From Candidatus Methylomirabilota bacterium (GTDB taxonomy: Bacteria > Methylomirabilota > Methylomirabilia > Rokubacteriales > DASRDR01): a DNA stretch of 36,735 nucleotides. The notes under the pieces were generated by a model. It worked only from the letters and a program-made list of their open reading frames with translations. It ran no database searches and was not told the DNA's origin. The translations under genes and the position numbers were made by a program. The stretch is from positions 1-36,735 of the forward strand of contig DASYQW010000350.1 in the NCBI GenBank assembly GCA_036005065.1, written 5' to 3'. This document shows positions 1-36,735 of the stretch, one piece after another (the stretch's first letter is position 1; each line of letters starts with the position of its first letter).

Positions 1-1
1 C

Positions 2-418
2 ACGTTCCGGGTGGAGCGGTCGACCGCGGCCCACCTCGTGTACCGGGTCACGCCCGCGGCGCCGCCCGGCGTCGACACGCTCGAGGCGACCGCCGAGCTG
101 GCTCCGCCGGACCCGGAGGGGCGGTGGCAGGCGTGCCTGACGCTATGGAATCCCGGCCCCGGGTTCGTCGCGCTCTACCCGCTCCACACGCTGCGTCTCA
201 GCGTCGAGAGCGACCCGACTGGCGCCACGGAGACCGCCGGACGCCGGCTCCCCCTCGACCTCGCCCCCGGCGCCCCCCACACCGAGTGCGTCGGCCTCCC
301 GGTGCGCCCTTCGGGGTTCCACGTCCGGGGCGAGGTGGACGGAGCCGGCCATCGTCACCGGTTCGCGGTGACCGACGGCAGCCCGCCCGCGCCCCTCACG
401 CCGGAGCCGGGTCGATGA
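2..418 (+). CDS. 3' end of an unrecognised protein (5' end outside window)
   Basis: The frame is open from base 2 to a TGA at 416-418, giving about 138 residues. It probably continues upstream, because the GTG at base 11 has no ribosome binding site in view and the frame is open before it. The product has short beta-strand-like stretches rich in Val, Leu, Thr and Pro and no recognisable catalytic motif. It could be an Ig-like or carbohydrate-binding-like C-terminal domain, but that is only a guess from composition. The last 20 bases overlap, antisense, the end of a decayed cyclase fragment on the other strand. I do not recognise the family. Confidence 0.5.
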   Translation, partial: TFRVERSTAAHLVYRVTPAAPPGVDTLEATAELAPPDPEGRWQACLTLWNPGPGFVALYPLHTLRLSVESDPTGATETAGRRLPLDLAPGAPHTECVGLPVRPSGFHVRGEVDGAGHRHRFAVTDGSPPAPLTPEPGR

Positions 419-510
419 GGCGGAAGACGGGGAACGGGCCGCTCGACGTGCTTCACGGACCGTTCACCGAGCACTCCGAGCGCGACGAGGAGCCCCGGCC
501 GCTCGGGTGA
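396..510 (-). pseudogene. decayed C-terminal tail of a class III nucleotidyl cyclase-like protein
   Basis: Read on the minus strand, about 475-510 encodes LGERSVKHVERP. A one-base frame change then leads into FPVFRLIDPAPA and a TGA at 396-398. This resembles the conserved end of class III adenylate/guanylate cyclase domains in cyclase-ATPase-TPR proteins, where a LGE..VK.I.RPV.V.R-type segment closes the domain. No intact frame continues upstream, so it looks like a remnant. It lies just downstream of the secreted-protein gene. The regulator at 1376-5470 carries a degenerate cyclase-like domain of the same general type, so this may be debris from a related gene. The assignment rests on a short motif. 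Confidence 0.45.
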
Positions 511-575
511 GAGCATCGCCAGCGATCCGCTCATCGCCGTCGAGTCGAGCGGTCGCGTGATCGGGCGCGAGCTCA

Positions 576-1121
576 TCAGCGCCCCGGCTGGCCCGCTGCG
601 AAATAGGGATCCCCGAGGCGCGCCACGAAGGCCCGCACGTCGGCCTGCGCCTCGGGGTCCTGCGCGGCGAGACGCAGCGCGATGCGGACACACTGCGCGA
701 CGACCTCCCGATCGCCCAGCGCCGCGAAGGCCTCGGCCACGCGGAGCACGCCCTCGAGCGAATCCTGCTGTCGCGCGCGGAAGAGAGCGGACACGTAGAG
801 GTTGCGGGCCTTGGCGTTGGCGGACTGGCGCAGGCGCGATGCCTCTCCGATCCGCACCGCGGCATCGCCGACCTCGACCATCCCCTCCCAGCGCCAGCTG
901 CCGAGCGCCGCCAGGTAGGCTGCATGCCATGCCCGCTCGGCGGCGCCGATGTCGCGGGCGGCGAGCGCCGAATCCACCGTGCGGACGTGGGCCGCCCAGG
1001 GACTCTCGCGGGTCAGCCTGGCGCTGTCGGCCTGGGTCGGCCCCGCCACCGTGAGCGCCACCACGACCAGCGTGGCCACGAGCGCCTCGGAGCACCGTCG
1101 ATCGATCCATGTCGGACTCAT
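576..1121 (-). CDS. small secreted protein, helical, unknown function
   Basis: The product is 181 residues. The ATG at 1119-1121 is preceded by a GGAGGGAG ribosome binding site. The N-terminus is a classical Sec signal: Arg-Arg near residue 8, a hydrophobic run over residues 13-27 and a likely cleavage after TQA at residue 31. The mature part is almost all helix, with Ala- and Arg-rich segments suggestive of TPR-like repeats (for example around RAWHAAYLAAL and VAEAFAALGDREVV). No enzyme motif is visible. The gene is divergent from the sigma-54 activator at 1376 and lies behind a consensus -24/-12 promoter, so it is the likely direct target of that activator. A periplasmic or exported accessory role is inferred from the signal only. 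Confidence 0.8.
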   Translation of the reverse strand: MSPTWIDRRCSEALVATLVVVALTVAGPTQADSARLTRESPWAAHVRTVDSALAARDIGAAERAWHAAYLAALGSWRWEGMVEVGDAAVRIGEASRLRQSANAKARNLYVSALFRARQQDSLEGVLRVAEAFAALGDREVVAQCVRIALRLAAQDPEAQADVRAFVARLGDPYFAAGQPGR

Positions 1122-1189
1122 GACTCCCTCCCCGGCTGGACCGGCCCGCTTCGGACCTGTCCGGCTTCTCACTGAGCGGCAAGAGAGAC

Positions 1190-1204
1190 GCAACGGCAGT
1201 GCCA
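1190..1204 (-). promoter_or_regulatory. sigma-54 (-24/-12) promoter for the secreted-protein gene
   Basis: On the minus strand these bases read TGGCACTGCCGTTGC, which matches the sigma-54 consensus TGGCAC-N5-TTGC at every fixed position. The GG and GC pairs have the obligatory spacing. The predicted start is near 1178, giving a leader of about 57 nt before the ATG at 1121. The divergent neighbour is a sigma-54 activator. Confidence 0.85.
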
Positions 1205-1250
1205 TCGCCGAGGCGCGCAAAAATCGCCACTTGGGCGTGACGCCGGAGCA

Positions 1251-1292
1251 TTCGGCAGTCCGAGGTGCCCGAATTTCGGCGATTGTGCCGAA
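1251..1292. promoter_or_regulatory. candidate activator-binding dyads (upstream activating sequence)
   Basis: Two inverted repeats share the core TTCGGC/GCCGAA. The first, TTCGGCGATTGTGCCGAA at 1275-1292, is perfect: six-base arms and a six-base spacer. The second, at 1251-1273, pairs TTCGGCA with TGCCCGAA imperfectly. Relative to the predicted start at 1178 they span about -73 to -114, the usual distance for sigma-54 enhancer sites. They also lie about 85-125 bp before the activator's own ATG, so autoregulation is possible. Confidence 0.65.
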
Positions 1293-1375
1293 CGGGGGAG
1301 CAACGAGGCGCAATGGAGAAGGGCAACAAGTACGGGGGAACAACCTCTGGCGGAGAGGAGTAAGATTGACCCGCC

Positions 1376-4300
1376 ATGGACCCCCTCGCGGAGCTGATTG
1401 GGGAAAGCCCGGAGATGATCGCGATCCGGGAGACGATCGGACGGTTGCTCCAGCGCCAGTCCGACGCCCGCCGGCTGCCTCCGATCCTGATCCAGGGGGA
1501 GACGGGGACGGGCAAGGGGTTGGTGGCGCGGGCGCTGCACCAGGCAGGCCCGCGGGCGTCGGCCCCGTTCGTGGACGTCAACTGCGCGGCGATCCCGGAG
1601 ACGCTGCTCGAGTCGGAGATGTTCGGGTTCGAGCGAGGAGCATTCACCGACGCGCGGCAGGCCAAGCGGGGCCTCTTTCAGGCGGCGCATCGCGGAACAC
1701 TGTTCCTGGACGAGGTGGGGCTGCTGCCCGAGGGACTGCAGGCCAAGCTGTTGAAGGTGATCGAGGAGCGCGCGGTACGGCGGCTGGGGAGCACGCGGAG
1801 CGAGCCGGTGGACGTGTGGGTGCTGACGGCGACGAGCGAGAACCTGCTGACGGCGACGCGGGAGCGACGCTTCCGGGAGGACCTCTATCACCGGCTGGCG
1901 GTGCTGACGCTCTGGCTGCCGCCGCTGCGGGACCGGGGCGGGGACGTCGGAGTGCTGGCCGAGCATTTTCTGGCGCGGGCGTGTGCCGACTACGGGCTGC
2001 CGGTGAAGCGGCTGACGGGGGCGGCGCGGGGGGCGCTGGCGGCCTACCGGTGGCCGGGGAATGTGCGGGAGCTGATCAACGCCATGGAGCGGGTGGCATT
2101 GCTGTCGGAGGGCGAGGAGGTGACGCCCGAAGGGCTGGGGCTGCCGGTGGGAGCGCCGGCGGCGCCGGACATGGCGGCCCCGCCGGCCGAGCGGACCGCG
2201 TCGCTGGACGACACGGTGGGAGAGGTGGAGCGGGCGCATCTGCTGAAGGCGCTGGAGGCGACGCACTGGAACATTTCCCGGGCGGCGGCGCGGCTGGGGC
2301 TGCCGCGGAACACGCTGCGCTACCGGATCGAGAAGTACGGGCTGGGGCGGGGGACCGCGGCGCCGCACCGCCGGGAGCGAGCCGAGCCCGCCGCGGCGCC
2401 GGCGACGCCGCCGCGGGCCACCGTGCCGATGGAGCCGCCCGCGCCGACGGTGGTGCGGTGGGAGCGCCGCCGCCTCGCGCTCCTCCGCGTCAGCGTGGTC
2501 ATGCCGGGGCCGGCGGATCCCGCCACGGACCTCAGCCGAGTCCCGGCGCTCCTGGTCGAGAAGGTGCAGAGCTTCGGGGGGCGGATCCAGGAGCTCAGTC
2601 CCGCCGGCATCGTGGCCGCCTTCGGGCTGGAGCCGGTGGAGGACGCCCCGGCGCGCGCCGCGCTCGCCGCGATCGCGATCCAGAAGGCCGCGGAGCGTGT
2701 CGCGGGCGGCGGCGGCGGACTCGGGGTCAAGATGGCGATCCACGTGGGACAGTTCATGCTGGGGCGCCTGGGCGACGCCACGATGATCGACCACGACGCC
2801 AAGCGCGAGGCCTGGGCGATCCTGGAAGAGCTGGTCCGGGACACCGAGCTGGACACGACCCTGGTCAGCAGGACCGCGGCGGCCTTCCTCGACCGTCGCT
2901 TCGAGCTGGCCCGCGCGGGCCCCGTTGCGCCGACCCGGGAGGCGTCCCGGCTGGTGGGCCTCGAGCGCACCGGGCTCAGGCCAGGGGGGCAGATGGCCCG
3001 CTTCGTCGGACGGCAGCACGACCTGGAGCTCCTGAAAAACCGCCTCGAGTCCGCGATGCGGGGACAGGGCCAGGTCGTCGGGATCGTCGGGGAGCCGGGC
3101 ATCGGCAAATCCCGGCTGCTCTTCGAGTCGCGACAGGCCCTGGCCGGCCACGAGGTGACGTACCTGGAAGGCCGTTGCGTCGCCTACGGGAGCACGATCC
3201 CGTATCTTCCGGTGCTCGACATCCTTCGCGCGAGCTGCGGCCTCGCCGAGACCGATCCGCCCGAGGTCATGAGCGCGCGGATCCACGGAAGCCTCGACGC
3301 GCTGGGGATCGATCCGGCCGAGGCCGCGCCGTATCTCCTGGACCTCCTGGGTCTGAAACGGGAGACGCACCGGCTGGCCACGCTGAGCCCCGAGGCCGTC
3401 AAGGCGCGTACGTTCGACATCCTCCGGCAGGTGAGTCTCCGGCGCAGCCGGAATGCCCCGCTCATCATCGTCATGGAGGATCTGCACTGGGTCGACCAGA
3501 CGTCCGAGGAGCTCCTGGCGTCCCTCGTCGAGATGGTGCCGGGCAGCCGGATCCTGCTGGTCACGACGTACCGGCCCGGCTATCGGCCGCCCTGGATCGA
3601 GAAGTCGTACGCGACCCAGATGGCCTTGCAGCCGCTCGCGGCCGAGGAGAGCCTGAGCGTGGTCCGGTCGGTCCTCGGAGTGGACGAGGTGCCCGACTCG
3701 GTCGGGCGGCTGATCCTGGCCAAGGCCGAGGGGAACCCCTTCTTCCTGGAGGAGCTGGCCCGGGCCGTCCGGGAGCAGGGGGGATTCGCCGTCGACTCGA
3801 GCGTCCCGGACACCATCGAAGAGGTCATCCTGGCCCGGATCGATCGCCTCAGCCTGGAAGACAAGGGTCTTCTCCAGGAAGCCTCCGTTATCGGCAAGGA
3901 CGTGCCCGTTTCCCTGGTCGAGGCGATCGCCACGCTGCCCGCCGACGCGCTCGGACAGGGGCTCCGGCGCCTCAGGGCGGCGGAGTTCCTGGTCGAGACG
4001 AGTCCCGGACCCGAGGTCGAGTACACCTTCAAGCACGCGCTGACCCACGAGGTCGCCTACGGCAGCCTCCTCCCCGGCCCGCGGCGCGACCTTCACGGGC
4101 GGATCGTGGAGACCATCGAGCGGCTCCACGCCGGCCGGCTGTCGGAGCACATCGAGCGGCTCGCCCACCACGCGCTCCGGGCCGAGGCGTGGGACAAGGC
4201 CGTGGTCTACTTGCGCCAGGCCGGCGCCAAGGCCGTCGCCCGCTCGGCCCACCGCGAGGCGGCGGTCTACTTCGAGCAGGCGCTGGAGTCGCTGAAGCGA

Positions 4301-5470
4301 CTGCCCGCCGGCCAGCCGGCGACCGAGCAGGCCATCGATCTTCGGCTCGACCTCCGCACGGCCTTGCTGCCGCTCGGCGAATTCGGGCGGATCTACGACG
4401 CCCTGCGGGAGGCGGAGGGTCTCGCCACCACGCTTGGCGATCGTCCCCGCCTGGGGCGGATCGAGGCCTATCTCAGCGACTGTTTCAGGCTGATGGGGGA
4501 TCAGAGCCGCGCCATCGAGGCTGGCCAGCGCGCCCTCACCCTCGCGCGGGAGCTCGAGGATTTCCCGCTACAGGTCGTGACCCACACCTACCTGGGTCTC
4601 ATCTACCACGGACGGGGCGATTACCGACGGGCGATCGACTTCCTGCGGTGGAACGTGGAGGCCCTCGCCGGCGACCTGAGCCGGGTGTCGTTCGACATGG
4701 CCCAGCTCCCGTCCGTCCACTCGCGCACCTGGCTGGTCTGGTGCCTGGCCGAGCTCGGCGAGTTCGAGGAGGGACGCGTTCGCGGGGAAGAGGGCGCGCA
4801 CATCGCCGAGTCCGTCGACCATCCGATGAGCCTCACCGTGGCCTATACGGGGATCGGGCGGCTGTATCTGCACCAGGGCGACCTGGCGCGGGCCACCCCC
4901 GTGCTCGAGCGAGCCCTGGAGCTGAGTCACCGGTGGGGCATCACCGTGTGGCGGCCCAACATCGTGTCGGCGCTGGGCCATGCCTACGCGCTGCAGGGGC
5001 GGCTCGTCGAGGCTCTCCCGCTCCTGGAGCAGGGCGTCGAGGCGGCCGCCACCGGGCAGTTCATGGTCGGCCAATCCCTGCGGGTGGGGTGGCTGAGTGA
5101 GGGATACCGGGCAACGGGGCGGGAGGCGGAAGCGCTGGGACTCGCCCGGACGGCCCTGGAGCTCGCCCGCGGCCACCAGGAGCGCGGCCACGAAGCCTGG
5201 GCGCTCCGGCTCATCGCCGACCTCACCTCGACGGGTGAGCCGCTCGACGCCGGGCAGGCGGAGGCGGGGTACCGTCAAGCGCTGGGGCTGGCCGAGGAAC
5301 TGGGGATGCGGCCGCTCCAGGCCCACTGCCACCTCGGTCTCAGCCGGCTCTACCGCCGGACGGCCGATCCCCCGCGCTCCGCCACCCACCGCGCCAGCGC
5401 CACCGCCCTCTTCCACCAGATGGACATGCGGTGGTGGCTGGAGCGGGCGGCCGGCGAGCCGAACGACTGA
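1376..5470 (+). CDS. sigma-54 activator fused to cyclase-like, STAND ATPase and TPR modules
   Basis: The product is 1364 residues. Residues 1-245 are an NtrC-type AAA+ domain with Walker A GETGTGKG (41-48), the sigma-54 contact loop as GAFTDA (88-93) and Walker B TLFLDE (108-113). Residues 281-322 are a Fis-type helix-turn-helix. Residues about 365-510 resemble a class III cyclase domain but lack the metal-binding aspartates and keep only an IHVGQF-like segment. From 541 a second ATPase follows, with Walker A GEPGIGKS (572-579) and Walker B IIVMED (697-702), of the AAA_16/MalT-like STAND type. The rest (about 960-1364) is TPR-like helical repeat. There is no receiver, PAS or GAF domain, so sensing probably enters through the C-terminal half (inference). 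A GGAGAGGAG lies 15 bases before the ATG. The likely target is the divergent secreted-protein gene. Confidence 0.9.
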
Positions 5471-5471
5471 C

Positions 5472-5633
5472 TCAGGTCTCGCCCTCTACCCGCTCGGTGC
5501 GCAGCTCCTCGATCTCGAGGCCATGGCGCTTGGCGAGGCGGCGGATCTCCAGGCGCAGGGCCTCGACGGCGTTGCGGTTGAGGCTGGCCGTGATCCGGAT
5601 GTCCTGGACAGGCTCGTCCGTTTCGGGCTCCAC
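5472..5633 (-). CDS. 53-residue charged protein, unknown
   Basis: A GTG at 5631-5633 opens a 53-codon frame ending at TGA 5472-5474. The product begins VEPETDEP, then has a strand-like QDIRITASL and a long amphipathic helix rich in Arg, Leu and Glu. Composition is unlike a random GC-rich frame: Ile and Glu are frequent and Pro and Gly are few. It lies in the same frame as the 67-residue gene upstream, separated only by that gene's TAA and two codons, and no clear ribosome binding site precedes the GTG. It may therefore be translated by reinitiation or readthrough, or the pair may once have been one gene. Function unknown. Confidence 0.5.
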   Translation of the reverse strand: MEPETDEPVQDIRITASLNRNAVEALRLEIRRLAKRHGLEIEELRTERVEGET

Positions 5634-5639
5634 CGCGGG

Positions 5640-5843
5640 TTAGCTCTTGGCATCCTTGCCCTTGAGGTCGTTGAACATCTGCGACTTCCTCTGACGCCGC
5701 TTGAGCTCCACGCGTCCCTTGTATCTTTTCTCGACCAGATCCTTCAGGTCCGCGTTGAACTTCTCGATCTCCTCCTTGCTCTTCGCGCCCGCGAGTCGGA
5801 CCTCGACGATGTGGATGTGGTCGTCGTCTACGGCTCCCGGCAT
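5640..5843 (-). CDS. 67-residue highly charged protein, unknown
   Basis: The ATG at 5841-5843 follows a strong GGGAGGAG ribosome binding site at a good distance, and the gene starts 14 bases after the ATP-grasp stop, so the two are very probably cotranscribed. The product has a strand-like HIHIVEVRLAG, then a long helix rich in Lys, Glu and Asp, and ends in a basic tail. No signal peptide, cysteines or known domain are visible. With an ATP-grasp ligase beside it, it could be a partner or a substrate, but nothing in the sequence proves either. Function unknown. Confidence 0.7.
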   Translation of the reverse strand: MPGAVDDDHIHIVEVRLAGAKSKEEIEKFNADLKDLVEKRYKGRVELKRRQRKSQMFNDLKGKDAKS

Positions 5844-5857
5844 GGCGTCTCCTCCCT

Positions 5858-6943
5858 TCAGTTAGACGGATCGGCGCGGGACTCCACGATTCCCTCGAAG
5901 AACTGGTCGGCGTGGAACAGGTCGGGCAGCGTGTCGAGGTCACGCACCATGTAGTAGTCCTCGACCACATCGTACGCCTCTCCGATGTCCACCGGCTCCC
6001 CGAACGCCAGGCGGACATAGGTGAGGGCCATGTTGTGCTTGCCGGTGAGATCGAAGATGGTCGTTCCCGACAGGAGCCGTCCGACGTTGATCTCCGTGAT
6101 GCACGGGGTCCCGCTGGCGTCCTCCTTGAGGTCCACGCTGAAAGCGCCGGTGGCTTCCGGATCCAGCGCTCGGATGGCGCCCGCGCTCACCTCGACCACG
6201 CGCGGCTCGTAGACGGTCTTGTGGAGGGCCCCGACGGAGGAGACCCCGCTGGGTCCGGCTCCGCCGCCGAGGTAGGACAGACGCTCGGTGGTCTTGATGA
6301 GGACGAGGTCGCCGTCCTTCCAGAGGCTCTGGCACGCGAAGTCCCGGCCGGGCAGGTACTCGGAGAGGGTGAAGTCGGTGGCCGGCACCCCCCGCATGTC
6401 GGCCCAGTAGCCGATCCAGGCCCGGGCCTGCTCGGCGGTCTTGATCGGGGTCGCCCCCATCGAGCCGCTGCCGGTCCGAATCCGGCACCACACCCGCGAG
6501 GACGGCGACAGTCGTCCGAAGAGCTCGTCGATACCGTCCAGGTCGGTGACCGGGTAGGTGGCCGGCGCGGGAAGCCCCCGGGATCGGAGAAAGGTCGTGA
6601 GGTCGTACTTGTCCTGGCACAGCGCGATGACCGCCGGTCGGGGCAGGAAGAGACGGCAGGGGAGCTCCTCCCGCAGCCTCGAGGCCACCCGGACGTCCGC
6701 GTCACTGTTGGGGATGAGCAGGTCGATCCGCTCGCCGGCCATGACCTGCTGGAGGCTCTCGCGATAGCCCGGCTGCGCGGGTCGGGGAACGAGATAGTTC
6801 CGATCGGCCGACGACTTCTTGAGGAGGAATCGATCGTGATGGCAGCCGACGAGGAAGAGGGACCGATCCGCGGCCCTCAGGCTGCGGATCAGGTTGTTGC
6901 TCGCGCCGGCGCCGGCGCCGGTAATGAGCAGTCGCTTTTCCAT
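5858..6943 (-). CDS. ATP-grasp domain protein (carbamoyl-phosphate synthase-like)
   Basis: The product is 361 residues. An N-terminal Rossmann-like segment LLITGAGAGASNNLI (5-19) is followed by a pre-ATP-grasp fold, DK at 111-112, a glycine loop SGSMGA (158-163), SEYLPGRDF (194-202) and a metal-binding strand ITEINVGRL with Glu284 and Asn286. This is the architecture of CarB-like stand-alone ATP-grasp enzymes, which join a carboxylate, through an acyl-phosphate, to an amine or similar nucleophile. The substrate is not predictable. The ATG at 6943 is preferred over the TTG at 7003, which falls in the -35 box of a good promoter. It heads an operon with the 67- and 53-residue genes. Confidence 0.85.
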   Translation of the reverse strand: MEKRLLITGAGAGASNNLIRSLRAADRSLFLVGCHHDRFLLKKSSADRNYLVPRPAQPGYRESLQQVMAGERIDLLIPNSDADVRVASRLREELPCRLFLPRPAVIALCQDKYDLTTFLRSRGLPAPATYPVTDLDGIDELFGRLSPSSRVWCRIRTGSGSMGATPIKTAEQARAWIGYWADMRGVPATDFTLSEYLPGRDFACQSLWKDGDLVLIKTTERLSYLGGGAGPSGVSSVGALHKTVYEPRVVEVSAGAIRALDPEATGAFSVDLKEDASGTPCITEINVGRLLSGTTIFDLTGKHNMALTYVRLAFGEPVDIGEAYDVVEDYYMVRDLDTLPDLFHADQFFEGIVESRADPSN

Positions 6944-6974
6944 TCCCCGCCCGACCAAGGGAGAAGACGGCGGG

Positions 6975-7003
6975 AGTATGGCCGCGCCACCGGAGGTTGT
7001 CAA
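6975..7003 (-). promoter_or_regulatory. sigma-70-type promoter for the ATP-grasp operon
   Basis: On the minus strand TTGACA (6998-7003) lies 17 bases before CATACT (6975-6980). The expected start is near 6968, about 25 nt before the ATG at 6943. It is divergent from the dppA promoter 75 bases away. Confidence 0.6.
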
Positions 7004-7076
7004 TAGCCAACCGGCGGGCGGCGAGGTCCGGGGCCCCGCTCGGGCGCGCCGCGGCGCCGAACCGGCCGTGGCGGCC

Positions 7077-7106
7077 TTGACCCTCGGGCGGAGCCCACGC
7101 TAAGAT
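7077..7106 (+). promoter_or_regulatory. sigma-70-type promoter for the first dpp cluster
   Basis: TTGACC (7077-7082) is separated by 18 bases from TAAGAT (7101-7106). The expected start is near 7113, giving a leader of about 54 nt before dppA. The same TTGACC-N18-TAnnAT layout recurs at 18741 and 25796. Confidence 0.6.
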
Positions 7107-7166
7107 CGCCGCACCAAAGCGTTTCCAGCCAACCAGCCCGAGCCCTCGGGGATGGAGGCCAGGATC

Positions 7167-8963
7167 ATGGACGAGCGCGAGCTCCGGGAATGGCTCGATC
7201 GCGTCAGGGATGGGTCGATCAGTCGCCGCCAGTTCACCCGGATGATGCTCGGTCTCGGGCTCACGGCGCCGATGGCCGCCCAGATGCTATCGGCGGCCGG
7301 GGCGGCCCAGGCCCAGCCGAAGCCGGCCTTCACGCCGACCCGGCGGGGCGGCGGCGGCCAGCTCAAGGTCCTGTGGTGGCAGGCGCCGACCCTGCTCAAC
7401 CCGCACTTCGCCAACGGCACCAAGGACCAGGACGGCTCGCGGCTCTTCTACGAGCCACTCGCCTCGTTCGACCTCGATGGCAACCTCTACCCGGTCCTCG
7501 CCGCCGACCTGCCGAGCGTGGAGAACGGCACGGTGGCGAAGGACGGGCTGTCGGTGACGTGGAAGCTGAAGCGGGGCGTGCAGTGGCACGACGGCAGGCC
7601 CTTCACGGCCGACGACATCCTCTTCAACTGGGAGTACGCAGCCGACCCGGCGACGTCGACGGTGTGGTCGGGGCCGTACCGGGAGATCGCCCGGGTCGAC
7701 AAGCTCGACCCCTACACGGTGAAGCTCGTCTTCAAGAAGCCGACCCCCTTCTGGGCCGACGCCTTCTGCGGCAACACCGGCCAGATCATCCCCCGGCACG
7801 TCTTTGAGCCGTTCAAGGGGGCGAAGTCGCGGGAGGCCCCAGCCAACCTCAAGGCCGTCGGCACCGGGCCCTACCGGCTCGTCGAGTTCAAGCCCGGCGA
7901 CACGGTCCGGGCCGAGCTGAACCCCCACTACCACGTTCCCAACTGGCCGTTCTTCGACCAGCTCGAGCTCAAGGGGGGTGGCGACGCCGTGTCGGCGGCC
8001 CGCGCCGTCCTCCAGACCGGCGAGTTCGACTTCGCCTGGAACATGCAGGTCGAGGATGACATCCTGCGGCGCATGGAGCAGGGCGGAAAGGGCCGGATCG
8101 ACATCTCGCCCACCGGCAACATCGAGCACATCCAGCTCAACCAGAGCGACCCGTGGAAGGAGGTCGACGGCGAGCGGGCGAGCGCCCGGACTACCCATCC
8201 CTTCCTGACCGACCCGGCGGTGCGATCGGCCTTGAACCTGCTGGTCGATCGCGCGACGGTCCAGGAGCAGATCTACGGGCGCGGCGGGCAGGCGACCGCC
8301 AACTTCCTCAACGCCCCGTCCCGGTTCGCGTCGAAGAACCTGCGGTGGGAGTTCAACGTCGACAAGGCCAACCAGATCCTCGACGCTGGCGGCTGGAAGC
8401 GCGGCCCGGACGGCGTGCGGGTCAAGGACGGGAAGCGGCTCCGGGTCGTGTACCAGACCTCGATCAACGCGCCTCGCCAGAAGAACCAGGCCATCGTCAA
8501 GCAAGCGTGCGCGAAGGCCGGGATCGAGGTCGAGCTGAAGGCGGTGGTGGCGTCGGTCTTCTTCGCTTCGGACCCCGGCAACCCCGATACCCACCCGCAC
8601 TTCTACGCCGACCTCCAGATGTACAACACCACGATGACGTCGCCCGACCCCCAGCTCTTCATGCATCAGTTCGTCTCCACCGAGATCGCCGCCAAGGCCA
8701 ACAAGTGGGCCGGGCGGAACGTCACCCGGTGGCGCAACGAGGAGTACGACCGGCTCTGGAGCGCGGCCGAGAGCGAGATGGACCCCGTCAAGCGCGCCGC
8801 GATGTTCGTGCGGATGAACGACCTGTTGACCCAGAACGTGGTCGTCATCCCGGTCCTCTGGCGAAACCGGCTCCAGGCGATCTCGCATCGGCTGCGGGGC
8901 ACCGAGATCAGCGGCTGGGACTCGGGCGTCGCGCAACTGGCGTTCTGGTACCGCGAAGGCTGA
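7167..8963 (+). CDS. peptide-type ABC transporter substrate-binding protein, Tat-exported (copy 1)
   Basis: The product is 598 residues, a family 5 (DppA/OppA-like, SBP_bac_5) binding protein that would capture a peptide or similar ligand outside the membrane and deliver it to DppB/DppC-type permeases. The N-terminus has a twin-arginine signal SRRQFTRMM (19-27), a hydrophobic stretch and probable cleavage near AQA at 48-50. The family pattern is clear: WKLKRGVQWHDG, FTADDI and GTGPYRL. I chose the ATG at 7167, which matches the start of the tandem paralogue and follows GGAGG by eight bases, over the ATG at 7152. A very similar paralogue follows 19 bases after the stop. Confidence 0.9.
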   Translation: MDERELREWLDRVRDGSISRRQFTRMMLGLGLTAPMAAQMLSAAGAAQAQPKPAFTPTRRGGGGQLKVLWWQAPTLLNPHFANGTKDQDGSRLFYEPLASFDLDGNLYPVLAADLPSVENGTVAKDGLSVTWKLKRGVQWHDGRPFTADDILFNWEYAADPATSTVWSGPYREIARVDKLDPYTVKLVFKKPTPFWADAFCGNTGQIIPRHVFEPFKGAKSREAPANLKAVGTGPYRLVEFKPGDTVRAELNPHYHVPNWPFFDQLELKGGGDAVSAARAVLQTGEFDFAWNMQVEDDILRRMEQGGKGRIDISPTGNIEHIQLNQSDPWKEVDGERASARTTHPFLTDPAVRSALNLLVDRATVQEQIYGRGGQATANFLNAPSRFASKNLRWEFNVDKANQILDAGGWKRGPDGVRVKDGKRLRVVYQTSINAPRQKNQAIVKQACAKAGIEVELKAVVASVFFASDPGNPDTHPHFYADLQMYNTTMTSPDPQLFMHQFVSTEIAAKANKWAGRNVTRWRNEEYDRLWSAAESEMDPVKRAAMFVRMNDLLTQNVVVIPVLWRNRLQAISHRLRGTEISGWDSGVAQLAFWYREG

Positions 8964-8982
8964 GGCCACAGGGAGGCATCCC

Positions 8983-10776
8983 ATGGACGAGCGCGAGCTG
9001 CGCGCCTGGATCGATCGGGTCAAGGACGGGACGCTGAGCCGCCGGCAGTTCACCCGGATGATGCTCGGTCTCGGGCTCACGGCGCCGATGGGCGCCCAGA
9101 TGCTGTCGGCGGCCGGGGTGGCCCAGGCCCAGCCGAAGCCGGCCTTCACGCCGACCCGGCGGGGCGGCGGCGGCGAGCTCCGCGTGCTCTGGTGGCAGGC
9201 GGTCAGCATCCTGAACTCCCACCTCGCGGTCGGCGTGAAGGACAACGACGGCTCGCGGCTCTTCAGCGAGCCGCTGGCGGCCTTCGACCCCGATGGCAAC
9301 CTGGTGCCGATCCTGGCCGCCGAGGTGCCGAGCCTCCAGAACGGTGCGGTCGCGAAGGACGGCCTGTCGGTCACCTGGAAGCTCAAGCGGGGCGTCCAGT
9401 GGCATGACGGCAAGCCCTTCACCGCCGACGACGTCATCTTTACCTGGGAATTCGCGGCCGATCCCGCGACGGCGGCCACCACCCACGGCCAGTACCGGGA
9501 CATCGCCCGGGTGGACAAGCTCGACTCCCACGCGGTCAAGGTCGTCTTCAAGAACCCCATGCCCTTCTGGCCGATCGCCTTCTGCGGAACGGCCGGGCAC
9601 ATCCTGCCCCGGCACCTGTTCGAGCCCTTCAAGGGCGCGAAGTCGCGGGAGGCGCCGGGCAACCTCAAGCCGGTCGGCACCGGGCCCTATCGCTACGTCG
9701 ACTTCAAGCCGAACGACGTCGTGCGGGCCGAGCTGAACCCGAACTATCACGTTCCCAACTGGCCCTTCTTCGACCGGATCGAGATGAAGGGGGGCGGGGA
9801 CGCGGTGTCGGCGGCGCGGGCGGTCATCCAGACCGGGGAGTACGACTTCGCCTGGAATCTCCAGGTCGAAGACGACATCCTCAAGCGAATGGAGCAGGGC
9901 GGCAAAGGCCGGGTGGACATGGTGCAGTCGGGCAACATCGAGCACGTCAACGTCAACCAGACCGATCCCTGGACGGAGGTCGACGGCGAGCGGTCGAGCG
10001 TCAAGACGAGGCACCCGCTGCTGTCCGATCCCGCGGTCCGACAGGCGCTGACCCTCCTCGTCGACCGCGGGTCCATCCAGGAGCAGGTCTACGGGCGGCT
10101 GGGCCAGGCGACGGCGAACTACCTGAACGCGCCGTCGCGGTTTCAGTCCAAGAACACGAAGTGGGAGTTCAGCATCGAGAAGGCCAACAGGATCCTGGAC
10201 GAGGCCGGCTGGAGGCGGGGCGCCGACGGCATCCGGTCCAAGGACGGCAAGCGTCTCAAGCTCGTGTTCCAGACGTCCATCAACGCCGCGCGCCAGAAGC
10301 AGCAGGCGGTCATCAAGCAGGCGGCGGCCAAAGCCGGGATCGACATGGAGCTCAAGACCGTGGTCGCCTCCGTGTTCTTCGGGTCGGATCCCGGGAACCC
10401 CGACACGATCGGCAAGTTCGGGGCCGACCTCCAGATGTATGCCTGGCAGTTCGGGGTCGATCCCCAGCGATCCATGGAGGTGTTCGCCTCGTGGGAGGTC
10501 GCCACCAAGGAAAACAAGTGGGCCGGCCGGAACACGACCCGCTGGCGCAACGAGGAGTACGACCGGCTGTGGAAGGCGGCCGACAGCGAGATGGACCCCG
10601 TCAAGCGAGCGGGACTCTTCATCCGCATGAACGACCTCCTCGTCCAGAACGTCGTCGTCGTGCCGCTCATCTGGCGGAGCTGGATCTCGGGGATCTCCAA
10701 CAAGCTCAAGGGAACCGAGATCAGCGGGTGGGACTCGAGCTTCTGGAACCTGGCGCACTGGTACCGCGAGGCCTGA
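8983..10776 (+). CDS. peptide-type ABC transporter substrate-binding protein, Tat-exported (copy 2)
   Basis: The product is 597 residues, aligned end to end with the preceding gene and identical at most positions by eye. It keeps the twin-arginine signal SRRQFTRMM, WKLKRGVQWHDG and GTGPYRY. Differences cluster in ligand-contact-type regions: the segment after GGG, and around residues 480-500 where copy 1 has an NTTMTSPDP stretch and this copy AWQFGVDP. The two may therefore bind different ligands for one shared permease pair. A GGGAGG ribosome binding site lies six bases before the ATG. A tandem duplication is the simplest origin. A stable hairpin follows the stop. Confidence 0.9.
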   Translation: MDERELRAWIDRVKDGTLSRRQFTRMMLGLGLTAPMGAQMLSAAGVAQAQPKPAFTPTRRGGGGELRVLWWQAVSILNSHLAVGVKDNDGSRLFSEPLAAFDPDGNLVPILAAEVPSLQNGAVAKDGLSVTWKLKRGVQWHDGKPFTADDVIFTWEFAADPATAATTHGQYRDIARVDKLDSHAVKVVFKNPMPFWPIAFCGTAGHILPRHLFEPFKGAKSREAPGNLKPVGTGPYRYVDFKPNDVVRAELNPNYHVPNWPFFDRIEMKGGGDAVSAARAVIQTGEYDFAWNLQVEDDILKRMEQGGKGRVDMVQSGNIEHVNVNQTDPWTEVDGERSSVKTRHPLLSDPAVRQALTLLVDRGSIQEQVYGRLGQATANYLNAPSRFQSKNTKWEFSIEKANRILDEAGWRRGADGIRSKDGKRLKLVFQTSINAARQKQQAVIKQAAAKAGIDMELKTVVASVFFGSDPGNPDTIGKFGADLQMYAWQFGVDPQRSMEVFASWEVATKENKWAGRNTTRWRNEEYDRLWKAADSEMDPVKRAGLFIRMNDLLVQNVVVVPLIWRSWISGISNKLKGTEISGWDSSFWNLAHWYREA

Positions 10777-10778
10777 CG

Positions 10779-10797
10779 GGGGGAGTAGCCCTCCCCC
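10779..10797 (+). terminator. intercistronic hairpin between dppA copy 2 and dppB
   Basis: The seven-base stem GGGGGAG/CTCCCCC has a five-base loop. It lies three bases after the binding-protein stop and ends four bases before the dppB ATG. It contains the only purine-rich stretch that could serve dppB as a ribosome binding site. No T-run follows, so it is more likely an mRNA-stabilising or translation-limiting structure than a full terminator. Confidence 0.5.
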
Positions 10798-10801
10798 TCT
10801 C

Positions 10802-11761
10802 ATGCGCACCTACCTCGTTCGGCGGCTGCTGACGGCGATCCCGGTCCTGGTCGGGATCAGCCTCGTCCTCTTCACGGTGCTGGCCCTCGCCCCCGGCGAT
10901 CCCTTCGAGGAGCTCGCCACCAACCCCAACGTGCCGCCCGAGGTGCGCATGAACCTCCGGGTGCAGTTCGGTCTCGACGACCCCATCGCCGTCCGGTACG
11001 TGCGCTGGTTCGTCTCGATGCTGAAGGGGGACTGGGGTTTCTCCTTCGTGAGCCGCGTCAACGTGGACACCCTCATCCTCCAGCGCCTACCCACCACCCT
11101 GTTCGTCCTGGGCCTGGCCCAGCTGCTCGGGCTCGTCATCGCGCTGCCGGTGGGAATCTATTCCGCGGTGCGGCCCTACTCCGTCTTCGATCAGCTCGCC
11201 ACCACGCTCGCCTTCATCGGCTTTTCCCTGCCCACCTTCTTCACCGGGCTCCTCTTCATCCTGCTCTTCAGCATCTACCTCGACTGGCTGCCGTTCATCT
11301 ACCGCTCGGACATCCACGCCAGCGGGCTCCAGTGGGTCTGGCTGAACCTGAAGCAGGGCATCATGCCGATCGCGGTGCTGGGCCTCTTCCAGGGGGCGTC
11401 CCTGACCCGGTTCGTCCGCTCCTCGGTGCTGGAGGTGATCCGGCTCGACTACATCAACACGGCCCGGGCCAAGGGGCTGACGGAGCGGGCCACCGTCGTC
11501 AAGCACGTGGTCCGGAATGCCCTCATTCCGGTGGTGACCCTGGTCGCCCTCCAGATCCCCGCCATCTTCACCGGCGCCGTCATCACCGAGCAGATCTTCC
11601 GCGTGCCCGGCATCGGCTCGCTTCTGATCGCGGCCATCCTCTCGAACGACACGCCGGTCGTCATGGCCATCACCTTCGTCTTCTCGTGCCTCGTCGTGCT
11701 CTTCAACCTGATCGCCGACGTGCTCTACGGCTGGCTGGATCCGCGGATCACCTACCGGTGA
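10802..11761 (+). CDS. dppB: peptide-type ABC transporter permease, DppB family
   Basis: The product is 319 residues with about six membrane spans. It has the family's N-terminal pattern (MRTYLVRRLL, then APGDPF). The cytoplasmic coupling loop that docks on the ATPases reads INTARAKGLTE, with the typical Asn-Ala-Leu-Ile-Pro continuation. The C-terminus ends LYGWLDPRITYR, typical of the family. It would form the translocation pore with the DppC-type product downstream, fed by the two tandem binding proteins. No DppD/DppF ATPase genes accompany it here. The symbol denotes family only. Confidence 0.9.
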   Translation: MRTYLVRRLLTAIPVLVGISLVLFTVLALAPGDPFEELATNPNVPPEVRMNLRVQFGLDDPIAVRYVRWFVSMLKGDWGFSFVSRVNVDTLILQRLPTTLFVLGLAQLLGLVIALPVGIYSAVRPYSVFDQLATTLAFIGFSLPTFFTGLLFILLFSIYLDWLPFIYRSDIHASGLQWVWLNLKQGIMPIAVLGLFQGASLTRFVRSSVLEVIRLDYINTARAKGLTERATVVKHVVRNALIPVVTLVALQIPAIFTGAVITEQIFRVPGIGSLLIAAILSNDTPVVMAITFVFSCLVVLFNLIADVLYGWLDPRITYR

Positions 11762-11872
11762 CGCGGCGACCGCGGTGAGCCGAGAGCCGATGACGGAATT
11801 GACGCGGGACGCGGCCGGGCGGGGACGATCGGAAGCGGCAGGCTGCCGGCGCTCCCGCCCCAAGATCAACTG

Positions 11873-12811
11873 ATGGTGGACGGCGCGGTCTCCGAGGCGG
11901 TCGCCGGCCGACTCCGGGTCACCGTCGCGCGCCGGCAAGAGTCCCTCTGGCTCGAGGCCGGCCGGCGCTTCCGGCGGCACCGGCTGGCGATGCTCGGCGG
12001 CGTGGTGCTCGGGATCATGGTGGTGGCGGTCCTGGCGGGACCCTTCGTCTATCGCGTGCCCATCGACGAGATCGACTTCAAGGCCAAGCTCCGGGGGCCG
12101 TCCCAGTCGCACCCGTTCGGCACCGACGATCTCGGGCAGGACCTCCTGGCCCGGATGCTCTACGGCGGGCGCATCTCGCTGGCCGTCGGGGTGGCGGCCA
12201 TGCTCATCGCGATCAGCGCGGGGACCATGATCGGGGCGGTCGCGGGTCAGTTCGGGGGCGCGGTGGACAACGCGCTCATGCGCCTCACCGATCTCTTCAT
12301 CTCCCTTCCCCAGCTGCCGCTCCTGCTCCTGGTGGTGTACCTGTTCCGGGACGTCCTCAAGAAGGCGCTCGGACCCGAGGCCGGCGTCTTCATCCTGATC
12401 GTCGTCGTCATCGGCGGGCTCCGCTGGATGCCGGTCGCGCGGCTGGTCCGGGCCCAGTTCCTCTCGCTCCGGGAGAAGGAGTTCGTCGAGGCCGCCCGGG
12501 GGCTCGGCGTGCCCACGTTCCGCCAGGTCGTTCGTCACATCCTCCCGAACGCGGTCGGTCCCGTCATCGTGGCGGGCTCCCTCGACGTGGCGGCTGCCAT
12601 CATCGCCGAGTCCTCCCTGTCGTTCCTGGGGCTCGGGTTTCCGCCGGACATCCCGACCTGGGGGCGCATCCTGTTCGACGCCAAGGACAACCTGGACTTC
12701 GCGCCTCACTGGGCCATCTTCCCGGGGACGGCCATCTTCCTGACCGTGCTCTCCATCAACTTCATCGGGGATGGACTGCGGGACGCCCTGGACCCCCGCA
12801 AGGTGCTCTAG
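11873..12811 (+). CDS. dppC: peptide-type ABC transporter permease, DppC family
   Basis: The product is 312 residues. It has the DppC signature HPFGTDDLGQDLLARMLYGGR after the first span, a coupling loop EFVEAARGLGVP and a C-terminus FIGDGLRDALDPRKVL. It pairs with the dppB product just upstream. The 111-base gap between the two is unusually long for this pair. It is in frame with dppB and free of stops but has no usable start, and no clear ribosome binding site precedes the ATG at 11873, so the exact start is uncertain (GTG at 11876 is possible). No ATPase gene follows. Confidence 0.88.
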   Translation: MVDGAVSEAVAGRLRVTVARRQESLWLEAGRRFRRHRLAMLGGVVLGIMVVAVLAGPFVYRVPIDEIDFKAKLRGPSQSHPFGTDDLGQDLLARMLYGGRISLAVGVAAMLIAISAGTMIGAVAGQFGGAVDNALMRLTDLFISLPQLPLLLLVVYLFRDVLKKALGPEAGVFILIVVVIGGLRWMPVARLVRAQFLSLREKEFVEAARGLGVPTFRQVVRHILPNAVGPVIVAGSLDVAAAIIAESSLSFLGLGFPPDIPTWGRILFDAKDNLDFAPHWAIFPGTAIFLTVLSINFIGDGLRDALDPRKVL

Positions 12812-12908
12812 ATCCTGGGAGGGCAAAGCCCGCGCGCGGAGCGCTTCGGTCTGGAACGCGTGGGCGAGCAGCCCAGCGCGGCATCTGTCAGCAGGCTAGG
12901 AGGGAATC

Positions 12909-13973
12909 GTGACTGACATTCGTGACCTCGATACGCCGGCCGTGACGATCCGTCTCGACATCATGGAGGACAACATCCGCCGCGTGCAGGCCCACCTCGA
13001 TCGGGTCGGCGTCGGGAACCGCCCGCACATCAAGACGCACAAGATCCCCGAGATCGGCCGGCGACAGATGGCGGGCGGCGCCATGGGCATCACCTGCCAG
13101 AAGATCGGCGAAGTCGAGGTGTTCGTGGAGGCCGGGGTGGCCCAGGACATCCTCCTCACCTACAACATCCTCGGCCGCTCGAAGACGGAGCGCCTGATGG
13201 CCCAGGCCAAGCGCGTGCGCCGCCTGACCGTGGTCCTCGACAACGAGGCCGTCGCCCGCGGGCTCTCGGAGGCCGCCGCGCGCCACGGCGTCGACCTGTG
13301 CTTCCTCGTCGAGTGCGACACCGGGTTCGGCCGGAACGGCGTCCAGACGCCGGAGGCGGCCTTCGAGCTGGCCCGGCTCGGCATGAAGCTCCCGCGGATG
13401 GACTTCCAGGGACTCATGACGTTCCCGAACCGCGAGCCGGACACGCGACTGTTCTTCGAGCGGGCGCTCGCGCTCTTCAAGCAGGCCGGGATCCCGGTGC
13501 CGATCGTCTCGGGCGGCGGGACGCCCGCCCTGGCCACGGTGGACAAGGTCCCGATGCTCACCGAGCATCGGGCCGGGACCTGCGTCTACAACGACGCCAT
13601 GGTGGTGCAGCTGGCGAAAACGGCGACCTGGGACAACTGCGCGATGCGCGTGCGGACGACCGTGGTCAGCCGGCCCACGGCGACCCGGGCGATTCTCGAC
13701 GCCGGCACCAAGGTGCTGACCTCCGACCAGTACGGGATGAAGGGCTACGGCCATGTCCTGGAGTATCCCGGGGCGGTCATCACCGGGCTTTCCGAGGAGC
13801 ACGGCACCGTGGACCTCGCGAGCTCACCCGAGCGGCCCGCGGTGGGCGACGTCGTCCACGTGGTCCCCAACCATTGCTGCGTGGTGACCAACATGGTCGA
13901 CGAGGTGTACGGGATCCGGGGCGACGCGGTGGAGGTGGTGTGGCCCGTCGCCGCCCGTGGGAAGGTGCGGTAG
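12909..13973 (+). CDS. D-threonine aldolase / D-serine dehydratase-like PLP enzyme
   Basis: The product is 354 residues with an alanine-racemase-type N-terminal barrel. RPHIKTHK (38-45) carries the probable PLP lysine, Lys42. SGGGTP (201-206) is the phosphate-binding loop. The C-terminal domain has NHCC, with His322 and Cys324 placed as the divalent metal site of the DSD1 family. Members cleave beta-hydroxy D-amino acids to glycine plus aldehyde or dehydrate D-serine; which applies here cannot be read. The GTG start follows AGGAGG by a normal spacing. It lies between two peptide importer sets, suggesting use of imported D-amino acids or D-amino-acid-containing peptides (inference). Confidence 0.85.
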   Translation: MTDIRDLDTPAVTIRLDIMEDNIRRVQAHLDRVGVGNRPHIKTHKIPEIGRRQMAGGAMGITCQKIGEVEVFVEAGVAQDILLTYNILGRSKTERLMAQAKRVRRLTVVLDNEAVARGLSEAAARHGVDLCFLVECDTGFGRNGVQTPEAAFELARLGMKLPRMDFQGLMTFPNREPDTRLFFERALALFKQAGIPVPIVSGGGTPALATVDKVPMLTEHRAGTCVYNDAMVVQLAKTATWDNCAMRVRTTVVSRPTATRAILDAGTKVLTSDQYGMKGYGHVLEYPGAVITGLSEEHGTVDLASSPERPAVGDVVHVVPNHCCVVTNMVDEVYGIRGDAVEVVWPVAARGKVR

Positions 13974-13978
13974 ATCAT

Positions 13979-14027
13979 GGGAGGGGGCCATTGATTGGGC
14001 GGGCTTCGCCCGTCGGGGCCCCCTCCC
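13979..14027. repeat. nested GC-rich inverted repeat
   Basis: The outer arms GGGAGGGGGCC (13979-13989) and GGCCCCCTCCC (14017-14027) are perfectly complementary over 11 bases. They enclose an inner hairpin CGGGC-TTC-GCCCG (14000-14012). It lies six bases after the stop of the PLP enzyme, in the 93-base gap before the next dppB. It could terminate the upstream transcript or protect mRNA ends. No T-run follows. Confidence 0.6.
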
Positions 14028-14066
14028 AGACCCACCCCCAGGAGGGTTGTCGGAGGGTTCGGAGCC

Positions 14067-14993
14067 ATGCGGGCGTACCTCCTCTCCCGGTTGGGCCAGA
14101 CGGTGCTCGTCGTGTTCCTCTCCCTCACGGCCGTCTTCTTCATGGTGCGGCTCGGTGGCGACCCGGTGCTCCTCTTCCTCCCCATGGACATCCAGGCCAA
14201 AGACGTGAACGAGTTCCGTCAACGGCTCGGGTTCAACGATCCCCTCCCGCTCCAGTATGGCCGCTTCGTGGCCGCCGCGGCCCGCGGGGACTTCGGGGAA
14301 TCCCTGCGCTACCGCCAGGGCGCCCTCGCGCTCGTGCTCGACCGGCTCCCGGCCACCCTGGCCCTGGCCGGGGTGGCCCTCGGCCTGACCTTCAGCCTGG
14401 CGATCCCGGTCGGCGTCTGGTCGGCCGTGCGCCGGGGGACGGTCGTGGACTTCTTCGGGATGGGCGCGGCGCTGCTCGGCCAGGCGATCCCGGGCTTCTG
14501 GCTCGGGCTCATGCTGATCTACCTGTTCTCCGTGCGCCTCGGTTGGCTGCCGACGGGCGGCACCGGCGGCCCCGCCCATTACGTGATGCCGGCGGTCGTC
14601 CTGGCCGCCTTCTACGCCGCCCGTACCGCCCGACTGACTCGGTCGGCGGTCCTCGACACGCTCGGCGAGGAGTATGTCCTGACCGCCCGCGCCAAGGGGC
14701 TCGCCGAGCTCGCGGTCGTCGGCAAGCACACGCTCAAGAACGCGGCCATCCCGATCGTGACCCTCGCCGGGCTCGAGACGGGTCAGCTGCTGGGTGGGGC
14801 CGTCATCACCGAGACGATCTTCGCCTGGCCGGGTGTTGGGCGGCTCACGGTGCAGGCGCTCCTGAACCGCGACTTCCCGCTCGTGCTGGCGGCGGTGTTC
14901 GTGATCTCGGTGACGTACACGCTGATCAACCTCGGCGTGGACCTGCTCTACGGGTGGCTCGACCCCCGGACGCGGGTGACCCGCCGCGCATGA
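14067..14993 (+). CDS. dppB: peptide-type ABC transporter permease, DppB family (second set)
   Basis: The product is 308 residues, starting MRAYLLSRLGQ as in the family. The ATG at 14067 follows GGAG and is preferred over an upstream TTG at 13995 that would run through the hairpin. There are about six membrane spans, a coupling loop LTARAKGLAELA and a C-terminus LLYGWLDPRTRVTRR. Its TGA overlaps the next gene's ATG (14990-14993), so the pair is translationally coupled. It is distant in sequence from the dppB at 10802, so it is a separate importer, not a recent duplicate. Confidence 0.9.
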   Translation: MRAYLLSRLGQTVLVVFLSLTAVFFMVRLGGDPVLLFLPMDIQAKDVNEFRQRLGFNDPLPLQYGRFVAAAARGDFGESLRYRQGALALVLDRLPATLALAGVALGLTFSLAIPVGVWSAVRRGTVVDFFGMGAALLGQAIPGFWLGLMLIYLFSVRLGWLPTGGTGGPAHYVMPAVVLAAFYAARTARLTRSAVLDTLGEEYVLTARAKGLAELAVVGKHTLKNAAIPIVTLAGLETGQLLGGAVITETIFAWPGVGRLTVQALLNRDFPLVLAAVFVISVTYTLINLGVDLLYGWLDPRTRVTRRA

Positions 14994-15817
14994 CGGGCCG
15001 GCGGCTCCGGCGGCACGGGCTGGGTGTGCTCGGGCTCCTGCTGGCGACGCTGGCCGTGGGGACGGCGCTGCTGGCGCCGGTCCTGACCCCCCACGACCCC
15101 CTGGGTGGCGACTTCGCCGCCAGCCTCCGCCCGCCGGGCAGCCCGGGCCACCCCCTGGGTACCGATCAGCTCGGCCGCGACCTCCTGGCCCGCGTGCTCT
15201 ATGGCGCGCGCATCGCCCTCTTCATCGGGCTCTGCACCGTCCTGGTCACCGCGCTGGTGGGGGGCCTGCTGGGCCTGGTGGCAGGGTTCTTCGAGGGCTG
15301 GCTCGGCGCCGCGCTCATGCGCCTGGCCGACGTCCAGCTCTCGTTCCCGTTCATCCTGCTGGCCCTGACCATCAACGCCATCGTCGGGCTGGGACTCCGG
15401 AACATCATCATCAGTTTGTCAGCGGCCGGGTGGGTCGTGTATGCTCGCGTCGTCCGGGGAGAGGTGCTGTCGGTCAAGCAGCGGGAGTACGTCCAGGCCG
15501 CGGCGGCGCTGGGCACCGGATGGCACCGGATCGTGTTCCGCCACATCCTCCCCAACGTGGCGCCGTCGATCGTGATCGTGGCCAGCTTCCAGTTCTCGCA
15601 GTTCATCGTGGCAGAGGCGGCCATCTCGTTCCTCGGCTTCGGCGTCCAGCCCCCGACTCCGGCCTGGGGGAGCATGCTCGCCGAGTCGCGCGATTTCCTC
15701 TACGTGGCGTGGTGGCTGGCGGCCTGGCCGGGGGCGGCCCTGGCCCTGACCGCGCTGGGCGTCAACCTGATCGGCGATTGGCTGCGGGATGTGCTCGACC
15801 CCAGGTTGCGTATCTGA
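14990..15817 (+). CDS. dppC: peptide-type ABC transporter permease, DppC family (second set)
   Basis: The product is 275 residues. The start is set by the ATGA overlap with dppB. It has HPLGTDQLGRDLLARVLYGAR after the first span, a coupling loop EYVQAAAALGTG and a C-terminus LIGDWLRDVLDPRLRI, all typical of the family. About six membrane spans are predicted. The cognate binding-protein gene follows after a 15-base gap, so this operon runs permease, permease, binding protein. No ATPase subunit is encoded nearby. Confidence 0.9.
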   Translation: MTGRRLRRHGLGVLGLLLATLAVGTALLAPVLTPHDPLGGDFAASLRPPGSPGHPLGTDQLGRDLLARVLYGARIALFIGLCTVLVTALVGGLLGLVAGFFEGWLGAALMRLADVQLSFPFILLALTINAIVGLGLRNIIISLSAAGWVVYARVVRGEVLSVKQREYVQAAAALGTGWHRIVFRHILPNVAPSIVIVASFQFSQFIVAEAAISFLGFGVQPPTPAWGSMLAESRDFLYVAWWLAAWPGAALALTALGVNLIGDWLRDVLDPRLRI

Positions 15818-15832
15818 GGAGGATATCCGACC

Positions 15833-17353
15833 ATGCGTCTTCCGAAGGTCCTCGCTCTGCTCGTCCTCGCCCTGGCCCTCCCGGCGTCCGCCCAGGACCG
15901 CTCCCGCACCAAGGAGATCGTCATCGCCTTCGCCGCCGAGCCCCGGTCGCTCCTGCCCAACACCATCGTGGACTGGACCACCAACAACCAGGTCGAGCAC
16001 ATGTACGACCGGCTGGTCGATCGGGATCCCCGGAGCTACAAGCCGGCCCCCATGCTGGCCACCGGCTGGAAGATCGTGAACGACACGACCTGGGAGTTCA
16101 CGCTCCGCCAGGGCGTCCGCTTCCACAACGGCGAGCCCTTCACCGCCGCCTCGGTGAAGGCGACCATGGACTACATCAAGGACCCGGCCAACAAGTCCCA
16201 CTACCTGCCGCGCTGGGCCCTCGTGAAAGACGTCCAGGTCGTCAACGACTACACGGTGCGCCTCGTCACCGAGAAGCCGTGGCCGGGGCTGATCGACCGG
16301 ATGGCGGCCACCGATTTCCTGCCGATGCCGCCCAAGGCCCTCCGGGAGCAGGGGATCCAGGCCCTGGCCCAGAGGCCGATCGGGACCGGTCCGTTCAAGT
16401 TCGTGCAGTGGGTGCGCGACGAGCGGCTGGTTCTGGAGAAGAATGCCGACTACTGGCAGGGCGCGCCCGACGTGAGCCGGGTCACCTTCCGCTACATCCC
16501 GGAGTTCAGCGCGCGGCTGGCCGCCCTGCTGGCCGGCGAGATCGACATCATGAAGGACGTCCCGCCGCACTCGGTGGAGATGGTCGACCGGAGCGGTCGC
16601 GCCAAGGTCCGGGCCACCGTCTCCTCGCGGATCAACTACCTGGCGCTGGTGAACCTCAAGCCCGGTCCGCTCCAGGACGTCCGCGTCCGGCGGGCGATCC
16701 ACCACGCCGTGAACGTGGACGAGCTGATCCAGCAGGTGCTCAAGGGCCGCGCCTCCAAGATGTGCGGGCCGCTCTCGCCGCTCAACGTCGACTATTCGCC
16801 CAAGATGGAGTGCATCAAGCACGACCCGGCCCGGGCCCAGGCCCTCTTCAAGGAGGTGGGAATCGACCCCGCCAAGCTCGCCCTCACGCTCGACACGCCG
16901 TCGGGGCGCTATCCCCTCGACAAGGACGTGTCCCTCGCCATCGCCGCCCAGCTCCAGCGGCTCGGCATCAAGGTCAACGTGGTCGTGAACGAGTGGGGGA
17001 CTCACCTCGACAAGATCAAGAACCGGACGACCGGCGACATGTTCTACCTCGGCTGGGGCCCGGCGCTGGAGGCTCAGGGCACGATCGAGCAGCTCTTCCA
17101 GGCCGCCCCGACCTACTCGTCGTACGGCGGCAACAAGCTGATCGACGACAAGATCGCCCAGGCCGTCACCATCGTGGACCCCAAGCACCGGCTCCTGGCG
17201 TGGGCCGAGCTCCAGCAGCTCATCCAGGCCGAGGTCCCCTGGGTCTTCCTGTGGCAGCAGCACGACCTCTACGGCGTCGCCAACTGGATCGACTGGATGC
17301 CCCGGGCCGACGAGAAGGTCTGGATGTTCGAGGCCAAGATCGTGCCGCGGTGA
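15833..17353 (+). CDS. peptide-type ABC transporter substrate-binding protein, Sec-exported
   Basis: The product is 506 residues of the family 5 (DppA-like) type with a short Sec signal (MRLPK, then a Leu-rich core, cleavage after ASA at about residue 20). This differs from the Tat-exported paralogues at 7167 and 8983. Family landmarks are FTLRQGVRFHNGEPF, the GTGPFKF segment and the RRAIHHAVN segment. A GAGGAGG ribosome binding site precedes the ATG. It is the third gene of the dppB-dppC operon. Its last 40 bases are repeated 181 bases downstream, beyond an intergenic repeat, as a gene-end remnant. Confidence 0.9.
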   Translation: MRLPKVLALLVLALALPASAQDRSRTKEIVIAFAAEPRSLLPNTIVDWTTNNQVEHMYDRLVDRDPRSYKPAPMLATGWKIVNDTTWEFTLRQGVRFHNGEPFTAASVKATMDYIKDPANKSHYLPRWALVKDVQVVNDYTVRLVTEKPWPGLIDRMAATDFLPMPPKALREQGIQALAQRPIGTGPFKFVQWVRDERLVLEKNADYWQGAPDVSRVTFRYIPEFSARLAALLAGEIDIMKDVPPHSVEMVDRSGRAKVRATVSSRINYLALVNLKPGPLQDVRVRRAIHHAVNVDELIQQVLKGRASKMCGPLSPLNVDYSPKMECIKHDPARAQALFKEVGIDPAKLALTLDTPSGRYPLDKDVSLAIAAQLQRLGIKVNVVVNEWGTHLDKIKNRTTGDMFYLGWGPALEAQGTIEQLFQAAPTYSSYGGNKLIDDKIAQAVTIVDPKHRLLAWAELQQLIQAEVPWVFLWQQHDLYGVANWIDWMPRADEKVWMFEAKIVPR

Positions 17354-17414
17354 GCTGATCCCCATTCCAGGCATGACTCCTCTCGCGTTCTCGACTGGTC
17401 GCGGACGATTGCCG

Positions 17415-17492
17415 GTTCCGCTTCGAGCGCGGCCTTTGGCCGCGCAATTCTCGGGGGAGGTATCGGAGGGGGGCGTGAGCCCCCCGCCGAGG
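17415..17492 (+). repeat. dispersed two-hairpin intergenic repeat, copy 1
   Basis: Hairpin 1 is GCGCGGCC-TTT-GGCCGCGC (17427-17445). A TCGGGGGAGG linker follows, then hairpin 2, GGGGGGC-GTGA-GCCCCCC, extended by outer pairs (17463-17490). The copy at 33999-34069 has the same order, linker and stem sizes with other stem sequences. The copy at 20855-20922 is in the opposite orientation. Confidence 0.75.
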
Positions 17493-17494
17493 AA

Positions 17495-17534
17495 GAAGGT
17501 CTGGATGTTCGAGGCCAAGATCGTCCCGCGCTGA
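17495..17534 (+). pseudogene. duplicated 3' end of the substrate-binding protein gene
   Basis: These 40 bases match the last 40 bases of the gene ending at 17353 (17314-17353) at 38 positions, including the stop codon. They encode the same end, KVWMFEAKIVPR. The rest of that gene is absent; the two-hairpin repeat lies immediately before. The remnant ends seven bases before the next gene's ATG. It suggests insertion with duplication, or loss of most of a second binding-protein copy. Confidence 0.8.
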
Positions 17535-17541
17535 GGACGCG

Positions 17542-18744
17542 ATGCGGCTCGCCGAGTTCCGGACGTTCATCGTCCACGACGGCTACCGGAGCTTCGTGTT
17601 CCTGAAGCTCTACGCCGACGACGGCCTCACCGGCGTGGGCGAGGGGACGGTGGAGTGGAACGAGCTGGCGGTGGAGGCCTGCCTCCGCCAGACCTGCGGG
17701 CGGATCATGGGCGCCGATCCCTTCCGGACCGAGGCGCTCTGGGAGCGGCTCTACCGGGACAGCTACTGGCGGAACGACCTCATCATCAACAGCGCGATCA
17801 GCGCCATCGACCAGGCGTGCTGGGACCTCAAGGGGAAGAAGCTCGGGGTGCCGGTCCACGCGCTCCTGGGCGGCAAGCGGCGCGAGCGCCTCCGCGCATA
17901 CGCCAACGCCTGGTACTGGGGCTGCACGACGCCGGCGGAGTTCGCCGAGGCGGCGGCCCGGGTCGTGGCCCAGGGGTACACGGCGCTCAAGTGGGACCCC
18001 TTCGGCGACGCCGACATGACCCTGACCGGCACCGCCATGAAGGCGGCGGTCGCCAACGTCGCCGCCGTCCGGGAGACGGTCGGGCCGGAGGTCGACCTCT
18101 GCATCGAGGTCCATGGGCGGCTCGCCCCGGCCTGGTCCATCGCGATGGCGCGCCGGCTGGCGCCGTTCGCCCCCTATTTCTACGAGGAGCCGGTGCCGGT
18201 CGAGAACGTGGAGGCGCTGGTCAAGGTCGCGCGGGCCATCGACATCCCGGTGGCGACCGGGGAGCGGCTCTGCACGAAGTTCGCGTTTCAGGAGCTGCTC
18301 GCGCGGCAGGCGGTCGACATCATCCAGCCCGACCTCTGCCACGCCGGCGGCCTCACCGAGGTGAAGAAGATCGCCGCGCTGGCCGAGGTCGCCTACGTCC
18401 AGGTGGCGCCCCACAACGCCTCGGGACCGATCGGCACCGGGGCGGCCGTGCAGCTCGACGCCGTGATCCCGAACTTCCTCATCCAGGAGTACTTCGTCGC
18501 CCAGGCCCCCTGGATCGACGAGGTGGTCGAAGGCGGTCCCCGGGTGGTCGGCGGCGAGATCGTTGTCCCCGACCGCCCGGGCCTCGGCGTGGAGCTTCAC
18601 GAGCAGGCGGCGCTGGCGCATCCGTTCAAAGAGCACTGGGGTGGCAAGACCCTGTTCAGCGAGGGATGGCAGGCCGGTCTCCCCGGCGCTGACACGCTGC
18701 GGCGGGCCGACGGCGAAGCCGGCGGTGGTCCCGGCCGGCGTTGA
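17542..18744 (+). CDS. mandelate racemase/galactonate dehydratase-like enolase-superfamily enzyme
   Basis: The product is 400 residues. It has an N-terminal capping domain, then the barrel with TALKWDPFG (147-155), metal ligands at Glu189 and His191 in IEVHGRL, Glu215 in YEEPVP and Glu241 in TGERL, QPDLCHAGG (262-270) and the probable catalytic His291 in APHNASGPIG. This pattern fits acid-sugar dehydratases such as D-galactonate dehydratase, which turn an aldonate into a 2-keto-3-deoxy acid. The first ligand is Glu where the characterised enzyme has Asp. GAGGA precedes the ATG. The last 15 or so residues are low-complexity. The true substrate is unknown. It leads a probable sugar-acid catabolic run. 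Confidence 0.88.
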   Translation: MRLAEFRTFIVHDGYRSFVFLKLYADDGLTGVGEGTVEWNELAVEACLRQTCGRIMGADPFRTEALWERLYRDSYWRNDLIINSAISAIDQACWDLKGKKLGVPVHALLGGKRRERLRAYANAWYWGCTTPAEFAEAAARVVAQGYTALKWDPFGDADMTLTGTAMKAAVANVAAVRETVGPEVDLCIEVHGRLAPAWSIAMARRLAPFAPYFYEEPVPVENVEALVKVARAIDIPVATGERLCTKFAFQELLARQAVDIIQPDLCHAGGLTEVKKIAALAEVAYVQVAPHNASGPIGTGAAVQLDAVIPNFLIQEYFVAQAPWIDEVVEGGPRVVGGEIVVPDRPGLGVELHEQAALAHPFKEHWGGKTLFSEGWQAGLPGADTLRRADGEAGGGPGRR

Positions 18745-18770
18745 CCCGGAGCCTCGAAGCGGACTACGAT
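18741..18770 (+). promoter_or_regulatory. possible sigma-70-type promoter for the aldolase/dehydrogenase gene
   Basis: TTGACC (18741-18746) overlaps the preceding stop codon. Eighteen bases later comes TACGAT (18765-18770). The expected start near 18777 leaves only about 11 nt before the ATG at 18788, so expression from it would be near-leaderless. Confidence 0.45.
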
Positions 18771-18787
18771 ACCACGCGGGTTTGGCG

Positions 18788-20848
18788 ATGGAGAGTCGCT
18801 GGAACGACGAGACCGCCCGTGGTCTCGACCCCCTCGATCTTCTGGTCTACGCCTCGCGTCTCGTCGGGGCGGAGACCTCGCTCGCCGTCTGGGGCGGGGG
18901 CAACACGTCCATCAAGGTGACCGAGCCCGACCTCCGCGGGCATCCGATCCGGGTGCTCCGGGTGAAGGGGAGCGGCTCCGACCTGAAGAGCATCACCCGC
19001 AAAGACTTCCCCGGGGTCCGCCTCGACGACGTCCGGCCCCTCCTCGCGCGCGAGGAGATGGGCGACCAGGAGATGGTCGACTACCTGGCCCGCTGCCTTC
19101 AGGAGCCGAGCTCGCCGCGACCCTCCATCGAGACGCTCCTTCACGGATTCCTCCCGTTCGAGGCGGTCATCCATACCCACGCCGACGCCATCGTGGCCCT
19201 CACCAACACCGATCGGGGCTCCGGGGTGGTCCGGGACCTCTTCGGCAAGGACGCCGTGTCCATTTCCTACCGCCGGCCCGGCTTCGGGCTCTCGCGCGAG
19301 GTGGCCGACGCGGTCCGGGGCCATCCGGAGACGCGAGGGCTGGTCCTCGAGAAGCACGGCCTCATCTCGTGGGGCGCGACCCTCAAGGAGGCGTACCTCG
19401 GGACGATCGACCTCGTCACCCGGGCCGAGCAGCGCCTCCGGGAGGCGGCTCGCGGCCGGCGGGTCTTCGGCCCGCCTGCGGTCCCGACGCCGGACGCCGC
19501 CACCCGCCGCGCGGTCGCGACGGCCGTCGCCCCGGTGCTGCGTGGGCTCATCGGGCGGGATCGTCGCGTCGTTCTCCGCTTCGACGACACCCCCGACCTC
19601 CTCGAGCTCGTCAGCGCCCCCGAGGCCGCGGGGCTCACTCAGATCGGCCCGGCGACGCCGGACCACACGCTCTTCACGAAGCGCCTGCCGTGCTTCGTGC
19701 CGCTCGCCGACCCGTCCGCGCCCGAGGCGGTGATCGCGGCGCTCCGGCCGGCGATCGAGGCGTTCGCGCGCGAGTACACCGCGGACTTCGAGGCCCACCG
19801 GTTCGAGGGCGCCAGCCTGGGGGACCCGTACCCGCGCGTGATCCTCCTGCCCGGTCTCGGAATGTTCACGAGTGGCAAGGACGCGCGGACGGCGGGGATC
19901 GTCGCCGACATCTATCGGCACACGGCCTGGGTCCTGCGGGCCGCCTCCGCGGTCGGCCAGTACGCGTCACTGACGCGGGCCGAGGCCTTTGGCGTCGAGT
20001 ACTGGCCGCTGGAGCTCTACAAGCTGACGCTGGCCGCCCCCGAGAGGGAGCTCGCGCGGCGGATCGCCCTCGTCACGGGAGGGGCCAGCGGCATCGGCCG
20101 CGTGGTCGCCCGCCGCCTCGCGCGCGAAGGGGCTCACGTGGTGGTCGGGGACCTCGACGAGGAGGGCGCCGCCCGAGTGGCCCATGAGATCGCGACCGAA
20201 ATGGGGCCCGGCCGCGCGCTCGGCGTCTACATGGACGTGACGTCGGAGGAGGCGGTCCAGGATGGCCTGCTGGCCGCCGCCGAGACGTACGGCGGCCTAG
20301 ACATCGTCGTGTCGAACGCCGGGATCGCCCATTCGGCGCCCATCGACGCGATGGCGCTGGCCGACTGGGAGCGGAGCTTCGCGGTGAACGCGCGCGGACA
20401 CTTCCTCGTCGCCCGCGAGGCCTTCCGGGTCCTCAAGGCGCAGGGACTCGGCGGGAGCCTCGTGTTCGTGGCCACCAAGAACGTCATGTCGCCGGGGAAG
20501 GACTTCGCCGCCTACAGCGCGGCCAAGGCGGCCGAGGCCCAGCTCGCCAAGGTGGCCGCCATCGAGGGCGGCCCCCACGGGATCCGAGCCAACATCGTGA
20601 ACCCCGATGCCGTCTTCCGCGAGTCGGGCCTCTGGTCCGAGGAGATCCGGCGCGAGCGGGCGCGGGCCCAGGGGATCACGGTGGACCAGCTCGAGGAGTT
20701 CTATCGCAAGCGGAACCTCCTCGGGGTCTCGGTGCTGCCCGAGGACGTCGCCGAGGCGGTTCTCTTCCTCGCCTCCGACCGCGCGGCCAAGACGACCGGC
20801 TGCACGCTCACGGTAGACGGCGGCGTCCGCGATGCCTTCCCGCGCTAG
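18788..20848 (+). CDS. bifunctional class II aldolase / short-chain dehydrogenase (RhaD-like fusion)
   Basis: The product is 686 residues. Residues 1 to about 415 are a class II aldolase/adducin domain with metal ligands in HTH (129-131) and His190 in EKHG. From about 425 there is a complete SDR domain: TGGASGIG (430-437), NAG (510-512) and the YSAAK active site (Tyr576, Lys580). This is the known architecture of bifunctional rhamnulose-phosphate-type aldolase/lactaldehyde dehydrogenase proteins, which cleave a sugar-derived ketose or phosphate and then oxidise or reduce the aldehyde. The natural substrate here is not deducible. The ATG at 18788 is chosen because homologues begin just before the DPLDLLVYASR segment. 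A 12-base-pair hairpin follows the stop. Confidence 0.88.
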   Translation: MESRWNDETARGLDPLDLLVYASRLVGAETSLAVWGGGNTSIKVTEPDLRGHPIRVLRVKGSGSDLKSITRKDFPGVRLDDVRPLLAREEMGDQEMVDYLARCLQEPSSPRPSIETLLHGFLPFEAVIHTHADAIVALTNTDRGSGVVRDLFGKDAVSISYRRPGFGLSREVADAVRGHPETRGLVLEKHGLISWGATLKEAYLGTIDLVTRAEQRLREAARGRRVFGPPAVPTPDAATRRAVATAVAPVLRGLIGRDRRVVLRFDDTPDLLELVSAPEAAGLTQIGPATPDHTLFTKRLPCFVPLADPSAPEAVIAALRPAIEAFAREYTADFEAHRFEGASLGDPYPRVILLPGLGMFTSGKDARTAGIVADIYRHTAWVLRAASAVGQYASLTRAEAFGVEYWPLELYKLTLAAPERELARRIALVTGGASGIGRVVARRLAREGAHVVVGDLDEEGAARVAHEIATEMGPGRALGVYMDVTSEEAVQDGLLAAAETYGGLDIVVSNAGIAHSAPIDAMALADWERSFAVNARGHFLVAREAFRVLKAQGLGGSLVFVATKNVMSPGKDFAAYSAAKAAEAQLAKVAAIEGGPHGIRANIVNPDAVFRESGLWSEEIRRERARAQGITVDQLEEFYRKRNLLGVSVLPEDVAEAVLFLASDRAAKTTGCTLTVDGGVRDAFPR

Positions 20849-20854
20849 GTCATT

Positions 20855-20922
20855 TCGGGGGGGTCTCGGAAGACCCCCCCGATGCCCCCCCGTCGTGGCG
20901 GCGGCGAAGCCGCCGCTCGGAG
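20855..20922 (-). repeat. dispersed two-hairpin intergenic repeat, copy 2 (inverted)
   Basis: On the minus strand the order is CTCCGA, hairpin 1 GCGGCGGC-TTC-GCCGCCGC (20898-20916), a G-rich linker, then hairpin 2 with a perfect 12-base stem and a TCCG loop (20855-20882). Hairpin 2 starts six bases after the aldolase stop and may terminate that transcript. Confidence 0.75.
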
Positions 20923-20984
20923 CACTCCTCGATGCACCGCGCGCTCGGTGGCCGGCGCCGGGATACCCCGACAGGCTCAGTTCC

Positions 20985-21012
20985 CCGGAGGGGGGCTTCG
21001 CCCCCCTTCCGG
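20985..21012. repeat. GC-rich hairpin before the LLM gene
   Basis: The core is GGGGGGC-TTC-GCCCCCC, seven perfect pairs with a three-base loop. It is extended by CCGGA against TTCCGG with one bulged base. It lies 15 bases before the LLM start codon, so it could limit its translation or mark the end of the upstream transcript. Confidence 0.6.
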
Positions 21013-21027
21013 TAGTCGGCACCGTCG

Positions 21028-21963
21028 ATGCGTGAGGTCCGGTTCGGCGTCAGCCTCGCGATTCAGCCGCCCGAGACCCTGCGGGCGTTGGCCACCCGCG
21101 TGGAGGCGCTCGGTTACGATTCCATCTGGACCGGCGACCACATCGCCTTCCACACCCCGACCCTCGAATCGCTCACGACCCTGAGCCATCTGGCGGCCCT
21201 CACGCGGCGGGTCCGCCTCGGGACCGGCATCTACTTGCTCGCGCTCCGCCATCCCACCATCGCCGCCAAAGCCGTGGCGACGCTCGACGTCCTCTCCGGA
21301 GGCCGCTTCATCTTCGGGGTCGGGGTCGGGGGCGAGTTCCCCAAGGAGTTCGAGGCCTGCGGAGTGCCCCACGGCGAGCGCGGCCGGCGGGTGGACGAGG
21401 GCATCGAGGTGTGCCGGCGGCTCTGGACCAAGTCCCCCGCCTCGTTCGAGGGCCGGTTCGCCCGCTTCGCCGACGTCTCGCTCGAGCCGAAGCCCGTCCA
21501 GCCCGGCGGGCCGCCGATCTGGATCGGCGGCCGCTCGGATCATGCCCTCCGGCGCGCGGCGCGCGTCGGGGACGGCTGGGTGTCCTATGTGGTCACGCCG
21601 GAGCGCTATCGCGCGAGCCTGGAGAAGATCCGAAGCTTCGCCGCCGAGGCCGGCCGCCCGATGGAGCCGGGCCGGGGCTTCGAGCCCGCGCACCTGGCCT
21701 TCACGGTCGTCGACGACGACTGGGATCGCGCCCGGGTTGCCGCCACCCGCTTCCTCACCAGGCAGTACAACCAGCCGTTCGACGAACTGGTCAAGAAGTA
21801 CTGCGTGCTCGGCCCGCCGGCCCGGTGCATCGAGACGCTGGAGCGCTTCGTCGAGGCCGGCGTCCGTACGTTCATCGTCGGCTTCGTGGCTGGCGGCGAT
21901 CGGGCGCATGATCAGATCGAGCGGTTCGCGGCGGAGGTCGCTCCCCATTTCCGGCGCGCCTGA
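21028..21963 (+). CDS. LLM-class flavin/F420-dependent oxidoreductase
   Basis: The product is 311 residues with the bacterial luciferase-like barrel pattern: EALGYDSIWTGDHI near residues 31-44, TRRVRLGTGIYLL, RHPTIAAKAVATLDVLSGGR and GVGVGGEF. Members use F420 or reduced FMN to oxidise or monooxygenate small molecules. Sequence alone does not settle which cofactor applies. The gene begins 15 bases after a strong hairpin with no good ribosome binding site. A reductase-like gene follows after a 15-base gap, suggesting a two-component pair (inference). Confidence 0.88.
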   Translation: MREVRFGVSLAIQPPETLRALATRVEALGYDSIWTGDHIAFHTPTLESLTTLSHLAALTRRVRLGTGIYLLALRHPTIAAKAVATLDVLSGGRFIFGVGVGGEFPKEFEACGVPHGERGRRVDEGIEVCRRLWTKSPASFEGRFARFADVSLEPKPVQPGGPPIWIGGRSDHALRRAARVGDGWVSYVVTPERYRASLEKIRSFAAEAGRPMEPGRGFEPAHLAFTVVDDDWDRARVAATRFLTRQYNQPFDELVKKYCVLGPPARCIETLERFVEAGVRTFIVGFVAGGDRAHDQIERFAAEVAPHFRRA

Positions 21964-21978
21964 CGAGGCTCGGCTCGT

Positions 21979-22683
21979 ATGCCGAAGCCGCCCTCGTGTC
22001 GCGCCCGCGTGATCGCCATCCGGTCGCTCGATCCCGTCGTCCTGGAGGTCGACCTCGCCATGCTCGAGCCTCCTGAGATCGCTTTCGAGGCCGGGCAGTG
22101 GGTCGCGATCCCGCTCGGGGAGAAGATCGTCCGGCCCTACTCGATGGCTTCGCCACCGTCCGAGCGCCGCACCATCCGGCTCTGTGTGGACGTGAAGCCT
22201 GGTGGCGTCGGGTCGCGGTACTTCCGCGAGCTGAAGGCGGGCGACGAGGTCGCCTTCCAGCCGCCGCTGGGGACGCTGACGCTCGGCCGGGACTCGACCG
22301 CCCCGGTCCTCCTGGCGGCCGAGGAGATCGGCATCGTGCCGTTCCGGTCGATCCTCCTCGCCCAGGCCGAGCAGGGGTTCCCGCGCCTGATGACACTCTA
22401 CTTCACGGCGCCGGCGCGAGCGTACCTCACCTACCACGACGAGCTGGGGCGGCTGGCCGCCGACCATGCCCGGTTCCATTACCGGCCCCTCCTGTCGGCG
22501 CCCGACCCGGGCTGGCCGGGCGAGGTCGGCTCGGTCCTGGCCGTCCTCGAGCGGGAGGCGGGGGACCTGCGAGGGCATGAGGCCCTGCTCTGTGGCGGCG
22601 GCGATCTCGTGAAGGCGGCCCGGGAGCTCTGTCTCGCGCGCGGCCTGGAGCGGAAGCGGATCCGCTACGAGAAGTTCTGGTGA
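21979..22683 (+). CDS. FAD-binding ferredoxin reductase-like protein with altered NAD site
   Basis: The product is 234 residues. The flavin-binding barrel is intact, with RPYSMAS (52-58) and a VGSRYFREL segment. Where ferredoxin-NADP-reductase relatives carry a glycine-rich GGTGI..P, this protein has AEEIGIVPF (114-122). The usual CGPP is CGGGDL (205-210). There is no 2Fe-2S domain. It may reduce or carry flavin for the neighbouring LLM enzyme, perhaps with weak or no NAD(P)H use; that is inference. Its stop overlaps the upstream GTG alternative of the TPP enzyme, and the two are very close. Confidence 0.8.
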   Translation: MPKPPSCRARVIAIRSLDPVVLEVDLAMLEPPEIAFEAGQWVAIPLGEKIVRPYSMASPPSERRTIRLCVDVKPGGVGSRYFRELKAGDEVAFQPPLGTLTLGRDSTAPVLLAAEEIGIVPFRSILLAQAEQGFPRLMTLYFTAPARAYLTYHDELGRLAADHARFHYRPLLSAPDPGWPGEVGSVLAVLEREAGDLRGHEALLCGGGDLVKAARELCLARGLERKRIRYEKFW

Positions 22684-22697
22684 GGACCGGGCCGACG

Positions 22698-24347
22698 ATG
22701 CTCCAGGTGACGGGCGGCGAGCTGGTGACGCAGGTCCTGGCCCGGGAGGGTGTCCGTCATCTCTTCACCCTCTGCGGCGGCCACATCTTGCCGATCTACG
22801 ACGCCTGCCTGAGGGACGGAATCGCGGTGGTCGACACGCGCCACGAGCAGGCCGCGGCGCACGCCGCCGACGCCTACGCGCGGCTCACTCGGCGGCTCGG
22901 CGTGGCGGCGGTGGTGCCCGGGCCCGGGGTGACGGACGCCGTGACCGGCGTCGCCAACGCCTTCGCGGCGCGCAGTCCGTTGCTCCTGATCGGCGGCGCC
23001 TCGCCGCTCGCGCTCAAGGGGATGGGCGCGCTCCAGGAGATGGAGCAGGTCGCGCTCTTCCGCCCGATCACCAAGGGCGCCTGGGTAGTCCCGGACACGC
23101 GGCGGATCCCGGAGTACCTCACCACCGCGATCCGCACGGCGCGGAGCGGCCGGCCCGGCCCCGTCTTCGTCGAGATCGCCGTCGACCTTCTCATGGGCTC
23201 GGTCGACGCCGCCGACGCGCCGGTGCCCGAGGTCGGCCCGGTCGCGCTCCCGGCGCCACCGGCGGCCGAGGTCGAGCGGGTGGCGGCGCTGCTCGCCGGC
23301 GCGGAGCGCCCTGCCGTGGTCGCGGGCAGCGGCGTGTACTGGGACGGCGGCGCCGCGGCGCTCGCCGACTTCGCCGAGCACGCCGGGGTGCCGGTCTTCA
23401 CGAACGGGATGGGGCGGGGCTGCCTCCCGAGCGCCCACCCCTGCGCATTCCAGCTCGCCCGCGGCGTGGCGCTCCGGGAGGCCGACCTCGTCCTCGTCCT
23501 CGGCACCCCACTCGACTTCCGGCTCGGCTACGGCCGCCCGCCGACCCTCGCCGAGGCCGCGCGGCTCGTGATGGTCGACGCCGACGCCAGCGAGTTCGGG
23601 CGGAACCGGCCGGTCGACGTCGGCATTGCCGCCGACCTGCGCCTGACCCTCGAGGCCTTCCGGCTCGCCGTGCCGGCAGGATCGGCCCAGCGGACCGAGG
23701 CCTGGCGGCGCCGGCTTCGCGAGAAGGAGGATGCCGAGCAGGCCCGACAGGCGGTGCTGGCCGCCTCCGACCAGATCCCGATCAGCCACTACCGCCTTGC
23801 CGCCGAGCTCGCCGCGGTGATGGACGACGACACCTGCCTGATCGGCGACGGCGGCGATGTCGTCACCTGCGCCTCGAAGCTCGTTCCGCTCTCGCGGCCG
23901 GCTCAGTGGCTCGATCCCGGGCCACTCGGTGTCCTCGGCGTGGGGCCGCCGTTCGCGCTGGCGGCGAAGCTCCTCCACCCCGGGTGGCGCGTGCTGCTGC
24001 TCTCGGGCGACGGGGCCTTCGGGCTGAACGGCATGGAGCTCGAGACGGCCGTCCGGTTCGACCTGCCGCTCGTGTGCGTCGTCGGCAACGACGGCGGCTG
24101 GGGGATGATCCGGACGATCCAGGAGAGCTTCTACGGCCGGGAGCGGCTGGTCGGCACCTCGCTCCCCTTCACCCGCTACGACCGCGTCGTCGAGGCGCTC
24201 GGCGGCGCCGGGGAGACGATCGAGGACCCGACGCGTCTCCGGCCTGCGCTCGAGCGAGCCCTGGCCTCCGGCCGCGTCAGCTGCCTCAACGTGATCCTCG
24301 ATCCGGGCGCCTATCGTCGCGAGGGCGGCGGCAGTCTCGCCATCTGA
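22698..24347 (+). CDS. thiamine-diphosphate-dependent enzyme, acetolactate synthase-like
   Basis: The product is 549 residues. RHEQAAAHAADAYAR carries the cofactor-activating glutamate (Glu50). The C-terminal domain has the TPP motif, GDG (437-439) through Asn464 in VVGND. The three-domain layout is that of acetolactate synthase, oxalyl-CoA decarboxylase and glyoxylate carboligase relatives, which decarboxylate or ligate 2-keto acids. The ATG at 22698 matches the usual start just before TGGEL; a GTG at 22680 overlapping the preceding stop is an alternative. It would fit a pathway that makes a 2-keto acid from a sugar acid (inference). The EamA gene starts immediately after its stop. Confidence 0.88.
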   Translation: MLQVTGGELVTQVLAREGVRHLFTLCGGHILPIYDACLRDGIAVVDTRHEQAAAHAADAYARLTRRLGVAAVVPGPGVTDAVTGVANAFAARSPLLLIGGASPLALKGMGALQEMEQVALFRPITKGAWVVPDTRRIPEYLTTAIRTARSGRPGPVFVEIAVDLLMGSVDAADAPVPEVGPVALPAPPAAEVERVAALLAGAERPAVVAGSGVYWDGGAAALADFAEHAGVPVFTNGMGRGCLPSAHPCAFQLARGVALREADLVLVLGTPLDFRLGYGRPPTLAEAARLVMVDADASEFGRNRPVDVGIAADLRLTLEAFRLAVPAGSAQRTEAWRRRLREKEDAEQARQAVLAASDQIPISHYRLAAELAAVMDDDTCLIGDGGDVVTCASKLVPLSRPAQWLDPGPLGVLGVGPPFALAAKLLHPGWRVLLLSGDGAFGLNGMELETAVRFDLPLVCVVGNDGGWGMIRTIQESFYGRERLVGTSLPFTRYDRVVEALGGAGETIEDPTRLRPALERALASGRVSCLNVILDPGAYRREGGGSLAI

Positions 24348-25214
24348 ATGACCCCCGCGGCGCTGGCGCTCGTGATCGGCGCCGCCTGTCTCCACTCGCT
24401 GTGGAATGCCCTGGCCAAGCGCGCCGGCGCGCCGCTGCTGTTTCTGTGGTCGTCGCTGTCGGCCGCCTCCGTCCTCCTCTCGCCGGTCGCGCTCTGGCTG
24501 CTGGGGCGCGACGGGGTGCCGAGCGCGGCTATTCCGTTCCTCGCTGCCACCACGCTGCTCCATGTCGTCTACTTCTACGCGCTGGGGCGCTCCTACCGGT
24601 TCGGCGAGTTCTCGCGAGTGTATCCGATCGCGCGCGGGCTTGGCGTGGCGCTGGTCCCTGTCATCGCGCTGGTGGTCTTCGACGAGCGTCTCTCCGTCCT
24701 CGGCGTGACCGGAATCGGCCTGGTCGTCGCCGGGATCGTGGGCATTCAGCAGCTGCCGGGTGCGTCGGTGTCGGGGGCGGCGCGCCCCCTCCGGCTCGGA
24801 CCCGGCACGGCGTGGGCCATGCTGACGGGGCTGACGATCGCGGCCTACTCCCTCGTGGACAAGGCCGGGGTGGCCCGGCTCCACCCGGTCCCGTACATCA
24901 CCCTGTTGGGATTCGGGACGAGCGCGCTCCTGGCCCCGGTGGCGCTGCGCGACCGGGCGGCGCTCCGCCGCGAGTGGGCGCTCAACTGGCGGCAGCTCGT
25001 GGCCGCCTCCGCCATGAACCTCACGGCATATCTTCTCGTCCTCTTCGCGTTCCGCCTCGCCAAGGTGAGCTATGTCGTGGCCGGGCGTGAGCTCTCCATC
25101 GTGCTGTCGGCGTTCATCGGCAGCATCTGGTTCGGCGAGGGACGGCTCGGCCCGCGGCTGGCCGGCGCCGGTCTCGTGCTGGCGGGCGTCGTCTGCGTCG
25201 CCCTCGCCCGGTGA
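24348..25214 (+). CDS. EamA/DMT-family membrane transporter
   Basis: The product is 288 residues with about ten hydrophobic helices in two repeats. The first repeat opens LHSLWNALAKRAG, common in this family, and the second ends with a highly hydrophobic LAGAGLVLAGVVCVALA. Members export or import amino acids and other small metabolites. The substrate is not predictable. The ATG directly abuts the TPP enzyme's stop, so translation is probably coupled and the transporter belongs to the same unit. Confidence 0.88.
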   Translation: MTPAALALVIGAACLHSLWNALAKRAGAPLLFLWSSLSAASVLLSPVALWLLGRDGVPSAAIPFLAATTLLHVVYFYALGRSYRFGEFSRVYPIARGLGVALVPVIALVVFDERLSVLGVTGIGLVVAGIVGIQQLPGASVSGAARPLRLGPGTAWAMLTGLTIAAYSLVDKAGVARLHPVPYITLLGFGTSALLAPVALRDRAALRREWALNWRQLVAASAMNLTAYLLVLFAFRLAKVSYVVAGRELSIVLSAFIGSIWFGEGRLGPRLAGAGLVLAGVVCVALAR

Positions 25215-25301
25215 TGCGGAGAGTGCCCTCGGAGGCGCCGCGAAATGGCGCCGAAGTGACCAACCGCGCGGCCCAGGCGAGAGGGCGCCCGGTCGGCCGG
25301 C

Positions 25302-25326
25302 GGTCGGCACCGCCCGTACGCCGACC
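25302..25326. promoter_or_regulatory. inverted repeat upstream of the second sigma-54-type promoter
   Basis: The perfect arms GGTCGGC (25302-25308) and GCCGACC (25320-25326) lie about 96-120 bases before the predicted start at 25422, within the range for an activator-binding site. The core TCGGC/GCCGA is shared with the dyads at 1251-1292, but spacing and flanks differ. Confidence 0.4.
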
Positions 25327-25395
25327 TCCTAAACGGGCTCGCCAGCGTGCGAATCGGCTAACGCACCCGACGACGTAGGCATCTAGATCGGCCCC

Positions 25396-25410
25396 TGGCA
25401 TCCTTCTTGC
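25396..25410 (+). promoter_or_regulatory. sigma-54-type (-24/-12) promoter for the 64-residue membrane protein
   Basis: TGGCATCCTTCTTGC matches TGGCAC-N5-TTGC with one change (C to T in the last base of the first box) and exact spacing. The predicted start is near 25422, giving a leader of about 92 nt. No sigma-70-type boxes were noticed in this 299-base gap. Confidence 0.7.
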
Positions 25411-25513
25411 TAAGCCCCTGGGTGAGTGATTCAGTTCCGCTCACGGGGGTCGCCCGAAGGGGCTCGAGTGACGGCCCCGATCGACCCCGGGGGGAGCGGC
25501 AGGAGGTGGAGCG

Positions 25514-25708
25514 ATGGGCGGTCCCTGGAGAGATCGAGGGTATGACCCACGGAGCTGGCGGCCACCCAGCCCGCGCGTCGAGGCTGCCGCGCCCTTCGAC
25601 GGATCACACTCGACTCGCGATCACCTCACCGCGGTGGTGATCGGCTATATCGCCTCGGTGCTGACCTCGATCGTGATCATGCTGACGTTTCTTCGGAACG
25701 GCTGGTAG
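25514..25708 (+). CDS. 64-residue single-span membrane protein, unknown
   Basis: The ATG follows an excellent AGGAGGTGGAG ribosome binding site. The N-terminal half is polar and rich in Arg, Pro and Ser (GGPWRDRGYDPRSWRPP). The C-terminal half is one hydrophobic helix, VVIGYIASVLTSIVIMLTFL, ending RNGW. This predicts one membrane span near the C-terminus, with little tail beyond it. It is not a signal peptide layout. It stands alone between a sigma-54-type promoter and a hairpin, so it is a self-contained unit. Function unknown; a stress or envelope role would be guesswork. Confidence 0.75.
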   Translation: MGGPWRDRGYDPRSWRPPSPRVEAAAPFDGSHSTRDHLTAVVIGYIASVLTSIVIMLTFLRNGW

Positions 25709-25725
25709 TTCGCCCGTCCAGGCAC

Positions 25726-25756
25726 CGGGCCGGTGGCGATCTCCGTCGCCGGCCCG
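25726..25756. terminator. hairpin after the 64-residue gene
   Basis: CGGGCC with a three-base bulge and GGCGA pair with TCGCC-GGCCCG around a six-base loop. The hairpin begins 18 bases after the stop and ends 40 bases before the next promoter. No T-run follows, so the termination role is inferred from position. Confidence 0.5.
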
Positions 25757-25795
25757 ATACGTGCCTTCTCCCGCGCCGTCGGTCTGACCCTCGCC

Positions 25796-25825
25796 TTGAC
25801 CCCTCTCCGGCCCCGCCGGTAGAAT
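25796..25825 (+). promoter_or_regulatory. sigma-70-type promoter for the FmdB-like gene
   Basis: TTGACC (25796-25801) is followed after 18 bases by TAGAAT (25820-25825). The expected start is near 25832, only about ten bases before the GTG at 25842. Confidence 0.55.
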
Positions 25826-25841
25826 TCGTTCGGAGAGGGTT

Positions 25842-26216
25842 GTGCCGATCTACGAATACCGTTGCGCCGATTGCCGGCGGCAGGTGAGCCTCCTCGTCAT
25901 GCGGATCTCGGATCCGGAGCCGCCGCGCTGTCCCCGGTGCGGGGGCGAGCACCTCACCCGCCTGCTCTCACGCTTCGCCACGATCCGCTCCGAGGACGAC
26001 CGCCTGGAGTCACTCGCCGACCCCGGCGCGCTCGGCGACATCGACGAGAACGACCCGAAGAGCGTGGCGCGCTGGATGAAGAAGATGGGGAGCGAGCTCG
26101 GCGACGACGCTGGAGAAGATTGGGGCGAGATGGTCGACGAGGCCATGGACGAGGAAGCAGAGGGGGGCGGGCCGGGAGACCGGGCGGGGGCGCCGGACTC
26201 TGCGGAAGAGCTCTGA
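25842..26216 (+). CDS. FmdB-family zinc ribbon protein
   Basis: The product is 124 residues. It starts MPIYEYRCADC, with a zinc ribbon formed by Cys8, Cys11, Cys30 and Cys33; the MP(I/T)YEY start and two CxxC knuckles are the mark of the FmdB/CxxC-SSSS family. The rest is acidic and low in structure, ending in a Glu-, Asp- and Gly-rich tail. Family members are small zinc proteins often found near amidase, transport or translation genes; no specific function follows here. The GTG start is supported by the conserved N-terminus and the promoter just upstream. Confidence 0.85.
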   Translation: MPIYEYRCADCRRQVSLLVMRISDPEPPRCPRCGGEHLTRLLSRFATIRSEDDRLESLADPGALGDIDENDPKSVARWMKKMGSELGDDAGEDWGEMVDEAMDEEAEGGGPGDRAGAPDSAEEL

Positions 26217-26357
26217 GCTCGAGCGCGCGGGGGGCCTGTCCCTCGGCGCCGGCGGCGTACCGGCCGGCGACCCCCGACGGCCCGTCGGCGCGGCATCCGA
26301 CGGCGGCGCGTCGTCGTCTAAAGGGCCGGGGAGGGGAATCCTGCGAGGACCGGGGCG

Positions 26358-27350
26358 GTGAGGGTGGAGCGGCTCCCCGACTGGGGGGCGCTCGGGCTGA
26401 GCGAGGCGGTCTGGAACCGTCTCGTGTCCCGATCTCATACCGACGTCCCGTTTCTGACGTGGCAGTTCCAGACCGCCTGGTGGCGGACCTTCCGGGACGG
26501 CGAGCTTCACCTCTACGGCGCCCAGGATGGAGCCGGCGAGTGGGTCGGCGCGCTCCCGCTCTACGCAGGGTCGGGTCCGGCCGGGCCGGTGCTACGCCTC
26601 GTCGGCGGGGTGGAGGTGGCCGACTACCTCGACCTGGTGGCGGTCGCGGGCCACGAGGAGGCGGTCTGGAAGGGCGCACTCGCCGCGCTGGCCGACGTCC
26701 CGTGGCGCGCCCTCGAGCTCCTCCCCCTGCCGGCCGCCTCGCCGACGGTGACCTTGCTTCCCGGGCTCGCGCGGGCCGCGGGTCTCGCGTGTCGCATCGA
26801 GCGCCTGGACCGCTGCCCCGTGATCGAGCTGCCCGACACCTACGACGCCTACCTGGCCCGGCTCTCCGGTAAGGATCGCCACGAGCTCCGACGGAAGCTC
26901 CGTCGCGCCGACGGGGCCCGCCCGCGAGTGGAAGTCGCCCGCACCCCCGCCGGGATGGCGGCCCTCATGGACGGCTTCATCGCGCTCCACCGCAAGTCCA
27001 AAGTGGGCAAGGCGCGCTTCATGGACGAGCGGATGGAAGCCTTCTTCCGCGACGTGGGGACGGCGTTTGCCGCCGCCGGCTGGGCGGCGCTCTGGCTCCT
27101 GTGGCTCGACGACCGTCCGGCGGCCGCGGTCTTCTGCCTCGAGTACGGCCGGACGGTGAGCCTCTACAACTCGGGCTTCGACCCGGCCGCGCGGGTCCTG
27201 TCTCCCGGCGTCGTCCTGATCGCGCGCACGATCGAGGACGCCATCGCGCGCGGCTTCCGCCGCTACGACTTCCTGCGCGGTGAGGAAGCCTACAAGTACG
27301 GCTTCGGCCCCACGCCGACGGACGTGCTGCGGGTCACCCTGGAGCGCTGA
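26358..27350 (+). CDS. FemAB/BioF2-like GNAT acyltransferase
   Basis: The product is 330 residues. The middle and end carry the paired GNAT-fold layout of the BioF2-like (CelD/FemAB) group: a basic KDRHELRRKLRRA helix near 175-187, FIALHRKSKVGKARF, then a strand-rich WLDDRPAAAVFCLEYG and the terminal RYDFLRGEEAYKYGFG. In this group the last motif is typical of enzymes that attach aminoacyl or acyl groups to cell-envelope precursors or exopolysaccharide. The GTG start at 26358 is supported by a GAGGA. The 141-base gap before it holds no further gene. A glycosyltransferase follows nine bases after the stop, so an envelope role is plausible. Confidence 0.8.
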   Translation: MRVERLPDWGALGLSEAVWNRLVSRSHTDVPFLTWQFQTAWWRTFRDGELHLYGAQDGAGEWVGALPLYAGSGPAGPVLRLVGGVEVADYLDLVAVAGHEEAVWKGALAALADVPWRALELLPLPAASPTVTLLPGLARAAGLACRIERLDRCPVIELPDTYDAYLARLSGKDRHELRRKLRRADGARPRVEVARTPAGMAALMDGFIALHRKSKVGKARFMDERMEAFFRDVGTAFAAAGWAALWLLWLDDRPAAAVFCLEYGRTVSLYNSGFDPAARVLSPGVVLIARTIEDAIARGFRRYDFLRGEEAYKYGFGPTPTDVLRVTLER

Positions 27351-27359
27351 CCCGCGCCG

Positions 27360-28628
27360 ATGACGCGGCTCGCCTTCTTCTCCGTCCACACCTGTCCGCT
27401 GGCCGCCCTCGGCGGCAAGGAAACGGGCGGGATGAACGTCTACGTGCGCGAGCTGGCCCGCGAGCTCGGGCGGCTCGGCTTCGGCGTCGACGTCTTCACC
27501 CGGAGCCAGGACGCGGCGATCCCCGAGGTGGTGCCGCTGGGGGAGGGAGCCCGGGTCGTCCACGTCCGGGCTGGCCCGGCCCGGCCGCTCCCCCGCGGCG
27601 CCCTGGTCCCGCATCTCGACGCCTTCGCCGACGAGGTCGAGCGCTTCCGGCGGCGTGAGGGCGTCGAGTACGCGCTCCTCCACAGCCACTACTGGCTCTC
27701 GGGCCTGGTCGCCCTCGGGCTCGGCCGGCGCTGGGGGCGCCCGGTGGTCCACATGTTTCACACGCTGGGCGCCCTCAAGAACTCGGTCGCCCGCGGAGGG
27801 GAGGACCGCGAGCCCGACTCGCGGATCCGGGCGGAGGAGCGGATCGCGTCGACGGCGGATCGCATCGTGGCGGCCAATCTCGTGGAGCGGGCGGACCTGG
27901 CCTGGTACTGCGGGGCCGACGTCACTCGCGTCCGTGTGGTCCCGTGCGGCGTGGACCTGGATCTCTTCCGGCCGTCCTCGGCCGAGGCGGCCCGGGCGCG
28001 CCTCCGGTTGGATGCCGAGCGGGTACTCCTGTTCGTCGGCCGCCTGGCTCCGATCAAGGGTCTCGAAACCCTGCTGCGCGCGCTGGCGGCGGTGAAATCC
28101 AACGGGCTGGGGCGCACCGACCTGCGACTCGTGGTCGTGGGCGGCGACAAGGAAGAGACCTGGAATGGCGGGCCGGCGCGGCTCCGGCGCCTGGCGGATC
28201 AGCTCGGGGTGGGGGCTGCGGTGGACTTCCGCGGCCCGCAGCCCCAGGACATCCTGCCCGACTACTACGCCGCCGCCGACCTCTGCCTGATGCCGTCGCT
28301 CTACGAGTCGTTCGGCATGGTCGCCCTGGAGGCGATGGCATGCGGCGTGCCGGTGGTCGGCTCGCGGGTGGGCGGCCTGACCGTCACCGTCCAGGACGGG
28401 ACGACGGGTCTGCTGGTGCCCGAAGGCGACGTGACGGCGCTGGCCGACGGCATCACCGGCCTGCTGGAGGACGAGGAACGGCGGCGCAAGCTGGGCGCGC
28501 AGGCGGCCGAGTGGGCCCGGGGGTTCGCCTGGCCCTGCATCGCCCGCGCGGTCATCGAGCTCTACGCCGAGCTGGTGCCGGGACTCCTCGGAGCCGCACG
28601 CCGATCGCGCTGCCCGTCCGTCGTCTGA
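27360..28628 (+). CDS. GT4-family glycosyltransferase (MshA/sucrose-phosphate-synthase-like)
   Basis: The product is 422 residues, a GT-B-fold enzyme. The N-terminal acceptor-side motif GGKETGGMNVYVRELA (18-33) and the donor-binding FVGRLAPIKG (225-234) are typical. The catalytic-type E-x7-E is at Glu316 and Glu324 (ESFGMVALE). The group includes sucrose-phosphate synthase, MshA and capsular transferases. The exact donor and acceptor cannot be told. It lies nine bases after the FemAB-like gene and is probably cotranscribed. It ends 24 bases before a convergent gene, and that short gap contains a CCCCCTCCGA fragment like the end of the dispersed repeat. Confidence 0.88.
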   Translation: MTRLAFFSVHTCPLAALGGKETGGMNVYVRELARELGRLGFGVDVFTRSQDAAIPEVVPLGEGARVVHVRAGPARPLPRGALVPHLDAFADEVERFRRREGVEYALLHSHYWLSGLVALGLGRRWGRPVVHMFHTLGALKNSVARGGEDREPDSRIRAEERIASTADRIVAANLVERADLAWYCGADVTRVRVVPCGVDLDLFRPSSAEAARARLRLDAERVLLFVGRLAPIKGLETLLRALAAVKSNGLGRTDLRLVVVGGDKEETWNGGPARLRRLADQLGVGAAVDFRGPQPQDILPDYYAAADLCLMPSLYESFGMVALEAMACGVPVVGSRVGGLTVTVQDGTTGLLVPEGDVTALADGITGLLEDEERRRKLGAQAAEWARGFAWPCIARAVIELYAELVPGLLGAARRSRCPSVV

Positions 28629-28652
28629 GACTACCGAAGCCCCCTCCGAAGA

Positions 28653-30632
28653 TCACAGCCGGCGACCGGCGCGCGTCCCCTCCAGGAGGGCGTCATACAG
28701 CCGGCGCGGGGCGACCGCGTCGCCCACCCGGTGCACCTCGAGCCGGGGCGCCGCCGCCCGGAGATCGTCGTACAGCTCGGCTCGGGACTCGCCCCCCAGG
28801 GCGAGCACGACGAGGTCGGCCGGGATCTCTCGACGCTGACCGGAATAGACGTGCTCGACGCGGAGCGTGTCGGCCCCGAACTCCAGGACGGCGGTGAATG
28901 GCGTCAGGACGACGCCCTTCGTGAAGAGCCGGCGGTACATGACGGGTCTGAGCGTCGGGTCGATGTCCAGCCCGACCATCGTCTCCCCCGTGAGGATCTC
29001 GACCCGACCGCCCGCGTCGACGAGCGCTTCGGCCGCCCCGGGCCCCCGCAGGTGTCCATCGTCATCGATCACGACGCAGCGCTGCCCCGGCCTCACCCGA
29101 ACCTCTCCTCGCAGCACGGCGTCGCAGGTCACCACCTGCGGCCGATCGGCTCCCGGCCAGGGCGCGGCCCGCGGGGTGGCCCCGGTCGCGATCACCACCG
29201 CATCCGGCGGATCCGTGAGGAGCGCGTCCAGCGTCGCTTCGGTCCCGAGGCGCACCTCCACGCCGAGCTTTTCGAGCTGGGCGGCCAGCCAGGCGATCGA
29301 GCGGCCGTACTCCGCGCGGTTGGGCGCCATGGCCGCGACACGGACCTGTCCGCCGAGCGCCTCGGCTCGCTCGACCAGCGTCACCTGGTGTCCCCGCTCG
29401 GCCGCCATCCGGGCCGCTTCCATCCCGGCTGGCCCACCGCCGACGACCAGGATCCGCCGGGCCGCCCGGGCCGGCTGCACGGCAGCCAGCTCGACCTCGT
29501 GTCCGATCAGCGGGTTCTGGACGCAGCGGATCGCCAGTCCCTGGTACAGGCGGCCGATGCAGCCCTCGTTGGCGCCCGTGCAGAGCCGAATGTCGCCTCG
29601 CTGCCCGGCGAAGGTCTTGGTGGGCAAGTCCGGGTCGGCGATCAGGGCCCGGGTCATCCCGACCAGGTCGGCCGTGCCCCGGCGAAGCACCTCTTCCGCC
29701 ATGGCCGGGTCGATGATCCGAGCCGCCACCAGCACGGGAACGTCGACGACCTCCTTGATCGAAGCGGCGTAGTGGTTGAACAGCCCGAGCGGGTAATCCA
29801 GCGACGGGACGGTCTTGGCCTGCAGCTCGGGCGTCTCGCCGGTGGAACCCGAGATGCTGAAGTAATCGATCTTTCGCAAGGCCGCCAGTCGCCCGGCGAT
29901 CTCCTTCATGGCTGGATGGTCGAGGCCGCCCGGGAGAAGCTGATCGGCGGTCATGCGGAAGCCGACGCAGAAGGCGGGCCCGACGCGGTCCCGAACGGCC
30001 GCGACCACCTCCCGCGAGAAGCGCATCCGGTTCTCGAGCGACCCGCCGTACTCGTCGGCCCGCCGGTTGACGTGCGGCGCCCAGAACTGCTCGATGAGGT
30101 GTCCGCCGTACGAGGTGATCTCCACCCCGTCATAGCCGGCCCGCTGGACGCGCTCGGCCGCGGCCGCAAACGCCTCGACGATCTGGTGGATCTCGTGGTG
30201 TTCCAGGACCTTGGGACGCTCCCGGTGGACAGGTTCCGCCACCGCCGAGGGTGCGAGGAGCGGCCGAGCCGAGGTCGATGAGGTGCCCCGCCGTCCCAGG
30301 TGGGTGAGCTGACAGAAGATCTTGGCCCCGTGGCGGTGCACCACCTCGGCCATCGCCGCCAGGTCCGGGATGATCGAATCGTCCCAGTTCGCGACGCCGT
30401 TCCACTCCGCCACCGAGGACGACGGGTGCACCGAGCAGGAGCCGAAGGTGATGATCAACCCGACGCCGCCCCGCGCCTTGCGCTCGTAATAGGCGCGATA
30501 CCGCTCCTTGGGATATCCGCCGACCGCGTAACCGGTGGCGTGGGCGGTGCTGACGATGCGGTTCCGAACGGTCACCCCGTTGAGCGTGATCGGGCTGAAC
30601 AGCCGCGGAAACGACAGACTCGGGACGCTCAT
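28653..30632 (-). CDS. Fe-S flavin oxidoreductase, 2,4-dienoyl-CoA reductase/OYE type
   Basis: The product is 659 residues. An N-terminal old-yellow-enzyme barrel (about 1-340) contains the active-site block YGGHLIEQFWAP (175-186) and RRADEYGGSLENR. Then comes a cysteine segment with Cys351, Cys358 and Cys370, and Ala354 where the four-cysteine [4Fe-4S] pattern would have a second cysteine. From about 393 an FAD-binding Rossmann fold ILVVGGGPAGME is followed by an NAD(P)H-type region, IDDDGHLRGPG. This matches 2,4-dienoyl-CoA reductase and related amine/aromatic oxidoreductases. Substrate unknown. The ATG at 30632 fits the family start, though no good ribosome binding site is visible. It follows the livJ-like gene after a strong hairpin. 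Confidence 0.88.
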   Translation of the reverse strand: MSVPSLSFPRLFSPITLNGVTVRNRIVSTAHATGYAVGGYPKERYRAYYERKARGGVGLIITFGSCSVHPSSSVAEWNGVANWDDSIIPDLAAMAEVVHRHGAKIFCQLTHLGRRGTSSTSARPLLAPSAVAEPVHRERPKVLEHHEIHQIVEAFAAAAERVQRAGYDGVEITSYGGHLIEQFWAPHVNRRADEYGGSLENRMRFSREVVAAVRDRVGPAFCVGFRMTADQLLPGGLDHPAMKEIAGRLAALRKIDYFSISGSTGETPELQAKTVPSLDYPLGLFNHYAASIKEVVDVPVLVAARIIDPAMAEEVLRRGTADLVGMTRALIADPDLPTKTFAGQRGDIRLCTGANEGCIGRLYQGLAIRCVQNPLIGHEVELAAVQPARAARRILVVGGGPAGMEAARMAAERGHQVTLVERAEALGGQVRVAAMAPNRAEYGRSIAWLAAQLEKLGVEVRLGTEATLDALLTDPPDAVVIATGATPRAAPWPGADRPQVVTCDAVLRGEVRVRPGQRCVVIDDDGHLRGPGAAEALVDAGGRVEILTGETMVGLDIDPTLRPVMYRRLFTKGVVLTPFTAVLEFGADTLRVEHVYSGQRREIPADLVVLALGGESRAELYDDLRAAAPRLEVHRVGDAVAPRRLYDALLEGTRAGRRL

Positions 30633-30681
30633 GGCCCGAAGCCAGGCAGCCACATGGCGCAGGGGACCTCGTTCATCGAGC

Positions 30682-30722
30682 CGGGTGACGACGGCGGCGG
30701 CGCCCGCCTCCGCCGTCACCCG
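30682..30722. terminator. strong hairpin after the liv operon
   Basis: CGGGTGA pairs with TCACCCG, then after a three-base bulge CGGCGG pairs with CCGCCG, one mismatch, and GGC with GCC around a four-base loop. It lies 15 bases past the binding-protein stop on the minus strand and before the flavin oxidoreductase start. No T-run is obvious. Confidence 0.55.
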
Positions 30723-30736
30723 ATGGAGCGGATCGG

Positions 30737-31942
30737 CTACTTCTTGCCCGCGTCGTAGATCTCGCCGAAGAGGGCCCAGCGCTCTCCGTCGAACTTGGCC
30801 AGCTGCTCCTGCTCGATCGGATAGAAGTCGGTCGGGCTCGTGTTGATCTTGATACCCGGCAGCAGGAGCGGCAGCGCCAGGTCCTTGATGTTCGCCGCCT
30901 GCTTCATGACGTTCTGGCGCGTCAGATCGGTCCCGCACTGCTTGAGGGTATGGACGAGCGTCTGGGCTACCGTGTAGCCGTAGACGTTGAACGCGTCCTT
31001 GGTGTTTCCCTCCGGATAGTACTTCTGCATGAAGGCCAGCCACTCCTTCATGCCCGCGTCGTCCTTCCACTGCGGGTCGGTGGGGTCCTTGAGATACAGG
31101 GCCGTGACCAGGTCCCGTGACGCCTCGAGACCGGCCGGCTTCAGGACGACGTCGACGGAGGACGAGACGTTGTTGAGGAGATGGAGCGGCTTCCAGCCGA
31201 TGTCGTGAGCCTTCTTGATCGCCTGCACGGCGAACTTGGGGATGGTGACGTTGAAGAAGACGTTGGCCCCACTGTTCTTCAGGTTGACGATCTGCGAGTC
31301 CACCGTGGGGTCCGTCACCTCGTACGTCTGCTCCATCACGATCAACTTCTTCGCGGCTTCGCCGAGTCCGTCCTTGAGGCCCTTCACGTAGTCTTTGCCG
31401 TAGTCGTCGTTCTGGTAGAGGATCCCGACCTTCGGGTCCTTCACGTTCTTCAAGACGTACTGGGCGTAGATCCGCCCCTCGGTCTGATAGGGCGGCTGCC
31501 AGCCCATCGTCCAGGGGAAGTGCTCCGGGTCGCCCCACTTGGTGGCCCCGGTCGCGATGAAGATGTGGGGAACCTTCTGCTGGTTCACGTAGCGGTGGAT
31601 CGCGCTGTTGGTGGGGGTGCCCAGGGTCTGGAAGAGCAGCAGGACCTGGTCCTGCTCCACGAGGCGGCGGACCATCTCGACCGCCTTCGGCGGGCTGTAG
31701 CTGTCGTCGTAGGTGATGTAGGTGATCTTGCGGCCGCTGATCCCGCCCTCGTCGTTGACCTTCTTCAAGTAGGCGCCGATCACCTTCCCGATCGTGCCGT
31801 AAGCCGAGGCGGGGCCGCTGTAGGGGTTGGTGTTGCCGACCTTGATCTCGGCGGGCGCCTGGGCGCCGGCCGGCCCGGCGGCGAGCGCCAGCCCCAGTCC
31901 CAGGGTGACGGCGAGCGCAAGCGCGAAAGGCTTCCGCAACAT
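30737..31942 (-). CDS. livJ: branched-chain amino acid-type ABC substrate-binding protein
   Basis: The product is 401 residues. It has a Sec signal (MLRKPF, hydrophobic core, cleavage near AGAQA, about residue 28) and then the Peripla_BP_6 pattern: VGNTNPYSGPASAYG, GRKITYITYDDSYSPPKAVE, VLLLFQTLGTPTN. The GATGAGGAG just before the ATG at 31942 supports the start. It is the last gene of the livH-livM-livJ run. The ligand could be an amino acid, amide or aromatic acid, as family members are broad. Confidence 0.9.
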   Translation of the reverse strand: MLRKPFALALAVTLGLGLALAAGPAGAQAPAEIKVGNTNPYSGPASAYGTIGKVIGAYLKKVNDEGGISGRKITYITYDDSYSPPKAVEMVRRLVEQDQVLLLFQTLGTPTNSAIHRYVNQQKVPHIFIATGATKWGDPEHFPWTMGWQPPYQTEGRIYAQYVLKNVKDPKVGILYQNDDYGKDYVKGLKDGLGEAAKKLIVMEQTYEVTDPTVDSQIVNLKNSGANVFFNVTIPKFAVQAIKKAHDIGWKPLHLLNNVSSSVDVVLKPAGLEASRDLVTALYLKDPTDPQWKDDAGMKEWLAFMQKYYPEGNTKDAFNVYGYTVAQTLVHTLKQCGTDLTRQNVMKQAANIKDLALPLLLPGIKINTSPTDFYPIEQEQLAKFDGERWALFGEIYDAGKK

Positions 31943-32008
31943 GGTGTCCTCCTCATCAGGGTTGTCGGACGCGGACCGGTGGACGGATCGTCTCACCCCC
32001 TTGAACCG

Positions 32009-33037
32009 TCACGCTGTCGGACGGGTTCCCGCGGCCCGGACCAGCCGGGCCCCGAGCAGCCGGAGCGAGCCGGCGATCCCGCGCGGCATGACGTACATGA
32101 ACACGATGAGGAACAACCCGTAGATGGCCCAGGGAGCCGCCTTGGAGATGTCCTGGGCCCAGTTGGGCACGAACTGGATGAAGAGCCCGCCGAAGATGGC
32201 CCCGGAGATGGAGGCGAGGCCGCCGATGACGATGCCGACCAGGAACGTGATGGACAGGAACACGTTGAAGGCGTCCGGAGCCACGAATGCGATGGTCAGC
32301 GCGCTGAGCGCTCCGGCCACGCCGGTGTAGGCGGCGCTGACCCCGAACACGAGCGACTTGTAGAGGGCGTTGTTGATGCCCATGGCCTCGGCGGCGATGG
32401 CGTGATCGCGGATGGCGACGATGGCCCGCCCGGTGCGTCCCCGGAGGAGGTTCCGGGCCAGGACGAAGAGCACGACGAGGACGGCGAGGGTGAGGAGGTA
32501 GAGCCACTGGTCGGCGGTCAGCGGCAGGCCGAACGGCGCCCCGGGCTTGCTGAGGACGATGCCCTGGGAGCCGCCCGTCCAGTGCTCGAAGTACTTCAGG
32601 ATCTGCGGCACGGCCAGCGCCAGCGCGAACGTGGCCAGCGCCAGGTAGAGTCCCTCGAGCCGCAGGGCCGGGATCCCGAACAGAAATCCGACCACCAGGC
32701 AGACCAGACCGGCGACCGGGATCGTCCAGCCGTACGGCACGCCCCACCGGTCGATCATGATGGCCGTCGTGTAGGCGCCGAGCGCGTAGAAGGCCCCGTG
32801 GCCGAGCGAGATCTGGCCGTTGTAGCCGGTGAGGATGTTCAGCCCGAGGAGCGCCATGGCGTAGACGAAGACCTGGGTGAACTGGAACAGGCGAAACCCG
32901 CTCAACAGGAAGGGGAGCACGGCGGCCAGGGCCAGTACCGCCACCAGGGCGGCGACCCTCCAGGCGCGCGGCGTCACGCCGACCAGGCGCCCGTCGCGAG
33001 CGGCCACCACGGCCGGGACGCTGGCGCTCCCGGACAT
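32009..33037 (-). CDS. livM: branched-chain amino acid-type ABC permease LivM
   Basis: The product is 342 residues with the LivM signature LNILTGYNGQISLGHGAFYALGAY (near residues 65-88), several spans, and the AIAAEAMGIN coupling loop. It lies four bases after the livH stop and before the binding-protein gene. LivH and LivM form the membrane channel fed by the binding protein downstream. The C-terminus is a short basic tail. Confidence 0.9.
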   Translation of the reverse strand: MSGSASVPAVVAARDGRLVGVTPRAWRVAALVAVLALAAVLPFLLSGFRLFQFTQVFVYAMALLGLNILTGYNGQISLGHGAFYALGAYTTAIMIDRWGVPYGWTIPVAGLVCLVVGFLFGIPALRLEGLYLALATFALALAVPQILKYFEHWTGGSQGIVLSKPGAPFGLPLTADQWLYLLTLAVLVVLFVLARNLLRGRTGRAIVAIRDHAIAAEAMGINNALYKSLVFGVSAAYTGVAGALSALTIAFVAPDAFNVFLSITFLVGIVIGGLASISGAIFGGLFIQFVPNWAQDISKAAPWAIYGLFLIVFMYVMPRGIAGSLRLLGARLVRAAGTRPTA

Positions 33038-33040
33038 CGC

Positions 33041-33922
33041 CTAGACTCGATGCACGAGGGCCCGCCCGAACAGGCCGCTCGGCTTGACGAGCAGGACGAC
33101 GAGGATCAACGCCAACGCGACGGTGAGCTTGAGCTCGGTACCGATGAACCGCACGTAAGTCCCGACCAGGTTCTCGATGACGCCGACCAGCAGTCCCCCG
33201 ACCACCGCTCCCCCGGGACTCGTGAAGCCGCCCAGCGTCGCCGACGCGAACGCGTAGATGAGGATGCCGCTCATCATGTTGGGGTCCAGGAACACGATGG
33301 GAGCCACCATCATGCCGGCCACCGCGCCGACCAGCGCCGCCAGCCCCCAGCCGAGCGCCAGCATCCAGCCGACGCGGATCCCGCAGAGCCGGCTCGATCC
33401 CGGGTTCTGGGCCACGGCCCGCATCGCCAGCCCGAGGGTCGTGTGCCGGAAGAAGCCGTAGAGGAAGGCGAGCACGATCAGCGTGACCCCGATCGCTCCC
33501 AGGTCGTGGGTGCCGAACACCACGCGGCCGATCCGGATGGGCTCGCCGGGGAACGGGCTCGGGAAGGGCTTCTGGATGTAGGAGTAGATCCAGCCGGCCA
33601 GGCTGTTCAGGATCACCAGGAGGCCGATGCAGACGATGACGATGGTGAGGACCGGCGCGCTCTCCACCGGGCGGATGACGATTCGCTCGATCAGGAGGCC
33701 CCCCACGAACGCGATGGCGAGCGTGGCCGCGAAGGCGACCCAGTACGGGAGCCCGGCGTTCAGCATCGACCACGCGAGGTAGGTGCTGAACATGGCCATC
33801 TCGCCCTGGGCGAAGTTCACGACGTCGGTGGCCTGATAGATCATCACCAGGGCGAGGGCCAGGCTCCCGTAGATGCCCCCCGTGGCCAGCCCCGACACGA
33901 CCTGCTGGAGAAAGGTGTCCAC
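33041..33922 (-). CDS. livH: branched-chain amino acid-type ABC permease LivH
   Basis: The product is 293 residues. The GTG at 33920-33922 begins VDTFLQQVVSGLATGGIYGS, the normal family start, and a GAGG ribosome binding site lies before it. A longer frame starting at 33985 would add a charged segment not seen in the family. Membrane spans follow, with DVVNFAQGEMAM and the coupling block GLAMRAVAQNP. It is separated from livF by a 164-base gap holding the third copy of the dispersed repeat. Confidence 0.9.
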   Translation of the reverse strand: MDTFLQQVVSGLATGGIYGSLALALVMIYQATDVVNFAQGEMAMFSTYLAWSMLNAGLPYWVAFAATLAIAFVGGLLIERIVIRPVESAPVLTIVIVCIGLLVILNSLAGWIYSYIQKPFPSPFPGEPIRIGRVVFGTHDLGAIGVTLIVLAFLYGFFRHTTLGLAMRAVAQNPGSSRLCGIRVGWMLALGWGLAALVGAVAGMMVAPIVFLDPNMMSGILIYAFASATLGGFTSPGGAVVGGLLVGVIENLVGTYVRFIGTELKLTVALALILVVLLVKPSGLFGRALVHRV

Positions 33923-33998
33923 CGGGCGCCTCAGTATCCGCCCAAAGATGCGCGCGGCATGGCCTCCGCGCTCACACTCGATCACCCAACCACTGCAT

Positions 33999-34069
33999 GT
34001 TCCGCTCCGAGCGGCGGCTGGGCCGCCGCAACGATCCTCGGGGGAGGCCTCGGAGGGGGTGTTCCGACA
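33999..34069 (+). repeat. dispersed two-hairpin intergenic repeat, copy 3
   Basis: Hairpin 1 is GCGGCGGC-TGG-GCCGCCGC (34011-34029). A TCGGGGGAGGCC linker follows, then hairpin 2, a perfect 13-base stem with a TCCG loop (34040-34069). Relative to the copy at 17415 the layout is the same and the paired bases have changed together. It lies between livF and livH. Confidence 0.8.
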
Positions 34070-34086
34070 CCCCCTCCGAATTGGCC

Positions 34087-34800
34087 TCAGTAGCCGAGGT
34101 ACGAGCGCCGGATGGCGTCGTCCCGCTTCATCACCTCGGCCGGACCGGACAGCACGACCCGACCGGTCTCCAGGAGGTACACGTGGTCAGCCAGGTCGAG
34201 TGCCAGCGAGGCGTTCTGCTCGACCAGCAACACGCTCACGCCTTCCTCCTGATTGATGGTCCGCACGATCCGGAAGATTTCCCGGACGATCATCGGAGCC
34301 AGCCCGAGCGAGGGCTCGTCCAGCAGCAGGAGGCGCGGCCGCAGCATGAGCGCCCGGGCGACCGCCAGCATCTGCTGCTCGCCGCCGGAGAGTGTGCCCG
34401 CCATCTGGCGCCGCCGTTCCCCGAGCACCGGGAAGTACCGGTAGACACCCTGGACGTCGTCCGCCAGCCGGGCCTTCGGCTTCCGGCTGTAGGCGCCGAG
34501 CCGGAGGTTTTCCTCCACGGTGAGCTGGACGAAGGTGCCGCGGCCCTCGGGCACGTGGGCGATCCCCAGGCGGACGATGTCCTCGGTGGCCTTCCCGTCG
34601 ATCCGCCGTCCGCCGAACCGGAGGACGCCCGAGGTCTTGACCATCCCGCACACGGCCCGGAGCGTCGTCGTCTTGCCGGCCCCGTTGGCGCCGAGAATGG
34701 TCGTGATGCCGCCGTCCTCCACCGCGAAGCCCACGCGGTGGAGGACCCTCGTCCACCCGTAGTGGGCGTCCAGGCCCTCGGCTTCGAGCAGGGACGGCAT
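34087..34800 (-). CDS. livF: branched-chain amino acid-type ABC ATPase LivF
   Basis: The product is 237 residues. Walker A GANGAGKTT (37-45), signature LSGGEQQM (137-144) and Walker B LLLLDEPS (157-164) are intact, with the LivF-typical length and the EGRGTF segment. It is an ATPase partner of LivG; the ATG overlaps the LivG stop by one base, so translation is coupled. Together they would energise LivH/LivM, encoded downstream after the repeat-containing gap. Confidence 0.92.
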   Translation of the reverse strand: MPSLLEAEGLDAHYGWTRVLHRVGFAVEDGGITTILGANGAGKTTTLRAVCGMVKTSGVLRFGGRRIDGKATEDIVRLGIAHVPEGRGTFVQLTVEENLRLGAYSRKPKARLADDVQGVYRYFPVLGERRRQMAGTLSGGEQQMLAVARALMLRPRLLLLDEPSLGLAPMIVREIFRIVRTINQEEGVSVLLVEQNASLALDLADHVYLLETGRVVLSGPAEVMKRDDAIRRSYLGY

Positions 34801-35597
34801 CAGCCGTCACTCCCCAGGTAGGCGCGGATCACGTCGGGATTCCGCTGGATCTGGGCCGGCGCTCCTTCCGCGATCTTCCGCCCGAAGTCCAGCACCACCA
34901 CCCGGTCGGAGACCTGCATGACCAGGCTCATGTGGTGCTCGACCAGCAGCACGGTGACGGCCCGGTCGTCCCGGATGGCGCGGATCAGCTTGCCGAGCGC
35001 GGCGACCTCTTCATGGTTCAACCCGCTGGCCGGCTCGTCCAGGAGCAAAAGCTTGGGCCGGCTGGCGAGGGCACGGGCCAGCTCGACGCGCTTGAGGGTG
35101 CCATAGGGCAGGCCCGCCGCCGGATGATCGGCGACGGGCTGCAGCCCGAGGAAGGCGATCAGCTCGCGCGCGGTGGCGGCCATCTCCCGCTCCTCGTGCC
35201 GGACCCATGGCAGCCGGAGCGCGTTCGACAGGAAATCGCTCCGGGTCCGGCTGTGGAGGCCCACCATGACGTTCTGAAGAACCGTCTGACTCTGGAAGAG
35301 GGCGAGGTTCTGGAAGGTCCGCCCGATTCCGAGCGCGGCGATCCGGGGAGGGGTCAGGCCGAGGAGCGGACGGCCTTCGAAGTGGACCTCACCCCGGTGG
35401 GGGGTGTAGAGCCGGCTGAGGCAGTTGAAGAGCGTCGTCTTGCCGGCCCCGTTGGGCCCGATCAGCCCCACGATCTGTCCCGCGTCCATCTCGAAGGACA
35501 CCCCGTCGAGCGCCACGATGCCGCCGAATCGAACGGTGACGTCGCGGACGGCCAGCAGGGGGGCGGAGCGGGACGATGGGGCGGCGGCGCCGGGCAT
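34800..35597 (-). CDS. livG: branched-chain amino acid-type ABC ATPase LivG
   Basis: The product is 265 residues. Walker A GPNGAGKTT (47-55) and Walker B LLLLDE (183-188) are intact; the signature is LPYGTLKR (163-170), as in many LivG proteins. The Q-loop segment GRTFQNLALF is present. Its start at 35597 lies five bases after the DppC-type stop, so it is probably cotranscribed with peptide permeases rather than starting a liv-only operon. Confidence 0.9.
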   Translation of the reverse strand: MPGAAAPSSRSAPLLAVRDVTVRFGGIVALDGVSFEMDAGQIVGLIGPNGAGKTTLFNCLSRLYTPHRGEVHFEGRPLLGLTPPRIAALGIGRTFQNLALFQSQTVLQNVMVGLHSRTRSDFLSNALRLPWVRHEEREMAATARELIAFLGLQPVADHPAAGLPYGTLKRVELARALASRPKLLLLDEPASGLNHEEVAALGKLIRAIRDDRAVTVLLVEHHMSLVMQVSDRVVVLDFGRKIAEGAPAQIQRNPDVIRAYLGSDG

Positions 35598-35602
35598 CGG
35601 CC

Positions 35603-36505
35603 CTACTGCGTCTTGAGCCGCGGGTCGAGGGCGTCGCGGAGGGAGTCGCCGAACAGGTTGAACGCGAAGACGGCCAGGCTGATGGCCAGGCCCGGGAAGA
35701 CCCCCATCCACGGCGCCGCCTCGGCGAACTGCACGGCGGCTCCCCGGAGCATCAAGCCCCAGGCGGGCGTCGGCTCGGCGACGCCGAGCCCGAGGAACGA
35801 CAGCGAGGCTTCCAGAAGGATGGCCTGCCCTTGGTAGGCCGTGAGCATGATCAGGTAGGGCGCCATCACGTTGGGGAGCATGTGGCGCAGGATGATGCGC
35901 CCGTGCCCGAAGCCGGCTGCCCGCGCCGCGTCGACGTACGGCATCTCGCGGATCGCCAGGGCGCTGGAGCGCGAGACCAGCGCGGCCCGGGGGATCATCG
36001 GAATCGTGATGGCCAGGATGACGTTGGTGACTCCCGTCCCGAGGATCGCGACGACGGCCAGCGCGAGGATGATCAGGGGGAAGGCCAGGAAGATGTCCAT
36101 CACGCGCTGGAGCAGGAGGTCGACCCGGCCGCCGAAGTACGCGCTCGTCACGCCGAGCACGGCGCCGATGGTGGCACCGAAGAACGCGCAGGAGAAGCCG
36201 ACGAGCATGGCGGTGCGCGAGCCGTAGATGATCCGCGAGAGCACGTCCCGCCCGAAGGCGTCGGTCCCGAGCCAGTGGGCTCGACTCGGCGCGGCCAGCA
36301 TGGCGCCGTAATCCGTGCTCAGGGGGTCGTAGGGCGCCACCACGTCGGCCCCGATCGCCAGCAACAGGTTGGCGACCACGATGGCCGCCCCGATGGCGCC
36401 GAGCGGACGCGCCCGGCAGAAATCGGCGACGGCGGCCCACCACCCGCGGTGCTCCTCGACGGCGGGAATCTCGGCCACGGAGGCCGCCGGCCGGTCGATC
36501 GCCAT
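35603..36505 (-). CDS. dppC: peptide-type ABC transporter permease, DppC family (third set)
   Basis: The product is 300 residues. HWLGTDAFGRDVLSRIIYGSR after the first span, a coupling loop PYVDAARAAGFG and a C-terminus LFGDSLRDALDPRLKTQ mark it clearly as DppC. The ATG at 36505 is preferred to an upstream start that would add an Arg/Pro-rich tail. It is directly followed by livG. The ATPase partners expected for a Dpp system are not in the window; they may lie beyond the edge, or LivG/LivF could be shared (unlikely by family rules, so only a question). Confidence 0.88.
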   Translation of the reverse strand: MAIDRPAASVAEIPAVEEHRGWWAAVADFCRARPLGAIGAAIVVANLLLAIGADVVAPYDPLSTDYGAMLAAPSRAHWLGTDAFGRDVLSRIIYGSRTAMLVGFSCAFFGATIGAVLGVTSAYFGGRVDLLLQRVMDIFLAFPLIILALAVVAILGTGVTNVILAITIPMIPRAALVSRSSALAIREMPYVDAARAAGFGHGRIILRHMLPNVMAPYLIMLTAYQGQAILLEASLSFLGLGVAEPTPAWGLMLRGAAVQFAEAAPWMGVFPGLAISLAVFAFNLFGDSLRDALDPRLKTQ

Positions 36506-36601
36506 CAGCGGTCGCGCCCCGCGGGGCGACCGAAGGTGAGGACCGCTCGCCGCTCCGGGATGCGGGGCCAAGGAGCGAGCCGGGCTAGGACGCAGGGAGG
36601 A

Positions 36602-36640
36602 GGCGGGCCGAGGCGTATGCCGCATACGTTGAGGCCCGCC
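36602..36640. repeat. two-part hairpin between the dppB end and dppC
   Basis: GGCGGGCC (36602-36609) pairs with GGCCCGCC (36633-36640), and inside it CGTATG pairs with CATACG around a CCG loop. The gap here is 177 bases, which is long for a dppB-dppC pair. It may be an mRNA-processing or stabilising element. Confidence 0.55.
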
Positions 36641-36682
36641 GACGACCGAGGACGAAGCCAGGCGACGCTCATTGGCCCCGCA

Positions 36683-36735
36683 TCATCGGAACCGGATCCG
36701 GGGGTCGATCCACGCATACGCCAGATCGACCAGGA
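36683..36735 (-). CDS. dppB: 3' end of a DppB-family permease (start outside window)
   Basis: The minus-strand frame from the window edge to the TGA at 36683-36685 reads LVDLAYAWIDPRIRFR. This matches the usual DppB terminus of the type DLLYxWLDPRIRF seen at 11761 and 14993. Only 16 full codons are in the window. It is the upstream partner of the DppC-type gene. Confidence 0.8.
   Translation of the reverse strand, partial: LVDLAYAWIDPRIRFR

Follow-up and report, generated by a model that had tools for sequence, protein, structure and literature searches.

A conserved promoter region of sigma-54, enhancer-dependent layout between a divergent activator gene and the gene for a helical-repeat protein in Rokubacteria

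Phylogenetic footprinting confirms that the intergenic region at 1122-1375 of the window (the whole 36,735-nt stretch of DNA analysed here) has the classical layout of a sigma-54, enhancer-dependent promoter region, with activation itself read from the sequence. The explanation that best accounts for our data, to which we assign a probability of about 0.85, is that an activator encoded on one side of this region would act from a dyad, with the help of a bend at an IHF-like site, on the sigma-54 promoter of a gene for an exported protein on the other side. The promoter, its conservation, the spacing of the sequence blocks, their linkage to the activator gene and the covariation between the activator's helix-turn-helix (HTH) and the dyad are established computationally. 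Rokubacteria are little-known uncultured bacteria from soil and groundwater. The features on which the argument draws are as follows.

576-1121, minus strand (with stop codon): gene for an exported or membrane-anchored 181-aa alpha-solenoid protein, the predicted sigma-54 target
1190-1204, minus strand (read 1204 to 1190): sigma-54 -24/-12 promoter TGGCACTGCCGTTGC, predicted start 1178
1222-1234, minus strand: IHF-like element CCAAGTGGCGATT, matching the consensus at 6 of 9 positions and spanning about -44 to -56
1251-1292, no strand assigned: GCCGAA/TTCGGC half-site region, candidate upstream activating sequence, half-sites at 1251, 1275 and 1287, -73 to -114
1266-1282, minus strand: candidate upstream activating sequence slot TCGCCGAAATTCGGGCA at the position of the family's 17-bp dyad, weak motif match
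1361-1366, plus strand: TAAGAT, probable sigma-70 -10 element of the activator gene, start codon 10 nt after
1376-5470, plus strand: sigma-54 activator, 1364 aa, AAA+ / Fis HTH / cyclase-like / AAA_16 ATPase / TPR (Pfam; NCBIfam TIGR03903)
1637-1654, plus strand: GAFTDA loop, a variant of GAFTGA, present in every activator-family member covering that region
2216-2338, plus strand: Fis-type HTH (Pfam HTH_8), residues 281-321, with the Tyr316 codon at 2321-2323 in the recognition helix
2612-5332, plus strand: C-terminal module resembling TOMM kinase/cyclase fusions (cyclase-like, AAA_16, TPR) from profile matches, presumed sensor

The original prediction had described a 181-residue open reading frame, a divergent sigma-54 activator gene and, between them, a TGGCAC-N5-TTGC box on the minus strand. 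Both genes are as described, and the box is present with correct spacing and the invariant GG and GC. Its -12 C at 1190 places the calculated start at 1178, as claimed, 57 nt 5' of the target's ATG at 1121, which has GGGGAGGGAG shortly before it. The box is the sole exact match within the 36.7 kb window; when one mismatch is allowed there are 2 matches where 1.35 are expected by chance, and the box alone is therefore weak evidence rather than proof. A second sigma-54-like box, TGGCATCCTTCTTGC, lies at 25396-25410 on the plus strand with only short open reading frames downstream. The genome contains one rpoN (PF04552, E 3.4e-62; RpoN box intact, ARRTVAKYR), and TGGCAY-N5-TTGC occurs 43 times genome-wide compared with 4 occurrences of the reversed control pattern. 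Judging from translations read by eye, genes that follow these sites include glnB-amtB, polysaccharide export genes and response regulators. At three of the genome's sigma-54 promoters (L193, L200 and L180, on contigs C195, C286 and C74) an element resembling GGCAACAATTGC or CAACAATT lies upstream, and the genes downstream are polysaccharide-export and surface-protein-like. These promoters probably form the regulon of another activator, perhaps one linked to exosortase/PEP-CTERM.

What raises the window's box above chance is its conservation. The window's own family consists of one genome, a search of which gave no relatives, and the homologue search was therefore taken to class level, where about 75 homologues were found in 42 of 95 genomes; a scan of genome contigs returned only two loci, and both named matches were Candidatus Rokuibacteriota. 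We defined a strict promoter as TGG[CT]A[CT]-N5-NTGC no more than 400 nt upstream and scored the 53 first or only copies of the target gene with enough upstream sequence. A strict box precedes 41 of the 53, compared with 0.23 expected from dinucleotide shuffles, on the coding strand every time and never on the opposite one. Among tandem downstream copies it is found in 1 of 19, and that one is a duplicate match of the same region. Roughly a dozen first copies have no strict promoter, in some cases through contig ends or because the box is looser or more distant. The original prediction had named as refuting it relatives in which both genes persist together but promoter and dyads do not, and its core claim passes this test: the upstream regions of relatives bear out the promoter, and the dyad slot is kept by position. 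A coincidental match of box and dyads in GC-rich DNA could draw on the 1.35 boxes expected in the window at one mismatch, but conservation measured against shuffles and control strands, together with the excess over the reversed pattern genome-wide (43 against 4), rules out a chance -24/-12 box and makes that reading a negligible one.

The divergent activator is retained at about 25 loci in many genera, and across many genera activator, dyad and promoter are linked at near-constant spacing. The window itself departs from the common arrangement: 171 nt separate the activator start from the -24 element, compared with 107-125 nt in most relatives, which counts against our preferred explanation. 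Beyond the activator, a recurrent neighbour is an ATP-grasp/PylC-like protein (5858-7003, minus strand; weak Pfam matches only). Genes related to it lie near the activator at 13 other loci and keep this position at 12, so the order of the locus is old.

The three GCCGAA/TTCGGC half-sites at 1251-1292 lie at -73 to -114 as originally reported, and at least three such half-sites occur in the 171-bp intergenic gap in only 14 of 5000 dinucleotide shuffles. Across the family, promoters anchored on the -24 element reveal an imperfect 17-bp dyad that starts 79-87 nt 5' of the -24 in 43 of 57 cases (Gibbs score 627, compared with 310 on shuffled sequence), with examples such as TGTTCAA-CTC-TTGACCA, TGCTCAA-GTT-TCCACCA and TGCCGAA-AAT-TCCGCCA. 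Between dyad and promoter, an IHF-like element (YAANNNNTTGATW, scoring 7 of 9 or more) is present in 30 of the 57 family promoters, compared with 3.5 expected and with 2 of 36 other sigma-54 promoters of the genome; 24 of the 30 lie at exactly 29-30 nt from the -24. The genome encodes an IHF-alpha that passes the curated cut-off and an IHF-beta-like protein that narrowly misses it. The window's dyad scored poorly when scanned with the family motif, and its assignment is therefore by position and by the genome's own paralogues only; its IHF-like site, at 6 of 9, is similarly degenerate. Both elements align in position with those of the paralogues on contigs C185 and C258. The proposed enhancer role of the dyads thus holds for the slot, which is conserved in position, and less well for the window's own sequences, which are degenerate relative to the family elements.

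Support for a functional connection between activator and dyad comes from 28 linked activator-promoter pairs. At HTH position 316 the activators have Ala or Ser where the 3' half-site is TTKACCA, and Tyr where it is not of this type (C[AG]CC with a single exception). Of the 259 columns that vary within the first 360 residues, 316 is the sole errorless predictor of dyad class (28/28). A tree built without the HTH places three changes for each trait, so the covariation represents only 3 independent changes, with good branch support for 2, and the sequences had been inspected before the dyad classes were named. With that reservation, the covariation ties the divergent activator to the dyad and argues for binding there. 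The central claim of the original prediction, that the divergent activator switches on the exported gene, gains from the conserved promoter and from this pairing of residue 316 with dyad class; direct activation is what we infer from them.

The same prediction held that the two genes form a self-contained pair, and this part does not survive. Where a divergent activator is present, 17 of 23 first or only copies have the strict promoter; where there is none, 24 of 30 still do, many of these with the same dyad. Several sister activators face other genes, which from translations read by eye encode a lipoprotein, a phosphatidyltransferase-like and an aminotransferase-like protein. The genome holds three paralogous targets, two besides the window copy, and the one on contig C185 is divergent from a paralogous activator. 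On this comparison of loci, the activator-target pair is not self-contained. As a partial check, promoters with a clear dyad that are not driven by an adjoining activator lie, wherever activators were found, in genomes with an activator of matching type (10/10); because most such genomes hold Tyr-type activators anyway, the match supports trans control and does not prove it. One could envision that the sigma-54 promoter is real but is driven by a paralogue of the same family or by an activator of another family, with the neighbour a bystander or one of several regulators. The three close activator paralogues in the genome (on C185, C72 and C329), all also with Tyr at position 316, the three paralogous targets and the degenerate window dyad speak for this arrangement, whereas the near-constant spacing of activator, dyad and promoter in many genera and the covariation within linked pairs speak against it, and we consider it unlikely, if worth keeping in view.

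Two loci of the same class but of a different family within it (L163 and L165, family f10) carry activator relatives with a divergent -24/-12 promoter and an IHF-like site. Their upstream element differs (CCCCCACT) and neither has a target homologue, and the sigma-54 switch may therefore be older than its present target.

The region also appears to contain the activator's own promoter. In most of 47 activator genes TANNAT stands 12-18 nt 5' of the start codon, so the activator transcript is probably leaderless or nearly so. In many relatives the -35-like TTGAAC or TTGAGC is at the same time a dyad half-site, from which autorepression is predicted in those genomes. By extension, the region might mainly set the activator's own level, with dyad-bound activator blocking its own sigma-70 promoter and the target a secondary output. 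The conserved -24/-12 boxes, however, point toward the target, and autorepression is not evident in the window, which has a weak -35 and some 80-95 bp between the dyad and the -10. We regard this alternative as rather improbable and favor activation of the target gene.

The activator combines a familiar core with an unfamiliar C-terminus. It has a Walker A/B AAA+ domain and a Fis HTH (PF00158, 2.9e-59; PF25601; PF02954), and the AAA+ domain occupies residues 7-254, from the very start of the protein, with no N-terminal sensor. As in PspF-type activators there is no N-terminal regulatory domain; PspF, however, is short, whereas the HTH here is followed by a C-terminal module of about 1000 residues. 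In view of the missing N-terminal domain, this cyclase-like/ATPase/TPR module is the likely signal receiver. Residues 413-1319 match positions 345-1261 of TIGR03903, the model for TOMM kinase/cyclase fusions, with which the protein shares its cyclase-like/ATPase/TPR part, but the score (301.8 bits) is far below the model's cut-off of 705.75, the kinase part is unmatched and sigma-54 AAA+ and Fis HTH domains stand in its place. No TOMM cluster was seen in the examined part of the window. Pfam finds no cyclase domain in the window's activator and, in the C185 paralogue, PF00211 at no better than E 0.18; the cyclase-like part can hardly be recognized as such and is presumably not catalytic.

The activators also share an unusual sigma-54 contact loop. 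GAFTDA is invariant across the family, and most other activators of the genome have GAFTGA. The engineered NorR variant G266D, which has the same GAFTDA sequence, stays active and escapes repression by its GAF domain (PMC2941729), and in Desulfovibrio GAFTDA is counted among the loops compatible with activation (PMC4641369). A filter that requires an exact GAFTGA, as used in PMC12316311, would miss such activators. Our findings suggest that GAFTDA activators with C-terminal ATPase/TPR sensors are a substantial natural class. This variant loop, the C-terminal module, the IHF-like element and the leaderless activator promoter had no place in the original prediction.

The target has no Pfam or NCBIfam match, Pfam TPR included, and we reject its assignment to a known protein family since it resembles helical-repeat folds only. 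An AlphaFold2 model built with 62 homologues (pLDDT 87) contains helices only, beginning with a hydrophobic N-terminal one, and residues 41-169 form an all-helical solenoid (pLDDT about 97). In the PDB it most resembles TPR or designed helical repeats, with no match at E<0.001 and with TM scores of 0.35-0.5. The protein had been called secreted; its hydrophobic N-terminus agrees with export or membrane anchoring, but the second copies at tandem loci are cytoplasmic. Of 53 first or single copies, 43 have a hydrophobic segment at the N-terminus, compared with 2 of 18 downstream copies, so in the usual tandem unit the gene for an exported or anchored protein comes first and that for its cytoplasmic twin second. 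In the window no twin lies directly 3' of the target. Elsewhere in the genome, a sigma-54 promoter (L209, contig C413, site at 31) stands 5' of a gene for a 123-aa exported protein with a target-like helical stretch, a possible distant member of the family.

The loci we compared share no downstream operon genes from which the function of the target could be read, and besides the ATP-grasp protein the recurrent neighbours are peptide transporter genes at varying places. The window holds two adjacent and very similar peptide-binding transporter proteins (7152-8963 and 8983-10776, plus strand), both with a twin-arginine-like SRRQF start. Most probably the target serves at the cell envelope as a scaffold or binding protein. 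Alternatively, it could feed back on the activator, its solenoid or that of its twin meeting the TPR/ATPase module in a closed sensory loop rather than acting as effector to a sensor. The exported/cytoplasmic twin arrangement at tandem loci and the TPR-like fold of the target, paired with TPR in the activator, lend this idea some appeal, but many target copies are unlinked to any activator and we give it little credence.

How might the region work? We envision a scenario in which a nearly leaderless promoter of sigma-70 type supplies the activator, whose Fis-type HTH then attaches it to the dyad (about -88 to -104). A DNA bend at the IHF-like site, about -50, would bring the activator to sigma-54 RNA polymerase at the -24/-12 element, and ATP hydrolysis by the AAA+ ring would open the promoter and turn on the exported TPR-like protein, presumably in response to a signal received by the C-terminal module. 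This arrangement is reminiscent of the IHF-assisted sigma-54 enhancer promoters controlled by NtrC, NifA, NorR and PspF, which it resembles in its -24/-12 element, in a dyad at about -90 to -105 with an IHF-like site between, and in an AAA+ activator with a Fis HTH that is often divergent from its target. It differs from them in its new target family, new dyad sequences, presumed C-terminal sensor and GAFTDA in place of GAFTGA. The one-component activators of Desulfovibrio vulgaris are likewise divergent from sigma-54 promoters and include GAFTDA proteins, but phylum, targets and accessory domains are different (PMC4641369). The mechanism is thus a known one, and it is the activator and the target that look new. 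Our literature search found nothing on sigma-54 control in Rokubacteria/Methylomirabilota or on activators with AAA_16, and no cultivated model for Rokubacteria.

At a broader level, phylum-restricted sigma-54 activators with a C-terminal cyclase-like/STAND-type ATPase/TPR receiver and a residue-316 code could control both in cis and in trans a multi-copy family of helical-repeat proteins that are exported and paired with cytoplasmic twins, and so give Rokubacteria a system dedicated to envelope sensing or to a scaffold role; we advance this tentatively, at a little short of even odds. Importantly, sequence alone links regulator, dyad, promoter and target family here, down to one residue of a recognition helix, and yields predictions that can be tested in a heterologous host.

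Follow-up and report, generated by a model that had tools for sequence, protein, structure and literature searches.

A family of Rokubacterial sigma-54 activators with a STAND-TPR module at the rear and a probable divergent target promoter

INTRODUCTION

Activators of sigma-54 RNA polymerase are usually described with front-end sensors such as REC, PAS or GAF domains, and the most familiar exception is the placement of PRD/PTS domains at the rear. For example, LevR has an N-terminal helix-turn-helix (HTH) and PTS-controlled PRD domains. PspF is simpler still and ends after the HTH. STAND-TPR proteins are also already known among transcription factors. Specifically, MalT is a protein of this kind that uses a LuxR-type DNA-binding domain and works with the housekeeping polymerase. 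How unusual is a sensor at the rear of a sigma-54 activator? Among 490 such activators from Clostridiales, 431 have N-terminal sensors, 48 have a C-terminal PRD, and 11 have no N-terminal sensor (PMC6615313). A rear sensor is thus rare but precedented.

Here, we describe a gene that joins a sigma-54 activator to a STAND-TPR module. It lies in a 36,735-nucleotide stretch of DNA from a Candidatus Methylomirabilota bacterium (contig DASYQW010000350.1), referred to here as the window. Nearly all of the named relatives that carry the same fusion are Rokubacteria, an uncultured soil and groundwater lineage. The original prediction, made from the DNA sequence, knew of no described class with this architecture. 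No description of a sigma-54 activator joined to a STAND-TPR module was found in the open-access text searched, which covers the review literature incompletely. Rear sensors (LevR/PRD) and STAND-TPR transcription factors (MalT) are both known; it is the joining of the two that we have not found described. The fusion is likely to be a one-component sigma-54 activator in which the C-terminal STAND-TPR part senses an inducer and licenses the AAA+ half at a divergent promoter. Two much-studied ATPase switches would then be joined in one chain, and the fusion together with its divergent promoter provides a testable regulator-promoter pair with which control of an AAA+ transcription motor by a STAND switch could be probed. 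More broadly, this lineage appears to have put a STAND sensor on the rear of an activator and multiplied it, with copies that tend to adjoin their own sigma-54 promoter.

ARCHITECTURE OF THE FUSION PROTEIN

The fusion gene (1376–5470, + strand) is an open frame that encodes a single protein of 1,364 aa with no internal stops. An in-frame TGA at 1367–1369, two codons (6 nt) upstream of the ATG at 1376, sets the start of the gene, and most of 45 aligned fusion homologues share this start position. Since the TGA lies so close to the only possible ATG, an N-terminal sensor is ruled out; with no N-terminal domain, the rear half is the sole candidate for a sensor.

The domains follow one another on the + strand. 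First comes a sigma-54 AAA+ domain (aa 7–179, 1394–1912; Pfam PF00158 Sigma54_activat, E 3e-59) with its lid (aa 185–254, 1928–2137; PF25601 AAA_lid_14), and then a Fis-type HTH (aa 281–321, 2216–2338; PF02954 HTH_8, E 6e-15). The middle of the protein is a domain with a class III cyclase fold (aa ~361–535, 2456–2980). Next is a STAND nucleotide-binding domain with the Walker A motif GEPGIGKS (aa 542–728, 2999–3559; PF13191 AAA_16, E 1e-27). The remainder (aa 729–1364, 3560–5467) consists of a helical domain, a winged helix, an arm and a TPR sensor, assigned from the structure model and from Pfam TPR matches, the best stretches of which lie between aa 1027 and 1230. Pfam and the structure models agree on the order that had been read from the sequence, namely a sigma-54 AAA+ domain, Fis HTH, cyclase-like domain, second ATPase and TPRs in one frame. 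They also uphold the claim that the chain holds two differing ATPase modules (Sigma54_activat and AAA_16), each with its motif set intact. The accompanying premise that sigma-54 activators normally sense at the N-terminus holds for 431 of the 490 Clostridiales proteins and fails for the 48 with a C-terminal PRD, which are of the LevR type (PMC6615313).

The AAA+ domain has a Walker A motif (GETGTGKG), a sigma-54 loop (GAFTDA), a Walker B motif (FLDEVG) and an arginine-finger region (FREDLYHRL); both Walker motifs and the arginine-finger region are kept across the 45 homologues. In all 45 fusions, the sigma-54 contact loop departs from GAFTGA and has the sequence GAFTDA, making them variant members of the sigma-54 enhancer-binding proteins (bEBPs). 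This departure is a point against the activator reading, although the same variant is present in one unfused activator of the same genome. Among the Clostridiales activators, 355 of 490 have the exact GAFTGA sequence (PMC6615313).

How does the fusion compare with described sigma-54 activators? As in PspF-type proteins, the AAA+ domain is at the very N-terminus and is followed by the HTH, but the fusion adds ~1,040 residues beyond this point. As in LevR-type (PRD) proteins, the candidate sensor is C-terminal to the AAA+ domain. In contrast to the fusion, LevR lacks a STAND ATPase, a cyclase fold and TPRs, and no PRD or PTS domain is found among the best 25 Pfam matches listed for the fusion. 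The top NCBIfam match is TIGR03903, "TOMM system kinase/cyclase fusion protein," which covers aa 413–1319 and, at 301.8 bits, stays far short of its 705.75-bit cut-off; going by that name, a member would carry a kinase domain, but no such domain was found in the fusion.

THE MIDDLE DOMAIN IS A PSEUDO-CYCLASE

Pfam gives no match to the cyclase-like part (~361–535) of the window protein, and Guanylate_cyc weakly matches 23 of 45 homologous segments (best E 7e-5). The fold is clearer from structure. In a PDB search, an AlphaFold model of aa 355–540 (pLDDT 86) hit class III cyclases, the top match being the catalytic domain of Rv1625c (E 4e-11, TM 0.72). A working adenylate or guanylate cyclase would link cyclic-nucleotide output to sigma-54 activation, and both the fold and the retention of the catalytic motifs by unfused relatives in the same genome are in keeping with such an enzyme. 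We nevertheless consider this very improbable. When the 45 fusions were aligned with seven unfused cyclase-containing relatives from the same genome, the second metal-binding Asp was present in none of the fusions and the first in only six (gone in 39/45), while all seven unfused relatives have both. An active class III cyclase is rejected because of this loss of metal ligands. Thus, the cyclase-like domain of the original prediction survives as a class III fold by model, without the catalytic Asp pair throughout the family, and judged by these residues the middle domain is a pseudo-cyclase family-wide.

THE REAR HALF RESEMBLES STAND PROTEINS WITH TPR SENSORS

A model of aa 540–1364 (pLDDT 91) is mostly helical and includes a long array of helical repeats that is predicted with high confidence. 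Its top PDB match is PH0952 (6MFV; E 4e-15), a solved STAND protein with a TPR sensor (PMC6468293). The TM-score is just 0.31 over the whole chain, which suggests that the domains are placed differently from those in 6MFV. Taken together, the AAA_16 match, the model and the 6MFV match identify an NBD-HD-WHD core followed by an arm and TPR repeats, that is, a STAND protein with a TPR sensor. This is the organization of MalT and PH0952, with 6MFV as the closest solved fold. The fusion differs from MalT in using an AAA+ motor for sigma-54 as its effector.

Similar rear halves occur elsewhere in the same genome on other fronts. Five proteins (C325, C230, C27, C65 and C402) have the order zinc ribbon, class III cyclase, AAA_16 and TPR, with rear halves that are ~30%–44% identical to that of the fusion. 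These proteins keep the cyclase metal Asp, and zinc-ribbon-like CxxC motifs replace the sigma-54 motor and HTH. Three others (C43, C267 and C281) resemble the fusion in that a front of the transcription-factor type precedes their STAND-TPR part; this front is BTAD (SARP-like), an assignment made by reading the sequence rather than by domain search, and they have no sigma-54 motor.

Does the STAND half still use nucleotide? The Walker A and Walker B motifs are conserved among fusion homologues, and the G, K, S and R of the Walker A GKSR are invariant in an alignment of 33 sequences (A3). This invariance argues for a working nucleotide switch. It also bears on a different possibility, in which the rear half would act as a dominant repressor or as a docking site for proteins, with a partner that binds the TPRs and a STAND nucleotide cycle that is vestigial. 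Protein binding is common for TPR arrays, the cyclase domain of the same chain has lost catalysis, and MalT itself is kept in an inactive state by partner proteins, MalY among them (PMC10427625). Nonetheless, the conserved Walker motifs and the invariant GKSR point to nucleotide use, and we regard a purely repressing or docking role as the less likely reading. A nucleotide-driven STAND switch is the reading taken up below.

THE FUSION IS A FAMILY LARGELY CONFINED TO ROKUBACTERIA

The window comes from a draft assembly of 419 contigs, so the fusion of two genes by an assembly or frameshift artefact has to be considered. This genome has four fusions. One of the four is split between contigs C329 and C239, which overlap by exactly 141 nt (the end of L018 and the start of L024), likely reflecting a missed assembly join. 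A wider search used a 396-residue query that starts where the AAA+ domain ends and extends to the Walker A motif of the STAND ATPase. It returned 76 matched stretches from 41 of the 95 genomes and 23 of the 33 genera of the class; 67 of the 76 cover the full query, and the other nine are partial. The full-span homologues usually lie in open frames of ~1,350–1,500 aa in many separate assemblies, and they are conserved through the junction. An assembly join or a missing stop is excluded on this basis, and we give an artefact almost no credence.

Nearly all of the named relatives with the fusion are Candidatus Rokuibacteriota, and two are Methylomirabilota. On this basis, the window most likely comes from a Rokubacterium. 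Two matches fall outside this lineage: one in a Myxococcales bin (nzgw250; L108) and one in a Chloroflexi bin (CF_170; L111). No fusion was found in 140 further genomes of one of these phyla or in 200 of the other. In a tree of the fusions that takes in just three unfused relatives, L108 is nested within Rokubacterial sequences, while L111 forms a pair with a sequence from Rokubacteria; the neighbor families of L108 also match those of the Rokubacteria. Because of these tree positions, the neighbors of L108 and the empty genomes, a wider taxonomic spread is a poorer explanation than mis-binned Rokubacterial contigs, most clearly for L108, while L111 may carry the fusion through transfer. As far as sampled, the fusion is confined essentially to Methylomirabilota/Rokubacteria. 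The picture of a real fusion with two ATPases and a rear-half sensor candidate has held, whereas the protein is not a one-off, its rear sensor is not unprecedented, and its cyclase is not a working one.

A CONSERVED DIVERGENT SIGMA-54 PROMOTER

At 45 fusion loci, both strands of the upstream 250 bp were searched for the strict sigma-54 pattern TGG[CT][ACT][CT]N5TTGC. The divergent strand has 26 sites, which are near-consensus (TGGYAY-N5-TTGC), and the same strand has two, against 0.1–0.15 expected per strand; a background computed over all loci, into which the sites themselves were counted, still predicts just 0.36 per strand. Because of the kinship among the loci, the 26 sites do not amount to 26 independent events. 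The position of the sites is also conserved, with 22 of the divergent sites at −108 to −126 from the fusion start, and in many loci Shine-Dalgarno-like sequences and gene starts lie downstream of the divergent promoter. No strict site was found upstream of nine unfused STAND relatives. In the window, the divergent promoter TGGCACTGCCGTTGCG (1189–1204, − strand) has the canonical GG-N10-GC form; the window holds one further site of this type. The divergent promoter lies at −172 relative to the fusion start, outside the usual spacing.

A strong match to rpoN was found in the window's genome, which has 43 strict sigma-54 elements, compared with 1 for a reversed control pattern. Co-occurrence of the fusion with rpoN was considered as evidence and tells us nothing, since 91 of the 95 genomes of the class carry rpoN.

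The conserved site suggests that the fusion probably fires the adjoining divergent promoter. Could the fusion instead work mainly at other promoters, with the divergent promoter fired by another activator or shared with one? The 43 elements and the many other sigma-54 activator matches in the genome would accommodate this, as would the ~17 of 45 loci without a strict site, some of which have upstream regions cut by contig edges and some of which have full flanks. Set against this are the strong enrichment and fixed spacing of the divergent site, its absence beside the nine unfused relatives, and, in many homologues, the conserved elements that lie in the interval between the starts. Action mainly elsewhere therefore strikes us as improbable, and activation of the neighboring promoter is the better reading.

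What are these conserved elements? First, ~26 of 43 upstream regions have a −10-like hexamer between −20 and −11, and in the window, the −10-like TAAGAT (1361–1366, + strand) is a putative housekeeping promoter of the fusion. TAAGAT-type elements end ~9 nt before the start codon at many loci (1361–1378 in the window). The position of the element suggests near-leaderless transcripts, and the fusion is probably transcribed from its own sigma-70-like promoter. Second, GGTGG is found in 29 of 43 upstream regions, mainly at −70 to −50, and several loci have GGTGGTCAA-N3-TTGAACACC-type palindromes in the same zone. These are candidate activator sites. In the window, neither such palindromes nor the GGTGG/GGTCAA elements that many homologues have upstream are evident. 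A weak candidate between the two promoters of the window is the palindrome TTCGGC-GATTGT-GCCGAA (1275–1292), which alone is not beyond chance. A general inverted-repeat test upstream of the fusions was not significant (mean best score 5.0, compared with 4.7 ± 0.9), so the candidates given here are limited to particular elements that recur.

A MODEL FOR GATING BY THE STAND MODULE

How might the two halves work together? The best explanation of the architecture is that the STAND half gates sigma-54 activation, a reading backed by the conservation of the divergent promoter. The gating step, the direction in which it acts and the inducer itself are all inferred from MalT and PH0952, in which the ADP-bound state is the resting state (PMC6468293). 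The fusion would be expressed from its own sigma-70-like, near-leaderless promoter, and its HTH would bind intergenic sites between the divergent promoters. At rest, the pseudo-cyclase, STAND ATPase and TPR array would keep the protein inactive. Binding of an inducer at the TPRs or arm would allow the STAND core to exchange ADP for ATP and to self-associate, gathering the N-terminal AAA+ domains into a hexamer. This hexamer would then remodel sigma-54 RNA polymerase at the divergent −24/−12 promoter, switching on the neighboring gene, often one for a small exported or membrane protein.

A more specific proposal can be put forward tentatively. The inducer-driven STAND hub may template the sigma-54 AAA+ hexamer, with the pseudo-cyclase as a fixed dimerizing or nucleotide-binding hinge, and Rokubacteria may use a set of paralogous switches that are each paired with a neighboring divergent sigma-54 target of their own. 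If so, a switch of the Apaf/MalT type would directly build a transcription motor.

NEIGHBORING GENES AND LIKELY TARGETS

The putative target in the window is a divergent gene (576–1121, − strand) encoding a 181-aa protein, termed family A here. Its ATG at 1121 is behind GGGGAGGGAG, ~70–80 bp downstream of the sigma-54 site (1204–1189, − strand). The protein has an N-terminal hydrophobic stretch and no Pfam match, and it is probably exported or membrane-anchored. Homologues of family A adjoin 20 fusions. At other loci, the divergent gene differs, encoding lipoprotein-like proteins, a receiver-domain protein or others. Judging from this variation, each copy of the fusion seems to have its own neighboring target.

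On the other side of the fusion is a convergent ATP-grasp/PylC-like gene (5858–7003, − strand; family B), which is a conserved neighbor of 17 fusions; a family B homologue has weak PylC-like_N and ATP-grasp_3 matches, under the Pfam cut-offs. In part of the family (L059–L098), genes for a C39-like peptidase, a small lipoprotein-like protein, an ATP-grasp/PylC-like protein and an ~400-aa HExxH protein adjoin the fusion, which suggests a conserved locus whose functions are exported or peptide-modifying.

The second sigma-54-type promoter in the window, TGGCATCCTTCTTGCT (25396–25411, + strand), precedes an ORF for a 64-aa protein with one hydrophobic C-terminal stretch (25514–25708, + strand). 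An ORF for a paralogue of this protein, 63% identical, immediately follows the sigma-54 promoter that diverges from the C185 fusion. Members of one small-protein family thus follow two separate sigma-54 sites in this genome, and a third copy of the family is on C258. Separately, the window has two closely alike genes in tandem (7152–8963 and 8983–10776), with near-identical N-termini in their products. These are apparently substrate-binding proteins of ABC peptide transporters, and permease-like genes come next.
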